From an uncultured Clostridia bacterium (GTDB taxonomy: Bacteria; Bacillota; Clostridia; Oscillospirales; Acutalibacteraceae), in contig CALWJA010000040.1 of NCBI GenBank assembly GCA_944380875.1, positions 1-64,000 of the forward strand: 64,000 bases of DNA, in the 5' to 3' direction. The position numbers were made by a program, and so were the translations under genes. The notes beneath the pieces were generated by a model. The model was not told the DNA's origin. It searched no databases and saw only the letters and a list, made by a program, of their open reading frames with translations. Every line of letters starts with the position of its first letter. Positions within the stretch are counted from its first letter, which is position 1. Shown in pieces: positions 1 to 64,000 of this stretch.

Positions 1-959
1 TCGCAGGAATTTTAATGAGCACTTTGGAAGTTGGGGCGTATGCGGTAGGATTTATCAGCACTTTGTATATATTGGGAACTGTTTTGGCTTTGGGGTTTGA
101 ATACGCCAGGAGGAAAACTTTTTATAAGGATGCTTTGGAAACCCTGGAGCTTTTAGATAAAAAATATCTTCTTTCTGAAACCCTGGAGCAGCCAAGTTCT
201 TTGGAAGCGGGCATCTGTTATGAGCTTCTTATCAGGACAGAGAAAAGCATGAACGATGAAATTATGAAATATAAACTGGCTTCCAAAGAATTCCGCGAAT
301 ATGCGGAAGCGTGGATGCATGAGATCAAAACTCCCATAGCGTCGAGCCTCTTGATTGCGGAAAATCATCCATCGCCGGCGATGAAGAGTATCACGGAGGA
401 GATTCACCGCATTGACGCCTTGGTGGAGCAGAGCATGTTCTATGCCAGAAGCAATTCTGTGGAACGGGATTATTTGATCCGCAGGGTATCTCTAGAAGAA
501 CTTGTAAATTCCTCTTTAAAAAAGCACGCGTCTCTTCTCATTGAAAGCCGGTGCAGTATCCATAAGGAAAATCTCAAGGGGCAAGTGTACACAGATAGTA
601 AATGGACAGATTTTATCTTGGGGCAAATTTTTATAAATGCCGTTAAATATGCATCCGGCCCATTAGCTCTCTCTATAACGGGGTGTAAAAACGCCAATTC
701 TTACAGTCTTCGGATTCAGGATAATGGTATAGGCATTCCATCCCAGGATCTACCCCGTATTTTCGAAAAAGGTTTTACAGGCAGTAATGGAAGAGGAACG
801 GCTAAATCCAGCGGTATGGGCCTTTATCTCTGTAAAAAGCTTTGTGACGCTATGGGACTTGGTATTTCTGTATCTTCCCAAATAGAAAACGGAACGTGTG
901 TGACCCTGGTGTTTCCTTCCAGCACTATGCATCGTTTGGAATCGGAAGGACCGGATTAA
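1..959 (+). CDS. BceS-like sensor histidine kinase, 5' end cut by window
   Basis: Membrane histidine kinase of the intramembrane-sensing (BceS/NarL-independent, OmpR-partner) type that serves BceAB-type peptide-antibiotic transporters. The frame is open to the window edge upstream of the first ATG at position 15, and only one membrane helix is visible at the N terminus, whereas the family has two, so the true start lies outside. The phosphoacceptor motif WMHEIKTP (H box), the N box NAVKYA, and the ATP-lid motifs DNGIGIP and SSGMGLYL are all present, so the catalytic core looks intact. The BceAB-like genes follow 198 bp downstream; the partner response regulator should lie just upstream of the window. 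Known for the family: the transporter itself acts as the sensor. That this kinase controls the next two genes is inference from order. Confidence 0.88.
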   Translation, partial: AGILMSTLEVGAYAVGFISTLYILGTVLALGFEYARRKTFYKDALETLELLDKKYLLSETLEQPSSLEAGICYELLIRTEKSMNDEIMKYKLASKEFREYAEAWMHEIKTPIASSLLIAENHPSPAMKSITEEIHRIDALVEQSMFYARSNSVERDYLIRRVSLEELVNSSLKKHASLLIESRCSIHKENLKGQVYTDSKWTDFILGQIFINAVKYASGPLALSITGCKNANSYSLRIQDNGIGIPSQDLPRIFEKGFTGSNGRGTAKSSGMGLYLCKKLCDAMGLGISVSSQIENGTCVTLVFPSSTMHRLESEGPD

Positions 960-976
960 CTTAAGAGACAAAATGA

Positions 977-1009
977 AAACGCCTGCCTTTCGCAAGTCGG
1001 CAGGCGTTT
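977..1009 (+). terminator. Hairpin after the kinase gene
   Basis: An 11-bp stem (AAACGCCTGCC with GGCAGGCGTTT) closes an 11-nt loop 18 nt after the kinase stop codon. The T tract is short (GTTTATTG), so it may be a weak or partial terminator. Confidence 0.6.
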
Positions 1010-1039
1010 ATTGTGCTTATGGGAAATTCTGAAGATTTC

Positions 1040-1115
1040 GTAAGATTTTCCTTACAACAATGTAAGGCTTCTGTAAGGGAAAACAATGGCGTGAATTTGG
1101 GCAGACTGTTATACT
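1040..1115 (+). promoter_or_regulatory. Promoter and repeat-type operator of the bceAB-like operon
   Basis: A -10 box TATACT lies at 1110-1115 with only a poor -35 match 17 bp upstream, as expected for an activator-dependent promoter. Upstream are CTTACA (1051-1056) facing TGTAAG (1061-1066), and further same-direction copies CGTAAG at 1040 and TGTAAG at 1072. The 11-bp step between the 1061 and 1072 copies fits tandem binding by an OmpR-family response regulator. Its identity as the target of the adjacent kinase/regulator pair is inference. Confidence 0.55.
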
Positions 1116-1156
1116 GATAGCACAGTGAAAACCAAGAAACAGGAGGATAAGACAGC

Positions 1157-1924
1157 ATGGAAACGATTCTGTCCGTTCAGGATCTGGAGAAATATTACGG
1201 CGGTAAAAACAATGTAACGAAAGCAGTGGATGGAATTAGCTTTACGGTGGCAGAAGGCCAGTTTATGGGAATTATGGGAGCTTCCGGCAGCGGTAAAACC
1301 ACTCTTTTAAACTGCATTTCTACAATTGACAGAGCTACGTCCGGGCACATTTATGTCCGGGGGACGGATATAACAGAGCTTAGTTCAAAACGGCTCAGTA
1401 AATTCCGCCGCAGTGAGCTTGGATTTATATTTCAGGATTTTAATCTTCTGGATACACTTACAGCCTATGAGAACATTGCTTTGGCGCTAACCATATTGAA
1501 GACGCCTGCAAGAGAGATTGCTCCCAGAATCAAGCTCATGGCGGAGAGACTGGAGATCCAGGATATTTTGCAGAAATATCCGTCTCAGATGTCCGGCGGG
1601 CAGAAACAGCGAGTTGCTGCAGCCAGGGCGATTATAACCCATCCGTCGCTGATTCTGGCAGACGAACCTACAGGAGCTCTTGACAGCAAAAGCGCCCGTC
1701 TTTTGCTGGAAAGTCTGGAAACTTTGAACCGGGATCTTTCCGCTACAATTCTTATGGTTACCCATGATGCGTTTACTGCCAGCTACTGCAGCCGTATCCT
1801 GTTTATTAAAGACGGAAGGATTTTTAACGAGCTGCAGAGAGGAACGGATACTCGCAAACAGTTTTTTGACCGGATTATTGAGGTGGTGGCCCTTCTGGGA
1901 GGTGACAGCACCAATGTTTTCTAA
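1157..1924 (+). CDS. BceA-like ABC transporter ATP-binding protein
   Basis: Cytoplasmic ATPase subunit of a BceAB-type (MacB-superfamily) exporter that confers resistance to peptide antibiotics and signals to its kinase. Walker A GASGSGKT (residues 41-48), the signature MSGGQKQR, and Walker B LILADEPTGALDS are complete, followed by the switch histidine in MVTHD. Length of 255 residues is normal. An AGGAGG ribosome binding site lies 10 nt before the ATG. The last 11 nt overlap the permease gene, so the two are translationally coupled. The closest family members are BceA/PsdA/YxdL; the actual antibiotic cannot be read from sequence. Confidence 0.93.
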   Translation: METILSVQDLEKYYGGKNNVTKAVDGISFTVAEGQFMGIMGASGSGKTTLLNCISTIDRATSGHIYVRGTDITELSSKRLSKFRRSELGFIFQDFNLLDTLTAYENIALALTILKTPAREIAPRIKLMAERLEIQDILQKYPSQMSGGQKQRVAAARAIITHPSLILADEPTGALDSKSARLLLESLETLNRDLSATILMVTHDAFTASYCSRILFIKDGRIFNELQRGTDTRKQFFDRIIEVVALLGGDSTNVF

Positions 1925-3956
1925 AATAGCCTTTAAGAACACCATGCGCAGTATCCGGGATTACGCGGTATACTTTTTTACTATGACTTTGGGCGTGTGC
2001 CTTTTCTATATGTTCAATTCCATTGGAGAGCAGCAGGCTATGCTGGTTTTGTCGGAAACGCAGAAGCAAAATGTACAGCGGCTCACGGAAATGATGGGAT
2101 ATGTTTCCATATTTGTTTCCTTCATACTGGGATTCCTTATTTTATATGCTAACCGTTTTCTTATCCGCCGGAGGAAAAAGGAGATGGGCATTTATCTTAC
2201 TTTGGGGATGAGCCGGTTCCGTATTTCCGGGATGCTTATAGGGGAGACCCTTCTGATTGGTATTTTTTCCCTTGGAATTGGACTTTTGGTGGGAACTTTT
2301 GGAGCGCAGGCGCTTTCCGTATTTACCGCCCGGCTGTTTCAGGCGGATCTTTCCGGATTCTATTTTATTTTTTCCAGGGAAGCATGCTTAAAAACGGTTT
2401 TGTATTTTGGCGTTATTTTTCTGGTTATAATGGCATTTAATACGGTTTCCGTTTCCCGTCTTCGTCTCATTGAACTATTGTATGCAGATAGGCAGAATGA
2501 AAAATATCGGGTAAAAAACCTGTGGATTTCTGTTGCGGTCTTTGTTCTCAGTATTCTTTGTCTTGGGACGGCTTACGCGATCGTGCTGAAAGACGGCATG
2601 TTCCAGGAAAGCCTTTCCACAGCCGTTATTCTTGGCATAATTGGAACTGTTCTTTTTTTCTTTTCTCTCTCCGGCTTTTTGCTTCGTCTGATGCAGGCAG
2701 GAAAGAAATGGTATTATAAAAACCTGAATATGTTTGTCCTCAGGCAGATCAACGCCAGAATTAATACGGCTTTCCTTTCTATCAGTGTAATCTGTCTCAT
2801 GTTGTTTGTTACAATCTGTACTTTGGCTGGGGGCATGAGTATTTCCAATCTGGTTGCCAGCCAAAATGAGATTGATATGCCCTATGATATCAGTTTTACC
2901 TGTTATCCCGTTGAAGATATTCAACTGCCCGAGGATATGGGGGCGCGGATGGAAGAAAAAGGGATCCCGCTGGGAAAATATGCAAAAGCACGTTCCCAGG
3001 TTACCGTTTATATGACGGATATCAGCCACATGGAAATGGCCCAAGGCATTTTAAATATATCGGAAATAGATCCTCTTGTGCGGCCATATTTTGAGGAGGA
3101 AGGCGTCATACTTCGTGCGGTTTCTCTTTCAGAGTATAATAGTGCCATGAAAGCCTGTGGGCGGTCTGAGATGCGTATGGCGGAAGATCAGTATGGTATT
3201 ATCAGTCCTGCCATTTCTCAGAACACCATGATGCAGGATTTGGCCCGGCAGATTATGGAGGATGGGAAAACTATATCATTGGGTGGTAAAACCTATACAC
3301 CCGCCCCGGAAGGCGTTTCAGGAAATTCCGTTACCAATAGGGATTACAGCGGAACGTGGATTCTGATTTTACCGGATGAAGCCGTAAAGAACCTGGAGAT
3401 AAGCCAGCGGGTCCTCAATCTAATGTATAAAGATGGCGTTAAAGAAGACGAATTTTTAAATACTATGGATTATGAGCTGGCTCAAAATGCATCTTCTGCG
3501 GATACCGCCCCTATATATCATATGTATGTGAGCCGTCAGCAGGAGATTGATAATGCGTTAGGTGTGCGGATTATGGTTTTATATCTGGCTCTCTATATTG
3601 GAATTGTCTTTCTTATTGTCAGCGCTGCCGTATTGGCTTTGCAGCAACTTTCTGATGTTTCCGACAGTGTAGGACGTTATGCCCTTTTGCGGAAATTGGG
3701 AGCGGAAGAGTCTATGGTAAATCGAGCTCTGATTTCCCAGACGGCTATTTACTTCTTTATTCCCTTGCTTTTGGCTATTGTGCATTCCATAGTGGGGCTT
3801 ACGGTAGTGAACCGGGAATTTTCTATTCTGTATATGGGCGCTCAAATGCTGGAAGGCGCTATCTTTGCAGGGACTATCTTCCTTTTGGTATACGGCGGAT
3901 ATTTTATCCTTGCCTGTTTAGGAAGCCGGGCTATGCTTCGACGAACCCGCCGGTAA
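1914..3956 (+). CDS. BceB-like ABC transporter permease (FtsX family)
   Basis: Integral membrane permease of about 680 residues with the BceB plan: an N-terminal helix after MFSKIAFKNTMRS, a cluster of helices to about residue 310, a large extracellular domain (about residues 320-570), then three C-terminal helices. The start at 1914 is preferred because it has GGGAGG a few bases upstream and matches the conserved FKN start of the family; the open frame extends further upstream inside the ATPase gene but without support. The large loop is the ligand-sensing part in known members. Together with the kinase it forms a flux-sensing resistance module. A strong hairpin terminator follows at 4002-4039. 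Confidence 0.9.
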   Translation: MFSKIAFKNTMRSIRDYAVYFFTMTLGVCLFYMFNSIGEQQAMLVLSETQKQNVQRLTEMMGYVSIFVSFILGFLILYANRFLIRRRKKEMGIYLTLGMSRFRISGMLIGETLLIGIFSLGIGLLVGTFGAQALSVFTARLFQADLSGFYFIFSREACLKTVLYFGVIFLVIMAFNTVSVSRLRLIELLYADRQNEKYRVKNLWISVAVFVLSILCLGTAYAIVLKDGMFQESLSTAVILGIIGTVLFFFSLSGFLLRLMQAGKKWYYKNLNMFVLRQINARINTAFLSISVICLMLFVTICTLAGGMSISNLVASQNEIDMPYDISFTCYPVEDIQLPEDMGARMEEKGIPLGKYAKARSQVTVYMTDISHMEMAQGILNISEIDPLVRPYFEEEGVILRAVSLSEYNSAMKACGRSEMRMAEDQYGIISPAISQNTMMQDLARQIMEDGKTISLGGKTYTPAPEGVSGNSVTNRDYSGTWILILPDEAVKNLEISQRVLNLMYKDGVKEDEFLNTMDYELAQNASSADTAPIYHMYVSRQQEIDNALGVRIMVLYLALYIGIVFLIVSAAVLALQQLSDVSDSVGRYALLRKLGAEESMVNRALISQTAIYFFIPLLLAIVHSIVGLTVVNREFSILYMGAQMLEGAIFAGTIFLLVYGGYFILACLGSRAMLRRTRR

Positions 3957-4001
3957 TTTTGCTTACAAGAGCTTGCATAAAGCACACTCTCCAATCTATA
4001 A

Positions 4002-4039
4002 CGAAAAACAGCAGACGCTTTTCCGTCTGCTGTTTTTCG
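4002..4039. terminator. Bidirectional terminator between bceB-like gene and minus-strand toxin mRNA
   Basis: A 16-bp perfect stem (4002-4017 with 4024-4039) flanked by A5 and T5 runs inside the stem can end transcripts from both sides: the bceAB-like operon on the plus strand and the small toxin-like mRNA on the minus strand. Confidence 0.85.
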
Positions 4040-4060
4040 TTGCAGTTACAGTATGCATAT

Positions 4061-4201
4061 TTAAGATGTACTCTGTAAAGGATGTTTTTTGCCATCTAAT
4101 ACAGATTGACTGGCGGCTCGTTTGTGGTAAAGAAGTACAGCGGTTGAGAGGAAGATGAGTATTAAAAGAGAGCAGGGCATGACACTCTGAAATGCTGTCA
4201 T
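4061..4201 (-). CDS. Candidate type I toxin (small holin-like membrane peptide)
   Basis: A 46-residue peptide. It starts MTAFQSVM, continues with a single hydrophobic helix (SLLILIFLSTAVLL, about residues 11-24), then a basic segment YHKR and a polar tail. This start-helix-basic tail layout resembles the short holin-like toxins (TxpA/BsrG-type) of Firmicutes, which begin MT.YE/QSLM. The gene has its own consensus promoter (4247-4275), and a 15-bp hairpin at 4170-4211 encloses both the Shine-Dalgarno region and the start codon, as in type I toxin mRNAs. I could not find a convincing promoter for an antisense antitoxin on the plus strand. Family assignment is inference; a non-toxic small membrane protein or chance ORF is possible. 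Confidence 0.5.
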   Translation of the reverse strand: MTAFQSVMPCSLLILIFLSTAVLLYHKRAASQSVLDGKKHPLQSTS

Positions 4202-4211
4202 GTCCCTGCTC
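4170..4211 (-). promoter_or_regulatory. mRNA hairpin sequestering the toxin start codon
   Basis: GAGCAGGG pairs with CCCTGCTC and CATGACA with TGTCATG, with one bulged A and an 11-nt loop. The ATG of the 46-residue ORF (4199-4201) and the GGAG element sit in the 5' arm. A short T-rich stretch follows on the minus strand, so some transcripts may also end here as an RNA of about 75 nt. Confidence 0.6.
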
Positions 4212-4245
4212 CAACAGTTCTACAAATTCCAATTAGTCATAATGA

Positions 4246-4440
4246 AATTATAGCATATGTGGGCATTGGTTTCAATCTTTGTCCGAAGGGGCGCACTTAC
4301 TTATCACCTGCGAAACAGGCGATGGTATGGCTTACAGCCATCGTGCACTCTCCGAGGGGGAAACGAGTGAAGCTGCTTTAGAGCTGGTGCTGTTAGGTGA
4401 TCAAGAGGGGCTGACATACCTCTGTTTTTCACTTCGTTGA
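4246..4440 (+). other. Stretch with a coding-like remnant upstream of ldh
   Basis: The plus strand is open for 64 codons with no good start until an ATG at 4327, ending TGA at 4438-4440. The composition (for example EGETSEAALELVLLGD) looks like the C-terminal tail of a former protein. I do not recognise it. It overlaps the minus-strand promoter of the toxin-like gene. It may be a mobile-element scar. Confidence 0.25.
4247..4275 (-). promoter_or_regulatory. Consensus sigma-A promoter for the toxin-like gene
   Basis: On the minus strand: TTGAAA (4270-4275), a 17-nt spacer, and TATAAT (4247-4252). This near-perfect promoter points at the 46-residue ORF, with transcription expected to start near 4240. 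Confidence 0.75.
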
Positions 4441-4604
4441 AAAGCTGTTACGATATGCAAAAAGACCCCTTGACAAATCGAATACTGGTAAAAGCTTGTG
4501 TAAATATTTCCTTTTTGGGTACACTATGCAGCAGATACGCTATACAATACAGGTGTAAGCCTGAAATCTACGGTACTGACTTTTCAGAAAGGAATGATAG
4601 AAAA

Positions 4605-5546
4605 ATGGATATCCGAAAATGCGCTGTTATCGGCTGCGGCTTTGTAGGCGCCTCCATTGCTTTCAGTCTTGTGGAAAGCGGGTTATTTACTGAGCTTGTT
4701 TTGATTGATATTAACCGCAAGAAAGCGGAAGGAGAAGCAATGGATCTGAGCCATGGGGTTCCTTTCGCACAGCCTATGAAAATCTGGGCGGGAGATTACT
4801 CGGATACAGCGGACTGCGGCCTTATTATTCTCACGGCCGGTGCAAACCAACAGCCGGACGAAACAAGAATTGATCTTGTGCATAAAAATGTTCGAGTGAT
4901 GAAAAGTATCTTGCCAGAGCTGAAAAAGCAGAACTGTGAAGGTATTTTGCTTGTGGTTTCCAACCCAGTGGATATTCTTACCTATGTAGCGGCTAAGCTT
5001 TCCGGTTTTCCGGAAGACAGAGTCTTTGGTTCCGGCACGGTTTTGGATACGGCTCGTTTGAAGTATCTTCTTGGTGAACGGCTGGGGGTGGACAGCCGAA
5101 GTGTTCACGCCTTTATCATCGGGGAACACGGAGACAGTGAACTTCCGGTCTGGAGCAGCGCCAATATATCCGGTGTGGATCTTTCGGATTTCTTCCGTAT
5201 GCATGGAGCTGATATGGAACAGGAAGAGAAGCGCATCTATGAAAGCGTGCGGGACAGCGCCTATGAGATCATAGAGAAAAAAGGAGCCACCTATTACGCC
5301 ATCGCCATGGCTGTCCGCCGTATTGCGGAGTGTATACTGCGGGATGAGCATTCTGTGCTTCCTGTTTCCACCATGCTTTCCGGGCAATACGGTCTTTCGG
5401 ATATCTGCCTGGGCGTTCCCTCTATTGTAGACAGAGGCGGTGTGGAACAGGTTTTGGAGATTCCTCTCAGCAGGGAAGAAAATGAGAGGCTGCAGGAATC
5501 CGCTAAGGCTTTGCGGGAAGTGCTGGATCAGCTGGAACTGGAATAA
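4605..5546 (+). CDS. ldh: L-lactate dehydrogenase
   Basis: NAD-dependent reduction of pyruvate to L-lactate in the cytoplasm, regenerating NAD+ during fermentation. The 313-residue protein starts MDIRKCAVIGCGFVG (Rossmann dinucleotide motif), has the mobile active-site loop ANQQPDETRIDLV with its catalytic arginine, the substrate arginine in DTARLKYLLG, and the proton-donor histidine in GEHGDSELPVWS. These favour LDH over malate dehydrogenase. The start at 4605 is chosen because the domain begins there and AAAGGA precedes it; the frame is open further upstream without family similarity. It stands alone between its own upstream region and the terminator at 5630-5670. A TTGACA at 4470 lacks a matching -10, so I do not call its promoter. 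Confidence 0.92.
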   Translation: MDIRKCAVIGCGFVGASIAFSLVESGLFTELVLIDINRKKAEGEAMDLSHGVPFAQPMKIWAGDYSDTADCGLIILTAGANQQPDETRIDLVHKNVRVMKSILPELKKQNCEGILLVVSNPVDILTYVAAKLSGFPEDRVFGSGTVLDTARLKYLLGERLGVDSRSVHAFIIGEHGDSELPVWSSANISGVDLSDFFRMHGADMEQEEKRIYESVRDSAYEIIEKKGATYYAIAMAVRRIAECILRDEHSVLPVSTMLSGQYGLSDICLGVPSIVDRGGVEQVLEIPLSREENERLQESAKALREVLDQLELE

Positions 5547-5629
5547 TGCAAGTATAATTTTCCAAATTGTCTCAAAATTCTGCCTGTCCATTTGCCGGGG
5601 CAAACACTTTTAAATTATGAAGTAGAATA

Positions 5630-5670
5630 AAATCGTGCAGCGAAGCATCTTTTGCCTGGCTGCACGATTT
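5630..5670. terminator. Terminator shared by ldh and the convergent regulator
   Basis: A 12-bp stem (AAATCGTGCAGC at 5630 with GCTGCACGATTT at 5659) with a 17-nt loop is followed by T7 on the plus strand. It lies between convergent genes. Confidence 0.8.
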
Positions 5671-5681
5671 TTTTCGTAAAA

Positions 5682-6493
5682 TTATCGTTGGTAGAATGCG
5701 CTGCCTTCAATGGAGTCGCAACATATAACGGAAGCCTTAGCGTTTCCTCCAATACTTCCGCTGTTTATAGTTCCGTTTGCATTCGCATGGCCTCCTATAT
5801 CGTTGCATTCCAGGTCCCCGCCTGCGGAGGCGGAACCTCCAACGTCGTTGCAGCTTAAATTTTTTCCGGCGCTGGCGTTTCCGTCTATATCATTGCAGCT
5901 CAAGTCCTTTCCTGCAGTGACGTTTCCTGAAATGTCGCCGCATTCTAAGTCCCTGCCTGCGGAGGCAGAGCCAGAGATATCTTCGCAGGAAATATAGCCT
6001 CCGGCTGCATCATTCCCGTTGATATTGCAGCATTCGATGTTTTCACCGGCTTTTACAGATCCGTTGATATCTCCTTCCGCAGAGATGCTTCCCCATACTT
6101 CTATGGATACATTTGTATTCTCCGGCCATTCGGGAATACATAAAGGAATATAAGTCGCGTTGGCAAGGTTAGCCGCTTGAAGCAGCCGTTTCCCGTGATA
6201 TTGCACCACCCGAAGCACACCGTCATCTGCAAAAGGAAGCTGACATTCGTTAGGAACGGATTTGGATGCCGCCACATCTTTTCCTTCCGCTTCTTTTCCA
6301 AAGAAAAGGTAATCCATGGATATACCGAAAAAGTCAGCTATTAATGGCAGTGTAGAAATATCCGGCAGCGAGGCCTGTGTTTCCATTTGCTCACGGCTTG
6401 GACCGTTACGCCGCAGACTTCGGCCAGCCTTTCCTGGCTGATTCCCAAAAGCTTTCGTTTTTCCCGAATAACTTCGCAGATTTTTATTTCCAT
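5682..6493 (-). pseudogene. XRE-type regulator with 15-residue Cys solenoid repeats, broken by one-base deletion
   Basis: The intact product would have 270 residues. Residues 1-37 form a Cro/CI-type HTH (KICEVIREKRKLLG, ISQERLAEVCGVTVQAVSKW), residues 38-60 the usual follow-on helix region (SLPDISTLPLIADFFGISM, DYLFFGK), then a linker and eight 15-residue repeats of the form G-S-A-S-A-G-x-D-L-x-C-x-D-I-x. Seven of them keep a Cys at or next to position 11. Such repeats should build a beta-solenoid with a ladder of cysteines, loosely like bactofilins. The HTH and the rest are in different frames: TGG-GAA has become TGGAA at 6383-6384, a loss of one G. GGGAGG precedes the start at 6493. The gene may be dead, or the base may be a sequencing error. 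Function unknown; DNA binding is inferred. Confidence 0.75.
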
Positions 6494-6816
6494 TTCTTTT
6501 CCTCCCATAATCTGGCTGCCACCGATCTTTTCCAAAGGCAGAAAAGACGGTGCAGCCCACATAGCGTTTTTGTTTGCCCGGGCGTATGTTTAATTTCAAA
6601 TTCAGTATACCAATTTTCATCCTCCAATACCATATACCGGTGATTGAATACGCGTTATGTGTAAAATCAACTGTTGGTTGAATCTCTTTTACAGCAATCT
6701 TTGGTTGCCAAATCCCGATTTATATGGGAAATTTTATGAAAAATGGTACGCTTTAAAAAACAGGGATATATTCGCATAGCACAAAATAAATATACAATAT
6801 ACAAAGAAGGGGTTTG
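6494..6816. other. Intergenic region between divergent regulator and feoA
   Basis: AT-rich, with no credible gene. It contains small palindromic words (CAACTGTTGGTTG near 6669, TTGGTTGCCAA near 6700) and a TATACT on the minus strand (6604-6609) that could be the -10 of the regulator gene, but its -35 is poor. Confidence 0.4.
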
Positions 6817-6865
6817 TTGACATCAAAGTGGAAAAAAGGTACAATATTTTAGGCTTGTAAGCTAA
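6817..6865 (+). promoter_or_regulatory. feoAB promoter with overlapping iron-repressor-like operator
   Basis: TTGACA (6817-6822), a 17-nt spacer and TACAAT (6840-6845) form a strong sigma-A promoter. Directly downstream, over the expected transcription start, lies the imperfect palindrome TTAGGCTTGTAAGCTAA (6849-6865), resembling TTAG-type sites of DtxR/IdeR/FeoR metal repressors more than a Fur box. Iron repression of feoAB by such a protein is inference. Confidence 0.7.
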
Positions 6866-6926
6866 CGCTAACTGCTGGTGTCCGATAAAGGACAGTCTAT
6901 ATATACGAGGAAAGAAGAGATTCTAT

Positions 6927-7160
6927 ATGACACTGGATAAGCTTGCCGTTGGGAAAAAAGGAAAAATCCTCGCTGTGAGCGGTGAAGGCGCTTTGAGACG
7001 CCATCTTTTAGATATGGGGCTTACCCCCAGAACGGAAGTGCTGGTGCGCAAGGTGGCTCCCATGGGAGATCCCATTGAGCTCAGACTGCGGGGCTACGAA
7101 CTGACACTGCGCCTGGAGGATGCCCGCAACATAGAGATTCAGGAGGTGCCGGAAGAATGA
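6927..7160 (+). CDS. feoA: Ferrous iron transport protein A
   Basis: FeoA is a small cytoplasmic SH3-like protein that supports the FeoB ferrous iron channel. This copy has 77 residues and the family landmarks: LAVGKKGKILAVSGEG at the start, a central LLDMGLTPRTEV turn, APMGDPIELRLRGYELTLR, and the acidic end. Its stop overlaps the feoB start (ATGA, 7157-7160), so the two are coupled. It is the first gene after the iron-repressor-like promoter. It is the intact Feo system of the window; a second, broken copy lies near 38 kb. Confidence 0.93.
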   Translation: MTLDKLAVGKKGKILAVSGEGALRRHLLDMGLTPRTEVLVRKVAPMGDPIELRLRGYELTLRLEDARNIEIQEVPEE

Positions 7161-9157
7161 TTTTTGCCTTGGCGGGGAATCAGAACTGCGGAAAAACCAC
7201 GCTTTTTAACCAGCTCACCGGGTCGAATCAGCATGTTGGAAATTTTCCCGGGGTTACGGTAGAACGAAAAGAAGGCGTTATTCGGGGAAGCCATGATACG
7301 GTAGTGGATCTCCCTGGCATTTACTCCATGTCTCCTTATACCAACGAAGAGATCGTTACCAGAGATTTTTTAATTCAATCCCATCCGGATGGGATCATCA
7401 ATATTGCCGATGCAACGAACATAGAACGAAATTTGTATCTTACCATGCAGCTTATTGAGCTGAATATTCCCATGGTGCTGGCGCTGAATATGATGGATGA
7501 AGTGCGGAATAACGGAGGTACCATTAAGGTCAAAGCTCTCCAGGATGAGCTGGGGATTCCAGTTGTTCCTATATCTGCCAGCAAAAATGAGGGCATCGCG
7601 GAGCTTATAGAAGAGGCTGTGAAGGTGGCCAAAAATAAGATTCCGCCTAAGAGACAGGATTTTTGTTCCGGCGCGGTCCACAGAGCCATTCATGCTGTAG
7701 CACATCTGATTGAAGACCACGCGGAAAGAGTAGGGGTTCCCAGCCGGTTTGCCGCTACCAAATTGGTGGAAGGCGATACGCCTATGCTGGAGCTGCTGCA
7801 GCTTTCGGAGAACGAAGCAGATATGGTGGAGCACAGTGTAAAGGAAATGGAGCTGGAGCTGGATACGGACCGGGAAGCCGCTATGGCGGATATGCGGTAT
7901 ACGTTTATAGAGGGGCTATGTTCTGATACAGTGGTTCGCTGTGGTGAAAGCCGGGAGCATATTCGTTCTGTGAAGATTGACAGTATCCTTACCCACAAGT
8001 ATCTGGCTATTCCCATTTTCCTATGCATCATGCTGGTGATTTTTTGGCTTACATTTGGTGTGATCGGCAGTTTCCTAAGTGATCAGCTGTCGGCTCTGAT
8101 CGATTGGCTGGCAGGTATAGTAGGGGATGGGCTTACGGCTTACGGCATCAATCCGGTGGTACACTCTTTGCTCATAGACGGTGTTTTTGCCGGTGTAGGC
8201 AGTGTGCTTTCTTTCCTGCCGCTGATTGTAATTCTCTTCTTTTTCCTTTCCATTCTGGAAGACAGTGGATACATGGCCCGGGTTGCGTTTGTTATGGACA
8301 AACTCCTTCGTAAGATTGGGCTTTCGGGAAGAAGTTTTGTGCCCATGCTCATGGGATTTGGGTGTTCCGTTCCGGCCATTATGGCTACCAGAACCCTCTC
8401 CAGTGAGCGGGACCGGAAAATGACCATCCTGCTGACTCCTTTTATGAGCTGCAGCGCCAAGCTTCCTATTTACGGTATTTTTACCGTAACCTTTTTTCCG
8501 AAATATCGTGCTTTAGTAATGATGGGCCTCTATGTGACGGGAATTATTGCAGGTATCATCAGCGGGCTTATTATGAAAAAAACTATTTTTCATGGCAAGC
8601 CGGTTCCTTTCGTTATGGAACTTCCCAATTACAGATTTCCCAGCGCAAAAAGTGTAGGGCTTTTGATCTGGGATAAAGCCAAGGATTTCCTCACCCGGGC
8701 TTTTACGGTTATTTTTGTGGCGACTTTGATTATTTGGTTCTTGCAGACATTCGATTCCCGTCTGAATGTAGTGCAGGACAGTTCTCAAAGCCTTCTGGCC
8801 GCCATAGGCCAATGGATCGCGCCCGTTTTTGCGCCTTTGGGTTTTTCAGACTGGCGTGCGTCTACCGCGCTGATCAGCGGATTCTCTGCTAAGGAAGCCG
8901 TTGTAAGTACTCTGGCGGTATTGACCGGAACCGGAACGGGAGATCTTTCCGTAGCGCTTTCCGCTATGTTTACACCAGTGAGTGCTTTCTCTTTCCTCCT
9001 ATTTACACTTTTGTATACACCCTGTGTGGCTGCTATATCGGCGGTGCGCCGGGAACTGGGAAGCGGAAAATCGGCCTTGGGAGTCGTATTATTTCAGACA
9101 GGTATCGCATGGGTCGTGTCTTTTGTATTCTATACCATTGCATCCAGTTTGATATAA
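7157..9157 (+). CDS. feoB: Ferrous iron transport protein B (intact copy)
   Basis: Inner-membrane Fe(II) transporter with an N-terminal cytoplasmic GTPase. In the 666-residue protein the G1 motif GNQNCGKT is at residues 7-14, G3 is DLPGIYSM, G4 NMMD and G5 near SASK, followed by a helical insertion domain and, from about residue 280, a membrane domain with two Gate motifs (SGRSFVPMLMGFGCSVPAIM is the first). Length is typical of clostridial FeoB. A Cys-rich accessory protein follows. Because feoB2 near 38 kb is interrupted by an element, this copy probably carries all ferrous iron uptake encoded here. Confidence 0.95.
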   Translation: MIFALAGNQNCGKTTLFNQLTGSNQHVGNFPGVTVERKEGVIRGSHDTVVDLPGIYSMSPYTNEEIVTRDFLIQSHPDGIINIADATNIERNLYLTMQLIELNIPMVLALNMMDEVRNNGGTIKVKALQDELGIPVVPISASKNEGIAELIEEAVKVAKNKIPPKRQDFCSGAVHRAIHAVAHLIEDHAERVGVPSRFAATKLVEGDTPMLELLQLSENEADMVEHSVKEMELELDTDREAAMADMRYTFIEGLCSDTVVRCGESREHIRSVKIDSILTHKYLAIPIFLCIMLVIFWLTFGVIGSFLSDQLSALIDWLAGIVGDGLTAYGINPVVHSLLIDGVFAGVGSVLSFLPLIVILFFFLSILEDSGYMARVAFVMDKLLRKIGLSGRSFVPMLMGFGCSVPAIMATRTLSSERDRKMTILLTPFMSCSAKLPIYGIFTVTFFPKYRALVMMGLYVTGIIAGIISGLIMKKTIFHGKPVPFVMELPNYRFPSAKSVGLLIWDKAKDFLTRAFTVIFVATLIIWFLQTFDSRLNVVQDSSQSLLAAIGQWIAPVFAPLGFSDWRASTALISGFSAKEAVVSTLAVLTGTGTGDLSVALSAMFTPVSAFSFLLFTLLYTPCVAAISAVRRELGSGKSALGVVLFQTGIAWVVSFVFYTIASSLI

Positions 9158-9247
9158 GCGCAGTTTGAAAATTTGGATTGGGGCGGCCCTGCAGGGATTA
9201 TTGGCCGACAGGGAGATCCCGCCTGTGTGGAATTGATTGGTGAAAAT

Positions 9248-9430
9248 ATGCAGCCTATTGATTATTTGGTTCTTGCAGGAATAGCATTGCTTTTGTTTTT
9301 GGCGCTTCGGTTTTTATGGAGGCAAAGGGGAAAGGGCTGCCGGGGTTGTTCCGGCGGCTCTTGCTGCGGATGCCCATATAGCCAGCATGCGGATTCTTCT
9401 GGAAGCAGTGGAAAAATAAAAAAGGATTGA
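9248..9430 (+). CDS. FeoB-associated Cys-rich membrane protein
   Basis: A 60-residue protein with one N-terminal membrane helix (YLVLAGIALLLFLALRFLW) and a cytosolic Cys cluster (GCRGCSGGSCCGCPY, six cysteines). Small proteins of this kind are common just after feoB in Firmicutes and are thought to assist Fe(II) delivery, without proof. The ATG at 9248 is preferred because the helix starts there; the frame extends upstream without a helix. The ribosome binding site is weak, suggesting coupling to feoB. Confidence 0.75.
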   Translation: MQPIDYLVLAGIALLLFLALRFLWRQRGKGCRGCSGGSCCGCPYSQHADSSGSSGKIKKD

Positions 9431-9470
9431 CCCCGGAAAGACCTTCCGGAGCGGAAATTGGGTGAAATAT

Positions 9471-10649
9471 ATGGAATTTTCTTTTTCTAAGAGACTTGCA
9501 CATTTTGAAACGGGTATTTTTGCGGCGTTGGATCAGAAAAAGCAGGAGATGGAAGCGGCCGGAAAAAAGATTTGGAATCTTTCTATTGGTACGCCGGATT
9601 TTGAGCCTCCTGCCCATGTGCGCAAAGCCCTCATGGAAGCGGCGGCAAAACCGGAAAATTACAGATACGCCATAAGCGATCTTCCGGAACTTACCCAGGC
9701 GGTCATAGACTATTACCGCCGCCGTTTCGGTGTGGAATTGGAGCCGGAGGAAATTTTGGCGGTGCATGGATCCCAGGAGGGAATTGGTCATCTGGGAATG
9801 GCTCTATGTGATCCGGGCGATGTAGTGCTCTTGCCGGATCCGGGATATCCCATCTTTGAGGCCGGATCTTTTTTGGGCGGAGCCCAGGTGGAATACTATC
9901 CCCTTTTGGAGAAGAACGGATTTTTGCCTGATTTTTCTTCTATTCCTGAGGAAACAGCTCAAAAGGCCAAATATATGATCGTTTCCTATCCTTCCAACCC
10001 TGTCTGCGCAGTGGGGACGCCGGAGATGTATCGGGAACTGATTCGTTTTGCGGAAAAATATAATATAATCGTGATCCACGACAACGCGTATTCCGATATT
10101 ATATACGACGGGCAGGAGGGAACTTCTTTTCTGGTATATCCCGGCGCGAAAGACGTTGGAGCAGAATTTTTTTCTCTTTCTAAATCTTATAATGTGACAG
10201 GTGCACGTATTTCTTTCTTTATTGGAAATCGAAAAATTGTGGGTGCTCTTCGCCATCTTCGTTCCCAGATTGATTTTGGGGTGTTCCTACCCGTTCAATA
10301 TGCGGCAATTGCGGCCCTGAACGGCCCTCGGGAGGAAGTAGAAAAACAAAGGCAGACCTATGAAGCCAGGCGAGATGCCCTTTGCGGAGGGCTTCGCTCC
10401 ATTGGATGGAATGTGCCAGATAGCAAGGGAACCATGTTTGTGTGGGCGCCGGTACCGAAGCCTTTTACATCGTCCCAGGAATTTTGCATGAAACTGGTGG
10501 AAAAGACAGGGGTTCTGTGCACACCGGGCTATGCGTTTGGGCCCCTGGGAGAAGGATATGTCCGTTTTGCTTTGGTGCTGCCTGTTTCGGAAATTGAGAA
10601 AATTGTCCAGGCGATCCATGAAAGCGGAATATTGAACGGGAATATATAA
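9471..10649 (+). CDS. Class I/II PLP-dependent aminotransferase
   Basis: Cytosolic pyridoxal-phosphate enzyme transferring amino groups between amino acids and 2-oxo acids. It is closest in style to LL-diaminopimelate and alanine aminotransferases: NLSIGTPDFEPP near the N terminus, the NPVCAVG-type cofactor segment (SYPSNPVCAVG), the aspartate in IHDNAYSDIIYDG, and the Schiff-base lysine in FFSLSKSYNVTGARI. Length is about 392 residues. GGTGA sits 5 nt before the ATG at 9471; a GTG at 9462 in the same frame is an alternative. No neighbouring lysine genes are present, so the exact substrate is not known. Confidence 0.85.
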   Translation: MEFSFSKRLAHFETGIFAALDQKKQEMEAAGKKIWNLSIGTPDFEPPAHVRKALMEAAAKPENYRYAISDLPELTQAVIDYYRRRFGVELEPEEILAVHGSQEGIGHLGMALCDPGDVVLLPDPGYPIFEAGSFLGGAQVEYYPLLEKNGFLPDFSSIPEETAQKAKYMIVSYPSNPVCAVGTPEMYRELIRFAEKYNIIVIHDNAYSDIIYDGQEGTSFLVYPGAKDVGAEFFSLSKSYNVTGARISFFIGNRKIVGALRHLRSQIDFGVFLPVQYAAIAALNGPREEVEKQRQTYEARRDALCGGLRSIGWNVPDSKGTMFVWAPVPKPFTSSQEFCMKLVEKTGVLCTPGYAFGPLGEGYVRFALVLPVSEIEKIVQAIHESGILNGNI

Positions 10650-10859
10650 TCCTGCGTAGTCAACGGAAAAATAGAAACTAGACAGAAACAAAAGCGTGTG
10701 AAATTTTGTACCGCGGATACAAACAGAAATATGTAGATATAGTTTATACTGTTTTTGGAGTATTTGTGGCAAAATAAGATGGGTTGAGAAGGATATAGGT
10801 AAAGGAAGCGTATACTATGCAATATGTCTTACATCCGGATACACCCAAAATATAGGATA

Positions 10860-10888
10860 TTGTTTTCCTAAAAGGTCTGGGAAAACAA
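10860..10888 (+). promoter_or_regulatory. Inverted repeat in the lrgA leader
   Basis: TTGTTTTCC (10860-10868) and GGAAAACAA (10880-10888) form a perfect 9-bp inverted repeat 27 nt before the lrgA-like start. It could be an operator or an mRNA hairpin; no T tract follows, so it is not a terminator. Confidence 0.35.
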
Positions 10889-10914
10889 AGGTTTTTCCGA
10901 AAGGGGTATTCCGG

Positions 10915-11298
10915 ATGAAAATTTTGTGGCAGCTTTGTTTTTTGTTTGCTCTCTGCTTTATTGGCGATATAGCGTCTTTTCTCTTGCCGTTCCCGTTCCC
11001 TTCCAGTGTTATCAGCCTTTTGATTCTGCTGTTACTGCTGTGCACACGTGTTGTGAAGCCGGAGCAGATTCGGGAAAGCTCGGAGTTTCTCCTTAAAAAT
11101 ATGGCTTTTTTGTTTTTGCCCGCAGGGGTTCAGGTGATGGAGCAGTTTTCTGTCATACAGTCCCAGATACCGGTTCTTCTTTTTATTGTTGCGGTAACGC
11201 TGGTGCTAACTTTCTTAGCCTCCGCCTTCACCGTTACAATTGTGATCCGTTGGATGGAAAAGAGAGAAAAAGGGGGAAAACCGGATGGAAGACTTTAA
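10915..11298 (+). CDS. CidA/LrgA family holin-like protein
   Basis: A 127-residue membrane protein with four predicted helices and a basic C-terminal tail (MEKREKGGKP). LrgA/CidA proteins pair with LrgB/CidB; classically described as holin-like controllers of murein hydrolases, and more recently linked to pyruvate or by-product transport. Helix one contains ALCFIGDIASFLLPFPFP, with the conserved PFPSS turn to helix two. GGGG lies 10 nt before the ATG. The gene overlaps the next by 14 nt. Confidence 0.85.
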   Translation: MKILWQLCFLFALCFIGDIASFLLPFPFPSSVISLLILLLLLCTRVVKPEQIRESSEFLLKNMAFLFLPAGVQVMEQFSVIQSQIPVLLFIVAVTLVLTFLASAFTVTIVIRWMEKREKGGKPDGRL

Positions 11299-11983
11299 AG
11301 AATTTATGGAGACCATGCTGCAATCTCCTATGTTTGGTATCTTGCTGAGCCTTTTGGCTTTTGGAATAGGCGTGTTTTGCAATCGTGTTTTTAAGTCTCC
11401 TATTGTAAACCCTCTGCTGGTTGGAATCTCTTTGGTAATTATTTTTCTTTCTGTAACGAAAATACCTCTCGAATATTACGAAACAGGCGGGGATATTATT
11501 TCTTTGTTTCTGGCGCCGGCAACTACGGTATTGGCATACTCCATATACAGGCAGATTGCACTGTTAAAAAAATATTTCCTTCCAGTGTGTTTGGGATGCT
11601 TGGTGGGCTCCTGCGTTTCGGTAGCCAGTGTAATAGGTCTTTGCAGATTGTTTCATGTGGAAGAAAAGCTTACGGCTACCATGATCCCGAAATCTGTTAC
11701 TACTCCTATCGCCATGGAAGTAAGCCGGTCTTTAGGCGGGATGCCTTCCGTAACGGTTGCGGCGGTTGTGGTGACGGGGATCCTTGGCGCGATTCTTTGC
11801 CCTGTTCTTATACGGGTGTTTAAAATTAAAAATCCTATAGCCGCAGGAGTAGGGATTGGCACCTCCAGCCACGCGATGGGAACCAGCAAAGCGGTGGAAT
11901 TAGGAGAAATAGAGGGAGCTATGAGCGGAATTTCCATTGGTGTAGCAGGAATCCTTACGGTTCTGATTTCTATGTTTTTATAA
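11285..11983 (+). CDS. LrgB/CidB family membrane protein
   Basis: A 232-residue membrane protein with about seven helices and the family hallmarks: NPLLVGISLVI near residue 40, LAPATTVLAYSIY, the signature MIPKSVTTPIAMEVS, and GIGTSSHAMGTSKAVELGE near the C terminus. It overlaps the lrgA-like gene by 14 nt, so the pair is co-translated. No LytSR-type regulator is visible in the window. Whether this pair acts in lysis control or pyruvate transport cannot be read from sequence. Confidence 0.9.
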   Translation: MEDFKEFMETMLQSPMFGILLSLLAFGIGVFCNRVFKSPIVNPLLVGISLVIIFLSVTKIPLEYYETGGDIISLFLAPATTVLAYSIYRQIALLKKYFLPVCLGCLVGSCVSVASVIGLCRLFHVEEKLTATMIPKSVTTPIAMEVSRSLGGMPSVTVAAVVVTGILGAILCPVLIRVFKIKNPIAAGVGIGTSSHAMGTSKAVELGEIEGAMSGISIGVAGILTVLISMFL

Positions 11984-12021
11984 GCAGTCTGTAAGAAGGA
12001 TTCAGGTTTGGAAATTTTTGC

Positions 12022-12050
12022 TTGTGAAATGTAACATTTGGTGGTATACT
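12022..12050 (+). promoter_or_regulatory. Promoter of the hydE-nif-like operon leader
   Basis: TTGTGA (12022-12027), a 17-nt spacer and TATACT (12045-12050). Transcription should start near 12057, giving a leader of about 370 nt before hydE. Confidence 0.65.
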
Positions 12051-12056
12051 CTATAT

Positions 12057-12368
12057 GCTTTCTTTTTTGCAAAGTGTTTCCAGATAAACAGATAACATGC
12101 AAGTAAAAAAAGAAATTTGTTAAAAAGGCAACCTGAATGGATTTTTCGGACAGGAAGCCTTAAACCACAAAGTATGCCTAAAAGGCCGGAATAATCCGCT
12201 TTTGTAAGGTATAGAAAATAGAAAATATGTATTTTCGTGCTGAATTGACGATGATCCGTTCGGAGTCAGAAGACGGGAAGAGAGAATCTGCGGCCGTATT
12301 TACAGCGGTCCGCGTGTTTCTGTATGGCTTTGTGAGCCCTTTCGTCGTTTCGGCGAAAGGGCTTTTTT
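12057..12368 (+). ncRNA. Structured leader RNA / candidate riboswitch ending in a terminator
   Basis: The leader holds several hairpins: GGC-CCTG with CAGG-GCC (12127-12159), then two abutting mini-hairpins GCCT-AAA-AGGC (12176-12186) and CGGA-ATAA-TCCG (12187-12198), a GC-rich region around 12282-12315, and finally an intrinsic terminator (12335-12368) 60 nt before hydE. The layout fits a riboswitch or attenuator that decides readthrough into the operon. I could not match it to a class I know; a GGAGTCAGAAGAC segment (12260-12272) recalls the 3' part of cobalamin riboswitches, but the B12 box is absent. Confidence 0.45.
12335..12368 (+). terminator. Intrinsic terminator in the hydE leader
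   Basis: AGCCCTTTCG (12335-12344) pairs with CGAAAGGGCT (12354-12363), followed by T6. It lies upstream of hydE and downstream of a plausible promoter, so it is likely conditional. Confidence 0.85.
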
Positions 12369-12428
12369 GTTATGGTTGGGCGCATTTTTAGAAACAAGGT
12401 GTCCACGGATTCGGGAAGGTGAGTAAAG

Positions 12429-13487
12429 ATGCAGGAAAATAGAATACGGATTGACTCCCTTGAAAAATACGGGGTGATTCCCAGAGAAGAATTGATCTCA
12501 TTACTTTCCTCTTATGACGATGAAGACAGGGCTTATGCGGCTCAAAAAGCCCGGGCTATTTCCCTTCGGCATTTTGGAAATAAGGTATATTTTCGCGGTT
12601 TGATCGAAATTTCCAATTACTGTAAAAATGATTGCTATTACTGTGGCATTCGGAAAAGCAACAAAAACGCCTGCCGATACCGTTTAACACCGGAAGAGAT
12701 CCTTACCTGTTGCCGCTATGGATACGAAGCGGGGTTCCGGACTTTTGTGCTGCAGGGAGGAGAAGATCTTTGGTGGACGGACGAACGGGTGGCCGCCCTT
12801 GTTTCACAAATCAAGGAAAACTATCCGGATTGTGCCGTGACACTTTCCTTGGGGGAAAAAGATACGGAATCCTATCGCCGTTTGTTTGCTGCGGGGGCGG
12901 ACCGGTATCTTCTCCGCCATGAAACGGCGGATCAAACTCATTACGGAAAGCTGCATCCCCCGGAACTTTCCCTAAAAAACAGAAAGCGATGTCTAGAAGA
13001 TTTAATCGAGATCGGATATCAAACGGGCTGCGGGTGTATGGTCGGCTCTCCTTATCAGACCTGCGCGAATCTGGCTGATGACCTTTTGTATATGAAAAAG
13101 CTTCATCCCCAGATGATTGGAATTGGGCCATTTATTCCCCATAAGGATACGCCTTTCCGGGATTTTCCTGCGGGAAAACTGGAAGATACTCTTTTTCTTT
13201 TGAGCCTCATACGCATTATGCATCCCCATGTATTGCTTCCCGCAACGACGGCCTTGGGAACGATCCAGCCGGATGGACGGGAACAGGGAATTTTGGCGGG
13301 CGCCAACGTGGTGATGCCGAATATTTCCCCCGAAGAGGCAAGAAAGCGGTATCTTCTCTATGACAGAAAAGTGGACGCAGGAGCAGACGCGTTGAAAAAC
13401 CAGATGCTTTTGCAGGAACGGATAGAAGCCATCGGTTATGAGGTTGTAGTGAGCCGGGGCGATTACAAGGAGGAAACAGAACAATGA
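12429..13487 (+). CDS. hydE: Radical SAM maturase HydE
   Basis: HydE-type radical S-adenosylmethionine enzyme, known to process the HydG-made iron-cysteine complex during assembly of the [FeFe]-hydrogenase H-cluster. The 352-residue protein has the cluster-binding CKNDCYYC (Cys65, Cys69, Cys72), preceded by [14 protein letters not shown], then [25 protein letters not shown], and [12 protein letters not shown], all characteristic of HydE rather than BioB or PylB. AAGGTG precedes the ATG. Its end overlaps the next start by 4 nt. It heads an operon of nitrogenase-like and ABC importer genes, with hydF near the end; hydG and a hydrogenase are not in the window. Its true client here is open. Confidence 0.9.
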
Positions 13488-14263
13488 TTAAAATAGCTGT
13501 ATATGGCAAAGGCGGCATAGGAAAATCCACTACAGTATCCAACCTTTCGGTAGCGTTTGCCCAGAAAGGACTCAAGGTTATGCAGATTGGCTGCGATCCT
13601 AAAGCGGATTCCACCGTATATCTGCATGGCGGAAAGCCGGTAGAAACGGTTTTGAGCCTTATTCGCAGAAAAGGAAAACAGGCAGAGCTTTCGGAACTGG
13701 TTACGGAAGGCTTTGGAGGGGTTTTGTGCGTGGAAGCGGGAGGCCCCACCCCGGGAATGGGGTGCGCAGGGCGCGGAATTATCGCGGCATTGGAAATGCT
13801 GGAAGAAAAGAATGCGTTTGAAATATTCAAACCGGATGTGGTTTTGTATGACGTTTTGGGCGATGTGGTCTGCGGTGGTTTTGCCATGCCCATCCGGGAA
13901 GGATACGCTGAAAAGGTGTTTGTAATAACATCCGGGGAAAATATGGCGATCCACGCGGCCGCGAATATTGCTATGGCGGTGGATAACTTTGCCGACCGGG
14001 GGTATGCATCCTTGGGAGGAATTATTCTCAACCGCCGTAATGTGGATAGAGAAGAAGAAAAGGTAGAGGAACTGGCCCAGGATATCCATTCGAAAATTGT
14101 AGGCGCTCTTCCTTTCAGCCCGATTGTGCAAAAGGCGGATGAACTGCAGAAAACGGTCCTGGAAGCTTTTCCAGATAGTGAAATGGCCGAGGAATATAGG
14201 AAACTTGCCGATCAGGTGCTCAAAGCCTGCCAAGAGCCCGGAGGGGAGGATGTTAAACCGTGA
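13484..14263 (+). CDS. Nitrogenase iron protein (NifH)-like reductase
   Basis: Homodimeric ATPase of the NifH/BchL/CfbC type that feeds electrons one at a time to a NifDK-like partner. The 259-residue protein has the P-loop GKGGIGKST (residues 8-16), switch I DPKADST, and both [4Fe-4S] ligands: Cys94 in GMGCAGRGI and Cys130 in [14 protein letters not shown]. All parts needed for an ATP-driven reductase are present. Four-nt overlaps link it to hydE and to the NifD-like gene. It is divergent from true NifH in length and in the C-terminal part, so a nitrogen-fixing role is unlikely; chlorophyll genes are absent too. Confidence 0.9.
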
Positions 14264-15597
14264 TCGATCTGAGAAGCGCAGAAATATTGGATTGGAGCGG
14301 CGCCTGCGTATCCATCCGAGAAGCACAATTTCCTTCCCCTTTTCAGTCGGGGGTTGAATATGCGGCGCCTGCCCGGGGGCCGTGGAATATCGTTCATGTG
14401 GGAATGCTTGTTCCTGAAAGCCACCAGATTTTTGTCTGCGCCCAAGGCTGCCTGCGGGGTGTGGTTCTTACCGCCGCAGAAATGGGAGCTACCGATCGGT
14501 TTTCTACCATAGCCGTTCGGGAAAATAATGTGATGGAAGGGGATATGGAGGAACTGATCTTAAACGGGGTAGAGGATGTTCTTCGTAAGCTTCCCAAAAA
14601 ACCAAGGGCAGTTCTTCTGTTTACCAGCTGTATCCATCATTTTATAGGCTGTGATTTGGATTATGTATATAGGAAGCTGCGGGAACGCTTTCCTGATGTG
14701 GATTTTACCGATTGCTATATGAATCCCATTATGCGGAAAAGCAAAACCCCGCCGGACAGCAAGATGCGGCAACAGCTGTATAGCTTGCTGCATCCTACGG
14801 ATAAAACGGCAAAAGCTGTAAATTTTCTGGGGAATACAACTGAGACCAGCGAAACAAGCGAAATGGTGCAAATGATCCGGCAGGCCGGATATGAAATACG
14901 GGATATATGCGCTTGCCACACCTATGACGAATTTCAGAAAATGGCGGAAAGCATCCTGAATATTACGTATAATCCGGCTGCTAAACTGGGAGGGGAGACC
15001 CTGGAAAAAAGGCTTGGAAAAAAGCACTTGTATCTTCCTTTCAGCTACAATGGCCAGGAGATTGAAAGGGCTCTTACCCAATTGGCGGGAGCTATAGACG
15101 CACCCCTTCCGGATTTTGATCTTTTAAAAGAAAAAGCGGAAAAGGCTCTTAGGGAAACAGCCCAAGCCCTGCAGGATATGGAAATCGCGATCGATTATAC
15201 GGCGACCCTTCGTCCGTTAGGATTGGCAAGGCTTTTGCTCAGCCATGGTTTCCGTGTTAGCTCTGTATATGCGGATAGTTTCATCTCGGAAGAAAAAGAA
15301 GATTTCCTCTGGCTGCAGGAAAACTATGGGGATTTAAAGCTTTACGCTACGGTGCATCCCAAGATGCCCCGTTTTCCCAGGGACAGAGCGGAGAAATCCC
15401 ACGGAAATCTGTTGGCAATAGGGCAGAAAGCGGCTTATTTTACAGGAACCCGGCATTTTGTCAATTTGCTGGAGGGCAGCGGACTTTATGGCTATGACGG
15501 GATCTGCCGCCTTATGCAAATGATGCTCCAAAGCGCTCGGGAAGAGAAGGATACGGAAAAAATTATTCAAGTTAAGGGATGGGGGTGCTGCGGATGA
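14260..15597 (+). CDS. Nitrogenase component 1-like protein, NifD-type subunit
   Basis: A 445-residue protein of the NifD/NifE/BchN oxidoreductase superfamily. Cysteines sit where P-cluster-type ligands occur: Cys16 (SGACVSIRE), Cys60 and Cys64 ([11 protein letters not shown]), and Cys124 and Cys131 in [12 protein letters not shown], the equivalent of the NifD third ligand. I see no counterpart of the FeMo-cofactor cysteine (NifD Cys275): the matching region [11 protein letters not shown] has none. The C terminus ends KGWGCCG. This suggests an electron-relay cluster but a different or no cofactor. The start overlaps the NifH-like gene by 4 nt. Substrate unknown. Confidence 0.82.
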
Positions 15598-16787
15598 AAC
15601 AGGTTTGCAGTGTGCTTTCCACATATACGGCGGATGTATCCGGTGTGTGTTCAGCCCTCTATGAAATGGGGGGCATGACGATCATGCATGATGCTTCCGG
15701 ATGCAATTCCACCTACAATACCCACGATGAACCCAGATGGTATCATACGCCCAGCATGGTGTATATTTCTGCCTTATCGGAAATGGAAGCCGTCTTGGGG
15801 GATGAACATAAGCTGATCGAAGATGTCTGCCGGGCCGCGGAGGAATTGCATCCCCGCTTTATTGCTTTGGCGGGAACACCGATTCCCATGATGATGGGAA
15901 CGGATTTTCAGGGGATTGCCCGGGCTATAGAAAGAAAAACGGGGATCCCGGCTTTCGGATTTGCCACGAACGGCATGCATTCATATATATCGGGGGTTTC
16001 CATGGCCTTGGAAAAGGTGGCGGAGCGGTTCTGCGATCCTTCTATCCGGCCGGAGCTGTGGAAGCCAGGAGAAAAAATATCCGTGAACCTTCTGGGGGTT
16101 ACGCCTTTGGATTTCTCCGTTACCGGGAATCTGGAAGTTTTGGAAACCCTTTGCGAAGAGCAAGGATTCCGGGTGCAAAGCTGCTGGGCTATGGGGAGTT
16201 CCTGGGAAGAGCTTATGGAGTGCGGAAAGGCACAGGTGAACTGGGTGCTTTCTTCCGCGGGGCTCAGCCTTGCAAAATTGCTGCAGGCGCGGTATGGAAC
16301 GCCATATGTTCTGGGCATTCCCATGGGAAAGGATCTTACAGAAAAGCTCTTTGAAGAGCTGCGCCAGGCTGCAGCATCTGGAGAGACTCCCGCTTTTCTT
16401 TGCCGGGAAGAGGAAGAAACGGAAGGAGAAGGAAAGCCTTCCTATATTATTGGAGAACCCATTTGGGCGGCTTCTTTGCGGTATGCTTTAAAACATACCC
16501 AGGGAATGAAAAATTTGCATATTTTAACACCCTTGGAGGGAGATGCATCGCTTCTGCAAAAGGGGGATCTGGCAAATGCAGAAGAAGACGATTGTTTTGC
16601 CTGTTTCCCCAAAGCGGAATACATTTTTGGGGATCCTCTCTATCAATGGGCAATTCCCAAAGACAGCGGGGCAAAACTGATACGGCTTCCCCATGAAGGC
16701 TGTTCAGGGCGGATGTTCCGGGGAGAAATCCCTGTTTTGATAGGACATTATTTTGAAAACTGGTTTTATAAGGAGATGCAGAAATGA
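15594..16787 (+). CDS. Nitrogenase component 1-like protein, NifK-type subunit
   Basis: A 397-residue partner of the preceding protein. Near the N terminus are Cys5 (KQVCSVLST), Cys19 (SGVCSALYE) and Cys37 (HDASGCNSTYNTHDE), matching the early cluster ligands of the family. The position of the third NifK-type ligand carries threonine (ALAGTPIPMMMGTDF, Thr95) instead of Cys. ATG at 15594 overlaps the NifD-like stop as ATGA and has GGGGGTG upstream; an ATG at 15579 in frame is an alternative. Later conserved-looking segments are VLSSAGLSLAKLL and GEPIWAASL. It probably forms a heterotetramer with the NifD-like subunit and is served by the NifH-like protein (inference). Confidence 0.8.
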   Translation: MKQVCSVLSTYTADVSGVCSALYEMGGMTIMHDASGCNSTYNTHDEPRWYHTPSMVYISALSEMEAVLGDEHKLIEDVCRAAEELHPRFIALAGTPIPMMMGTDFQGIARAIERKTGIPAFGFATNGMHSYISGVSMALEKVAERFCDPSIRPELWKPGEKISVNLLGVTPLDFSVTGNLEVLETLCEEQGFRVQSCWAMGSSWEELMECGKAQVNWVLSSAGLSLAKLLQARYGTPYVLGIPMGKDLTEKLFEELRQAAASGETPAFLCREEEETEGEGKPSYIIGEPIWAASLRYALKHTQGMKNLHILTPLEGDASLLQKGDLANAEEDDCFACFPKAEYIFGDPLYQWAIPKDSGAKLIRLPHEGCSGRMFRGEIPVLIGHYFENWFYKEMQK

Positions 16788-17971
16788 AACGGAGATTAAT
16801 GGCTATGCTGCTTGCAGCGGCAATGTGTTTCACCATGTTGGGTGGGTGCGCCTCTGGGAACGATTCTTCCCAAAGCGGAGAAAATACAGATTCTTCCCAG
16901 AGCACACAGAGCTCTCCAAACGAAGCTTCCAATGAGGAAGAAAAAGACACCATAACCGTAGTGGATCACGGCGGCTATACCGTAGAGGTTCCTAAACAAA
17001 TCGACCGTGTGGCCGTTGTGGGCATTTTGCCCTTCCCCTCTGTAATCGCTATGTATCTGGGATCCGCGGAAAAACTGGTTGGAATTCCCCCAGCAGCCAA
17101 AAGCGCGGCGGAGATCGGGCTTTTAGGGGAGATTTTCCCGGAGATTCTCAATGCGGAAACGGGATACACAAACGGAAGCGACCTGAATATCGAAGAACTG
17201 ATGAATCTGGATCCCGATGTGGTTTTCTATCTTGCTGGAAACGATGAATGGAAAACCGCTATGGACAGCGCAGGAATTCCCTGCATAGGTGTATCCACCA
17301 GCAAATGGGATTATGATGTTTTGGAAACCTATGACCAGTGGATTGATCTTCTGAGCCAGGTGTTCCCGGAAGAGAACAAAAGCAAGGAAGTTTCCGAATA
17401 CAGCCAGGAAATATACGATAAGATTCAGGAAAGAGTGAGCGGCCTTTCGGAGGATGAGAAAAAAGAAATCCTTTTCCTGTATCAATATGACGACAGCCAG
17501 ATTGTTACTTCCGGCAAGCATTTCTTCGGCCAATTCTGGGCAGATGCTGTGGGCGGAAAAAATGCGGCAGAAGAGATCCAAGCAGATAATTCCAATGCTG
17601 TTATCAATATGGAGCAGATTTATGCTTGGGATCCGGATGTAGTGTTTATAACGAATTTCACTTCCGCAATGCCGGATGATCTGTATAACGGTTCTTTGGG
17701 CAATGACTGGAGCAGTGTCCAGGCGGTAAAAGATGAGGCAGTATATAAGATGCCTCTGGGCTCTTACAGAAGCTTCACGCCCGGAACCGATACGCCTGTC
17801 ACCTTGCTTTGGATGGCGCAGAAAACATATCCCGACCTTTTCTCGGATATTGACCTTGCCCAGGAAGTAAAGGATTATTACAAGGAGATTTACGGCGTGG
17901 AATTGACGGATGAACAGGTGGAGCGGATGTATAATCCTGAGGCACATGATGCAGAAGGCTTGCTAAGATAA
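16784..17971 (+). CDS. ABC importer substrate-binding lipoprotein (BtuF/FepB fold)
   Basis: Extracytoplasmic solute-binding lipoprotein of the PF01497 family, which captures ferric siderophores, heme or corrinoids. A signal peptide with lipobox LGGC (Cys23) is followed by a Ser/Asn/Glu-rich linker to about residue 50, then the domain starts TVVDHGGYTVEVPKQIDRVA. Typical features are NIEELMNLDPDVVFYLAG and the second-lobe DPDVVFITNF. It overlaps the NifK-like gene by 4 nt, which ties transport to the nitrogenase-like enzyme. The ligand cannot be told from sequence; candidates are a metal complex needed for cofactor assembly or the enzyme substrate. Confidence 0.88.
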   Translation: MKRRLMAMLLAAAMCFTMLGGCASGNDSSQSGENTDSSQSTQSSPNEASNEEEKDTITVVDHGGYTVEVPKQIDRVAVVGILPFPSVIAMYLGSAEKLVGIPPAAKSAAEIGLLGEIFPEILNAETGYTNGSDLNIEELMNLDPDVVFYLAGNDEWKTAMDSAGIPCIGVSTSKWDYDVLETYDQWIDLLSQVFPEENKSKEVSEYSQEIYDKIQERVSGLSEDEKKEILFLYQYDDSQIVTSGKHFFGQFWADAVGGKNAAEEIQADNSNAVINMEQIYAWDPDVVFITNFTSAMPDDLYNGSLGNDWSSVQAVKDEAVYKMPLGSYRSFTPGTDTPVTLLWMAQKTYPDLFSDIDLAQEVKDYYKEIYGVELTDEQVERMYNPEAHDAEGLLR

Positions 17972-17999
17972 ATCTTTTTTGGTAGGTTGTGATGGAAAA

Positions 18000-19091
18000 A
18001 TGACAAGGCAGAGGCGTAAAGCGCCGGTTCCGGCAGGAGAAAGCACAGCGGATCTTGTAAAAGGCCGCGATATGCAGAAAAGAGCGAGTAGAATACACCG
18101 TCTATGGGCCATTGGTATAATAGCGGCCATATTGGTGCTTTCTGCGGCGGCTGTTACGATGGGACGTTTTCATATAGGATTCAGGGAGTTTTTTGCAGCT
18201 TTGGTTCCGGGCTTGTTTCCGGATGTGGAGGTGCCGGAGGCTGCCCGCAATGTTATCTTTAATATACGGCTTCCCAGAATTGGGCTGGCGCTTTTAGCGG
18301 GCGCAGGCCTTAGCGTATCGGGAGGGGCCTTTCAGGCATTGTTCTCCAATCCTCTGGCTACTCCGGATACGCTGGGAGTAGCCACGGGAGCTTCCTTTGG
18401 AGCTGTTTTGGGCATTCTTTTTGGCCTTCCTTCCGTATTGGTGCAGGTTTTTGCTTTGCTGGCCGGCCTTTTGGCGGTTATTTTAGTTTATACGGTAGGC
18501 AGAGTAAAGGGCGGTTCTCCCATGATTATGCTTATTTTAGCCGGCATGGTTATCAGCGCTTTGTTTTCGGCCTTGGTTTCTTTAGTCAAATATACGGCGG
18601 ATCCCCAGGATGTGCTTCCGGCAATTACTTTTTGGCTGATGGGGAGCTTATCGGGAACTACAAGTGAAACCCTTCTGATTGGCGCCCCCTTTATTCTGCT
18701 GGGAATGCTTTTGATCTATATTCTGCGCTGGAAGCTCAACGCTATGTCTCTTTCGGAAGAAGAAGCAGTATCTTTAGGAATACCGGTTAAAAAAATTCGG
18801 GCATTGGTCGTTTTGGGCTCTACCATGATAACAGCTTCGGTTGTATCTATGTGCGGTCTGATAGGCTGGGTAGGGCTTCTGATTCCCCATATCGGCAGAA
18901 TGATCTTCGGCAATAACAATACCTATGTAGTGCCCGCCAGTATGGGATTGGGTGCGATCTTTATGCTGGTTATTGATACGGTTGCCCGCTGTGTAACAGC
19001 GTCGGAGATTCCGGTGTCGATTCTGACAGCAGTGATCGGCGCACCTTTCTTTATTGCGCTTTTGCGGAAGACGGGAGGAATCCAGGTATGA
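18000..19091 (+). CDS. ABC importer permease, FecCD/BtuC family
   Basis: Membrane permease of a type II importer. After a basic N terminus come about ten helices; family motifs are GLALLAGAGLSVSGGAFQAL, NPLATPDTLGVATGASFGA, FWLMGSLSGT, and GLIGWVGLLIPHIGRMI (the segment contacting the ATPase). From the ATG at 18000 the protein has 363 residues; an in-frame ATG at 18072 would give 339, closer to the family norm, so the start is uncertain. It lies 28 nt after the binding-protein gene and overlaps the ATPase gene by 4 nt. Confidence 0.9.
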   Translation: MTRQRRKAPVPAGESTADLVKGRDMQKRASRIHRLWAIGIIAAILVLSAAAVTMGRFHIGFREFFAALVPGLFPDVEVPEAARNVIFNIRLPRIGLALLAGAGLSVSGGAFQALFSNPLATPDTLGVATGASFGAVLGILFGLPSVLVQVFALLAGLLAVILVYTVGRVKGGSPMIMLILAGMVISALFSALVSLVKYTADPQDVLPAITFWLMGSLSGTTSETLLIGAPFILLGMLLIYILRWKLNAMSLSEEEAVSLGIPVKKIRALVVLGSTMITASVVSMCGLIGWVGLLIPHIGRMIFGNNNTYVVPASMGLGAIFMLVIDTVARCVTASEIPVSILTAVIGAPFFIALLRKTGGIQV

Positions 19092-19900
19092 AATTTGAGG
19101 TTCGAGAAGGGTCTTTCCAGTATACCCATGAAAAAGAGGTGCTGAAAAAAGTCTCTTTTTCCCTGGAAGGTCCGGAGATTCTTTCCATTCTGGGCGCTAA
19201 CGGCGCAGGGAAAACGACCCTTTTAAAATGTATGCTGGGGCTTCTTCCGTGGAGCTCCGGCGCAACGTTTTTAGAAGGGACGGATATTAATAAAATCCCC
19301 AATAAGGAATTTTGGAAAAAGGTTGGGTATGTCCCCCAAGCCAAAAAGCCGTCGTTTGTATATAGTGTTCGGGAAATGGTGGTTCTGGGGCGCAACGCTT
19401 GGCTCAAAGAATGGCAAAGGCCGGGAAAAAAAGACTGGGCAAAGGTAGAAGAAGCTTTAGAGCTTCTGGGTATTTCCCATTTGCAAAACCGGCTCTGCAG
19501 CCAAATCAGCGGCGGAGAGTATCAACTTGTGCTGGTAGCCCGGGCTTTGGCGGCGGAACCTTCTCTTCTGGTTTTGGATGAACCGGAATCCAACCTGGAT
19601 TTTAAGAATCAGACGATCGTGCTGGAGGCTATCCGGCGTTTGTGCAGGGAGAAAGGAATATCGGCTATACTTAATACCCATTATCCGGAGCACGCCATAG
19701 ATATTTCACAGAAAGCGCTGCTTTTGATGCCCGACGGAGCCACCGTTTTTGGCAGCGCGGAAGAAGTTCTGCGGGAGGAATTGTTGCAGAAAGCCTTTGA
19801 TGTGCCTGTTCTGATCCGGAAAATCCAGCTGCCCGATAGAGAATATACTTGCGTGTTTCCAACGCCATCTTCTAAATCCGAAGGAGGTATAAAGCTATGA
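19088..19900 (+). CDS. ABC importer ATP-binding protein, FepC/BtuD type
   Basis: Cytoplasmic ATPase that drives the preceding permease. In 270 residues: Walker A GANGAGKTT (near residue 36), Q-loop GYVPQAKK, signature ISGGEYQLV (the usual Arg or Lys after Glu is Tyr), Walker B LLVLDEPESNLD and the switch His in LNTHYPEHA. It overlaps its neighbours by 4 nt on each side. With the lipoprotein and permease it completes an importer embedded in the nitrogenase-like operon. Confidence 0.92.
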   Translation: MKFEVREGSFQYTHEKEVLKKVSFSLEGPEILSILGANGAGKTTLLKCMLGLLPWSSGATFLEGTDINKIPNKEFWKKVGYVPQAKKPSFVYSVREMVVLGRNAWLKEWQRPGKKDWAKVEEALELLGISHLQNRLCSQISGGEYQLVLVARALAAEPSLLVLDEPESNLDFKNQTIVLEAIRRLCREKGISAILNTHYPEHAIDISQKALLLMPDGATVFGSAEEVLREELLQKAFDVPVLIRKIQLPDREYTCVFPTPSSKSEGGIKL

Positions 19901-21153
19901 ACCATACTGCACAGACTGGAAGCCTGAACAGTACCCCGTCCGGGGATCGGGTGCACATCGGCATTTTCGGAAAACGGAATGCGGGAAAATCCAGTGTTAT
20001 CAATGCCATGACAGGCCAGAGCTTATCCATTGTTTCTGATGTGAAGGGGACTACCACGGATCCGGTTCAAAAGGCAATGGAACTGCTTCCTTTGGGGCCG
20101 GTAGTGGTGATCGATACCCCAGGCATAGACGACGAAGGAGATTTGGGAAGCCTTCGTGTGCAAAAAAGTTATCAGGTCTTGAATAAGACGGATATTGCCC
20201 TTCTGGTGATAGACGGATTAGAAGGATTTTCCAAGGAAGATGCGGCCCTGGAGAAAAAGTGCATAGAGAAAAAGATCCCCTATGTGGTGGCAGCCAATAA
20301 ACTGGATCAGATACAGAAAAAAGGAGAGGAACCGTCGGCTATCCGGACGGCAGCCGGCGCTCCCGTCTTATGGGTAAGTTCCGTCACAGGTGAAAACATA
20401 TATTCCCTGAAAGAGAAAATTGCTTCATTGGTTCCGGAACAAAAACCGGAATATCCCATTGTTTCCGATCTTTTGAAGCCCGGGGATTTTGTTATTCTGG
20501 TAGTTCCCATCGATAAAGCGGCTCCGAAAGGCAGGCTGATTCTTCCCCAGCAGCAGACAATCCGGGATATTCTAGATGCGGGCGCCATAGCTGTTGTTGC
20601 ACAGGATGACCGGGTAGCCGAAACTATTGCAACCCTGCAAAAGGGAACGAGCCCCCGGCTTGTCATAACGGACAGCCAGGCTTTTGCCAGGGTATCAAAA
20701 GACACGCCTGGGGATATTCCCCTCACTTCTTTTTCTATTCTTTTTGCCAGACATAAAGGCAATCTGGAAGAATTGATACGGGGAGTGAAGGCGCTGGATT
20801 CCCTGCAGGACGGCGACACCGTGCTTATTTCGGAAGGATGCACCCATCACCGCCAGTGCGGGGATATAGGAACCGTGAAACTTCCTGCATGGATAACCCG
20901 TTATACAGGTAAAAAAGTGCAGTTTGCCTTTACCAGCGGGACGGAATTCCCCGTTGATTTATCCCCCTATAAAATGGTGATCCATTGCGGAGGCTGCATG
21001 TTAAATGAAAGGGAAATGAAGTATCGTATCCAGTGTGCAGCAGATCAGGGAGTTCCCATCGCCAATTATGGATTGGTTATCGCCCAGACCCAGGGAATCC
21101 TGAAACGAAGCCTGGAGCCTTTCCCACAGGTTGCTGCGCTTCTTGCAAAATAG
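19897..21153 (+). CDS. hydF: GTPase/scaffold maturase HydF
   Basis: HydF is the GTPase scaffold on which the [2Fe] subcluster of [FeFe]-hydrogenase is assembled before transfer to HydA. This 418-residue copy has G1 GKRNAGKSS (residues 25-33), the G2 threonines in VKGTTTDP, G3 DTPGIDD, G4 NKLD, and the iron-sulfur motif: Cys315-x-His317, 45 residues, then His363-Cys364-x-x-Cys367, exactly the HydF spacing. A GAAGGAGG site precedes the ATG. HydE and HydF thus bracket nitrogenase-like and transport genes. Whether it serves a hydrogenase elsewhere or a metal centre of this operon is open. Confidence 0.93.
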   Translation: MNHTAQTGSLNSTPSGDRVHIGIFGKRNAGKSSVINAMTGQSLSIVSDVKGTTTDPVQKAMELLPLGPVVVIDTPGIDDEGDLGSLRVQKSYQVLNKTDIALLVIDGLEGFSKEDAALEKKCIEKKIPYVVAANKLDQIQKKGEEPSAIRTAAGAPVLWVSSVTGENIYSLKEKIASLVPEQKPEYPIVSDLLKPGDFVILVVPIDKAAPKGRLILPQQQTIRDILDAGAIAVVAQDDRVAETIATLQKGTSPRLVITDSQAFARVSKDTPGDIPLTSFSILFARHKGNLEELIRGVKALDSLQDGDTVLISEGCTHHRQCGDIGTVKLPAWITRYTGKKVQFAFTSGTEFPVDLSPYKMVIHCGGCMLNEREMKYRIQCAADQGVPIANYGLVIAQTQGILKRSLEPFPQVAALLAK

Positions 21154-21183
21154 AAAGAGAATGAGTAGGAAAGGAGTAATCCT

Positions 21184-21447
21184 ATGGAAACAAAATCTCC
21201 TGGAGAGACAAGAATAGCGTTAGTGGGAATCATCGTAGAAGATATGGAACAAAGCGAAAAAATCAATCAGATCCTGCATGAATATGGAGGGTATATAATC
21301 GGAAGAATGGGAATCCCTTACAGGCAGAGGAATGTTTCTATTATCAGTATTGTATTGGATGCCCCCAATCCCATAATCAGTGCGCTTTCAGGAAAGTTGG
21401 GGATGCTTCCCGGCGTACAAACCAAGACCGTGTATTCCAAGGTGTAG
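21184..21447 (+). CDS. TM1266-family iron-only hydrogenase system regulator
   Basis: An 87-residue ACT/ferredoxin-like alpha-beta protein of the TM1266 family, which occurs beside [FeFe]-hydrogenase maturation genes and resembles the C-terminal domain of NikR. Landmarks: RIALVGIIVEDMEQSEKIN, ILHEYGGYIIGRMGIPYRQ, ISIVLDAPNPIISALSGKLG. AAAGGAG precedes the ATG. It is the last gene of the operon, 30 nt after hydF, and is followed by a terminator. Function is not established; a small-molecule sensing role is suspected from the fold. Confidence 0.88.
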   Translation: METKSPGETRIALVGIIVEDMEQSEKINQILHEYGGYIIGRMGIPYRQRNVSIISIVLDAPNPIISALSGKLGMLPGVQTKTVYSKV

Positions 21448-21480
21448 TTTCAGATGGTTTTCGATCTGAAAAGTTTTTTT
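21448..21480 (+). terminator. Terminator of the hydE-TM1266 operon
   Basis: TTTCAGAT (21448) pairs with ATCTGAAA (21464-21471) across an 8-nt loop and is followed by a T7 run at 21474-21480. Confidence 0.8.
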
Positions 21481-21517
21481 CACCTATATATGCGATTCTG
21501 TAGTAAGATTTTAAAGA

Positions 21518-21549
21518 AAAGCGGCACAGCTAGGGCTGTGCCGCTTTTT
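21518..21549 (+). terminator. Second hairpin terminator downstream of the operon
   Basis: AAAGCGGCACAGC (21518-21530) and GCTGTGCCGCTTT (21535-21547) form a 13-bp stem with a 4-nt loop ending in T5. It insulates the sigma factor gene from the operon. Confidence 0.85.
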
Positions 21550-21600
21550 GGCAGTGTTTTTGTAATAATACGCAAATTAGCCACAAAAATATTTTGAATT

Positions 21601-21646
21601 GAACCGAATGCTTTCAATTTCCGTCTATATAAGTGAAACCGGTTTC
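21601..21646 (+). promoter_or_regulatory. ECF-type promoter and palindrome upstream of the sigma gene
   Basis: GAACC (21601-21605), 16 nt, then CGTCTA (21622-21627): the classic -35/-10 pair of extracytoplasmic-function sigma factors, suggesting autoregulation. A perfect 12-bp palindrome GAAACCGGTTTC (21635-21646) follows in the leader, a possible operator. Confidence 0.6.
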
Positions 21647-21672
21647 CATAGAGAAGGAAAGGTGGTGATGAT

Positions 21673-22944
21673 ATGGATCACTTTACTGAGTTATTGGAAA
21701 GGAACCGCCTTCCAGTTGAGAGGTTTGTCCGCTTTCGATTGCCCACAAAAGAGGATGCAGATGATGTTTTGCAGGAAATCTATTTGGCGGCTTACCAAAA
21801 ATTCGGCCAATTAAAAAAGGAAAACGCTTTTAAAGCCTGGATTCTCCAAATTGCCAGAAACAAATGCAAGGATTATTTTCGCAGAAAGGCCATTGAGTTT
21901 GAAATTCCGCTGGAGTCCATAACCGATACGGAACTTTCAGACAGCCGGTATGGAATTGCGGAAATATCCCTTGCCAGAGAGAGTTTGGATGGATTGGATG
22001 ATAAAGATAAAGAAATTTTGTTTTTGTATTACTGGAAAGAATGGCCTCAGTATGAAATCGCGAAAAAACTAAACATCCCTTTGGGGACGGTAAAGAGCCG
22101 TCTGTATACGGCCAGACAAAACTTTAAAAAGATGTATCCATATCACGAAATGGAACGGAAAGGGGAAACAAACATGAAAAAATTACCGGATCTTTTACCT
22201 AGTTATACCATAGAAGAAAGCGATAAGACTCCCTTTGCTGTAAAATGGGAGGAATTAATGGGGTGGTTTCTCATTCCCAAATTGGGGGAAAAACTGAAAT
22301 GGGGTATATACGAGTGTCCATCCCGGAAGTGCACGCAGACCTTTGATATGCAGGTTACCGGAAAAGCCATGGTGCATGGAATCGAGGGTGTGGAACTGAC
22401 CGCAAAAGAAAAATGTTTAGAGGGAAAAAAGGAGGAAATCAACCGTATATTTGTTGCGCAGCTTACGGACACTCACTGCCGGTATCTGGCCACCCTTCGA
22501 TATGACGGAGATATCAAAAACTATATTACGTTTCTGGATGAAGACGCCTTTATGCCGAATTGGGGATTTGGAGAAGATAATTGCGGAAACGAAACCAATC
22601 TATCCGTTAAAGGAGATATAAAAAGAAGCGGAAACAATATTACCAGCTTGAAGAAGGATTTTCTGTTGGATATCGTTGGCCGCTATACGGTAACCATTAA
22701 CGGTAAGAAATATGACACGGTTTGCGTTATGGATATAGAAACCTATGATAATGGTGTCGTTTTCGAACAGTTTCTGGATGAAAATGGAAGAACTATTTTA
22801 GGGCGCAGATTTAACCGCAACGATTGGGCTATAGACCGCTATAAGAAAAAATGGAGCGAAATGCTCCCTGAAAACCAACAGCTTTTCGTGAACGGCGAAA
22901 CATATGTGCATTGGTATGATTGTATTACAGACTATATCCTTTGA
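21673..22944 (+). CDS. ECF sigma factor fused to a large C-terminal domain of unknown function
   Basis: Residues 1-165 form an ECF-type sigma-70 protein: region 2 with KEDADDVLQEIYLAAYQKFG and AWILQIARNKCKDYFRRK, and region 4 with KEILFLYYWKEWPQYEIAKK and PLGTVKSRLYTARQNFKKMY. Residues 168-423 are a separate, mostly beta-rich domain I do not recognise (KWGIYECPSRKCTQTFDMQV near its start). AGGTGG precedes the ATG. Exactly at the domain boundary is AAAGGGG followed 7 nt later by an in-frame ATG (22174), so the second part could also be translated alone as 256 residues. No anti-sigma gene is next to it; the extra domain may do that job (inference). Confidence 0.8.
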   Translation: MDHFTELLERNRLPVERFVRFRLPTKEDADDVLQEIYLAAYQKFGQLKKENAFKAWILQIARNKCKDYFRRKAIEFEIPLESITDTELSDSRYGIAEISLARESLDGLDDKDKEILFLYYWKEWPQYEIAKKLNIPLGTVKSRLYTARQNFKKMYPYHEMERKGETNMKKLPDLLPSYTIEESDKTPFAVKWEELMGWFLIPKLGEKLKWGIYECPSRKCTQTFDMQVTGKAMVHGIEGVELTAKEKCLEGKKEEINRIFVAQLTDTHCRYLATLRYDGDIKNYITFLDEDAFMPNWGFGEDNCGNETNLSVKGDIKRSGNNITSLKKDFLLDIVGRYTVTINGKKYDTVCVMDIETYDNGVVFEQFLDENGRTILGRRFNRNDWAIDRYKKKWSEMLPENQQLFVNGETYVHWYDCITDYIL

Positions 22945-22984
22945 TAAAAACAAGGCAGAGGGAATTCCCTCTGCCTTGTTTTTT
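22945..22984. terminator. Bidirectional terminator between sigma gene and feoB2 3' part
   Basis: A perfect inverted repeat of 16 bp (AAACAAGGCAGAGGG arm and its complement around AATT) with flanking A and T runs separates the convergent genes. Confidence 0.9.
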
Positions 22985-22996
22985 ACCGATTTCGTT

Positions 22997-23841
22997 TCAG
23001 ACCACTCCTAAAAGTCTTGCAGCGGATGCTACCAGAAAGCAGATGCACATTCCGCAGGCCGTGGGGATTAAAAAAGCCAGGAGGGGCCATTTGAAGCTAT
23101 GGGTTTCTTTCCCAATCGTGAGAATCGTAGTGGAGCAGGGCCAGTGCATAAGGAAAAATAAGAGTGTGCAGAGGGCAGTGACCCAAGTCCAGCCGTTGGA
23201 AATAAGCAGGCTGTGCAGTTGAGTAAGGTTTAGTTCCGTAAGACTTCCGGCGGCAGAATATGCCATGATCATAATGGGAATGACAATTTCGTTGGCGGGA
23301 AACCCCAATATAAAAGCAGCCAGGATTACGCCATCCATTCCCAAAAGTTTGCCCAGTGGATCCAGAAAGGAGGTAAAGTGGCTCAGAAGACTGGCGCCGC
23401 TCGTTTCTATATTCGCTAATATCCAAATAAGAAGACCGGCAGGTGCGGCTACCACAATAGCTCTGGCTAGGACGAAAAGAGTCCGGTCTACTACGGAACG
23501 GAGAAGCACCTTTCCAATTTGAGGACGCCGGTAGGGAGGAAGCTCCAAAGTAAAAGAGGAAGGGATGCCTTTTAGCAGGGTGCATGATAACAGCCGGGAA
23601 ACAAGGAATGTCATCAGAATGCCTAACAGAATGAATCCTGTCAAAAGTAAAGCGGAGAAAAAGCCGGAAAAGAGACTTGTGCCTGTAAAAAAGATCGTGA
23701 TGAGGGTAATGAGGGCGGGAAAACGGCCGTTACAGGGAACAAAATTATTTGTGAGAATAGCGATCAGCCGCTCTCTGGGAGAATCGATGATCCGGCAGCC
23801 TGTTACTCCCGCTGCATTGCAGCCAAACCCCATGCACATGG
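22997..23841 (-). pseudogene. feoB: feoB2, 3' part, separated by the integrated element
   Basis: C-terminal 277 residues of a second FeoB, beginning in the att core as MCM-GFGCNAAGVTGCRI. The segment holds the first Gate motif (GFGCNAAGVTGCRII), NNFVPCNGRFPALI, the middle helices, and the second Gate motif (ILGFPANEIVIPIMIM). It lacks the GTPase half, which lies 13.5 kb away at 37367-38674. There is no ribosome binding site before the ATG at 23839. Joining both halves through the shared 12-bp core gives one uninterrupted frame of 713 codons, so the gene is split by insertion rather than decayed. Confidence 0.93.
23830..23841. repeat. 12-bp att core, left copy
   Basis: CCATGCACATGG on the plus strand, identical to 37366-37377. 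The core is nearly palindromic (CCATG-CA-CATGG) with the asymmetric CA/TG centre expected for serine-recombinase crossover. In feoB2 it encodes the Met-Cys-Met of the first Gate region. Confidence 0.9.
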
Positions 23842-23846
23842 GTATG

Positions 23847-23858
23847 GAAATAAATGCT
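23847..23858. repeat. Left recombinase arm sequence
   Basis: GAAATAAATGCT is the inverted counterpart of AGCATATATTTC at 37353-37364 with one mismatch. In the circular form the two lie on either side of the core, 5 bp from it on this side and 1 bp on the other, as candidate recombinase half-sites. Confidence 0.55.
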
Positions 23859-24424
23859 GCCGGTGTAAGTGTGTTTTTTGAAAGGACGTTTGCGCTTTGG
23901 ACAGGCTCGCAGAAATGTTAAAATTTAAGGAGAATATCTCAATTGAAAAAAGAAAAATGTGTTTATAATTATCAATAGGCATCCATTGTCGGGAGATAAT
24001 GATACCATATTCCAAGAAAGCATGTATAACTATTTAAAAGAGTATACAAACCACGTTTAAAAACAAAAAACGAAAAAATATACTGTATTTCCACCTTTTT
24101 CTACGTTTTTTCAAAGCGCTTTTATTGCTTTTTAATAACATATCGGTTATACTGTATGTTGTTATTGGGTTCATTATAAGTTTACTTTTTAATGAGTGAT
24201 GAACAAATTTATATACCTTTTCGTTCACATAATTTTCTTAAAGAGCTTAAAAAAAGCGCCCCGTTTCTGTATGAAACGAGACGCTTCTGTGTGAAATAAA
24301 GCAAGTGGATATTTGAATGAAAAATTATATAAAATAATTTTGAGAAGGCTGTATAGCCTTTATTTTATGATACCGCGGAGTAAATATGTGTTTGCTTAAG
24401 CTAACAAGCACGGAGGAAGGGAAA
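23859..24424. other. AT-rich non-coding left end of the element
   Basis: No credible gene. It holds a minus-strand terminator (24252-24286) and a small plus-strand hairpin AAGGCT-GTAT-AGCCTT (24345-24360) just before the first glycan gene. No clear promoter with both boxes was found, though one is expected here for the glycan operon. Confidence 0.5.
24248..24286 (-). terminator. Minus-strand terminator near the left end of the element
   Basis: AAGCGTCTCGTTTC, a 5-nt loop and GAAACGGGGCGCTT, read on the minus strand, form a 14-bp stem with G-U pairs followed by T5-7. It would stop transcripts running toward the feoB2 3' part, although no gene on that strand lies upstream within the element. 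Confidence 0.55.
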
Positions 24425-25390
24425 ATGAAGAAAACTCCTTTAGTTTCAGTTATTGTACCGACCTTTAACCATGAGCAGTTTATTCGTCAGGCATTGGACA
24501 GTGTGCTTATGCAGAAAGTAGATTTTGCCTATGAAATATTAGTAGGCGATGATGATTCGACGGATTCCACTCCCGCAATCTTACAGGAGTATCAGGAAAA
24601 ATATCCGGACATAATTCGGTTGTGGCTGCGTCCTAAAAATATCGGGGCTTCTCGAAACGCGTATGAATTGTTGCTGAAGGCCGAGGGAAAATATTTAGCG
24701 ACCTGTGAAGGAGACGATTATTGGACAGACAATAAAAAGTTGCAGCGCCAGATTGATTTTCTGGAAACCCATTCGGAATATGTGGGCTGCACACATAAGT
24801 TCAGAATTGTGGATGAAAATGGGAAAATTAAAAAACATGGCCATTTAAGCTGGATCAAACGAAAAAAACGTTTTTCCGGGAAAGATTTTGCCGGTATGTA
24901 TCTTCCGGGGCAGCCCTCTACATTTGTAAGGCGAAATATTATACGGGAGCATCCTGATGATTATACAATCTTTTATAAAGCGGATCCGCTGATTTCAGAT
25001 CGAACGGCTATGATGCGGTTTCTTGAATATGGTGATTTTTATTGTATGGATGCATATATGAGCTGCTACCGACAGGTAAGCCGACGAAACTCTCTTACGG
25101 TATCCCTGTATAAAAACAATGAAAACCATGCTGTCCGGGATTATCGTATGCATCAGATTTTAAAACAGGATGCAGAGAAGCGCGGGACAGCTGAAAAATA
25201 TAGATTGGATAAGCGGGACATACAGCTTTTTGCAGATTTATGGGTTTGTTCTATTAAGAATAAGAATGCAGAAGCTAAGAGAATAGCGAATTCAATAGTA
25301 AAGGCCGGAGGTCATCCAACAAAATATTACCTTTTTTTGATGCTCCATTGCGTAAAGAAACTGTTTCATAAGGTCAGGACATATATTTAA
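24425..25390 (+). CDS. GT2-family glycosyltransferase
   Basis: Cytoplasmic-face transferase with a GT-A fold that moves a sugar from a nucleotide donor to a glycan acceptor. The 321-residue protein begins KTPLVSVIVPTFNHEQFIRQ, has the nucleotide-binding LVGDDDSTDSTP (DxD-like) and the EGDDYWTD metal motif near residue 97. The C-terminal part is basic. GGAGGAAGGG lies just before the ATG at 24425; the frame is open 13 codons further upstream without a site. It is the first gene of the cargo. Donor and acceptor are unknown. Confidence 0.88.
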   Translation: MKKTPLVSVIVPTFNHEQFIRQALDSVLMQKVDFAYEILVGDDDSTDSTPAILQEYQEKYPDIIRLWLRPKNIGASRNAYELLLKAEGKYLATCEGDDYWTDNKKLQRQIDFLETHSEYVGCTHKFRIVDENGKIKKHGHLSWIKRKKRFSGKDFAGMYLPGQPSTFVRRNIIREHPDDYTIFYKADPLISDRTAMMRFLEYGDFYCMDAYMSCYRQVSRRNSLTVSLYKNNENHAVRDYRMHQILKQDAEKRGTAEKYRLDKRDIQLFADLWVCSIKNKNAEAKRIANSIVKAGGHPTKYYLFLMLHCVKKLFHKVRTYI

Positions 25391-25472
25391 TGAAGCATGT
25401 GGATTTGTGATTATATAACTCTTTATTATATTTGGGTATATTTAGATTTATCAACTAGAAGGTGTGAAGGGT

Positions 25473-26768
25473 ATGGAAAAGAAACTTTCCGGGAAAAAAC
25501 TGTTGCTTTTGGGTACATCTGTCGCTTCGGTGAGCATGGTGAAATATGCGCAGAGCCAAGGCGCATATGTGATCGTAACGGATAATTTGGATCCGGCGTA
25601 TTCCGCTGCAAAGCAGGTAGCGGATGAAATTGCGGATGTCAGCACAAGAGATATTGATGCGCTTTGCAAACTTGCAAAAGAAAAGCAGATCGACGGTGTT
25701 TTTTGCGGCGTAAGTGAAGGAAATCTGTTGGCTGTCATGCAGGTCTGCAGGAAAATGGGATTTCCCTGTTACTTTACGGAGAAACAATGGGAGCTGTGTG
25801 AAAACAAGAAATTGTTTAAAGAATTATGTATCAAACACGGTGTTCCTACCCCGAGAGAATATGAATCGGATGATACGCAGTTGGATCCTGATGTGGTGAC
25901 ACGTTTCCCGGTGATTGTTAAACCGGTAGATGGTTCCGGAGCAGTTGGGATTACAATCTGCCAAAATAGAGAGGAACTTATCGCCGCTTACGATGTAGCA
26001 AAAAAAGCTTCAGGCAGCGGCAGAGTCATTATTGAAGACTATGTAGTGGGAACAGAAATCACTTCTGTTTATACAATCAGCGATGGAGAAATCAGTCTGT
26101 CCATTTTAAGAGACCGGTATCCATCCATGGATCATCCCGGTGTAACTGCCCAGTTCGATGCCAGCATCGCCCCCTCACGGTTTTATAAAACCTACCTTGC
26201 CGAAGTGGATCCAGCGGTTAAGGAAATGCTGCGGAATGTTGGCTTGAAAGTAGGAACCGTTTTCTTCCAGGGAATCGCAAATGAAAGCGGCATTTATATT
26301 TTTGAATGTGGTCTTCGTATGAATGCATTATGCGATTATTACAATATCGGCAAGCTGACTGGTGTTAACTACATGGAATTGCTGATCGATTATGCGCTGA
26401 CGGGTAAGTCCTGCGGCGTTATGCTGGAGCGCGAACAACCGGACCCTGATGAGTTTTGCTGTATTTTTAACATGACTGCTCACGGAGGGAAAATCGGGTG
26501 TTTGGCTGGCAGTGAAGAGTGCAGAAAGCTCCCTTATGTAATTAATGCTGAGTTTTTGCTCAGCAAAGGCCGTGTCATTACCGACGATAATTCCATGACG
26601 CAATCCGTCTTCAGAGCCTATATCAATGCTCCCAGTCGGGAAGCGCTGCAAAAAACGATTTGCCAAATGCAGGAACTGGTTCAGGTGAAGGATACCGATG
26701 GGAATAATATGCTGTTTTTGCCATTTGACGTAGAAAGAATCGTAGATACCGTGTCTATGCGGAAGTAA
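25473..26768 (+). CDS. ATP-grasp ligase 1
   Basis: A carboxylate-amine ligase-type ATP-grasp protein of 431 residues. N-terminal Rossmann-like pre-ATP-grasp domain (KKLLLLGTSVASVSMVKYAQ), then the ATP-binding core with FPVIVKPVDGSGAVGI and VIIEDYVVGTEI, and an acidic metal-binding end FECGLRMNALCDYYN, where the usual E-x-N is replaced by E-C-G-L-R-M-N. Such enzymes in surface-glycan clusters join an amino acid or other acid to an amino sugar; that role is inferred. It shares its plan with the ligase at 29704 but is clearly a different sequence. The start is the ATG at 25473 (AGAAGG 10 nt before) or GTG at 25464. Confidence 0.83.
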   Translation: MEKKLSGKKLLLLGTSVASVSMVKYAQSQGAYVIVTDNLDPAYSAAKQVADEIADVSTRDIDALCKLAKEKQIDGVFCGVSEGNLLAVMQVCRKMGFPCYFTEKQWELCENKKLFKELCIKHGVPTPREYESDDTQLDPDVVTRFPVIVKPVDGSGAVGITICQNREELIAAYDVAKKASGSGRVIIEDYVVGTEITSVYTISDGEISLSILRDRYPSMDHPGVTAQFDASIAPSRFYKTYLAEVDPAVKEMLRNVGLKVGTVFFQGIANESGIYIFECGLRMNALCDYYNIGKLTGVNYMELLIDYALTGKSCGVMLEREQPDPDEFCCIFNMTAHGGKIGCLAGSEECRKLPYVINAEFLLSKGRVITDDNSMTQSVFRAYINAPSREALQKTICQMQELVQVKDTDGNNMLFLPFDVERIVDTVSMRK

Positions 26769-26785
26769 TTTTTGGGAAAGAGAGC

Positions 26786-28630
26786 GTGAAGCACAGAATG
26801 CTTTTTTTGCACATATCACTATCCAGTTACCGGATGATGGGGCCCTATACAAAAATGATTCGCGATCATTTTCCCATGGAAGAGCATCGTTTTTTGTATC
26901 TGGATGCACTGGCTCCGGATGACGAAAAATTGTTGGATTTCGGAAATTCCATTGTACTTGCAAACGGTGAACCGGATCGCCGTAAAAAGGTTTTGCAGGA
27001 ATTGGACCGTGCAGATTATATTATCTGGCACGGGCTTATATTTGGGACCAAACGGGTGTTGTTGTGCTTGAAAAGAAAATATCGGCGCAAATCTATTTGG
27101 GTCATGCGGGGACTGGATTTATACAACTGGAAAAAAGAGCAGAAGACGCTGAAAGCGTTTGTCTGCAATATCATCAATTATTGGTGCCGGAAACGGATCC
27201 CTAATGTGGGCTATATTTTTGGGACTGACGAGGAAGTATACAGAAAACAGTTTGGGAATAAGGCGAAAATGTTTTATGTGCCGTATCCTATGCCTGAAGA
27301 GGCATTCGACGATTTGGAGAAGTACAAGGACAGCCTGCCTCGTAAAAACGGAACCACATATATTCAGGTGAATCACAATGCGTTTGCGTTTAACAGACAC
27401 CTGGATATCTTGGAAAGCATCAAGCCCTATGCGGATGAAAAAATAAAAGTGATTATTCCGCTGAGTTATGGAAACGATTGGCATGACAGCAAAAAAGGAT
27501 ATGTGTATCAGGTTCAGACTTGCGCAGAGGAATATTTTGGCGATAAAGCAGTTTGTTTGAAACGTTTGATACCCGGTAATCAATATACGGAGCTTCTCTG
27601 CAATACGGATATTAGTATTTATGGTGCTCCCCGTCAGAATGGTCTTGGAAATATTCTGCGTTCTCTGTATATGGGGAATAAAGTTTTCCTTTCGGAAGAT
27701 AATCCATTGTATCCCTTTTTCAAGTCGAAAAATATTGATGTATACAGCACGGAATCCATTCCAACTCTGAGCTACGAAGAGTTTATCAAACCGGCTTCTT
27801 CTGAAAACGCTACGGAGTGGATCCGCCGCAATCATCATCCTGCGGCTAACATGCTGTTTTGGAAATACACTTTTGACAGGCTTAAAGGAGAGCCCGAAAT
27901 TGGTTCTATAGAAGAAGAGGCTAGAATCGCTTTGGAAAAAGTATTTCCCAAAAACGAAAAGAATCTGAAAGAAGAACATGGTATCCATAAATTAAATTAT
28001 ATAAATTTGCAAAGATTTAGCGTTCTTCCTAAAAACACAAAAATGCAGGATATTCAGAATAATATCCTTATCATCGGTGCCGGTGCATTGGGCCGTGAAA
28101 TTTATCAAGCCTGGGAAGTAGAGAATAAGGATGCCTATCGCTGGGATGTGGCAGGCTTTATCGACGAGACGGCAGATACGCTCAATGGCGCAGTTGGAGA
28201 GTGTGACATTGTAGGAAGTTTTGAAGATCTGGTAAGCAACGACAGATATCAATATGTGAATGCAATGGAAAGCGTGGAAAGCCGCAAAAGAGTTTTTGAT
28301 TTGCTGAAACAAGAGGAATTACCCATGTGCTGTGTTGTCAGTGAATCCGCTACTTTGCTGCCTTACACAGAATGTGGAGAAGGATGCGTATTTTTAGGAA
28401 ATACTTATATTTCCGGTAGTGCTAAGATTGGAAATGCAGTGTGCATAAAGTCTTCCTATGTGGATTCTGAAGTTACGATCGGAGACTATGCAATTATTGA
28501 AAGCGGATGCAGAATTTGCAGCGGGGCAGTAATTGGTACGGGTACTCGTATTGGAGCAGGATCCCGTATTATGCCGAATGCACATATTAGAGAAAATCAG
28601 GTGATACCGCCATTCAGCACAGTAGGATGA
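26786..28630 (+). CDS. GT56-like N-acetylfucosaminyltransferase fused to a PglD-like acetyltransferase
   Basis: Two enzymes in one chain of 614 residues. Residues 1-390 resemble WecF (GT56), which transfers 4-acetamido-4,6-dideoxygalactose from dTDP to a lipid-linked glycan: ADYIIWHGLIFGTKRVL, VMRGLDLYNW, QVNHNAFAFNRHLDIL, SIYGAPRQNGLGNIL. Residues 420-614 are a sugar O/N-acetyltransferase of the PglD/NeuD type: a Rossmann part (NNILIIGAGALGREIYQAW) and a left-handed beta-helix (ISGSAKIGNAVCIKSS, ENQVIPPFSTVG). Together they could acetylate a dTDP-4-amino sugar and then transfer it. Start is GTG at 26786, or ATG at 26798. The pathway genes rfbA, rfbB and a DegT aminotransferase follow in the same operon. 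Confidence 0.82.
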   Translation: MKHRMLFLHISLSSYRMMGPYTKMIRDHFPMEEHRFLYLDALAPDDEKLLDFGNSIVLANGEPDRRKKVLQELDRADYIIWHGLIFGTKRVLLCLKRKYRRKSIWVMRGLDLYNWKKEQKTLKAFVCNIINYWCRKRIPNVGYIFGTDEEVYRKQFGNKAKMFYVPYPMPEEAFDDLEKYKDSLPRKNGTTYIQVNHNAFAFNRHLDILESIKPYADEKIKVIIPLSYGNDWHDSKKGYVYQVQTCAEEYFGDKAVCLKRLIPGNQYTELLCNTDISIYGAPRQNGLGNILRSLYMGNKVFLSEDNPLYPFFKSKNIDVYSTESIPTLSYEEFIKPASSENATEWIRRNHHPAANMLFWKYTFDRLKGEPEIGSIEEEARIALEKVFPKNEKNLKEEHGIHKLNYINLQRFSVLPKNTKMQDIQNNILIIGAGALGREIYQAWEVENKDAYRWDVAGFIDETADTLNGAVGECDIVGSFEDLVSNDRYQYVNAMESVESRKRVFDLLKQEELPMCCVVSESATLLPYTECGEGCVFLGNTYISGSAKIGNAVCIKSSYVDSEVTIGDYAIIESGCRICSGAVIGTGTRIGAGSRIMPNAHIRENQVIPPFSTVG

Positions 28631-28661
28631 CAGATATCGCGATTGGATAGGGAGACCGTTT

Positions 28662-29561
28662 ATGAGAAGATTTTTAATAACCGGAGCCAACGGGCTGCTT
28701 GGACGGGAAATTATTGCGAGAGCGGGAAAAGAGACGCAGTTTGTTGCGCTCACCCATGATCCCGAGAAGCTGCAGAGGCAGTTTTCTTCGGAAATCTCTT
28801 TGCTGTGCTATAGATGGGATCAACTGGATCAGATCTCGCTGGACGGAATGGATGCAGTTATCCATTGTGGATTTGCCCGGGAGGAAAGCGGAGCGGCTTT
28901 GCAGAGTTCTTTGGCGAATACGGCCAATTTGCTGGAAAAAACCGGTGCGAAAAAAATTCCGTTTGTGGGGATTTCATCCCGCAGTGTTTATGGTCAGCAG
29001 GAGAATATTCCATGGACGGAGGATACACCTGTTTCTCCGGTAAATATGTATGCGCTGGGAAAATGCGCGCAGGAATTGTTGGTGAAAGAAGCAGGGAAAC
29101 TGAATGGATTTCCCTATACCAATATTCGTTTGGCCGGATTGATTGGGATCGGGATGGATGCCCGCGTGGTTTCTAAAATGACAAAATCTGCCATTGAAAA
29201 TGGAATGTTGAAAGTAGTGGGTGGGAGCCAGCAATTTGCTATGTTGGATATCCGGGACGCTGCTCAGGGTGTTTTAGCGTTGCTGCAACTTCCTGCGGAA
29301 AAGTGGAAACATACGTATAATCTGGGGGTGGAGGCGCCCTATTCTCTTATTGAAATGGCAAAAATTGTAGCTCAAGTGGTTGGAGAGAAACTGGCAACGG
29401 AAATCCCAATTCAGCACGAAAAAAAAGATATTTCTTTGCTAGATTACATGGATTGCAGTGCTTTTTATAGAGATACAAATTGGAGACCAATGCATACACT
29501 GAGGGATACAGTTAAGCAAATCATGGATTTCTATGTAGACCAACAGCGGGATAATTCTTAA
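28662..29561 (+). CDS. NAD-dependent epimerase/dehydratase (extended SDR)
   Basis: Nucleotide-sugar type short-chain dehydrogenase of 299 residues. The NAD-binding motif GANGLLGREI is at residues 8-17 and the catalytic YALGK (Tyr-x-x-x-Lys) lies near residue 127, with Ser in ISSRSVYG before it. It could be a dTDP-4-keto-6-deoxysugar reductase or epimerase; the substrate is not certain. GGGAG stands 8 nt before the ATG. It lies 31 nt after the GT56 fusion gene. Confidence 0.85.
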   Translation: MRRFLITGANGLLGREIIARAGKETQFVALTHDPEKLQRQFSSEISLLCYRWDQLDQISLDGMDAVIHCGFAREESGAALQSSLANTANLLEKTGAKKIPFVGISSRSVYGQQENIPWTEDTPVSPVNMYALGKCAQELLVKEAGKLNGFPYTNIRLAGLIGIGMDARVVSKMTKSAIENGMLKVVGGSQQFAMLDIRDAAQGVLALLQLPAEKWKHTYNLGVEAPYSLIEMAKIVAQVVGEKLATEIPIQHEKKDISLLDYMDCSAFYRDTNWRPMHTLRDTVKQIMDFYVDQQRDNS

Positions 29562-29703
29562 TTCTTTCTAATGCTTTATAGACTTAAAAGCAAATAGTTA
29601 TACGATTTCTCCCATGTGGGAGTATTTATATGGCAGGGCCTTATTTTCTGTTTGCAACTAAAATCTCTGTTTGCCGAAAAAATGAACGAGAGGAGTAGTC
29701 AGC

Positions 29704-30912
29704 GTGAAAAAATTGCTGCTATTAGGAGGATCCCGGTATCTGATTCCGGTTATTGAAGCTGCCCATAAGCTGGGAATTTATGTTATCACATGCGACTATT
29801 TGGAGGACAATATTGCTCATCAGTATGCGGACAAGTATTGCAATATTAGCGTAATCGAGAAAGATGCTGTGTTGGAATGTGCTCAAGAACTAAAAATTGA
29901 CGGCATCATGTCTTTTGCGTGCGATCCAGGCGTTGTAACGGCAGCCTATGTGGCGGAGAAAATGGGGCTTCCGTTTCAGGGATCATATAAATCTACCGCT
30001 ATTTTGCAGGATAAGGGCTTGTTCAGAGAATTCTTGGCGGCTCATGGCTTTAATGTCCCTCATGCCAAGCGGTATACGGATGTGAAAGAGCCTTTTCAGG
30101 ATATTTCTTTCTTTACCTGGCCTGTTATCGTAAAGCCTACGGATTCGGCGGGAAGCAAGGGCGTTACAAAGGTTGATACGCCGGAGGAATTGGAGAAAGC
30201 AATCCAAATTGCTGTGGCCGGTTCTCACAATGGATCTTTTATTATAGAAGATTTCCTCACCTTCGAGGGATATCATTCCAGTACGGATCCTTTTACTGTA
30301 AATGGTGAATTGAAGTTTGTAACATATTCAGATCAGTTGTTTGATCCTGAGGCAGACAATCCATATACACCTGCCATGATTATCTGGCCCTCGTCTATGA
30401 AAAATGAATATCAGGAAGAGTTGACCCGTGAAATTCAAAGACTGATAAAGCTTTTAGATATGGATACTGGTATTTATAATATTGAAACCTGTGTAGCGAA
30501 TACCAAAAAGCCATATATTATGGAGGTTTCTCCCAGAGGCGGTGGATGCAAGATCGCGGAACTGCAAAGAATGGCATATGGTGTGGATTTGATAGAAAAT
30601 GAAGTGAGAAAGGCGGTAGGCCTTCCTGTAACGGATATCAAGCAAACAGAATGCAACGGCCACTGGTGCGAAATGGTTATTCATGCTCGTCCGGGGCAAA
30701 GCGGCATCTTAAAGGGTGTTTCGATTGATCCGGACATTGAGAAAAAGTATGTAAAATTAGTGGATATGGCCGCGAAAAAAGGCGATGTGGTGCTTCCGTT
30801 TACCGGAGCGAACATGGCGCTTGGTGATATGTTCCTGCGGTTTGACAGCCGTGAAGAACTGGATGCGGTTATGGCCAAATCATCGGAATGGCTGCATATC
30901 GAACTGGAATAG
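29704..30912 (+). CDS. ATP-grasp ligase 2
   Basis: A 402-residue ATP-grasp protein starting at a GTG with GGAG 9 nt upstream. N-terminal domain KKLLLLGGSRYLIPVIEAA, ATP-binding core WPVIVKPTDSAGSKGV and SFIIEDFLTFEGYHS, metal-binding YIMEVSPRGGGCKIAE (E-x-S-P-R-G, the form seen in amino-acid ligases), and a C-terminal domain with GHWCEMVIHARPGQSG. It probably forms an amide between an amino acid and an amino sugar or another amine (inference). A 142-nt gap separates it from the epimerase gene, so it may have its own promoter. Confidence 0.85.
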   Translation: MKKLLLLGGSRYLIPVIEAAHKLGIYVITCDYLEDNIAHQYADKYCNISVIEKDAVLECAQELKIDGIMSFACDPGVVTAAYVAEKMGLPFQGSYKSTAILQDKGLFREFLAAHGFNVPHAKRYTDVKEPFQDISFFTWPVIVKPTDSAGSKGVTKVDTPEELEKAIQIAVAGSHNGSFIIEDFLTFEGYHSSTDPFTVNGELKFVTYSDQLFDPEADNPYTPAMIIWPSSMKNEYQEELTREIQRLIKLLDMDTGIYNIETCVANTKKPYIMEVSPRGGGCKIAELQRMAYGVDLIENEVRKAVGLPVTDIKQTECNGHWCEMVIHARPGQSGILKGVSIDPDIEKKYVKLVDMAAKKGDVVLPFTGANMALGDMFLRFDSREELDAVMAKSSEWLHIELE

Positions 30913-30962
30913 TCTATTGACGAAAAGTGTAGGTAGAACAATCGGACTGAAGGAACGGAGAA

Positions 30963-31841
30963 ATGAAAGGCATCATTTTAGCTGGTGGTTCCGGCACAAG
31001 GCTATACCCTATTACTAAAAGCGTATCCAAGCAAATTCTCCCTGTTTATGATAAGCCTATGATCTACTATCCGCTGTCCACTTTAATGCTGGCAGGGATA
31101 CGGGATATTTTGATTATTTCTACCCAGCGGGATCTTCCGGCATTTCAGGAACTGCTGGGAGGAGATGGAAGTCAGTTAGGGATTTCTCTTTCCTACGCTG
31201 TGCAGGACAAACCTAATGGTATCGCGGAAGCTTTCCTGATTGGCGAAGACTTTATCGGAGACGATCGGGTAGCCCTGATCCTGGGGGATAATATTTTTTA
31301 TGCCAGAGGTTTTTCCGGCATTCTTCGCCGCGCTATTGAGCATGAAACAGGGGCGACTGTTTTCGGTTATCCGGTAAACAATCCTGAAGAGTTTGGCATC
31401 GTGGATTTTGATGCAGAGGGGAATGTTCTATCTATCGAAGAAAAGCCCCAAAAGCCTAAATCCAATTACGCGGTACCCGGTTTGTATTTTTATGACAACC
31501 AGGTGGTGGAAATCGCCAAAAACATTCAGCCCTCCGCCCGAGGTGAAAAAGAGATTACCGCTGTAAATAATGAATATCTCCGTCGTAAGCAGCTGCGAGT
31601 GGAACTTCTTGGACGGGGAATGGCTTGGCTGGATACCGGAACCCACACCGGCTTGTTGGAAGCGTCCAACTTTGTTTCCATTGTTCAGCGCCGGGAAGGT
31701 CTTTATATTTCCTGTATTGAAGAAATCGCCTATCGAAAAGGATATATAAATAAAGAACAATTATCAGCATTGGCACAGCCCCTGTTGAAAACAGATTACG
31801 GCCGGTATTTATTGAAATTGATCGAGGAGGACCATATATGA
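30963..31841 (+). CDS. rfbA: Glucose-1-phosphate thymidylyltransferase
   Basis: Makes dTDP-glucose from glucose 1-phosphate and dTTP, the first committed step for dTDP-6-deoxy sugars. The 292-residue protein has the pyrophosphorylase motif [51 protein letters not shown], and [20 protein letters not shown], all standard for RfbA/RmlA. Its stop overlaps the rfbB start by 4 nt. rfbC and rfbD, needed for rhamnose, are absent here, so the product is used for another dTDP sugar. Confidence 0.96.
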
Positions 31842-32890
31842 AAGCAATGCTTGTTACAGGAGGAGCCGGATTTATTGGTTCCAATTTTATTCACTATATA
31901 TTGAGTCACGATTCGGAAATTTCCTTACTGGTAAACCTGGATCTGCTCACGTATGCGGGTAACCTGGACAATCTGAAAACGGTGGAAAACGATCCCCGGT
32001 ATCATTTTGTCAAAGGAGATATTCGGGATAAAGATTTGGTAGAAAAGCTTTTTGCTGAATACAATTTTGATACAGTGGTGCATTTTGCGGCTGAGTCCCA
32101 TGTGGACCGCAGTATCACAGAGCCAGAAGTTTTTCTAACTACCAATGTGGTGGGAACACAGACTCTATTGGATACGGCGAAACGCCATTGGAAAGTAGAT
32201 CCCGAGGATAAATATTCCCGGGAATTCCGGCCCGGTGTGCGCTACCTGCAAGTGTCTACCGATGAGGTCTACGGAGCTCTCGGAGCCACAGGGCTGTTTA
32301 CCGAACAGACTCCACTTTCCCCCAATAGTCCTTATTCCGCTTCTAAGGCTGGTGCTGACCTGATTGTGAGGGCTTATCACGAGACCTATGGCATGCCGGT
32401 GAATATTACCCGCTGTTCCAACAATTACGGTCCTTATCAGTTTCCGGAAAAACTAATTCCTCTGATGATCCACAATGCGCAGATAGGTAAACCCCTGCCG
32501 GTATACGGAGATGGTATGCAGATCCGGGATTGGCTGTATGTGGAAGATCACTGCTCTGCTATCTATACCGTGCTGAAAAAGGGAGTGCCAGGGGAGATTT
32601 ACAATATTGGCGGAAACAATGAGAAAGCCAATATTGAGATCGTAAAGCTGCTGCTTCACACCATGGGTAAAGGGGAAGAACTGATTACTTATGTGAAGGA
32701 TCGGCCGGGACATGACCGCCGTTACGCCATTGATAATACGAAAATTACAACGCAGTTAGGATGGAAGCCCGCCTACCGCTTTGAAGAGGGCATGCAGAAA
32801 ACTATTGAGTGGTATTTGAATAACCAGAAATGGATGGAACGGGTAGTCAGCGGTGAATACGTAAAGTTTTATGAACGTATGTATTCCTGA
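31838..32890 (+). CDS. rfbB: dTDP-glucose 4,6-dehydratase
   Basis: Converts dTDP-glucose to dTDP-4-keto-6-deoxyglucose. The 350-residue extended SDR has [16 protein letters not shown] at the N terminus, [24 protein letters not shown] with the Thr-Asp-Glu catalytic group, and [12 protein letters not shown] (Tyr-x-x-x-Lys). The product is the substrate expected for the downstream DegT-type aminotransferase. GAGGAGG precedes the ATG. Confidence 0.97.
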
Positions 32891-32925
32891 TTTGCGAGGA
32901 TTTTTTGAATGTTAGAAGGATGAAA

Positions 32926-33984
32926 ATGGTTAAAACACAAAGAAGTTCAAATCTGGAATTGTTTCGTGTGTTTGTAATGCTGCTGATTATCAGTCACCAT
33001 TACGTGATAAATTCTGGGTTGACACAGCCGATTTATGAGAATCTTATGAGCAATCGTTCCCTTTTTCTTTTAGTGTTCGGAGCTTGGGGAAAAACCGGAA
33101 TAAATTGTTTTGTGCTGATTACAGGATATTTTATGTGCAAGAAACAACTTACTTTTGAAAGAGTTGCAAAGTTGTTGCTTGAGGTCTATTTTTATCGCAT
33201 TGTGATTTATGTGATATTTTCTCTTGCGGGATATACAACCTTTTCTTTTTCCTATCTTTTCTGGTTGTTGATACCGGTAAAAGTTGTTACCAATGATTTT
33301 GTTAGTTGCTATTTGGTATTTCTCCTGTTTATTCCTTTCCTCAATATCCTAATTCAAGCAATGACGGAAAAAATGCATATTTTATTGATTGTATTAACGG
33401 TTGGCATTTATACGGTTATGGGAACAATATCCAGCTTTAAGGTTACAATGAATTATGTTTCCTGGTTTATTGTCCTGTATTTTCTTGCTGCATATATTCG
33501 TTGCTACCCTAAAAAGGTATTTTCCAATTGTAAATTGTGGGGAATTTTGACTGTAGTCGCTGTCGCGATATCCGTAATAAGCATACTGCTTTGTGCCAGA
33601 CTTTATTGGGAGTCATCCGGAAAAAGTCTGTATTATCCTTATTATTTCCTTTCTGACAGCAATAAATTGTTTGCGCTAATTGTGGCGATGTGCTCATTTT
33701 TGTTTTTCCTAAATTTGCCTGTCAAGACCAATCGATTTATCAATGTATTAGGAAAAACAACTTTTGGTGTTTTGATGATTCATGCGAACAGCGATACAAT
33801 GCGTAGTTGGCTTTGGGGAGATGTGCTGAACAATGTATCCATGTACAGTTCTCCTCTGCTTATCGTTCACGCAGTTGGTTCCGTGATTGGAATTTTTGCA
33901 GTGTGCTCTGTAATTGACTATCTGCGGATACGATTTATTGAACCGGTTTTCCTATCCATGGTCAATAAATTGCGGTCGTTATAA
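32926..33984 (+). CDS. Acyltransferase-3-like membrane protein
   Basis: A membrane protein of about 352 residues with ten or so helices, starting RSSNLELFRVFVMLLIISHH, the usual entry of acyltransferase-3 (OafA-like) proteins, with the catalytic His in the ISHHY context. Later segments are FVLITGYFMCKK and KTTFGVLMIHANSDTM. Family members acetylate or acylate cell-surface sugars. The ATG at 32926 is preferred (AGAAGG 6 nt upstream); a TTG and another ATG upstream are in frame. It is part of the element cargo and probably decorates the same glycan. Confidence 0.82.
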   Translation: MVKTQRSSNLELFRVFVMLLIISHHYVINSGLTQPIYENLMSNRSLFLLVFGAWGKTGINCFVLITGYFMCKKQLTFERVAKLLLEVYFYRIVIYVIFSLAGYTTFSFSYLFWLLIPVKVVTNDFVSCYLVFLLFIPFLNILIQAMTEKMHILLIVLTVGIYTVMGTISSFKVTMNYVSWFIVLYFLAAYIRCYPKKVFSNCKLWGILTVVAVAISVISILLCARLYWESSGKSLYYPYYFLSDSNKLFALIVAMCSFLFFLNLPVKTNRFINVLGKTTFGVLMIHANSDTMRSWLWGDVLNNVSMYSSPLLIVHAVGSVIGIFAVCSVIDYLRIRFIEPVFLSMVNKLRSL

Positions 33985-34004
33985 ATGGGAGGAAGTAAAT
34001 AACA

Positions 34005-35111
34005 ATGGCTGATAGAATCAATGTAACTCGTTCGTCGATGCCCCCTTTTGAAGAGTATGTTGAAGAAATTAAACCTATTTGGGAGAGCCGGTGGCTGACC
34101 AATGCTGGCGAGAAACATCAAAAATTGCAGGCGGAATTATGCGATCTGCTCCAAGTCCCTCATATGGAACTGTTTTCCAATGGTCATCAGGCTTTAGAAG
34201 CCGCATTTTCTATTTTTCCTGCAGGTTCTGAGGTTATCACGACTCCCTTTACCTTTGCGTCCACTACGTTGGCTATTACCCGAGCTGGATTAATCCCCGT
34301 TTTCTGTGATATTGAGCCCGACTTTTACACGTTGGATCCAGAGAAAATTGAGCCGCTGATTACAGAAAAGACGGTTGCAATTGCCCCGGTTCATGTGTAT
34401 GGAAATCTATGCCAATGGCGAAAAATAGAAGAAATTGCGAAAAAACATAATTTGAAGGTGGTTTATGATGCCGCCCATGCTTTTGGTGTTAGAGACGGGG
34501 ATGTAAGCGCTGCTTGTTTGGGGGACATCTCTATGTTCAGCTTTCATGCAACCAAAGTGTTTCACACCATTGAAGGCGGAGCGCTTGCCTACCATGATGA
34601 CGGGCTTGCGAAATATTTTGCGGCGTTCCGGCAATTTGGAATGTTTGATGGTGTCCAGTCCGAGATTCTGGGGACAAACGCGAAGCTGACCGAATTTGCA
34701 GCGGCTATGGGCCTTTGCAATCTTCGGCATCTGGATGAACAGATAGATCTGCGGCGGCGTGTATTTGAGCGGTATCACGAACGGCTTGACGGAAAACACG
34801 GTATGGTTCTCTGCGGTAAGCAAGCTGGTGTTGTGCCGAACTATGCATATTTTCCAGTGAGGATCGTACCGGAAGCGTTTGGCCTTACTAGAGATCAGGT
34901 CTGTGACCGCCTGGCGGAGCAAAACATTTTTGCAAGAAAATATTTCTTCCCGCTGACGTCCCAGTTCCCGGCTATCAAGGGATACTGTGATACGCAGGAT
35001 ACACCGGTGGCAGAGAAAGTAACACAAGAGATTTTGTGCCTTCCGATGTACGCGGATTTGTCCATGGCGGATGTGGATCGGATATGTGATGTATTGCTGC
35101 ACAAAGAATAA
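34005..35111 (+). CDS. DegT/DnrJ/EryC1/StrS-family sugar aminotransferase
   Basis: PLP enzyme that aminates a keto sugar bound to a nucleotide. The 368-residue protein shows PFTFASTTLAITRAGLIPVF, VVYDAAHAFGV, and the cofactor lysine Lys184 in SFHATKVFHTIEGGALA. In this context it should act on dTDP-4-keto-6-deoxyglucose to give dTDP-4-amino-4,6-dideoxygalactose (WecE-like) or the gluco isomer (VioA-like); sequence alone does not decide. The product would suit the acetyltransferase-GT56 fusion at 26786. It is the last gene of the cargo operon. Confidence 0.9.
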   Translation: MADRINVTRSSMPPFEEYVEEIKPIWESRWLTNAGEKHQKLQAELCDLLQVPHMELFSNGHQALEAAFSIFPAGSEVITTPFTFASTTLAITRAGLIPVFCDIEPDFYTLDPEKIEPLITEKTVAIAPVHVYGNLCQWRKIEEIAKKHNLKVVYDAAHAFGVRDGDVSAACLGDISMFSFHATKVFHTIEGGALAYHDDGLAKYFAAFRQFGMFDGVQSEILGTNAKLTEFAAAMGLCNLRHLDEQIDLRRRVFERYHERLDGKHGMVLCGKQAGVVPNYAYFPVRIVPEAFGLTRDQVCDRLAEQNIFARKYFFPLTSQFPAIKGYCDTQDTPVAEKVTQEILCLPMYADLSMADVDRICDVLLHKE

Positions 35112-35309
35112 GGAATGTTTCTTCTTAAAAATTTTTGCTGAGCGGTTAATGCAATCATGGGTGTGGAACTACATGAAAGAATAGAGAATCAGTGTCCTGT
35201 GGAAGGCAGCTGTTACGCATTTTCTTAGTATCGGAGAAACTGTGAAAAAAGATAGATAACAGTTGTTTTTTTAATAGAATATTGTGCCACACAAGAGGTA
35301 CATACTACA

Positions 35310-35347
35310 AAAAAGATTACAGCTTCAATGAAGCTGTAATCTTTTTT
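35310..35347 (+). terminator. Terminator after the glycan cargo
   Basis: AAAAAGATTACAGCTTC and its complement form a 17-bp stem around AAT, ending in T7. It ends the cargo operon before the recombinase module. Confidence 0.88.
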
Positions 35348-35422
35348 TGTTCCACTATTTTTTTATTGTTTCTATACTGCATGAGAAAGTGGAACGAAGC
35401 TTTATACATTTCTTAACCATAT

Positions 35423-35454
35423 AGCATCAAAGTGGATTTGATGGATGCTTTTTT
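35423..35454 (+). terminator. Second terminator-like hairpin
   Basis: AGCATC pairs with GATGCT (or CATCAAA with TTTGATG) and is followed by T6 near 35450. Confidence 0.5.
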
Positions 35455-35606
35455 GCTTAAAAGTAGTATTACATGAAATAACCGTTTCCATCATGCAAAC
35501 AAAATTCTAATTCAGTAAAGAAAGGAAATGGGATGGGATAAGAAGGAATGTACTATTGTTTTTGGATCAGTCATAAGCTATAGCAAAACATAGAGGAGGT
35601 TTTTAT

Positions 35607-35732
35607 ATGAAAAAAGCAGAGATATACAGGTGGGAAAAGTATGTAATCCATATAGAAAATATATGGGGAGAAAAAATTTTAGAAAAAATAGTGGAAGAAT
35701 ATTTGAAACATAAACATGAGAAATCCATATAA
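35607..35732 (+). CDS. 41-residue protein preceding the recombinase, possible directionality factor
   Basis: A short gene with an excellent ribosome binding site (GAGGAGGT, 7 nt before the ATG) and its stop 5 nt before the recombinase GTG. The product is highly charged and helical (MKKAEIYRWEKYVIHIEN then IWGEKILEKIVEEYLKHKHE). Small basic proteins encoded next to large serine recombinases can be recombination directionality factors that switch integration to excision; this role is inference from position and size only. Confidence 0.7.
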   Translation: MKKAEIYRWEKYVIHIENIWGEKILEKIVEEYLKHKHEKSI

Positions 35733-35737
35733 AGGGA

Positions 35738-37348
35738 GTGGCTTATTTGTCGGGGGAGGCATATAGAGCGGCGCTTTATATGAGATTGTCCAAAGAAGAC
35801 GACAGAAACGAAGAAGATAGCTCCAGTATACAAACACAAAGAAAGATGCTTCAGTCGTTTGCAAAAGAAAATGGATTCTTAATATACGATGAATATGTGG
35901 ATGATGGATGGAGCGGGACAAATTTTAACCGCCCTGCGTTTCAAAGGATGATTCGGGATATAGAGTTGGGAAATATCAATATGGTTATTACCAAGGATCT
36001 TTCCAGGCTTGGAAGAGATTACATCACAGCCGGACAATATACGGAAATGTATTTTCCAGAACATGATGTCCGATATATAGCTGTTAACGATGGATACGAT
36101 TCGATGCATCCATATAATGACATAGCTCCTTTTAAGCATATCATCAACGAAATGTATGCTCGTGACACCAGTAAAAAAATTCGTTCCGCTATAATGACAA
36201 AAATGAAGGAAGGCAGTTACATTGGCAATTTTGCTCCATATGGATATAAAAAAGATCCGGAAAACAAAAACCATTTGATTATAGATTATGAAGTATCTCC
36301 CATAATACAAAAAATATTTCAAATGGCAGAAGAGGGAGAGAGACCTTCTAATATTGCACGTTTTTTAAACGAACAGCAGATACTAACACCTGCTGTATAT
36401 AGATGTAAAAATAGGCCGTATTTGGATGTGAACACCTACACGAAACGAAAAGAATGGACTTCTTCTATGATTTGTAAAATACTGAAAAATATCGTGTATT
36501 TAGGCCATACAGCCCAGGGGAAAACTCGAAAGCTTTCTTTTAAGAGCAAAATAACCATTACAAATCCTGAAGAAGATTGGTATGTGGTTCGGAATACCCA
36601 TGAGCCGTTAATATCGCAAACTACGTTTGATATTGTGAAAAAGAGAAGTATTTCAAGGAAGAGATCTTCTAACAAAGGTTTTATTAATATATTTTCCGGG
36701 ATTGCTAAATGTATGGATTGCGGAAGAAATATGTCTGCAACAGGGACAAGAAAAAAAGGCGTTTCCGCTAATTTAGTATGCGGGGGATATAAGCTATATG
36801 GTTGCCGGGAATGCTCAAACCATTTTATCGAATACGATGTTTTATACAATACAGTTTTATCCCAGCTGCAAAAACAAATCAAGCTCAGCATGGATGATAA
36901 AACCAAAATCATTGAAAAAATCAAAAATTATTTAAAATCGACTGAAAAACAAAAAGGAGTTACCAATCTTATTCATTCACTGCAGAAACGGTCAAAGGAG
37001 CTTGATACAATCATACAAAATTTGTATGAGGATACTGTGACCGGTAAGATCGATTCCAATAGATTTTATAAAATGCTTTCCTATTACGAAGAAGAGCAGA
37101 AAGAAATTGATAATACGATAGTTATACATACCCAAAGAATAGAGTCGACACAACAGGAAGAAGCATCAAATTTTCTATTTAAAGAGATGCAGAATATTTC
37201 TGAAATGAAAGAATTGACTTCAGATATTCTACACAGTTTTATAGATCATATAGAAATCGGACAAGGGCATTACGAAATAAACGAACAGGGAGAAAGAGAA
37301 AAGCACCAAACTATTATAATTTTTTATCGTTTTCAGAATCCAGTTTAA
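35738..37348 (+). CDS. Large serine recombinase of the feoB2 element
   Basis: Site-specific recombinase of the TnpX/phiC31-integrase type that integrates and excises the element at the CCATGCACATGG core. The 536-residue protein (counted from GTG 35738) has the resolvase domain with nucleophile Ser18 in LYMRLSKEDD, TKDLSRLGRDYITAGQYTE, the recombinase domain from about residue 170 (APYGYKKDPENKNHL), a zinc ribbon CMDCGRNM and CGGYKLYGCREC near residues 325-365, and a coiled-coil region. GGGAG lies only 1-8 nt upstream, so TTG at 35747 is an alternative start. It is transcribed toward the right att site and stops 17 nt before it. Confidence 0.93.
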   Translation: MAYLSGEAYRAALYMRLSKEDDRNEEDSSSIQTQRKMLQSFAKENGFLIYDEYVDDGWSGTNFNRPAFQRMIRDIELGNINMVITKDLSRLGRDYITAGQYTEMYFPEHDVRYIAVNDGYDSMHPYNDIAPFKHIINEMYARDTSKKIRSAIMTKMKEGSYIGNFAPYGYKKDPENKNHLIIDYEVSPIIQKIFQMAEEGERPSNIARFLNEQQILTPAVYRCKNRPYLDVNTYTKRKEWTSSMICKILKNIVYLGHTAQGKTRKLSFKSKITITNPEEDWYVVRNTHEPLISQTTFDIVKKRSISRKRSSNKGFINIFSGIAKCMDCGRNMSATGTRKKGVSANLVCGGYKLYGCRECSNHFIEYDVLYNTVLSQLQKQIKLSMDDKTKIIEKIKNYLKSTEKQKGVTNLIHSLQKRSKELDTIIQNLYEDTVTGKIDSNRFYKMLSYYEEEQKEIDNTIVIHTQRIESTQQEEASNFLFKEMQNISEMKELTSDILHSFIDHIEIGQGHYEINEQGEREKHQTIIIFYRFQNPV

Positions 37349-37352
37349 AAAT

Positions 37353-37364
37353 AGCATATATTTC
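37353..37364. repeat. Right recombinase arm sequence
   Basis: AGCATATATTTC, inverted partner of 23847-23858, directly inside the right att core. Confidence 0.55.
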
Positions 37365-37365
37365 T

Positions 37366-37377
37366 CCATGCACATGG
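37366..37377. repeat. 12-bp att core, right copy
   Basis: CCATGCACATGG, identical to 23830-23841. On the feoB2 strand it reads ATG-TGC-ATG-G in the same phase as the left copy, which is why excision would restore the gene. Confidence 0.9.
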
Positions 37378-38670
37378 TAAGCGCTTGTTTCCCGCAGGCC
37401 CGGGCCTTGCAAAAGGGTTTATCCAGATTGAAAGCTATGCGGGGGAGATATCCCAGGTCTTCCAGAAGCGTGAAAAGAGGGAAAAAGATAGCCATTGGGG
37501 GAAGCATTACGGATACTACCCAGGATAACACACGCCAAATTCCTTCAAAAAGAAGACTGATGAGCCAGGAAGGTGCGTGGATGGATTGGAAAAATTGGAT
37601 CATCCACGCCTCCAGAGCAGAAAAGCCCTGAGAGAGAAGCTCGGAAGGGACATTTGCTCCTGAGATAGTCAGCCAGAAAACAAGAGCCAGGAGTATGAGC
37701 ATAAAGGGAATAGCTGTAAAACGGCCTGTTAAAATGGAATCCAATTTTCTATACCTGGGAGAAATGCAGGAACATCCGGAAAGGATAGCTTCACAGCAAA
37801 TATCCTCAGAAGTTCGTACCAAGCAGGAAGTGAGCTGATCTTGTAGTTCTTCCGGCGAAATATTATTCTTTTCCAATATCAATTGGGCTTTTTTTGCGGT
37901 GCGGAAGATTTCTTCCTGATTGGGCATGGAAAAAATATATTTTCGGAGTTGTTCAGTCCAGCTTTCCTGTGGTTCCAGAATCCGCAGGCTCAACCATCGT
38001 GCCGAAGGAACGGAATCTTTTGGAAAAAGAGGTTCCAAAAGAGAGGCGGCTTCTTCGATAGGTTCCGTGTAGCGGGGGAGAACAGGCTCTGGCGTATGTT
38101 CGGCTGTTTCTTTCAAAAGGGCAAGGATGGAATCCAGCCCTTTTCCGCTTCGTGCCGTACAGGTGGTAACAGGAATTCCCAGACGTCTTTCCAAAGAGAG
38201 GGGATCGATACGAATGCCTCTTTTTTCCGCTTCATCCATCAGATTAATGCAGACAGCGGTGTGTGGTGTGATTTCCATAGTCTGCAGCACCAGATTCAGG
38301 TTGCGTTCCAGGCAGGTAGCGTCGCATACAATCAAGGCCGCGTCAGCTCCGCCGAAACAAAGGAAATCTCTAGCTACTTCTTCTTCTGCTGAATGGGCAA
38401 ATAGGGAATATGTTCCCGGGATATCTGTTAAAATATATCGTTTTCCAAATCGTCTGCATTCTCCGCAGGCGGTGGAAACGGTCTTACCGGACCAATTCCC
38501 GGTATGTTGTCGCATTCCAGTTAAAGCGTTAAACACCGTGCTTTTACCCACATTAGGATTGCCGCCAATAGCGATCAACAGATCTTCCGGGGATTCTTTC
38601 TGTAGAAGCATAGCTTTATTATTTGCAGCTTCCGGGCGAAGCTTTTCATGCAGATGCGATAGAAAACGCT

Positions 38671-38916
38671 TCATATACTGCGCCTCCCTGCCACAAGAAT
38701 CTGGTCCGAATCTGCTGGGCGCAGAGCAATGACAGCGCCTCGGATCAGGTAAGCAGTGGGTCCACCTTTTACCCGCCGAAACAGGCATTCTACTCGGGTT
38801 CCTTCAATAAGCCCTATATCCTGAAGCCTTCGGCGCATGGAGCCGGAGCAGTTCAGGCGCTCCACCCAGGCTTTTGTATTTTTATCCATTTTTGTCATAG
38901 GAAATATATGTTCCAT
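38671..38916 (-). CDS. feoA: FeoA-family protein (second copy)
   Basis: An 81-residue FeoA-like protein: VERLNCSGSMRRRLQDIGLI, EGTRVECLFRRVKGGPTAYL, IRGAVIALRPADSDQI. It is coupled to feoB2 by a 4-nt overlap, and AAGGAG stands upstream. The gene looks intact although its partner is split, so it may be useless or act with FeoB1. It differs strongly from the first FeoA, so the two loci are not a recent duplication. Confidence 0.85.
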   Translation of the reverse strand: MEHIFPMTKMDKNTKAWVERLNCSGSMRRRLQDIGLIEGTRVECLFRRVKGGPTAYLIRGAVIALRPADSDQILVAGRRSI

Positions 38917-39049
38917 TATACTACCGCTCCTTACGGTTATATTTTGGTTCTTGTATCATAATAGCCGGGAAAAAGGTGTTTGTTCCTGTGAGAATGTGTT
39001 TTCCCGGTTTCAGCCTGTTGGAGAATAGAGGGCATGCCGCAGCACGCAT

Positions 39050-39090
39050 AAAAAAGCGCCTTGGAAAAGAAGACTCTTTTCCAAGGCGCT
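39050..39090 (-). terminator. Terminator of the Dabb-protein gene
   Basis: AGCGCCTTGGAAAAG and its complement form a 15-bp stem, followed on the minus strand by T6. It lies 53 nt after the stop of the minus-strand gene at 39144. Confidence 0.9.
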
Positions 39091-39143
39091 GCGAGTATAT
39101 AAACAGTGTATTCGAATTACGTGGCGGAATATATTTTTAAAGT

Positions 39144-39440
39144 TTAATACTCATAATCCACGCATGCCCGTCCGCATACAACCTGATGCACCCGTTCTTT
39201 GATGGCCAGATGAGCGGGATGATTCTGATAAGCTGCTTCTGCATCTTTTGATACAAAGTCGCATACGAGAACCACATCAAATTCATCACCGTTGTAATTG
39301 GTTCCCAGCTCAATCGCCGTAAGGCCGTCCACCAGCCCAATTAAAGCTTTGAACCGGCCGCGGAGATCTTCAACGAGCCCCTGCGGATTGTTCTTTTTTG
39401 CCTCTTCATTCAGTTTCCATAGTACAATATGCTTTACCAT
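39144..39440 (-). CDS. Dabb-family (stress-responsive A/B barrel) protein
   Basis: A 98-residue ferredoxin-like alpha-beta barrel protein: MVKHIVLWKLNEEAKKNN, LIGLVDGLTAIELGTNY, FDVVLVCDFVSKDAEAAYQN, HPAHLAIKERV. Proteins of this family dimerise; most are uncharacterised, a few are cyclases or decarboxylases. The ATG at 39440 has AAAGGA upstream; the frame extends further without a site. Function here unknown. Confidence 0.87.
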   Translation of the reverse strand: MVKHIVLWKLNEEAKKNNPQGLVEDLRGRFKALIGLVDGLTAIELGTNYNGDEFDVVLVCDFVSKDAEAAYQNHPAHLAIKERVHQVVCGRACVDYEY

Positions 39441-39480
39441 TTGTTGCTTCCTTTCTGCGCAGTTACAGCGCCGGTCGATT

Positions 39481-40746
39481 TTATAGTTCTGAATCGGTTT
39501 TTCGGGGTAAAGTATCAATTCCCAGGTCGTTCTGCAAAATAGCTCCAAAAGTCAGGGATCCCTTTCCGAATTTCTTCCGTATTTCATCCAAAGCGGATTC
39601 CAGCTGTTCCTGCCGGGAGGTATCCTCGGGCTGATTCTCCGGAAAGAAACTGATTTGCTCACCGGAAAAATCTTCTGGGACAAGTCCGGAACCTGTAATA
39701 GTCAGCATACGGATAGGAGCGTCCATTTTCCAGGAAGCTGCAATCAGTTCCATGGAAGCCTCCGCAAGATCCCGGGCCAGATGTGTGGGAACAGATAATT
39801 TTTTCTGCCGTGTAATGGTGTGAAAACTGGGATTTCGGATGGTTACCTGCACCGTGGTGCATTTCATTTTGTGGCGGCGCATTCGTGCCGCTACGGAATC
39901 GGCCAGCGTCAGAATTCCTAAGCGGATATCTTTTTCCCCGGAAAGATTCCGCCGGAACGTCATCCCGTTGCCGATAGACTTGATTTCCCTTGGATTATAA
40001 TAACACCGGACGGGGCTTCTGTCCAGCCCGTTGGCGTAATCCCATAGTTCGCCTCCCATTTTTCCCAGGTGATGCCAAAGCATTTCGCGGTTGGAGGAGG
40101 CCAGATCTCCGATTGTATGGATACAGAGCTTTTTCAGCACATCCCGCGCGCTTTTTCCTACATACAGCAGGGAATCAACAGGAAGGGGGAATACAATTTT
40201 TTTATAGTTTTCCGGGGATATAACGGTGGTAGCATCCGGCTTCTTGTAGTCGCTCCCCAATTTGGCAAAAATTTTATTGAAGGAAACACCCACAGAGATG
40301 GTAAGGCCTGTTTCTCTGCGGACAGTATCCCGGAGCTCATCTGCGATCTTTTCGCCCTCACCGAAAAGAAGCCGGCTTCCGGTTACATCCAGCCAGCTTT
40401 CATCGATTCCAAAGGGCTCTACTAGATCCGTATACCGAAGATAGATCTGGTTTACAATCTGGGAATACCGGGCGTATTCTTCGTGGTGAGGCTTGGCTAA
40501 AACCAGCTGAGGGCATTTCCGTTTTGCCTGCCAAATGGTCTCCGCTGTACGGATATCGTATTTTTTTGCCAGTTCATTTTTAGCAAGAATAATGCCGTGC
40601 CGGTTTTCCGGGTCTCCGCATACAGCCATAGGAACATTTTTGAATTCCGGATGGAGCAGGCATTCTACAGAAGCGTAGAAACCATTGCAGTCGCAGTGAA
40701 GGATTGTTCTTTCCCTGGATACGCCATGAACCGAATTTTCTTCCAT
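39481..40746 (-). CDS. dinB: DNA polymerase IV (Y-family)
   Basis: Translesion polymerase. The 421-residue protein has the catalytic palm motifs ILHCDCNGFYASVECLLHP (first metal aspartate), FGIDESWLDVTGS (Asp-Glu pair), SVGVSFNKIFAKLGSDYKKP, then the helix-hairpin-helix thumb (LYVGKSARDVLKKLCIHTIG) and the little-finger domain. The family usually has Asp-x-Asp or DMDAFF in motif one; here it is DCNGFY, as in many clostridial DinB-like proteins. No beta-clamp peptide stands out at the C terminus. AAGGAGG precedes the ATG. Confidence 0.92.
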   Translation of the reverse strand: MEENSVHGVSRERTILHCDCNGFYASVECLLHPEFKNVPMAVCGDPENRHGIILAKNELAKKYDIRTAETIWQAKRKCPQLVLAKPHHEEYARYSQIVNQIYLRYTDLVEPFGIDESWLDVTGSRLLFGEGEKIADELRDTVRRETGLTISVGVSFNKIFAKLGSDYKKPDATTVISPENYKKIVFPLPVDSLLYVGKSARDVLKKLCIHTIGDLASSNREMLWHHLGKMGGELWDYANGLDRSPVRCYYNPREIKSIGNGMTFRRNLSGEKDIRLGILTLADSVAARMRRHKMKCTTVQVTIRNPSFHTITRQKKLSVPTHLARDLAEASMELIAASWKMDAPIRMLTITGSGLVPEDFSGEQISFFPENQPEDTSRQEQLESALDEIRKKFGKGSLTFGAILQNDLGIDTLPRKTDSEL

Positions 40747-40813
40747 AGAATTCCTCCTTCCGATAGATATGAAAAATAGTTATTCTGTATGGAATAGGAC
40801 TACAGATACTTTT

Positions 40814-41251
40814 TTATAAAGGTTTTGTGAAGCAGATGATGCGATTTGCTTCCAGAAAGCCATGGTGCAGATGAAAAGAAAGGCTACTTTCGTTTTGAAG
40901 TTCACAATCGCTGGCAAATTCTGTGCAGCCCTGTTCTTTTGCCCAGTTTTGGCAGGCGGAAAGCAGGTTCCCTGCAATCCCTTTTTTTCGAAATTCTTCT
41001 TTTACAAATATTCCTTCCAAATACCCCACTGGCGAACTGCTTGTTCCTTCCACGTAATCATGCCGCAATTGACATTGGGAAAATCCTACAGGTTCATTTC
41101 CTGCAAAAGCCACAAAAAAGGCAGCTTCCTGGCTGCACAGAATCTGGCCAATCTCTTCTTTCAGAGAAAGTATTGTATGATTAGGCCAAAGTAGAAGAGC
41201 AAGCTCTGCCAATATATTTTCGTCTTTTCTATCAGCTTTTCGCAGAAGCAT
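40814..41251 (-). CDS. AAC(6')-like GNAT acetyltransferase
   Basis: A 145-residue GNAT enzyme closely following the aminoglycoside 6'-N-acetyltransferase pattern: LLWPNHTILSLKEEI, RHDYVEGTSSSPVGYLEGIF, the acetyl-CoA loop FRKKGIAGNLLSACQNWAKE, and GCTEFASDCELQNESSLSFH ending RIICFTKPL. The family acetylates aminoglycosides; chromosomal members may have other amine substrates. Whether it gives resistance cannot be told from sequence. GGAGG stands before the ATG. No mobile-element signs are next to it. Confidence 0.85.
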   Translation of the reverse strand: MLLRKADRKDENILAELALLLWPNHTILSLKEEIGQILCSQEAAFFVAFAGNEPVGFSQCQLRHDYVEGTSSSPVGYLEGIFVKEEFRKKGIAGNLLSACQNWAKEQGCTEFASDCELQNESSLSFHLHHGFLEANRIICFTKPL

Positions 41252-41334
41252 ATAATTCCTCCATCCATTTTTTGCAGAGAATATTTTGTTTCACACGTAG
41301 GAATATTGTGTGACTGCAATCTTAAAGAAAAGAG

Positions 41335-41772
41335 TCAATTGCTCTGAAAATCAATGTCATATTTGTTTCCATGGGAAAAGAGAATTCCATCTGTCAGACG
41401 AATGCGCAGAATACAGGTATTGTGGTCGCTATAATCATTATGGCCATTGTGAAACCAGGCGGAAAAAGCTCCTTCTAACTTTTTTGCTATCTGCGAATTT
41501 CTTTCATCGTAAATATATCCCAAATTTTCTCCAATACCATGGGCTGTAAACCATTCTCCCGCGATAGCTACAACAGGATTTTTTCGGATTTGTTCCATTT
41601 TATTGGAGAGACCGTAGGTTATGATATAGAACATCCCTTCTTCGTAATATCCGTTTACAGTGCGCACATACGGAATTCCGTCCACACATGTGGCGAGGGA
41701 CAGGAGAGAATCTTTTCCAAATCGCTCTTTCATAAGAGCGCATGTTGTTTCCGTTAGTTTTTCCATCATCAT
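41335..41772 (-). CDS. Pyridoxamine 5'-phosphate oxidase-fold (flavin-binding) protein
   Basis: A 145-residue split-barrel protein: LSLATCVDGIPYVRTVNGYY, YIITYGLSNKMEQIRKNPVVA (the Lys-x-x-Gln-I-x-x-N-P-x-V-A signature), and GEWFTAHGIGENLGYI. Members bind FMN or F420 and act as small-molecule reductases or heme/flavin binders. Starts at a run of three ATG codons (41764-41772) after AAGGAGG. The substrate is unknown. Confidence 0.85.
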   Translation of the reverse strand: MMMEKLTETTCALMKERFGKDSLLSLATCVDGIPYVRTVNGYYEEGMFYIITYGLSNKMEQIRKNPVVAIAGEWFTAHGIGENLGYIYDERNSQIAKKLEGAFSAWFHNGHNDYSDHNTCILRIRLTDGILFSHGNKYDIDFQSN

Positions 41773-41882
41773 AAAACCTCCTTCCAAACGGCTGCACATA
41801 TGCGAGAAATGCATATATGTATCCGGGATATCAGCTATCTGCAAATCAATATACCATCTTCCTTTGTATCTGTAAAGTGGTG

Positions 41883-41928
41883 AAAAAAGGTGCGCTGCAA
41901 ATACAGTTGTGTATTTACAGCGCACCTT
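41883..41928 (-). terminator. Terminator downstream of clpB
   Basis: A near-perfect 18-bp stem (AAGGTGCGCTG...AAATACA arms, one mismatch) is followed on the minus strand by T6. It lies 41 nt after the clpB stop codon. Confidence 0.88.
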
Positions 41929-41968
41929 ATAACGAGATTATGAAAATATAGGAGGCTATTCCGAAGAA

Positions 41969-44596
41969 TTATTCGTGGAGAGCTTTTTCTTGATTTGTGA
42001 TCTGGATTACCAGATGATCGCCCTCGCAATCTACAAGGAGATGAGAACGGGGGGCAGGATCCTTTTCTATAATCAACCGGGCAACCTGTGTTTCCACACT
42101 GCTTTGCAGGAACCTCTTCAGCGGACGGGCACCGTAAACAGGATCAAAACCATTTTCCACAACCCAGTTTTTGGCGTTGTCCGTAAGGGAAAGGGTCAGT
42201 TGCTTATCCTCCAGACGGTTCTGCAGATCTTTCAGAAGCAGATCCAAAATCCGGAATATCTCGGTTTTCTGCAAAGGTTTATAGAATACGATCTCATCCA
42301 GGCGGTTGAGGAATTCCGGCCTGAATTGCTGCCGCAAGAGGCCGTTTACCGCGGAGCGGGCTTCCTCGTTGATTTCACCCTTATCGTTGATACCCTCCAG
42401 AATATATTGGGAACCCAGGTTGGATGTCATAATGATGATGGTGTTTTTAAAATCCACTGTCCGGCCCTGGGAATCGGTGATACGGCCGTCGTCTAAAACC
42501 TGCAGAAGCACGTTAAATACGTCCGGGTGAGCCTTTTCCACTTCGTCGAACAAAACCACACTATAAGGATGCCTGCGGACGGCCTCCGTGAGCTGGCCGC
42601 CTTCCTCATATCCTACATACCCGGGAGGCGCTCCAATCAGACGGGATACAGAGAATTTCTCCATATATTCCGTCATATCGATATGGATCATATTTTTTTC
42701 GTCGTCGAACAAAGCCTGCGCCAGAGCTTTTGCCAGCTCTGTTTTACCTACACCCGTAGGTCCTAAGAACATGAAGGAGCCGATGGGCCTGTCCGGATCC
42801 TGAATACCGGCACGAGAACGAAGAATAGCGTCCGAAACCTTTTGCACAGCTTCATCCTGCCCGATCACGCGCTCGTGGAGAGTGCTGTCCAACCGGAGAA
42901 GTTTATCCCGTTCTCCTTCCATCAGCCGGCTAACGGGGATTCCCGTCCAACGACCGATGATTCTGGCAATCTCCTCATCTGTAACTCGATCCCGGAGGAG
43001 TGAACCCTTCTGCTGGCTTTCCTCTGCGATCCTTTCTTCCTCCTGCAGCTCTTTCGTCAAAGAAGGAAGTTTACCATATTTCAGTTCAGCCGCCTTGTTC
43101 AGGTCGTAATTTCTCTCGGCCTTCTCAATATCCGCGTTGGTCTGTTCGATCTGGCTGCGAAGATTTTGCACTTTTTCAATAGCATTCTTTTCGTTTTCCC
43201 AGCGGGCTTTCATTTCTTTGAATTTGGCCCGCAGATCGGCCAGTTCTTTCTGGATTTCTTCCAGATGTTCCTGGGAAATCTGATCGTTTTCCTTTTTAAG
43301 GGCCGCTTCTTCGATTTCATCCTGCATGATCTTTCTCGAAATTTCATCCAGCTCTGCAGGCATGGAGTCGATTTCGGTCCGAACCATAGCGCAGGCTTCA
43401 TCCACCAGGTCAATGGCCTTATCTGGCAGGAACCTGTCGGAAATGTAACGATTGCTTAGGGTTGCGGCAGCGATAAGAGCCTGGTCCTGGATCTTTACCC
43501 CATGGAAGACTTCATACCGCTCTTTGAGCCCTCTCAAAATGGAAATCGTGTCGCCTACAGAAGGTTCTTCCACCATAACGGGTTGGAAACGCCGCTCCAA
43601 AGCGGGATCTTTCTCAATATACTGATGATATTCATTTAAGGTTGTGGCGCCGATGCAGTGCAGCTCGCCTCTGGCCAGCATAGGCTTCAGCAGGTTCCCT
43701 GCATCCATGCTCCCTTCGGTCTTACCAGCACCTACAATGGTGTGCAGCTCATCAATAAAGAGGATGATTTTTCCTTCGGATTTTTTGATTTCGTTCAGAA
43801 CGGCTTTGAGCCTTTCCTCAAACTCGCCCCGGAATTTGGCGCCTGCGATCAAGGAACCCATATCCAAGGAAAAGAGTTTCCGGTCTTTCAGATTGTTAGG
43901 TACATCGCCCCGAACGATTCGCAGCGCAAGCCCTTCCGCAATGGCGGTTTTGCCCACGCCGGGCTCACCGATCAGGACAGGGTTATTTTTGGTCTTTCTG
44001 GAAAGAATCCGGATCACATTTCGGATTTCCGAATCCCGCCCGATAACAGGATCCAATTTATGGTTCCTAGCCAGCTCCACCAGATCCTGACCGTATTTGC
44101 CAAGGGCATCATACGTTTCTTCCGGATTGTCGCTTGTGACCCTCGTATTGCCTCTGACAGAGGAGAGGGCGGAGAGAAACGCATTTTTCTCGATGTGGAA
44201 GGTGGAAAATACAGAGCGCATCCCACTGTTGGGCTTGGAAAGGATGGCAAGGAAAATGTGTTCCACGCTTACGTATTCATCCTTCATACGCTGGGCTTCG
44301 TTTTCCGCTTCCGTCAGAGCTGCGTCCACATCGGGAGAAACATAGATTTTCCCAGCTTCACGCCCCGGGCCGGTGACCGCGGGAATGGCGTCTATTTTTC
44401 GGCGTATTTCTGTTTGAAGGGCGGCTGGATCTACTCCCATTTTTTTCAGCATCTGGGGAATCAATCCGTTTTCCTGGGAAAGCAGGGCGCTAACAAGGTG
44501 CTCCTGCTCTATCTGCATATTATTGTTTTCAATGGCGATGTTTTGTGCCTCCTGGATCGCCTCCAGGGACTTTTGCGTAAATTTTTGAGCGTTCAT
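41969..44596 (-). CDS. clpB: ATP-dependent disaggregase ClpB
   Basis: Hexameric AAA+ chaperone that pulls apart protein aggregates with DnaK. The 875-residue protein has the N domain ([20 protein letters not shown]), AAA1 with [18 protein letters not shown] and [13 protein letters not shown], the coiled-coil middle domain (about residues 410-530), and AAA2 with [35 protein letters not shown] and [13 protein letters not shown]. The start at 44596 has AGGAG upstream. A perfect CIRCE operator (44620-44646) lies in the leader, so HrcA should repress it. Confidence 0.96.
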
Positions 44597-44619
44597 ATAT
44601 CTCACACTCCTAGTAACTT

Positions 44620-44646
44620 TTAGCACTCTATCTCTTCGAGTGCTAA
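44620..44646 (-). promoter_or_regulatory. CIRCE operator (HrcA site) of clpB
   Basis: TTAGCACTC, 9 nt, GAGTGCTAA: a perfect match to the CIRCE inverted repeat, 24 nt before the clpB start. CIRCE control of clpB, instead of CtsR control, is less usual in Firmicutes. Confidence 0.95.
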
Positions 44647-44890
44647 ATCTATAATACGGGATATTTATGAACAGCGAATGAACAATTGAGAAAATCAATA
44701 GCAAAAAACAGAGAAAATATGAAGTTTTATACCTTTATGATTATGCAATTATCCTAAAATCAAAAGGTAATTTGACTTGTTTACAATACGTGCATATATT
44801 CGGTGTTCCTTGTTTGATTTTACGAAAACAGGATAGGAGAGAATTCTCCAAGCGATGGATAATGATATTGTGGAACTATAATTGCAGGAA

Positions 44891-45198
44891 CGGAAAAAGC
44901 GGAAAGATATGGTAATATATTGCCTCTTCCAGACAATTTTTATATGCAGGAGAGCCCTTTTCTATTTGCTGGTGTATTGCTGAAAGACAATCAGGCGGAT
45001 AAATCTTGGCCCGGATAAAATTTTGCGGCTTCTCCCCATAGAGAATGAAAATCTGTTAAGACTGCGATCAAAAGTCTGATATTTCCGACGCGAAGATACA
45101 GAGGATAGAAAAATACCAATGTCTGGTTCTGGTTTGTTTCTCACAATGAGGAATTAGGGCAGAAAATAGCTGTGCTTTTATCTGAACCGCTGCGGTAA
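44891..45198 (+). pseudogene. Decayed paralogue of the zinc-ribbon protein at 51331
   Basis: Plus-strand fragments in shifting frames align with residues 1-96 of the protein at 51331-52584: RYGNILPLPDNFYMQESP corresponds to RYENVSRLPNNLYTQGSP, LLKDNQADK to LLKDNQTGN, ILARIKFCGFSP to ILAQIKFRSLSN, and SHNEELGQKIAVLLSEPL to SRNEEFGQKTAIPLPDAV. At least two frameshifts and stops interrupt it and the rest is missing. It is a relic of a second copy of that gene, now flanked by clpB and the AraC regulator. Confidence 0.75.
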
Positions 45199-45301
45199 AA
45201 AATGTTAAAACATACTAGAAAATTTAATACAGCAATACCAAAGCAGCTGTTCTTTAAAGTCTTGATTTGAAGGTAACGGAAGCGAATACGTTTTCTATAA
45301 A

Positions 45302-45338
45302 AAGATGCAGAAGGTAGTTACCTTCTGCATCTTGTTTC
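45302..45338 (-). terminator. Terminator of the AraC-family gene
   Basis: AAGATGCAGAAGGTA and its complement form a 14-15-bp stem with a 3-4-nt loop, followed on the minus strand by T5. Confidence 0.85.
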
Positions 45339-45391
45339 AGGGGTTTATTTTTGATATAGAAAAGAGCTTTCGCAATTAGGAATAATTGCAA

Positions 45392-46279
45392 TTATGGGTC
45401 TTCTTCCAATGCACAATTTGAATTTTGTACATAAACGTTTTTTACATACGCGGTAGGAGATAATCCTGTGACATTTTTGAAAACACGGCTAAAATAAAAT
45501 TGATTTTCAAACCCGCATTTTTCAGCAATTTCTGATATAGTGAGATTTTCTGTTTTTAAATAATAAATAGCTTTCTGGATTTTTACATGATTTTTATACT
45601 GAGAAATAGTGAAACCAGTTTCTTTTGAGAAGGTACGAGAAAGATATTCGTAGTTTAACTCTAATCTTTCTGATATTTCTTTTGAGGATAAATCAATAGT
45701 GGAAGAATCTATAAGATCCATTATTCGGTTAGCAATACTGGTGCGTAGCTCGTTTTTAGAAGACATGTCTAATTCAAGCAAATTTAGAAAAAGCTTTTTT
45801 AGTTCCAAATTTAAACGAGCTTTTACTAATGGGGAAGGAGAAGAATATTTTATACACATTTCTTGCATAGCAATGGAAACTTTATCAGCCTCATAAGGAG
45901 AAAGAGTAATTTTTTTTGGAAGAAGGAGTTGTTCAGGCTTGGAAATCATTTGTGAAGGCGAATGCAAAATACAATTTCCTGTTTTGCAATCGCTGCAAAC
46001 AGCATCATAGAAGTGTACATAATACCAACTAGTTCCATCGTCAGAATACAACTGAGAAGTGTGATGCAATCCGCTTTTTAGAAAAAATATATCATTCTTT
46101 TTAAGAATATATTTGGTAGTATCTTCTTCTACTCTAAAGACTCCATTTGTAATCAGCAGAAAAACATTACATTCCATAGTTCTATCTGGATGAATCCAAT
46201 GAAATGTATTAGTGATTTTTCCCGCTTCACAGATTTCGGGTTCCTGTTTAATACAGAAAGATACTTGATTATGAAACAT
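45392..46279 (-). CDS. AraC-family transcriptional regulator
   Basis: A 295-residue regulator: an N-terminal cupin-like effector domain (about residues 1-130, with KKNDIFFLKSGLHHTSQ) and a C-terminal double-HTH domain (about 190-285) with KEISERLELNYEYLSRTFSK, FTISQYKNHVKIQKAIYYL and ISEIAEKCGFENQFYFSRVF. AGGAG sits 7 nt before the ATG at 46279. It is divergent from the GH127 gene with 211 bp between them, so it probably senses a plant sugar and activates that gene (inference). Confidence 0.9.
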   Translation of the reverse strand: MFHNQVSFCIKQEPEICEAGKITNTFHWIHPDRTMECNVFLLITNGVFRVEEDTTKYILKKNDIFFLKSGLHHTSQLYSDDGTSWYYVHFYDAVCSDCKTGNCILHSPSQMISKPEQLLLPKKITLSPYEADKVSIAMQEMCIKYSSPSPLVKARLNLELKKLFLNLLELDMSSKNELRTSIANRIMDLIDSSTIDLSSKEISERLELNYEYLSRTFSKETGFTISQYKNHVKIQKAIYYLKTENLTISEIAEKCGFENQFYFSRVFKNVTGLSPTAYVKNVYVQNSNCALEEDP

Positions 46280-46490
46280 AGATAGCTCCTGATAAGTCAA
46301 AAAAAGATATAATTTCTTACAAATAGTGAATGGATATTACCCAGTATACATGATAAAATTTGGAGTGTAAAGAAGAAAACTTAGTGATATAAATATAGCA
46401 AAAAATTTATATTTAAAAGGAGGGGCAGAAATCTTAATATTTTATACTTTATTCTTGTAATTTTTATTATAGATAGGAGAAAATAATTTT

Positions 46491-48274
46491 ATGGAAGATT
46501 TTTCAAAGGTAAAGCCTATTCTGAGACCATTGGATTATAAAGGTGTTGTTCTCAAAAAAGGAAAATTTCAATCTCAATTTGAGGAAACTGTAGAGTATTT
46601 TTTAGCAGTCCCCAATGAGGACATTTTATATGGGTTTAGAAAACGAGCTGGCATTCCAACCGAAGGAAATGAATTGGGTGGTTGGTATGGTAACGATCAA
46701 AGTTATAATCTCTATGAATGGGATGAAATTTTCAATACATTTGGCCAATGGCTGTCTTTTTTTGGCAGATCGTATTCCATAACAGGAGATCAGCGGTTAA
46801 TAGAAAAAGCTCGTTATCTTCTAAAAGAATGGGGAAAAACTATAGAGAAAGACGGTTACTTTTTTTATTCTTGGGACTGCAATGCTTATAATTATAGCTA
46901 TGAAAAGATCGAGAGCGGCTTAGTCGATCTATATGTGTATGGTGGTTTACAAGAAGCAATTGAATATTTAAAAACCATAACGGTTTGGGCTGAGAAAAAT
47001 TTACCCCGTTTTCGCAATCCGGCAAAAGCTCCCCGTGAATTATTTACTGGCGGAGAAAACAGTATAAAAGGAAAGACAACGAATGGTACACCTTATCAGA
47101 AGGTTTATATCGGGCGTTTTTGGCTACTGGAGATGAAAGGTACCGTCGTTTCGCTGAAGTTTGGCATTATAATTATTATTGGGATAGTCTGCGTGAGAAT
47201 AATCCGGAAGTATTAACAAGGGTACATGGATACAGCCATGTAAATACCTTGGGTGGCGCCGCAATGGCATATCAGATTACCGGAGAGGTAAAATATTTAG
47301 AAACCATTGTACGAGCTTATGATATTCTTAAAGAATATCAATGGATGGCAAGCGGAGGATACGCTTTCAATGAACATATGGCAACGCCTGAGGGGTCTAA
47401 TTATACTGATGTAGAGCAAATTGGACAATCTTTTGAAGTTCCTTGCGGAAGCTGGGCTGTTTTTAAAATTGTACGCCACCTTATTTCTTTAACTGGAGAA
47501 GCACGTTATGGTGAATGGGCCGAAAGGATACTTTATAACGCTATAGGCAGTGCTTTGCCTATGAAAGACGATTCTCAGCGCCGCGGAAAAACTTTCTATT
47601 ATGCAGATTATCGATTGGGAGGAGGAAGAAAAGTATATTTTGAATGTAGCTTCCCTTGCTGTTCCGGTACCTATCCCCAGGCAGTAGCAGAATATCATAA
47701 TATGATTTACTATTTGGGGGATGATGGGGTTTATATTACGCAGTTCATTCCTTCTGTATTAAGAACAAAATATAAAAATCAGGACATATGTTTAGAAATC
47801 AAGGGAGACTATCCTGAAAAGGATACTTTTCAAGTGGTAGTGCAAAATGCAGGGAAGTATACGATCAATTTGAGAGCTCCCAGTTGGGTTATACCGGACG
47901 AAGTAGAAATAAAAATCAATGGTATTGTATATAAAACATCTGTGGTCCCCAATCAGTGGATTTCTCTTGTACGTGAATGGAAGAAAGGCGATATGCTTGA
48001 TGTACAATTCCCAATGCATTTATACAGTATAGGAATTACAAAAAAACATCCTGAGCGTGCTGCGTTGTTTTATGGACCTATTCTGTTAGCTGCAGAAGGC
48101 CGGCATTTTACTATTGATGAAAGACATTATGATCTTAAAGATATGGAAAAAAGCAAAAAAGGTCTTACTTTTTATTCTCAGACAAAAGAAGGAAAATTGC
48201 TTTCTTTTAGACCATATTGGAGCTATAAAGAAAGAGAATGGTATACTGTGTATTTTGATTTTATAAAAGAATAA
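46491..48274 (+). pseudogene. GH127-type beta-L-arabinofuranosidase, broken by one-base frameshift
   Basis: Without the break the product would be 594 residues of the DUF1680/GH127 family, which removes beta-L-arabinofuranose from plant glycans such as hydroxyproline-rich glycoproteins. The first part (46491 to about 47085) and the second (to 48274) are in different frames; the shift lies in AAAAGGAAAG near 47070-47080, after which DNEWYTLSEGLYRAFLATGD reads on in the new frame. The active-site signature FPCCSGTYPQ carries the family's paired cysteines (zinc ligand and nucleophile), and FEVPCGSWAVFKIVRHL matches the metal-binding Glu/Cys region. One missing base in an A/G run could be a sequencing error, so the gene may be intact in the organism. 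Confidence 0.85.
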
Positions 48275-48290
48275 GATTTAATGGATTATG

Positions 48291-48331
48291 CAAAAGAGGG
48301 AAATTTGAATAATTCCCCTCTTTTGTTTTGA
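48291..48331 (+). terminator. Terminator of the GH127 gene
   Basis: CAAAAGAGGG-AA and TTCCCCTCTTTTG arms pair around an A/T-rich loop and end in TTTTG. Confidence 0.7.
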
Positions 48332-48705
48332 ATAATCCTCTTTGTCTAAATACATATCCCAATATACTTTTACATTTCATTTATGTAAAGACGTTAAATC
48401 CAGCGGCATTTTTATTGACTCATAAAAAATAAAACAATTCTTTTACTTAAATTATAAATACTATGCTGGCGGCTAATTGATCGTGGCCAGCGCATATGTT
48501 AACCTGTATTTTGAAATAGAAAATCCAGTGGAATTGTGCTGATATCTGCAAAAACACTGCAAATATGGAAACCGCCAATACTGCCATGAAAGTATCTAAG
48601 AATGAGAAAAGATAGGTAAAAAAGGCATAAAGTGAGCGTAGCAATAGCTGATAGATACATAAAGCCAAAGGGTATACCTTGCATACATTTAAGAGGGGGA
48701 TATTT
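48332..48705. other. Intergenic region, nothing recognised
   Basis: About 370 bp of AT-rich sequence with no credible gene on either strand, no strong hairpin and no clear promoter. The promoter of the following membrane-protein cluster should lie here. Confidence 0.5.
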
Positions 48706-48945
48706 ATGGAATGGTTGCTGCTTATAGTAGTGTGTTACTTTGTAATTAACGTTGCAATAGCCATGAGTATGCAGAAAATAGCAGAGAAAAAAGGGTATCA
48801 GCAAAGCGCAGCTTTTTGGTTGACGCTTTTGCTGGGAATCGTGGGTTGCGTTTATACTGCGGCTCTTCCTGACCTTGTGCTGCGGAAACAGAACGAAGAT
48901 TTGCTCGCTTTGATTCTCAAGCAGTCCGACGGAAAGGGGGAATAA
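48706..48945 (+). CDS. Small membrane protein, first of a five-gene cluster
   Basis: A 79-residue protein with two hydrophobic helices: residues 1-22 (EWLLLIVVCYFVINVAIAMS) and about 40-60 (AAFWLTLLLGIVGCVYTAAL), separated by a basic KIAEKKGYQQS loop, then a charged tail. I do not recognise it. AGAGGGGG precedes the ATG. Its stop is 3 nt from the next start, so the two are co-translated. Confidence 0.75.
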   Translation: MEWLLLIVVCYFVINVAIAMSMQKIAEKKGYQQSAAFWLTLLLGIVGCVYTAALPDLVLRKQNEDLLALILKQSDGKGE

Positions 48946-48948
48946 CAG

Positions 48949-49740
48949 GTGGCTTTAATCCGTTGCGAACAGTGCGGAAAAGAAATTTCCGATACCATGA
49001 ACGCCTGCCCCTTTTGTGGCAATGTCAGGCAAAAGGAAGAAGCGATAGCTTCTTTTCGCGTAGCCGATTTGAAAACAGAAGGAAACAAACCGTTGATGAA
49101 GGAAATCTTTGTCACGGTCTGCGGCGTTATGGCAGCTTGTGTATTTCTCCGGCTGCTGTTGCCTGTATTATACGGAAATATGTTTGGCCCTATTCTGGGA
49201 ACGGATTTTTACACGTTTATGGGGGCAATTTACGGAGGGCAAAATTCTATCTTGCCGCTATTTTTCTTTGTTTTGATCGGCTGCGGCTGGATGAGTTTGT
49301 GGTATTATCTGCGGAGCAAACCCTCTCAAAAAATGGCTGCCCTTGGAATTGGAATTGCAGGACTTCTTGTCTTTATCGGTGTGAATTATGCCATAGCAGC
49401 CGTAACGCTTAATACTATTTTTACAAATTTTGAATATTTAAGATATTTAGCTGAGGCGAGTGCATTTGTTCCACCGTATTTCGGTGTAGTATTCCCATTG
49501 TTGTTCTTTTTTGCTTCTCTTTTTGCCTATGGCAGGAAACCCGCAAAAGGCATTTTCCGAGGGGGAATCTTTTTGCTGATTTCCGGGGTCCTCCTGTTTA
49601 TAAAATCATGGGTTTGTGTTTGCTTTTTTTATTTTGGATATTTTGGTGTTTTCTCATTTTTGGATATTCCGGTCGTTCTGATTGCCGCCGGACTCTTTGC
49701 CGGCGTGGAAGGCATCATCAGGGTGATGAAAAAAGCATAA
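48949..49740 (+). CDS. Zinc-ribbon multi-spanning membrane protein
   Basis: A 263-residue protein with an N-terminal zinc ribbon (CEQCGKEISDTMNACPFCG, residues 6-24) and about six membrane helices from residue 45. Starts at GTG with AAAGGGGG upstream. Proteins with this plan are common in Clostridia and uncharacterised. It shares the zinc-ribbon theme with the protein at 51331. Confidence 0.78.
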   Translation: MALIRCEQCGKEISDTMNACPFCGNVRQKEEAIASFRVADLKTEGNKPLMKEIFVTVCGVMAACVFLRLLLPVLYGNMFGPILGTDFYTFMGAIYGGQNSILPLFFFVLIGCGWMSLWYYLRSKPSQKMAALGIGIAGLLVFIGVNYAIAAVTLNTIFTNFEYLRYLAEASAFVPPYFGVVFPLLFFFASLFAYGRKPAKGIFRGGIFLLISGVLLFIKSWVCVCFFYFGYFGVFSFLDIPVVLIAAGLFAGVEGIIRVMKKA

Positions 49741-49797
49741 TATATGCTTTTTCATAGATGTAGTCTTTATACAACAAAATTAGAGGAGGAACAAAAG

Positions 49798-50076
49798 ATG
49801 AAAAACAAGGTAGCGTATATTTTCAAGGTGATAGCGGTTGTCATTTTTGTTTGCGGCGGGATTCTTTCGCTGGTGTTCTTTTCAAAAGAAAACATGGCAT
49901 TAGTTGGACTGTATATTCTTCTCGCCGCGTTCTTTACAGGCATGTTCAATTATGCCATCGGAGAGGGGCTTCAGCTTCTTTCTGATATTAGGCAGAATAC
50001 GGCGCAAATTCCTACCCAACAGACACCGGTGTTTAAGAATATCCAAACGAATGGTGATGATCTTCCGGAGCTGTAA
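49798..50076 (+). CDS. Small two-helix membrane protein
   Basis: A 92-residue protein: KNKVAYIFKVIAVVIFVCGG (helix one), MALVGLYILLAAFFTGMFNY (helix two), then the conserved-looking AIGEGLQLLSDIRQNTAQIP. It is a close paralogue of the C-terminal 90 residues of the next gene. AGGAGG lies 8 nt before the ATG. Function unknown. Confidence 0.8.
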   Translation: MKNKVAYIFKVIAVVIFVCGGILSLVFFSKENMALVGLYILLAAFFTGMFNYAIGEGLQLLSDIRQNTAQIPTQQTPVFKNIQTNGDDLPEL

Positions 50077-50145
50077 TAACACAGGAGAGAAATGATCGAT
50101 TCTTTTGTTTGCTGTGCGCCACGGCATGCTTTGTTATGCGTTTTA

Positions 50146-50188
50146 ATGCGTGTATCTTGAAAGACTTCCTGCGATACACGCATTTTTT
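50146..50188 (+). terminator. Terminator within the membrane-protein cluster
   Basis: ATGCGTGTATC (50146-50156) pairs with GATACACGCAT (50173-50183), followed by T6. It separates the first three genes from the next two. Confidence 0.85.
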
Positions 50189-50274
50189 GACGATATGAAA
50201 TGTTAAAAATAGAGGGAAATTTTTAGTTGCAGGTTCCTATACAAACGGCTGCGGCTGGTAAAAGAGGTAGTACT

Positions 50275-51294
50275 ATGTTACAGGATAATCAACAAACGGT
50301 AACACCGGTTGGAAAATCCCAAAAAACAAACTGGATATTCTTTATTGCATTTAGCGCCCTGTTCCTGATTTTTGCGTTTTTCTGGGGCCATGGGAATATC
50401 TTTTTATGGCTTCGGGGATTAAACGCTGTAGGCCCCTGGAACGAATCTTTTTTGATACCAATTGTAAGTGTGATTCGTCCACTAGCGATTATCTGCGCAT
50501 TTGTTTTCATCTATAGGCAGAAGAAGACCCCCGCAATAGTTTGCACGGCTGTTAATACCGGAATCTCTTTTCTGATGTCACTGGGAATTATGATGGGAAG
50601 TATGATTAGCCCGATGCTGGAATTGCCGGCTTTAGCCTGGATTCCTTATTGTTTGGATTTACTGGCAAGTCTTTTGCTGCTGGTATTTGCGCTTGGGAAA
50701 ACACAGAAGTATAGCAAAATTTTCTTTTCCGTTATTTTGCTCTTTGGCATTTTAAGCGTTCTAGTTTCTTTTCTGTTATCCATGTTTAGGTATCCGGACG
50801 GGCGCTTTGTAGGCTCTATGTTTTGGGAACAGGGCGGAATACAAAAAGTTTTCTTTAGTAACACGGAAACGCTCGTCAAAATGATGGGAAGCGCAACGAT
50901 TTTTTGGCCTATCGGCCAGTGTTTTTATTTCTTTGCTCTTTTTGCGGGAATGCGCAATGGCTGTATGTACCCGGTGAAGGCTCCCAAAACGGTGCCGCAG
51001 GTTTATGGCGGCGTAGGAGGAACAAAAGAGAAAAACAAGGTAGCGTATATTTTTAAGACAATTGCGGTTGTAATTTTTATTTTAGGCGGCATCGGAGCGT
51101 TATTCTGCTTTACAAGGGATAATGAAGGAATGGTTTGGATCGGGCTCTATATCCTTCTTGGCGCGTTCTTTGGAGGTGTGTTGGATTATGCCATCGGGGA
51201 AGGGCTTCAGCTTCTTTCTGACATTAAGCACAATACGGCGCAAGCTGCTTTCCAACAAACATTGGCATTTAAAAAATCTGCAAAAGATATATGA
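50275..51294 (+). CDS. Membrane protein fused to a copy of the upstream two-helix protein
   Basis: A 339-residue protein. Residues 1-245 have about six helices (NWIFFIAFSALFLIFAFFWG first) and are not recognised. Residues 250-339 repeat the protein at 49798: KNKVAYIFKTIAVVIFILGG, GLYILLGAFFGGVLDYAIGE, GLQLLSDIKHNTAQ. The joint still contains the duplicated gene's ribosome binding site: AGGAGGAACAAAAG at 51015-51028 is followed by AG-AAAAAC where the paralogue has ATG-AAAAAC. One lost T removed the old start and fused the frames. GAGGT precedes the start at 50275. Confidence 0.82.
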   Translation: MLQDNQQTVTPVGKSQKTNWIFFIAFSALFLIFAFFWGHGNIFLWLRGLNAVGPWNESFLIPIVSVIRPLAIICAFVFIYRQKKTPAIVCTAVNTGISFLMSLGIMMGSMISPMLELPALAWIPYCLDLLASLLLLVFALGKTQKYSKIFFSVILLFGILSVLVSFLLSMFRYPDGRFVGSMFWEQGGIQKVFFSNTETLVKMMGSATIFWPIGQCFYFFALFAGMRNGCMYPVKAPKTVPQVYGGVGGTKEKNKVAYIFKTIAVVIFILGGIGALFCFTRDNEGMVWIGLYILLGAFFGGVLDYAIGEGLQLLSDIKHNTAQAAFQQTLAFKKSAKDI

Positions 51295-51330
51295 AAACTT
51301 TCCGAAGCAGTAATGACAGAAGGTGAAAAA

Positions 51331-52584
51331 ATGGGACGATATGAGAATGTATCCCGGCTTCCAAATAACCTTTATACCCAGGGCAGCCCATTGCTGATTG
51401 CTGCCGGAGCACTGTTGAAAGATAACCAGACCGGCAATATCCTGGCGCAGATAAAGTTTCGCAGTTTGTCAAATAAGGAGATAAAAGCGATCAAAGTACA
51501 TATTAAAGCCTTTGATGTTTCTGGTGTTGAGGTGCAGGGGGTAGAAGAATACCAATATCTGGATCTGTCTGTTTCCCGTAATGAGGAATTTGGGCAGAAA
51601 ACAGCTATTCCCCTGCCCGATGCTGTAACTCGCTCTTTTTCTGTAGTGTGTACAAGTGTTATTTTTCTCGATAATACCATTTGGAAAGCGGAAAAAGATG
51701 CGGTTTGGGAGCCCTTACCACAACAGCAAAATCTTGAAAACAGCGTGGGAGACTTAGCGCAGCAATACCGGCGGGATACGTCACCACAGTCTTGCTTTGA
51801 ACCGCTGGAATACCGTGATGTATGGCTTTGCAGCTGTGGGGCGGTGAATAAACGTGGGGAATCCCAGTGCTGTTCCTGTGGGGTAAACCGGAATACAATT
51901 TTTTCTGTTTTGAATACGGATTTTTTGACACAGAATCAAGCGCAGTTTGAAGCTGAAGAGACGGAACGTAAAAACATTGAGGAGCAGGAAAAAAAGAAGC
52001 AGCAGGCAAAAACAAAAAAGATTGCGATTTTTTCTTCTGCCGCCGCTGTGGTTGTGATTGCTGCTGTGATGCTCTTAACACAAGTGTTCATCCCCTTGCA
52101 GAAATACAATTCGGCGGTGTCTCTGATGAATGCAGAAAAGTATGAAGAAGCCATTCCTGTATTTGAGGAATTGGGGGATTATCAGGATAGCAAAGTCGAT
52201 TTACTCCATTGCAAGATCCAGTATGAAATAAAAGAGGGAGATTATCTCAATGGTATCGTCTTGCTTGTGGATAAAATCTCCAGTGTGGGCAAAGAAAATA
52301 TGTATCGAAACGACTACGATCTTTTGAGGCAATGTGTTTCCAAATCGTTTAGTTCTTATTGCGAAAACGGGGATTGTGGAACGATTTACAAAGTGGAGTA
52401 TTATGACAGCAATACAATCCTGATCTACTGCTCCGGAATGGATACAAGCAGTATGACATATACAGAAAGGCCACAAGAAAATTTAAAAGTTTGGCTAATA
52501 GGGATCGAAGCTAGTGAAAGGGACAATTCCTATTTAATTGCAGAGGGCGAGATAGAAAAGGAAATTGTTTTTGATTTTGTATAA
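51331..52584 (+). CDS. Zinc-ribbon, membrane-anchored protein with TPR-like C-terminal part
   Basis: A 417-residue protein. Residues 1-125 form a beta-rich domain of unknown role; 167-183 a zinc ribbon (CSCGAVNKRGESQCCSCG); 205-230 a charged coiled coil; 231-251 one membrane helix (IAIFSSAAAVVVIAAVMLL); and after it an extracytoplasmic TPR-like repeat (KYEEAIPVFEELGDYQDSKV). AAGGTG is 6 nt before the ATG at 51331; an in-frame ATG at 51313 has no good site. A decayed copy of its first domain lies at 44891-45198. Confidence 0.78.
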   Translation: MGRYENVSRLPNNLYTQGSPLLIAAGALLKDNQTGNILAQIKFRSLSNKEIKAIKVHIKAFDVSGVEVQGVEEYQYLDLSVSRNEEFGQKTAIPLPDAVTRSFSVVCTSVIFLDNTIWKAEKDAVWEPLPQQQNLENSVGDLAQQYRRDTSPQSCFEPLEYRDVWLCSCGAVNKRGESQCCSCGVNRNTIFSVLNTDFLTQNQAQFEAEETERKNIEEQEKKKQQAKTKKIAIFSSAAAVVVIAAVMLLTQVFIPLQKYNSAVSLMNAEKYEEAIPVFEELGDYQDSKVDLLHCKIQYEIKEGDYLNGIVLLVDKISSVGKENMYRNDYDLLRQCVSKSFSSYCENGDCGTIYKVEYYDSNTILIYCSGMDTSSMTYTERPQENLKVWLIGIEASERDNSYLIAEGEIEKEIVFDFV

Positions 52585-52608
52585 AGTTATAGTTTTAATC
52601 TAAAATTG

Positions 52609-52640
52609 AGAACAGGCAATCCGCAAGGATTGCCTGTTCT
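52609..52640. terminator. Hairpin between convergent genes
   Basis: AGAACAGGCAATCC and GGATTGCCTGTTCT pair perfectly around GCAA. T tracts are short; it probably ends the plus-strand gene at 52584. Confidence 0.7.
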
Positions 52641-52705
52641 TCATACAAAAAAGACACCCATCCAAAGGACAGGTGTCTCGAAAAATGTAAGGTATAAACT
52701 GTTTC

Positions 52706-53251
52706 TTATTTGCCGAAGTAACGAGCCAGCAGACCAGCAAATGCTTTTCCGTGACGTGCTTCGTCGCGAGCCATTTCATGAACGGTGTCATGGATAGCAT
52801 CCAGGTTAGCGGCCTTAGCGCGCTTTGCCAGATCAAACTTGCCGGCGGTAGCGCCGTTCTCAGCCTCTACACGCATTTCCAGATTCTTCTTGGTGCTGTC
52901 GGTAACAACTTCGCCCAGCAGCTCAGCAAACTTGGCGGCATGCTCTGCCTCTTCCCAAGCAGCCTTTTCCCAATACAGGCCGATTTCAGGATAGCCCTCT
53001 CTGTGAGCTACTCTTGCCATTGCCAGATACATACCAACCTCAGTGCACTCGCCCTGGAAGTTAGCGCGCAGATCAGCCATAATGTCTTCGCTGGAACCCT
53101 GGGCAACGCCTACAACATGCTCAGCAGCCCAGCTCATTTCGCCTGCCTGCTCTACAAATTTCTCTTTGGGAGCCTTGCACTGGGGGCAGAACTCGGGAGC
53201 TGTTTCGCCTTCATAAACATAACCGCATACGGAACATACAAATTTTTTCAT
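52706..53251 (-). CDS. Reverse rubrerythrin
   Basis: Peroxide-scavenging diiron enzyme with the reversed domain order found in clostridia. In 181 residues, an N-terminal rubredoxin ([10 protein letters not shown] and CPQCKAP, residues 5-39) precedes a four-helix ferritin-like domain with [28 protein letters not shown] and [16 protein letters not shown], carrying the Glu/His iron ligands. It reduces hydrogen peroxide with electrons from NADH via rubredoxin partners. GGAGG precedes the ATG at 53251. It follows the PerR-type gene by 48 nt in the same direction, so oxidative stress should induce both. Confidence 0.93.
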
Positions 53252-53299
53252 AACAGTACCTCCATTGTTAAATATCAAAATTCCATATTTTGAAAAGCA

Positions 53300-53695
53300 T
53301 TACCGCTTTTTCAAGCAATCTGAACAGGTGCCACGAAAGAGAATGTGGCAGTTTTCTACTTTTGCATCTAAAGCTGCCGAAGTTCTTTCCATCATAGCGG
53401 AAAGATTAGGGTCATTGGGAGTATCCAAAACGACACCGCAGCAGGTGCATACAAAATGAGAGTGGGGTGAAACATCGCCGTCGAAATGTTCCTGCCCGTT
53501 TACAACGCCCAAGCTTACAATAGTCCCATCTTCTTTAAATTGAGAGAGATTTCTGTAAACCGTTCCCAGGCTGAGGTCTGGATATTCGTTCTTCATTTGA
53601 AGATATACCCACTCAGCCGTAGGATGCGTTTTTGTGCTCCTGAGGGCGGATAGAATAGCTTCCCTCTTCCGGCTGTAGTTTTGACGTTTATTCAT
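53300..53695 (-). CDS. perR: PerR-type Fur-family peroxide regulator
   Basis: A 131-residue Fur-family repressor. The winged-helix part contains HPTAEWVYLQMKNEYPDLSL and GTVYRNLSQFKEDGTI; the dimer part has the regulatory HSHFVCTCCG site and the structural zinc pair CTCC/CSDC. Position beside reverse rubrerythrin and the HFDG motif favour PerR over Fur. AAGGAG precedes the ATG. A PerR-box-like repeat lies in its own leader, suggesting autoregulation. Confidence 0.88.
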   Translation of the reverse strand: MNKRQNYSRKREAILSALRSTKTHPTAEWVYLQMKNEYPDLSLGTVYRNLSQFKEDGTIVSLGVVNGQEHFDGDVSPHSHFVCTCCGVVLDTPNDPNLSAMMERTSAALDAKVENCHILFRGTCSDCLKKR

Positions 53696-53707
53696 GGGTT
53701 TCTCCTT

Positions 53708-53770
53708 AATAATAAGAACTATTATTGTTTTCTATGTCTATACTATATCATACGATCTGCAGTTTGTAAA
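53708..53770 (-). promoter_or_regulatory. perR-rubrerythrin promoter and PerR-box-like operator
   Basis: On the minus strand TTTACA (53765-53770), 17 nt, TATAGT (53742-53747). Downstream, AATAATA (53708-53714) and TATTATT (53720-53726) form an inverted repeat across 5 nt, similar to PerR boxes. Operator identity is inference. Confidence 0.6.
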
Positions 53771-53832
53771 GAGGATTTTTAAAAAATATTGGAATTTTTT
53801 TCTAACTTTTGGAAAGGAAACAATTCAATTAA

Positions 53833-53871
53833 AAAACCATCCCCTGTTTGTTCTGAGCAGGGGATGGTTTT
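53833..53871. terminator. Terminator of the GH3 gene
   Basis: AAAACCATCCCCTG and CAGGGGATGGTTTT form a 14-bp stem with an 11-nt loop; on the minus strand T6 follows. It lies 25 nt after the GH3 stop. Confidence 0.88.
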
Positions 53872-53895
53872 TAGGGTTATGCAGATAACAGAAGA

Positions 53896-56136
53896 TCAGC
53901 CGTTTGCTTCTTCTACGATTTTTTCCAGTTCTTCCAGAGTGATGTTGGGATGGAAACTGCAGATGGAGTGAACAGGAACTTGTTGCAGCAAGGCTTCCGC
54001 CATTAAAATTTCTTCTTTTGATTCTCTTCCCGGGAATAACTTGGTATAGAAGGCCTCAAAACGGGATCTGGCTTTTTCGTTTTTCAAAAGATCTCCTACA
54101 GCGGATTCCATGGTATACCGCGGGCGCAGGGGAGCAGAGGGGTGGACGGTTACAGAGAGGGAAGCAACCAACTCTCTAGAGCTTTTTCCCACGGAAATTT
54201 CATATGCGCCGTCTTCCACATACCAGCCGGGAAGTTCTGAATTATAATAGGCAAAGGAGCGTTTGTCCAATATAAATGTAACTTCTTTGCTTTCACCTGG
54301 CTGAAGCTCAATTTTTTCAAAGCCCTTCAATTCACGTACCGGCCTGATAGCTGCTTTTTCTGAACCGGGAAGACTGCCTACATACAGCTGCACAACTTCT
54401 TTGCCCGCCCGATTACCGGTGTTCTTGACGGTAACAGAGACGCGAATCGTTTCTGTATCGGTTATTTCGGATGTATCAGCCTTAAGCCCGGAATATTCAA
54501 AAGTAGTATAGGAGAGCCCGTAACCGAAGGGATACAGGACTTCCATATCCTTTTTATCGTAATAGCGGTAACCGACAAAAATGCCTTCTTTATATTCCAC
54601 TTTGTCGTTCTCTCCGGGGAAATTGAGATAGGAAGGGTTATCGCTGAGCTTTAGAGGAAGGGTTTCGGCCAGTCTGCCGGAAGGATTCACCAGGCCGAAA
54701 AGAATATCTACCTGGGCGCCGCCTACAGCCTGCCCGCCCAAATAGGATTCCAGAATGCCTTCTACTTTATCAGCCCAGGGCATTTCTACTGGTGAACCGT
54801 TTTGCAATACCACCACTACATGCTTCTGCACTTTGCAGATGGCTTCGATCAACTGGTTCTGGCATTCGGGCATACGCATATGGGTGCGGTCGTATCCCTC
54901 GCTTTCAAAGGAGTCCGGCAGACCGGCAAAAATAACGGCTACGTCCGCCTCCTGTGCTGTTTTCACAGCTTCCGCCAAAAGATTTTCATCTGTACGGTCT
55001 TCATCTAGAATGTATCCCTGGGCATAGGATACCGGGCAAATATCCTTGACGGCTTCCAGGGCGCCCGTAACCTTATAGCTGTTGATATGAGAACTTCCGC
55101 CGCCCTGATACCGGGGCTCTTCTGCAAATTTTCCTATAAACGCAATTTTTTTGCCGGCTTCCAGGGGGAGAACAGCGTTCTCGTTTTTCAGCAACACCAT
55201 GGATTCTCCGGCGATCTTCCGTGCTAAAGCATGATGCTCTTCCTTGTTATAGGTGATACCTTCCTTTTCCCTTGCGATGGAGTCGTAAACAAGCTTCAAA
55301 ACACGGCCGGCAACTATATCCACATCTTCTTCCCGGATGCGGCCCTCTTTTACGGCCTTTACGATTTCCGCGTCGTTTATACCGTGGCTGGAAGGCATTT
55401 CCAGATCCAGCCCGGCCAGCACGCCGTCCGGCCGGCGGTTTACAGCGCCCCAGTCGCTCATTACAAGGCCTTCAAAGCCCCATTCTTCCCGCAGAATATC
55501 CGTGAGAAGTTTTTTGTTTTCGCTAGAATACACACCGTTGATTTTATTATAGGAGCACATCAGGGTGGTGGGCTTGCCTTTCTTTACTGCTGTTTCAAAC
55601 CCGGAAAGGTAAATTTCCCGAAGAGTACGCTCGTCGATCTCGGCGCTGACCGTCATACGGCGGGTTTCCTGATTATTTGCGGCAAAATGCTTTAAGCTGG
55701 TTCCCACACCCTGGCTCTCAACGCCCTGGATATGGCTTGCAGCCATTTCACCCGCAAGATACGGGTCTTCCGACAAATATTCAAAATTGCGGCCGCAAAG
55801 GGGGGAACGCTTTATATTGGCGGCAGGCCCCAGAATCACATGAACATGTTCAGCCTGGCATTCTTCTCCTAACGCTTCACCCATTCTACGTATAAGAGAG
55901 CGGTCAAAGGAACAGGCTACAGCCCCTCCTGTGGGGAAGCATACAGCTGGTACTGTTCCTGCTCTTTGCCCTTCGGAATCCGTGATCTCCTTGCGAAGCC
56001 CGTGAGGGCCGTCGGAAAGAACGGCAGAGGGGATGGAAAGGCGTGGTATTGGCTTAGTGTGCCAGGAATCCGCGCCGGAACAAAGGGAGGCTTTCTCCTC
56101 CAAAGTCAGCTTAGATACAATACTTTTGATGTCCAT
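53896..56136 (-). CDS. GH3-family beta-glucosidase
   Basis: Glycoside hydrolase of 746 residues acting on beta-linked glucose or xylose oligosaccharides. GH3 N-terminal barrel with HVILGPAANIKRSPLCGRNF, LKHFAANNQETRR, and the nucleophile Asp in GFEGLVMSDWGAV; GH3 C-terminal domain with GKIAFIGKFAEEPRYQGGGS and VAVIFAGLPDSFESEGYDR; then a fibronectin-III-like domain (VTVKNTGNRAGKEVVQLYV). No signal peptide, so it is intracellular and acts on imported sugars. AAGGAGG precedes the ATG. No transporter is next to it. Confidence 0.93.
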   Translation of the reverse strand: MDIKSIVSKLTLEEKASLCSGADSWHTKPIPRLSIPSAVLSDGPHGLRKEITDSEGQRAGTVPAVCFPTGGAVACSFDRSLIRRMGEALGEECQAEHVHVILGPAANIKRSPLCGRNFEYLSEDPYLAGEMAASHIQGVESQGVGTSLKHFAANNQETRRMTVSAEIDERTLREIYLSGFETAVKKGKPTTLMCSYNKINGVYSSENKKLLTDILREEWGFEGLVMSDWGAVNRRPDGVLAGLDLEMPSSHGINDAEIVKAVKEGRIREEDVDIVAGRVLKLVYDSIAREKEGITYNKEEHHALARKIAGESMVLLKNENAVLPLEAGKKIAFIGKFAEEPRYQGGGSSHINSYKVTGALEAVKDICPVSYAQGYILDEDRTDENLLAEAVKTAQEADVAVIFAGLPDSFESEGYDRTHMRMPECQNQLIEAICKVQKHVVVVLQNGSPVEMPWADKVEGILESYLGGQAVGGAQVDILFGLVNPSGRLAETLPLKLSDNPSYLNFPGENDKVEYKEGIFVGYRYYDKKDMEVLYPFGYGLSYTTFEYSGLKADTSEITDTETIRVSVTVKNTGNRAGKEVVQLYVGSLPGSEKAAIRPVRELKGFEKIELQPGESKEVTFILDKRSFAYYNSELPGWYVEDGAYEISVGKSSRELVASLSVTVHPSAPLRPRYTMESAVGDLLKNEKARSRFEAFYTKLFPGRESKEEILMAEALLQQVPVHSICSFHPNITLEELEKIVEEANG

Positions 56137-56360
56137 AGGAACTCCTCCTTTTTAAAGCAAAAATACAATATAGAACCCATAGAGTCCTTGCCATCAGTAT
56201 ACTACGTGTGGAGCAGGAGTACCAGTATATTTCTTATAAAAAGTATGGTATACTGTAATACAAATGCTTAAGGAAATTCCAAAATATAGAATACGGGAAA
56301 ACAGAAGCTTTGAGAGTGTTCTGCAAATGGATGTATATAGAAATATCGTGGGGATAAGGT

Positions 56361-57623
56361 ATGGAAAACAAAGTATATGATATTGCGATAATCGGAGCGG
56401 GAGCCTCCGGGCTTATGGCATCGTGCGCCGCGGGAGAAGGCAAGGAGAAGCCTCGGCTGCTTCTGCTTGAAGGGCAGAAAAAGGCCGGCAGGCGGCTGCT
56501 GGCTACAGGAAATGGACGCTGCAATCTTTCAAATCGGTATGCGGCACCCGAAAAATATCACGGGGATACGGAAAAAATTGCATCCCTGCTGGAAAGATAT
56601 TCACCTAAATCCGTAGAGGGAATTTTCCGAAAATGGGGGCTTCTCTGCCGGGAAGAAAGCGAAGGCAGGATGTATCCGTATTCTCTCCAGGCGTCTTCGG
56701 TCCTTTCTCTGCTGCTGGGAAAGGCGCAGGAAAATGGTGCAAGTATTCTTTGCGAGAAAAAGGTTTCTTCCGTCACGGGGCAAAAAGGTTCCTTCAGAAT
56801 TGCGTGTGATAAGGAATCCTTTGAAGCAAAACGGATAGTTTTTGCAAGCGGGGGGCTTTCATACCCTTCCCTTGGTGGCAATAGCTCCGGGTGGGAGATT
56901 CTACAGTTCCTGGGGCATTCCGTGACGCCAGCTTTTCCTTCCCTTGTTCAGCTTCTGACGGAGAAAAAATTCGTTTCTTCTCTGAAAGGGGCCCGGTGTA
57001 GGGGAAGGGTTACCCTCTATCTGGATAAAGAACCAACGGCCAGCTCCGAAGGGGAGATACAATTTACCGATAAAGGACTTTCCGGAATCTGCGTATTTGA
57101 GATTTCCCGCATATATGGGGAATATGCGCAAAAAGGCGGTAGGAACGCGGAGCTTTCCTGCGACCTGATGCCTGCGTACTCTTTAAAAGATATTTCTTCT
57201 TATTTGCGTGAGCGTGTTCGTTCCCGGTATTTGCCCGTTGAAGAGCTTTTAGATGGAGTTTTGCAATATCAGGTGGGCAGAAATCTCTTGCGAAGAACTC
57301 TACCGGGAAAAGCACGCGTATGCGGAGAACTGCGTGGGGAAGAGATTGGGGCTGTGGCCAGAGAAATCAAAGATTTTCGTTTTCCGGTAATAGGCTCAGC
57401 CGGTTGGGAAACGGCGCAGGTCACGGCCGGCGGCGTCCCTCTGCGGGAGATTAATCTGCAGACGATGGAATCCAGGCGATGCCCGGGCGTGTATCTTGCG
57501 GGAGAACTTCTGAATATAGACGGGGACTGCGGAGGATATAATCTTCATTGGGCTTGGGCTACAGGGCATTTGGCGGGCATTTCTGCCGCAGCGGATTGGA
57601 GGAAAGACCATGGCGGTATATAG
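56361..57623 (+). CDS. HI0933/BaiN-family FAD-dependent oxidoreductase
   Basis: Flavoprotein of 420 residues with the dinucleotide motif DIAIIGAGASGLMASCAA (near residue 7), the family hallmark GRRLLATGNGRCNLSN, GGLSYPSLGGNSSGW and the C-terminal GELLNIDGDCGGYNLHWAWA with its flavin-contacting end. Relatives reduce bile-acid intermediates or have unknown substrates. It overlaps the next FAD gene by 14 nt, so the two are coupled. The exact reaction is unknown. Confidence 0.9.
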   Translation: MENKVYDIAIIGAGASGLMASCAAGEGKEKPRLLLLEGQKKAGRRLLATGNGRCNLSNRYAAPEKYHGDTEKIASLLERYSPKSVEGIFRKWGLLCREESEGRMYPYSLQASSVLSLLLGKAQENGASILCEKKVSSVTGQKGSFRIACDKESFEAKRIVFASGGLSYPSLGGNSSGWEILQFLGHSVTPAFPSLVQLLTEKKFVSSLKGARCRGRVTLYLDKEPTASSEGEIQFTDKGLSGICVFEISRIYGEYAQKGGRNAELSCDLMPAYSLKDISSYLRERVRSRYLPVEELLDGVLQYQVGRNLLRRTLPGKARVCGELRGEEIGAVAREIKDFRFPVIGSAGWETAQVTAGGVPLREINLQTMESRRCPGVYLAGELLNIDGDCGGYNLHWAWATGHLAGISAAADWRKDHGGI

Positions 57624-59187
57624 AATAGCAGAGATTTCTCTTCCTTTGGGAGGTTCCCAGAGCGACCTTCGCCGGGCGGCGGCAAAACGGTTAGGGGTGG
57701 AACAGAATCAAGTGAAAAATCTCCGCATTGTAAAACGTTCGGTGGACGCCCGGAAAAAATCCGACGTGCATTTTATCTGCACAGTAGAATGCGAAGCTCC
57801 TGAGGGAAAAGGTGAAAAAGATCCAAAGATAGGGAAGGCTGTGCCATACCGGTATGAAATTCCTTCCTGTAAACCTGCGGGAAACCGCCCACTGGTCGTG
57901 GGGTTTGGTCCGGCGGGGATGTTTGCCGCTCTGGTTCTGGCTATTGCGGGTTTAAAGCCTATTGTAGCGGAAAGAGGCGCTCCTGTTGAGGAACGGGCAG
58001 GGAATGTAGAAACCTTTTGGAATACAGGCTTGTTGGATACGGAGTCCAACGTGCAGTTTGGTGAAGGAGGCGCCGGAACTTTTTCAGACGGTAAACTCAA
58101 TACAGGTACGAAGGATTCCCGCGCAGGATTTGTTCTCCGGGAATTTGTAAAGGCAGGAGCTCCGGAAGAGATCCTTTGGGAGGCAAAGCCCCATATCGGC
58201 ACGGATAGGCTGCCCCAGGCGGTAAAAGGTATTCGGGAAAAAATTCTTTCTTTGGGAGGAGAAATTCTCTTTCATACAAAAGTAACGGATTTTAAAATCC
58301 GAGACGGAAAAATATACGGTGTGGAATTAAACGGGAAAGATATTTTGGAAACCGATACGGTGATCCTGGCCGTAGGCCACAGCGCCAGGGACACATTCCA
58401 GCGTTTGTATGAGCTTTCCATTCCCATGGAACAAAAGCCTTTTTCATTGGGAGCACGCATTGAACATGCCCAGGAAAAAATCAATCGTTCCCAATACGGG
58501 AAATTCGCGGGGCATCCGGCTTTGGGCGCAGCGGATTACCGGCTGGCTGTTCATCTTCCCAATGGCCGGGGCGTGTATACATTTTGTATGTGCCCGGGCG
58601 GAGAGGTAGTAGCGGCCGCCAGCGAAGAGGGAAGACTGGTGACCAACGGAATGAGTCGCCATGCCAGAGATGGGAAAAATGCAAACGCAGCCCTTCTGGT
58701 CGGAATTTTGCCTCAGGATTTCGGAAGCTCGGATGTCCTTGCCGGGATGGAATTGCAGCGCAGAATTGAAGAGAAGGCTTTTCTTGCAGGCGGGGGCGGC
58801 TACAAGGCCCCGGCTCAGAAAGTGGGGGATTTCCTCAGGGAAAAACGTTCAGCCTGTTTGGGGCAAATTCAGCCTACGTATCGCCCTGGTGTCACCCCGG
58901 GCGCTATGGAAGATTTTCTTCCTTCTTATATTACGGAATCCATGCGAATGGGTATCCGCCTTATGGATCAGAAACTGAAAGGTTTTGCGGATCCGGAGGC
59001 GGTTCTTACAGGGCCGGAAACCAGAAGTTCCTCGCCTGTTAGGATCCTGCGCGGGGAAACCTGTGTAAGCCCCGCTGTGCAGGGGCTATTCCCCTGCGGA
59101 GAAGGAGCCGGTTATGCGGGAGGTATTGTTTCCGCAGCGGTGGATGGTATGCGTTGCGCGGAAATGGCAATAAAAAAGAATTTTTAA
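57610..59187 (+). CDS. FAD-dependent dehydrogenase of the COG2509 type
   Basis: A 525-residue flavoprotein: N-terminal ferredoxin-like domain (residues 1-75, AEISLPLGGSQSDLRRAAAK), NAD/FAD motif PLVVGFGPAGMFAALVLA near residue 96, NVQFGEGGAGTFSDGKLNT, VILAVGHSARDTFQ, and GEGAGYAGGIVSAAVDGMRC at the C terminus. This protein and the preceding one are often neighbours in Firmicutes, but no reaction is established. Confidence 0.88.
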   Translation: MAVYRIAEISLPLGGSQSDLRRAAAKRLGVEQNQVKNLRIVKRSVDARKKSDVHFICTVECEAPEGKGEKDPKIGKAVPYRYEIPSCKPAGNRPLVVGFGPAGMFAALVLAIAGLKPIVAERGAPVEERAGNVETFWNTGLLDTESNVQFGEGGAGTFSDGKLNTGTKDSRAGFVLREFVKAGAPEEILWEAKPHIGTDRLPQAVKGIREKILSLGGEILFHTKVTDFKIRDGKIYGVELNGKDILETDTVILAVGHSARDTFQRLYELSIPMEQKPFSLGARIEHAQEKINRSQYGKFAGHPALGAADYRLAVHLPNGRGVYTFCMCPGGEVVAAASEEGRLVTNGMSRHARDGKNANAALLVGILPQDFGSSDVLAGMELQRRIEEKAFLAGGGGYKAPAQKVGDFLREKRSACLGQIQPTYRPGVTPGAMEDFLPSYITESMRMGIRLMDQKLKGFADPEAVLTGPETRSSSPVRILRGETCVSPAVQGLFPCGEGAGYAGGIVSAAVDGMRCAEMAIKKNF

Positions 59188-59205
59188 ATTTTTTTTGAAA
59201 AAGTA

Positions 59206-59233
59206 TTGACAAATTCCCAAAGTTTGTTATAAT
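59206..59233 (+). promoter_or_regulatory. Promoter of the tRNA-Gln-tRNA-Pro operon
   Basis: TTGACA (59206-59211), 16 nt, TATAAT (59228-59233), a consensus promoter 45 nt before the first tRNA. Confidence 0.9.
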
Positions 59234-59277
59234 AAATATCGCTGTCCGACAAGATGATAAGTTGGAAAGCGATTCGA

Positions 59278-59351
59278 TGGGGAATTGTGTAAGGGTAGCA
59301 CGACAGACTCTGACTCTGTTTGTGAGGGTTCGAATCCTTCTTCCCCAGCCA
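59278..59351 (+). tRNA. tRNA-Gln (anticodon CTG)
   Basis: Acceptor stem TGGGGAA pairs with TTCCCCA; anticodon stem ACAGA/TCTGT with loop CTCTGAC gives anticodon CTG; T arm contains GGTTCGAATCC. CCA is encoded at 59349-59351. Confidence 0.95.
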
Positions 59352-59354
59352 TCA

Positions 59355-59431
<77 letters not shown>

Positions 59432-59440
59432 CACCTACAA

Positions 59441-59475
59441 AAAACCGCCTGATTTACTATCAGGCGGTTTTTTGT
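59441..59475 (+). terminator. Terminator of the tRNA operon
   Basis: AAAACCGCCTGAT and ATCAGGCGGTTTT form a 13-bp stem with a 5-nt loop, ending in T6. Confidence 0.93.
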
Positions 59476-59628
59476 TTTACAGGGTGGGTAAAAGAAAAGA
59501 GAGTTGGAGACATTTATTTAAAATACCATAGGATCTTTTCTGAAAAATAAACGTTATTTTTTCTATATGCTTTCTCTGTTATATTTGAACCGTTTCCTCC
59601 ATAGAATACAATCGAAAGGAGGATTCCG

Positions 59629-60098
59629 ATGGTTTTAAAAATACAGTGGAAAGTTTTGCTTGTAAGTTTGCTCATAAGCATGGGAATTGGTGGGATTTCG
59701 GCTCTTGTGTCGAAAGACAGTATGCCGGTGTATGAAGGACTGGTCAAACCGCCTCTTTCCCCTCCGGGTTGGCTTTTCGGCGTGGTATGGGGAATTTTGT
59801 TCTTTTTGATGGGTATTTCAGCTTACATTGTGTATACTTCCGATTCTCCGGAAAAGGCCCTGCACTAAAATTCTACGGCGCGCAGTTGATTGTCAATTTT
59901 ATTTGGCCTATCCTGTTTTTTAACCTTAGAGTGTATTGGATTGCCTTTATCTGGCTTGTCCTTTTATGGATCCTGATTCTTGCCATGATCGCGCGTTTTT
60001 CCAGAATACAAAAATGGGCCGGATATTTGCAAATTCCATACCTTCTTTGGGTTACATTTGCCGGGTATCTTTCCTTTTTTGTGGCGTTGCTCAATTGA
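59629..60098 (+). pseudogene. tspO: TspO/MBR-family membrane protein, broken by frameshift
   Basis: A tryptophan-rich sensory protein of about 156 residues if intact, with five helices that bind porphyrins. Frame one (59629-59868) gives KPPLSPPGWLFGVVWGILFF and SAYIVYTSDSPEKALH, then stops; the rest, KFYGAQLIVNFIWPILFFNL and PYLLWVTFAGYLSFFVALLN, continues one frame over to 60098. The shift is at about 59862-59872 around CTGCACTAAAA. AAAGGAGG precedes the ATG. A real mutation or a sequencing error are both possible. Confidence 0.85.
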
Positions 60099-60165
60099 AC
60101 ACACGAATTCGAAAAGAGCCGTATATTTTACGGCTCTTTTTCTGTGTGAAAGAGAAAATATGATT

Positions 60166-61461
60166 TCAGCGCAGCTCCTTGGTGGATGGATTGTCTATAA
60201 TCTTGCCGCTTTCGGAAAACCGGGAACCATGGCAGGGGCAATCCCAGGAATGTTCGGCTTTATTCCATTTTAAGGCGCAGCCCAAATGAGGGCATCGCTT
60301 TGGAGAGGGAGTCAGCAGGTTTTTGGAAGCCTCCCATAGATTGGAAAACATCCGGGGAGTAAGTATATTCCGGGAAGGACTGAATATCGGAGCACAGTCG
60401 TTTGTTTTGCCGCAGATCGAATCTGCCAGTATCATAGCGGCAGCCATGGAAGATGTCATTCCCCATTTGTTGAAGCCGGATGCCACATACAGGTTTTGGG
60501 TTCTGCCGGAATATCGCCCAATGTAAGGAAGACCGTCCAGGGAAATGCAGTCCTGCGCGGACCAATGATATTCTTCTTTTGCGTCAGGATACCATTTTGC
60601 TGCTTTTTTACGCAAAAGTTCCCAGTTTCCGCCGGGTTTTCCCGTGCGGTGCCCGCCTCCGCCCAATAGAAGAAGCCCTTCTGCCATTCGGAAGGAAAAG
60701 CTGTTTTCCGTGTCCCCAATATACATCCCTTTGGGGATATTGGCGCCGGACAAAGCCAACACATAAGAACGCTGCTGATACAGTTTTATAAAGTAACTCC
60801 CATGTTTATTTATAAAGGGAAAATGTGTGGCTACAACAAAAGCTTTTGCCCGAATCCTTCCTGCATCGGAAACGGCAAAGGAATCCTCAATGGAATAGAT
60901 GGGCGTGTTTTCATAGATCTGCAGCTCCTGCAAAATGGATTTTATAAAGCGCAGAGGATGAAATTGCGCTTGATTTGGAAATTCTACCGCTCCCTGGGTG
61001 GGAAAAGGGAGGGAAGGGGTTTCCTCAAGCCGGGCGCGTATCCCCAGCTTTTGGAGGGCAAGGGCCTCTTTTTCCAATGTCCCGCGATCATCAAGGGAAT
61101 ACACGAAATTGGAGGATTCTTCAAAACTGCAGTCTATATTTTTACAGAGCGACCGAAATTCTTCTAAAGCTGTTTCATTGGCTTTCAGATACATCTGCGC
61201 CGATTCCAGCCCCTTTTTCTCTATCAGCCGGTTATAGAGCAGACCGTGCTGAGAAGTGAGTTTTGCCGTAGTGTTTTTTGTGGCACCGCTTGCCACGCGA
61301 TTTGCTTCTGCAACAATGCAGGAAATACCGCGGTGTTTAAGGAGAAGGGCGCAAAGCAGCCCTGCCATTCCTCCTCCTATAACCAGAACATCGGTAGAGG
61401 CTTCGCCTTTGAGAGACGGAAACTTCGGCAATATTTCTGTATCGCTCCAAAGAGAAGACAT
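60166..61461 (-). CDS. FAD-dependent oxidoreductase with C-terminal Rieske domain
   Basis: A 431-residue DAO-fold flavoprotein (DVLVIGGGMAGLLCALLLKH near residue 22; GATKNTTAKLTSQHG) with a C-terminal Rieske [2Fe-2S] domain: CPHLGC (Cys-x-His) near residue 390 and CPCHGSRF (Cys-x-x-His) near 412. Members of this fusion family are common in Firmicutes and uncharacterised; they probably pass electrons between a flavin and an iron-sulfur centre. The ATG at 61461 has AGAGGG upstream; the frame extends further but without similarity. It is divergent from the esterase gene. Confidence 0.9.
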   Translation of the reverse strand: MSSLWSDTEILPKFPSLKGEASTDVLVIGGGMAGLLCALLLKHRGISCIVAEANRVASGATKNTTAKLTSQHGLLYNRLIEKKGLESAQMYLKANETALEEFRSLCKNIDCSFEESSNFVYSLDDRGTLEKEALALQKLGIRARLEETPSLPFPTQGAVEFPNQAQFHPLRFIKSILQELQIYENTPIYSIEDSFAVSDAGRIRAKAFVVATHFPFINKHGSYFIKLYQQRSYVLALSGANIPKGMYIGDTENSFSFRMAEGLLLLGGGGHRTGKPGGNWELLRKKAAKWYPDAKEEYHWSAQDCISLDGLPYIGRYSGRTQNLYVASGFNKWGMTSSMAAAMILADSICGKTNDCAPIFSPSRNILTPRMFSNLWEASKNLLTPSPKRCPHLGCALKWNKAEHSWDCPCHGSRFSESGKIIDNPSTKELR

Positions 61462-61639
61462 TTTTGGTTCCCTCTTTCTGTATAAAATCTCTTTCATACT
61501 ATTTACCATTTTGCTGTAAATATGAAGAAGGAAATTAGAAAAACAGTGTTGAAATGCATTGAAAGGGTTTGCAGAAAGTGAGAGAAACAGAGTATAATAC
61601 AGACATATCCTGTTAGCAGGAAAGAAAGGGAGGACGAAA

Positions 61640-62476
61640 ATGAAGGAATATCGTGACGTTGTATTTAAGCAGGCCGGAGAGTATACTTTGCGTATGGATA
61701 TATATGTGCCGGAGGATACGGATGAAAAGCCGCCGCTGATCATGTGGATTCACGGAGGAGGCTGGCTGGAAGGCATGAGAGGTTATGTGCTGCAAGATGA
61801 GCAGCTTAAACGGGCCTACGCTGTTGCGGATATTGAATATCGGCTGAGCTGGCAGGCGCCGTTTCCCGCCCAGATTGTGGACTGTAAGGATGCTCTCGCT
61901 TTCCTGCGTGAAAATGCCGATACATACGGTTTTGACGGCTCCAAAATCTGTGTCAGCGGGGATTCGGCTGGCGGCCATCTTTGCGCTCTAATGGGCACAT
62001 CCGTTGGAAATTCTGCCTGGGAAAAGCAGGGGAAGGATTATTCCGTTCAGGCGGTGATTGATTTGTATGGCCCTGTGACAGTGGGTGCGGGCATCCATGA
62101 AGGAGAGCCTTATAGTCCCCAATGCGCAGAGGCTAAGCTTCTGGATAGCCCTGATTCGTATGGCAAAAGCAAAATGCTGGGAGCTATGGCAAATCCTATT
62201 ACGTATATCGACGGAACCCAGCCGCCTTTTTTGATTTGCCATGGGAATGAAGATCCTGTTGTTCCTTATAAGCAGAGTATCTTGCTTCGAAATGCGTTGG
62301 AGGCCGCTGGAGTACCTGTTTATTTCTATACCGCTTTTGGAGGGGGACATGGATTTACGCCTGCTAGTTTTGCGTTTGTAGTGGGTGAGTTTTTAGATTA
62401 TTATTTGAAAGGGGAAAAGGTGAAGCCCGGGCGTCCTGTTCCCGAAAGATGGAGTAACCCGCCTGCTTTGAAATAA
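61640..62476 (+). CDS. Alpha/beta hydrolase, esterase of the BD-FAE/HSL type
   Basis: A 278-residue hydrolase with the oxyanion motif WIHGGGW (residues 36-42), nucleophile elbow GDSAGG, the acid in HGNEDPVVPY and the catalytic His in GGGHGFTP. No signal peptide, so it acts in the cytoplasm. Family members remove acetyl or feruloyl groups from xylan fragments. This fits the glycan hydrolases in the window, but the substrate is not proven. GGGAGG precedes the ATG. Confidence 0.9.
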   Translation: MKEYRDVVFKQAGEYTLRMDIYVPEDTDEKPPLIMWIHGGGWLEGMRGYVLQDEQLKRAYAVADIEYRLSWQAPFPAQIVDCKDALAFLRENADTYGFDGSKICVSGDSAGGHLCALMGTSVGNSAWEKQGKDYSVQAVIDLYGPVTVGAGIHEGEPYSPQCAEAKLLDSPDSYGKSKMLGAMANPITYIDGTQPPFLICHGNEDPVVPYKQSILLRNALEAAGVPVYFYTAFGGGHGFTPASFAFVVGEFLDYYLKGEKVKPGRPVPERWSNPPALK

Positions 62477-62661
62477 TATAGGCATACACATATTGTTTTC
62501 CAGAGCCCCTGGTTTTTTGTATATAAAAAGCCAGGGGCGTTTTGTGCTACATGACGATTTTTGACAAAATCCGAGAATACAATATTGCCATTAAACGGAC
62601 AAAGGAATACAATATATATGAACAAAAGTGTAAAAAATTTATATATAAGGGGGGTGTCTGC

Positions 62662-62991
62662 TTGAAAAAACGGAAGTTTCGGAAGATCGTTTGTATTCTA
62701 TTGGCTGTTTTGATAGGGACGTCTCTTTTATCGTTTGCCATAGATAGCTGGCTGGCTGAATCGGGAAAAACGCCGATATTGTCCATTCCATATGCGGTCG
62801 AGGGAGACGAAGAATCTTCCCATTATCTGGGGCTTGGATATCAAATCACGGTATGGAAGCGATATTCGAAAGGAAGAGATGTAACTCCCGGCATCTTTAC
62901 AGGTGTAGAGAAAAAGTATTTGTTTGGTATTAATTTGGAGCAGGAACACCCGTCTGTCCCTCTTACCCAGCAGAAAGATTCCGTATCATAA
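62662..62991 (+). CDS. Small secreted or membrane-anchored protein
   Basis: A 109-residue protein starting at TTG with AAGGGGGG upstream. A basic start and one hydrophobic segment (IVCILLAVLIGTSLLSFA, residues 9-26) suggest a signal anchor or signal peptide; the rest is polar. I do not recognise it. A terminator follows at 63022-63058. Confidence 0.65.
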   Translation: MKKRKFRKIVCILLAVLIGTSLLSFAIDSWLAESGKTPILSIPYAVEGDEESSHYLGLGYQITVWKRYSKGRDVTPGIFTGVEKKYLFGINLEQEHPSVPLTQQKDSVS

Positions 62992-63021
62992 ATCCTAACC
63001 TGAAATAAAAATATAGCATAT

Positions 63022-63059
63022 AAAAAACGGCTTCTGCAAGAACAGAAGCCGTTTTTCTA
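63022..63059. terminator. Terminator between convergent genes
   Basis: AAAACGGCTTCTG and CAGAAGCCGTTTT form a 13-bp stem with a 6-nt loop; A and T runs on both sides allow use in both directions. Confidence 0.88.
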
Positions 63060-63071
63060 TTTTTTTAAAAA

Positions 63072-64000
63072 TCAGAACATGCAGTTTTTACGCACCAATT
63101 CAGCCATATCATAAGCAAACCGCTTAATTTCATACACATCCCGCTTTTCTTCCGGCATGCGGCGCCAGCATTCAATTTTAGCTGAGGGGGGATCCCACAT
63201 AGGAACCATTTCGGCAGCTTCCAAAATATTGACGCAATATTCTGCGGCGGTAAGAATATCGTCGGTAGTCTTTCGTTTGGACATAAAGAGCGTAGTTTCC
63301 TCCACACGGAGCACATCTTCAACAGCCTTTACAGCCCGGTAAGCGTGCCCTTCCTTGTTTGCGTTAACACGGATGCGATTTTCCGTGCGGTTGCGGAAGA
63401 AACCGAAAAGAGCGGCTATAACGGCTGGATCACGGATAGTTCCGTCGGGGTATACCAAACCGTGGATATCTCCCCAGAAACCTTCTGATACCAGATTGAA
63501 AAGATACCAGCCCACATGATGCTTTGCAGCGAGTTCAATTTCGATATCGTAAGGGTTAGCACGTCCCACGCAGCCGGTTTCTGTATTCAGAATGGGTTTA
63601 TTCCCGTTTTCTGCGCTGAGTTTTTCTGCGTTGATAATGGCGCCTTCCATGTCAGCACGTGTGGTAAGATAATCGTGATAGGAAATAACATCCACCAGGT
63701 CCACGGAAGATTCGCAATGTTTTACCTGCTCGTGCCCAACCGTAATGCAGTTCACCGGATCCAGGGAACGGACAATTTCACACAGCCGGCGCACATAACG
63801 GCGCAGCTTGGCGTAGCGCTCTTCATATTCTTCATCGGTGCATTTGCGCAGATAGTCGTTACACATGGGTTCGTTGATAACATCCCACATAATGATAAAA
63901 TCTTCGTTTTTGAAAGCATCAATAACAGCCTTTGCGTATTCGGCCGCTTTGGCATATTCTTCTTCTGTAGGCTCTTTAAAGTCCGTAATGAAGTTGCCGT
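63072..64000 (-). CDS. GH5-like glycoside hydrolase, 5' end outside the window
   Basis: C-terminal 309 residues of a (beta/alpha)8-barrel hydrolase. The frame stays open to the window edge. The acid/base site IMWDVINEPMCNDY (Asn-Glu) and the nucleophile strand KPILNTETGCVGR (Glu) have the spacing of clan GH-A enzymes such as GH5. Other barrel strands are ITVGHEQV and VISYHDYL. The preferred substrate is unknown; the part seen has no signal or binding module. Confidence 0.8.
   Translation of the reverse strand, partial: GNFITDFKEPTEEEYAKAAEYAKAVIDAFKNEDFIIMWDVINEPMCNDYLRKCTDEEYEERYAKLRRYVRRLCEIVRSLDPVNCITVGHEQVKHCESSVDLVDVISYHDYLTTRADMEGAIINAEKLSAENGNKPILNTETGCVGRANPYDIEIELAAKHHVGWYLFNLVSEGFWGDIHGLVYPDGTIRDPAVIAALFGFFRNRTENRIRVNANKEGHAYRAVKAVEDVLRVEETTLFMSKRKTTDDILTAAEYCVNILEAAEMVPMWDPPSAKIECWRRMPEEKRDVYEIKRFAYDMAELVRKNCMF

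Follow-up and report, generated by a model that had tools for sequence, protein, structure and literature searches.

The window, by which I mean the whole 64,000-nucleotide stretch of DNA analyzed here (contig CALWJA010000040.1 of an uncultured Clostridia bacterium), carries an operon that opens with the maturase gene hydE and runs through nitrogenase-like and importer genes to hydF, directly after which comes the gene for a TM1266-family protein (Table 1). Ahead of hydE lies a leader with a promoter-like site near one end and an intrinsic terminator near the other. Just 5' of the leader is an LrgA/LrgB-like pair of genes (10915-11983), a synteny kept in the relative G001.

Table 1. Features of the leader and of the operon it precedes, in window coordinates.
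Feature	Position	Strand	Evidence
Promoter-like site, TTGTGA-17-TATACT, extended TG	12022..12050	+	Similar extended -10 in G001, G002, G148
Copy A (likely a diverged element), AAGGC-AA-CCUG-AA-[UGGAUUUUUCG]-GA-CAGG-AA-GCCUU	12125..12161	+	Fold z -3.0
Copy B (likely a diverged element), CUGA-[AU]-UGAC-GAUG-AUCCGUU-CGGA-GUCA-GAAG	12240..12272	+	Best R1 match in the leader; BLASTN-conserved segment in the genus
Intrinsic terminator	12334..12368	+	Fold -22.7 kcal/mol, z -5.6; kept in G001, G002, G148
hydE, H-cluster radical SAM maturase	12429..13487	+	TIGR03956, 557.7 bits (cut-off 254.6)
NifH-like protein, two NifD/K/E-like proteins, Fec-type ABC importer (SBP, permease, ATPase)	13484..19900	+	Pfam, NCBIfam
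hydF	19897..21153	+	TIGR03918, 566 bits (cut-off 325.55)
TM1266-family protein (iron-only hydrogenase system putative regulator), candidate element-binding protein	21184..21441	+	TIGR03959, 119.8 bits; PF21699

The original prediction held that a promoter is followed here by a structured leader with a strong terminator before hydE, laid out like a riboswitch of no known class. The promoter-like site is present and is unremarkable taken alone, with 0.8 such sites expected in shuffled sequences, and -10 sequences of the type TGnTATRNT, read by eye, stand at the matching place in G001, G002, and G148. The leader itself (12057-12375) folds better than 100 out of 100 dinucleotide shuffles (z -3.7). 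Its terminator, a 14-bp stem with a loop of 3 and a run of U, ends about 60 nt upstream of the hydE start codon (ATG at 12429) and, folded alone, has a z of -5.6 (Table 1). The stretch before the hydrogenase-maturation operon is a genuine regulatory RNA leader, as was supposed. It lies outside the known classes as well: a scan of the window with Rfam 15 gave no family at gathering score except two tRNAs, and when the limit was relaxed to E<=10, there were only rows at the level of chance, none credible. The covariance model of the PyrR-binding leader (RF00515) scored 21.1 bits against a cut-off of 54, and a cobalamin-like 3' end (GAGTCAGAAGAC) was rejected for want of an Rfam match.

Which part of the leader matters? 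The prediction drew attention to its hairpins, in particular two abutting mini-hairpins at 12176-12198. These exist in the window sequence, and that much of the claim stands, but the leaders of three relatives (G001, G002, and G148) contain nothing that corresponds to them, so they are probably incidental, and I rejected them as the core. Conservation within the genus, as judged by BLASTN, lies elsewhere: a single block in G001 (12233-12370) and two segments in G002 (12227-12275 and 12320-12367). It is limited to a region around copy B (about 12227-12275) and to the surroundings of the terminator.

A comparison of the regions upstream of hydE at 110 loci exposed a motif whose canonical form is CUGA-N4-AAAG-loop-CUGA-N4'-AAAG, where N4 and N4' are complementary. 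The element is thus a covarying 4-bp helix flanked by two 2x2 GA/AA loops. When 636 kb of hydE loci were scanned strictly, 36 matches appeared in the sense orientation, the majority at hyd genes; the antisense strand and mono-shuffled sequence gave none. The scan demanded complementarity of N4 by design, so these control counts weigh more than the pairing itself. Covariation was judged over 31 instances, in which 95.7% of the cells are paired, with 70 double changes; none of 500 shuffles reached so high a value, and slid versions fell far lower. The result repeats, with 62 double changes, in 28 class-wide matches that were found by a covariance model of the element (R1) and not by the strict scan. 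R1 finds matches in 55 of 291 genomes across the class at E<=0.02. I judged several of its matches false (G126, G124, G119:C12, G114:56223, G020:C13, G193:C13, and G539), because their positions seem to be within coding sequence. Rfam has nothing at the element in 20 loci, most of them with canonical copies: the scan returned tRNA only, with nothing at gathering score at the element, and further scans gave only weak chance matches. In homologous leaders compared for covarying stems, then, the core is kept with covariation upstream of related operons, and the idea of a conserved leader RNA survives a comparison that might have ended it.

Then there is the matter of which genes the element accompanies. 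Across the class Clostridia, it lies upstream of genes for biosynthesis of the H-cluster: those for the TM1266-family "regulator", hydE, hydG, hydF, and aspA, as well as further operons of the type found in the window. Among the best 30 class-wide R1 loci, 28 adjoin TM1266, hydE, hydG, or hydF; one more precedes aspA, and the last is a chance match within a coding sequence. It had been suggested that the ligand might be a corrinoid, molybdate, or the compound brought in by the importer. I found no evidence for any of these; the element tracks the H-cluster genes instead. The existence of the element, its covariation, and its association with these genes were all computed directly.

Two positions recur. 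In one, the element sits in a leader ahead of TM1266, hydE, hydF, or aspA, and an intrinsic terminator usually comes after it; in the other, it abuts the ribosome-binding site of hydG. Two individual cases may be recorded. In L226, the gene for aspartate ammonia-lyase (aspA), which has been linked to synthesis of an H-cluster ligand (PMC11736057), has upstream of it a canonical element that comes with a terminator of its own. In G067 (L196, minus strand, G067:C50:16591-16636), a copy covers the start codon of the gene for the importer's substrate-binding protein, together with its ribosome site.

The element goes together with TM1266 at the level of genomes as well. Among 200 genomes of the family, R1 matches with E<0.05 occur in 39 of the 95 with TM1266 and in 2 of the 105 without it (Fisher 5e-13), and in both of the latter the match is inside a coding sequence. 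Of 29 loci, only L115 has the element with no TM1266 nearby, and its genome is one of eight element-bearing genomes tested separately, all of which encode the protein. In short, TM1266 is encoded by every checked genome that has a credible element. The converse does not hold: at 21 of 80 hydE loci, TM1266 is present with no R1 match. Several leaders of TM1266 that lack a match (L041, L107, L043, L046, and L074) carry look-alikes with longer loops or an inner loop GAGGG...CCCGA, and these are possibly variants of the element.

How might such an element act? A terminator could be detected in 41 leaders, and there the 3' strand of the element is able to form a duplex with the 5' arm of its own terminator (mean -12.5 kcal/mol). 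When the partners are permuted, the value is -9.25 +/- 0.39 kcal/mol, and none of 20,000 permutations was as good. This computed pairing with its own terminator supports an antiterminator that competes with the element, and hence an OFF state when the element is stabilized. At hydG, the element abuts the ribosome site, no more than 20 nt from the start codon, in all 13 loci inspected. I infer the direction of control from these two arrangements, the terminator pairing and the abutment at hydG, which together suggest an OFF switch.

The symmetry of the element might tempt one to see in it a site on DNA for a transcription factor and no RNA structure at all, and the inverted N4/N4' arms could indeed look like an operator. 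The rest of the evidence goes the other way. The strict scan has no match on the antisense strand; the helix includes G-U pairs; the flanks are direct repeats (CUGA...CUGA and AAAG...AAAG); the element pairs with the arm of a terminator; and it is found inside operons, beside the ribosome site of hydG. All this speaks for RNA rather than DNA, and I consider an operator scarcely credible.

What of the window itself? Copy A folds into a stem, a 2x2 loop, 4 bp, a second 2x2 loop, and a hairpin, with an outer loop of AA/AA. Its counterpart in G001 is near canonical (GCGA-CCUG-AAAG-GAAUUUU-CUGA-CGGG-AAAC), and there is a counterpart in G148 too. Copy B has the same core as the canonical element with an insertion of 2 nt after CUGA, and so both A and the core of B show a 4-bp helix between two 2x2 loops. 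B lies 61 nt upstream of the terminator, within the range of canonical leaders, with hydE next. To R1, both are weak (7.4 bits for B and 4.4 bits for A, against up to 16 bits for background matches across the 64 kb). A relaxed scan, which was drawn up once A and B had been seen and which tolerates a 2-nt insertion, makes B the best match in the leader (score 13, with P about 0.003 against shuffled sequence; about 0.3% of leaders reach 13 or more once shuffled). In the leaders of G000, G001, and G148 (three out of four), the two best-placed matches are A and B; in the leader of G002, the scan recovers only B. The occurrences of B in three species of one genus are not independent instances.

It could be, then, that the element is real elsewhere and that A and B are chance look-alikes, in a leader run by its terminator and some unrelated mechanism. 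The low R1 scores would be expected of such look-alikes, as would the absence of A from G002 and the behavior of the antiterminator: in the window, G001, G002, and G148, the pairing is no better than in swapped controls, and a canonical antiterminator in this clade is not supported. But chance would have to place A and B as the best two matches in three of four leaders, set B at a canonical distance from the terminator, and bring A close to the canonical form in G001. It would have to do this, moreover, in just that type of operon which elsewhere has canonical copies at 32-42 bits (n=7: G067, G354, G332, G244, G352, L045, and L051). I regard the look-alike explanation as improbable. That A and B are diverged copies of the element is likely rather than proven, given the low scores, the post hoc nature of the relaxed scan, and the unsupported antiterminator in the clade; the case is made by the relatives, the position, the architecture, and the type of operon.

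I propose that the window leader is a cis-regulatory attenuator whose working part would be the twin tandem-GA hairpin, in copies A and B before the terminator. In canonical leaders, N4'-AAAG and the bases that follow can pair with the terminator's 5' arm; an element left unstabilized would thus permit antitermination, and a stabilized one would leave the terminator free to form. At the hydG ribosome-binding site, stabilization would block initiation. The most likely stabilizer would be the operon's own TM1266-family protein, a free-standing sensor of the NikR-C/ACT-like kind, whose binding would close a feedback loop on H-cluster biosynthesis. On this proposal as a whole, with its two diverged copies, TM1266, and feedback, I am about evenly divided. 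From the patterns above I infer that stabilization means OFF, that TM1266 binds the element, what the signal is, and that the window copies switch in the same manner.

The choice of TM1266 comes from co-occurrence and from fold. The protein is a free-standing beta-alpha-beta-beta-alpha-beta domain, and the structure predicted for it resembles 2nzc (Z 15.2) as well as the C-terminal, metal-sensing domain of NikR (Z up to 13.4). It differs from NikR in lacking the ribbon-helix-helix domain by which DNA would be bound, and a sensor fold with no DNA-binding part makes an RNA-binding feedback regulator an attractive reading. A search of folds for an RNA-binding relative returned 2nzc and NikR-C as the best; RNA binders appeared only among the lower ferredoxin-like rows, e.g. 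ribosomal protein S6, and likeness of that sort shows no function. TM1266 stands as the candidate binder of the element.

The attenuators of Bacillota that depend on proteins (the PyrR, HutP, and TRAP leaders) combine a leader terminator with an alternative pairing, a small sensor protein, and several sites per regulon. The element leaders share the terminator and alternative pairing, the several sites, and, in TM1266, a candidate for the small sensor; they differ in that the RNA is another one and TM1266 is only a putative RNA binder. Some small riboswitches use both termination and occlusion of the ribosome site, and these the element resembles in its compact conserved core, its two platforms, and its single-pathway regulon, although it forms a linear hairpin whose two 2x2 loops are symmetric and has no match in Rfam. 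CUGA and the tandem G-A pairs recall kink-turn RNA of the box C/D type, but there is no 3-nt bulge on one strand, and in the fold of copy A the 2x2 loops are symmetric.

The riboswitch must be weighed with some care. The element might be an aptamer for a precursor or product of the H-cluster, for iron, or for another metabolite of the pathway, with TM1266 co-occurring merely as a member of the same pathway. Two expression platforms on one conserved core make the classic layout of a riboswitch, and the genes under control form a single pathway. The core is very small (about 30 nt) and its pattern nearly two-fold symmetric, and TM1266 accompanies the credible element in every genome checked; neither point is decisive against an aptamer, which I hold to be a possible explanation, nearly as likely as feedback through TM1266 though not the favored one. 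Its more specific form, a new class of riboswitch that has an organometallic H-cluster intermediate or iron as its direct ligand, shuts down synthesis of the [FeFe]-hydrogenase cofactor, and stands in tandem in the window operon, is somewhat more doubtful. Of the riboswitch layout first predicted, the structured leader with its terminator stands; the constancy of TM1266 makes a protein-dependent attenuator at least as likely.

The operon downstream has peculiarities of its own. In the window's genome, no protein scores above the family cut-off for HydG, and the same is true of 15 of the 19 family genomes that have the window's NifK-like protein; 12 of those 15 encode a full [FeFe]-hydrogenase, HydA. 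The observation takes in the window (12429-21153) and G000, G001, G002, G148, G067, G071, G189, G244, G354, G327, G374, and G416. The nitrogenase-like operon may provide what is normally the product of HydG. Several relatives (L194, L197, and L201) have two NifH/D/K-like sets or extra NifD/K-like genes beside TM1266.

No RNA-level control of H-cluster biosynthesis was found in Rfam or in the searchable open-access literature, and, judged against these, the results point to an undescribed switch for assembly of the active site of [FeFe]-hydrogenase. The regulon that it marks out is compact and testable, and comprises TM1266, hydE, hydG, hydF, aspA, and the nitrogenase-like operons. The element suggests a possible role for TM1266, until now an orphan "regulator", and it could serve as a handle by which to tune the biological production of hydrogen.
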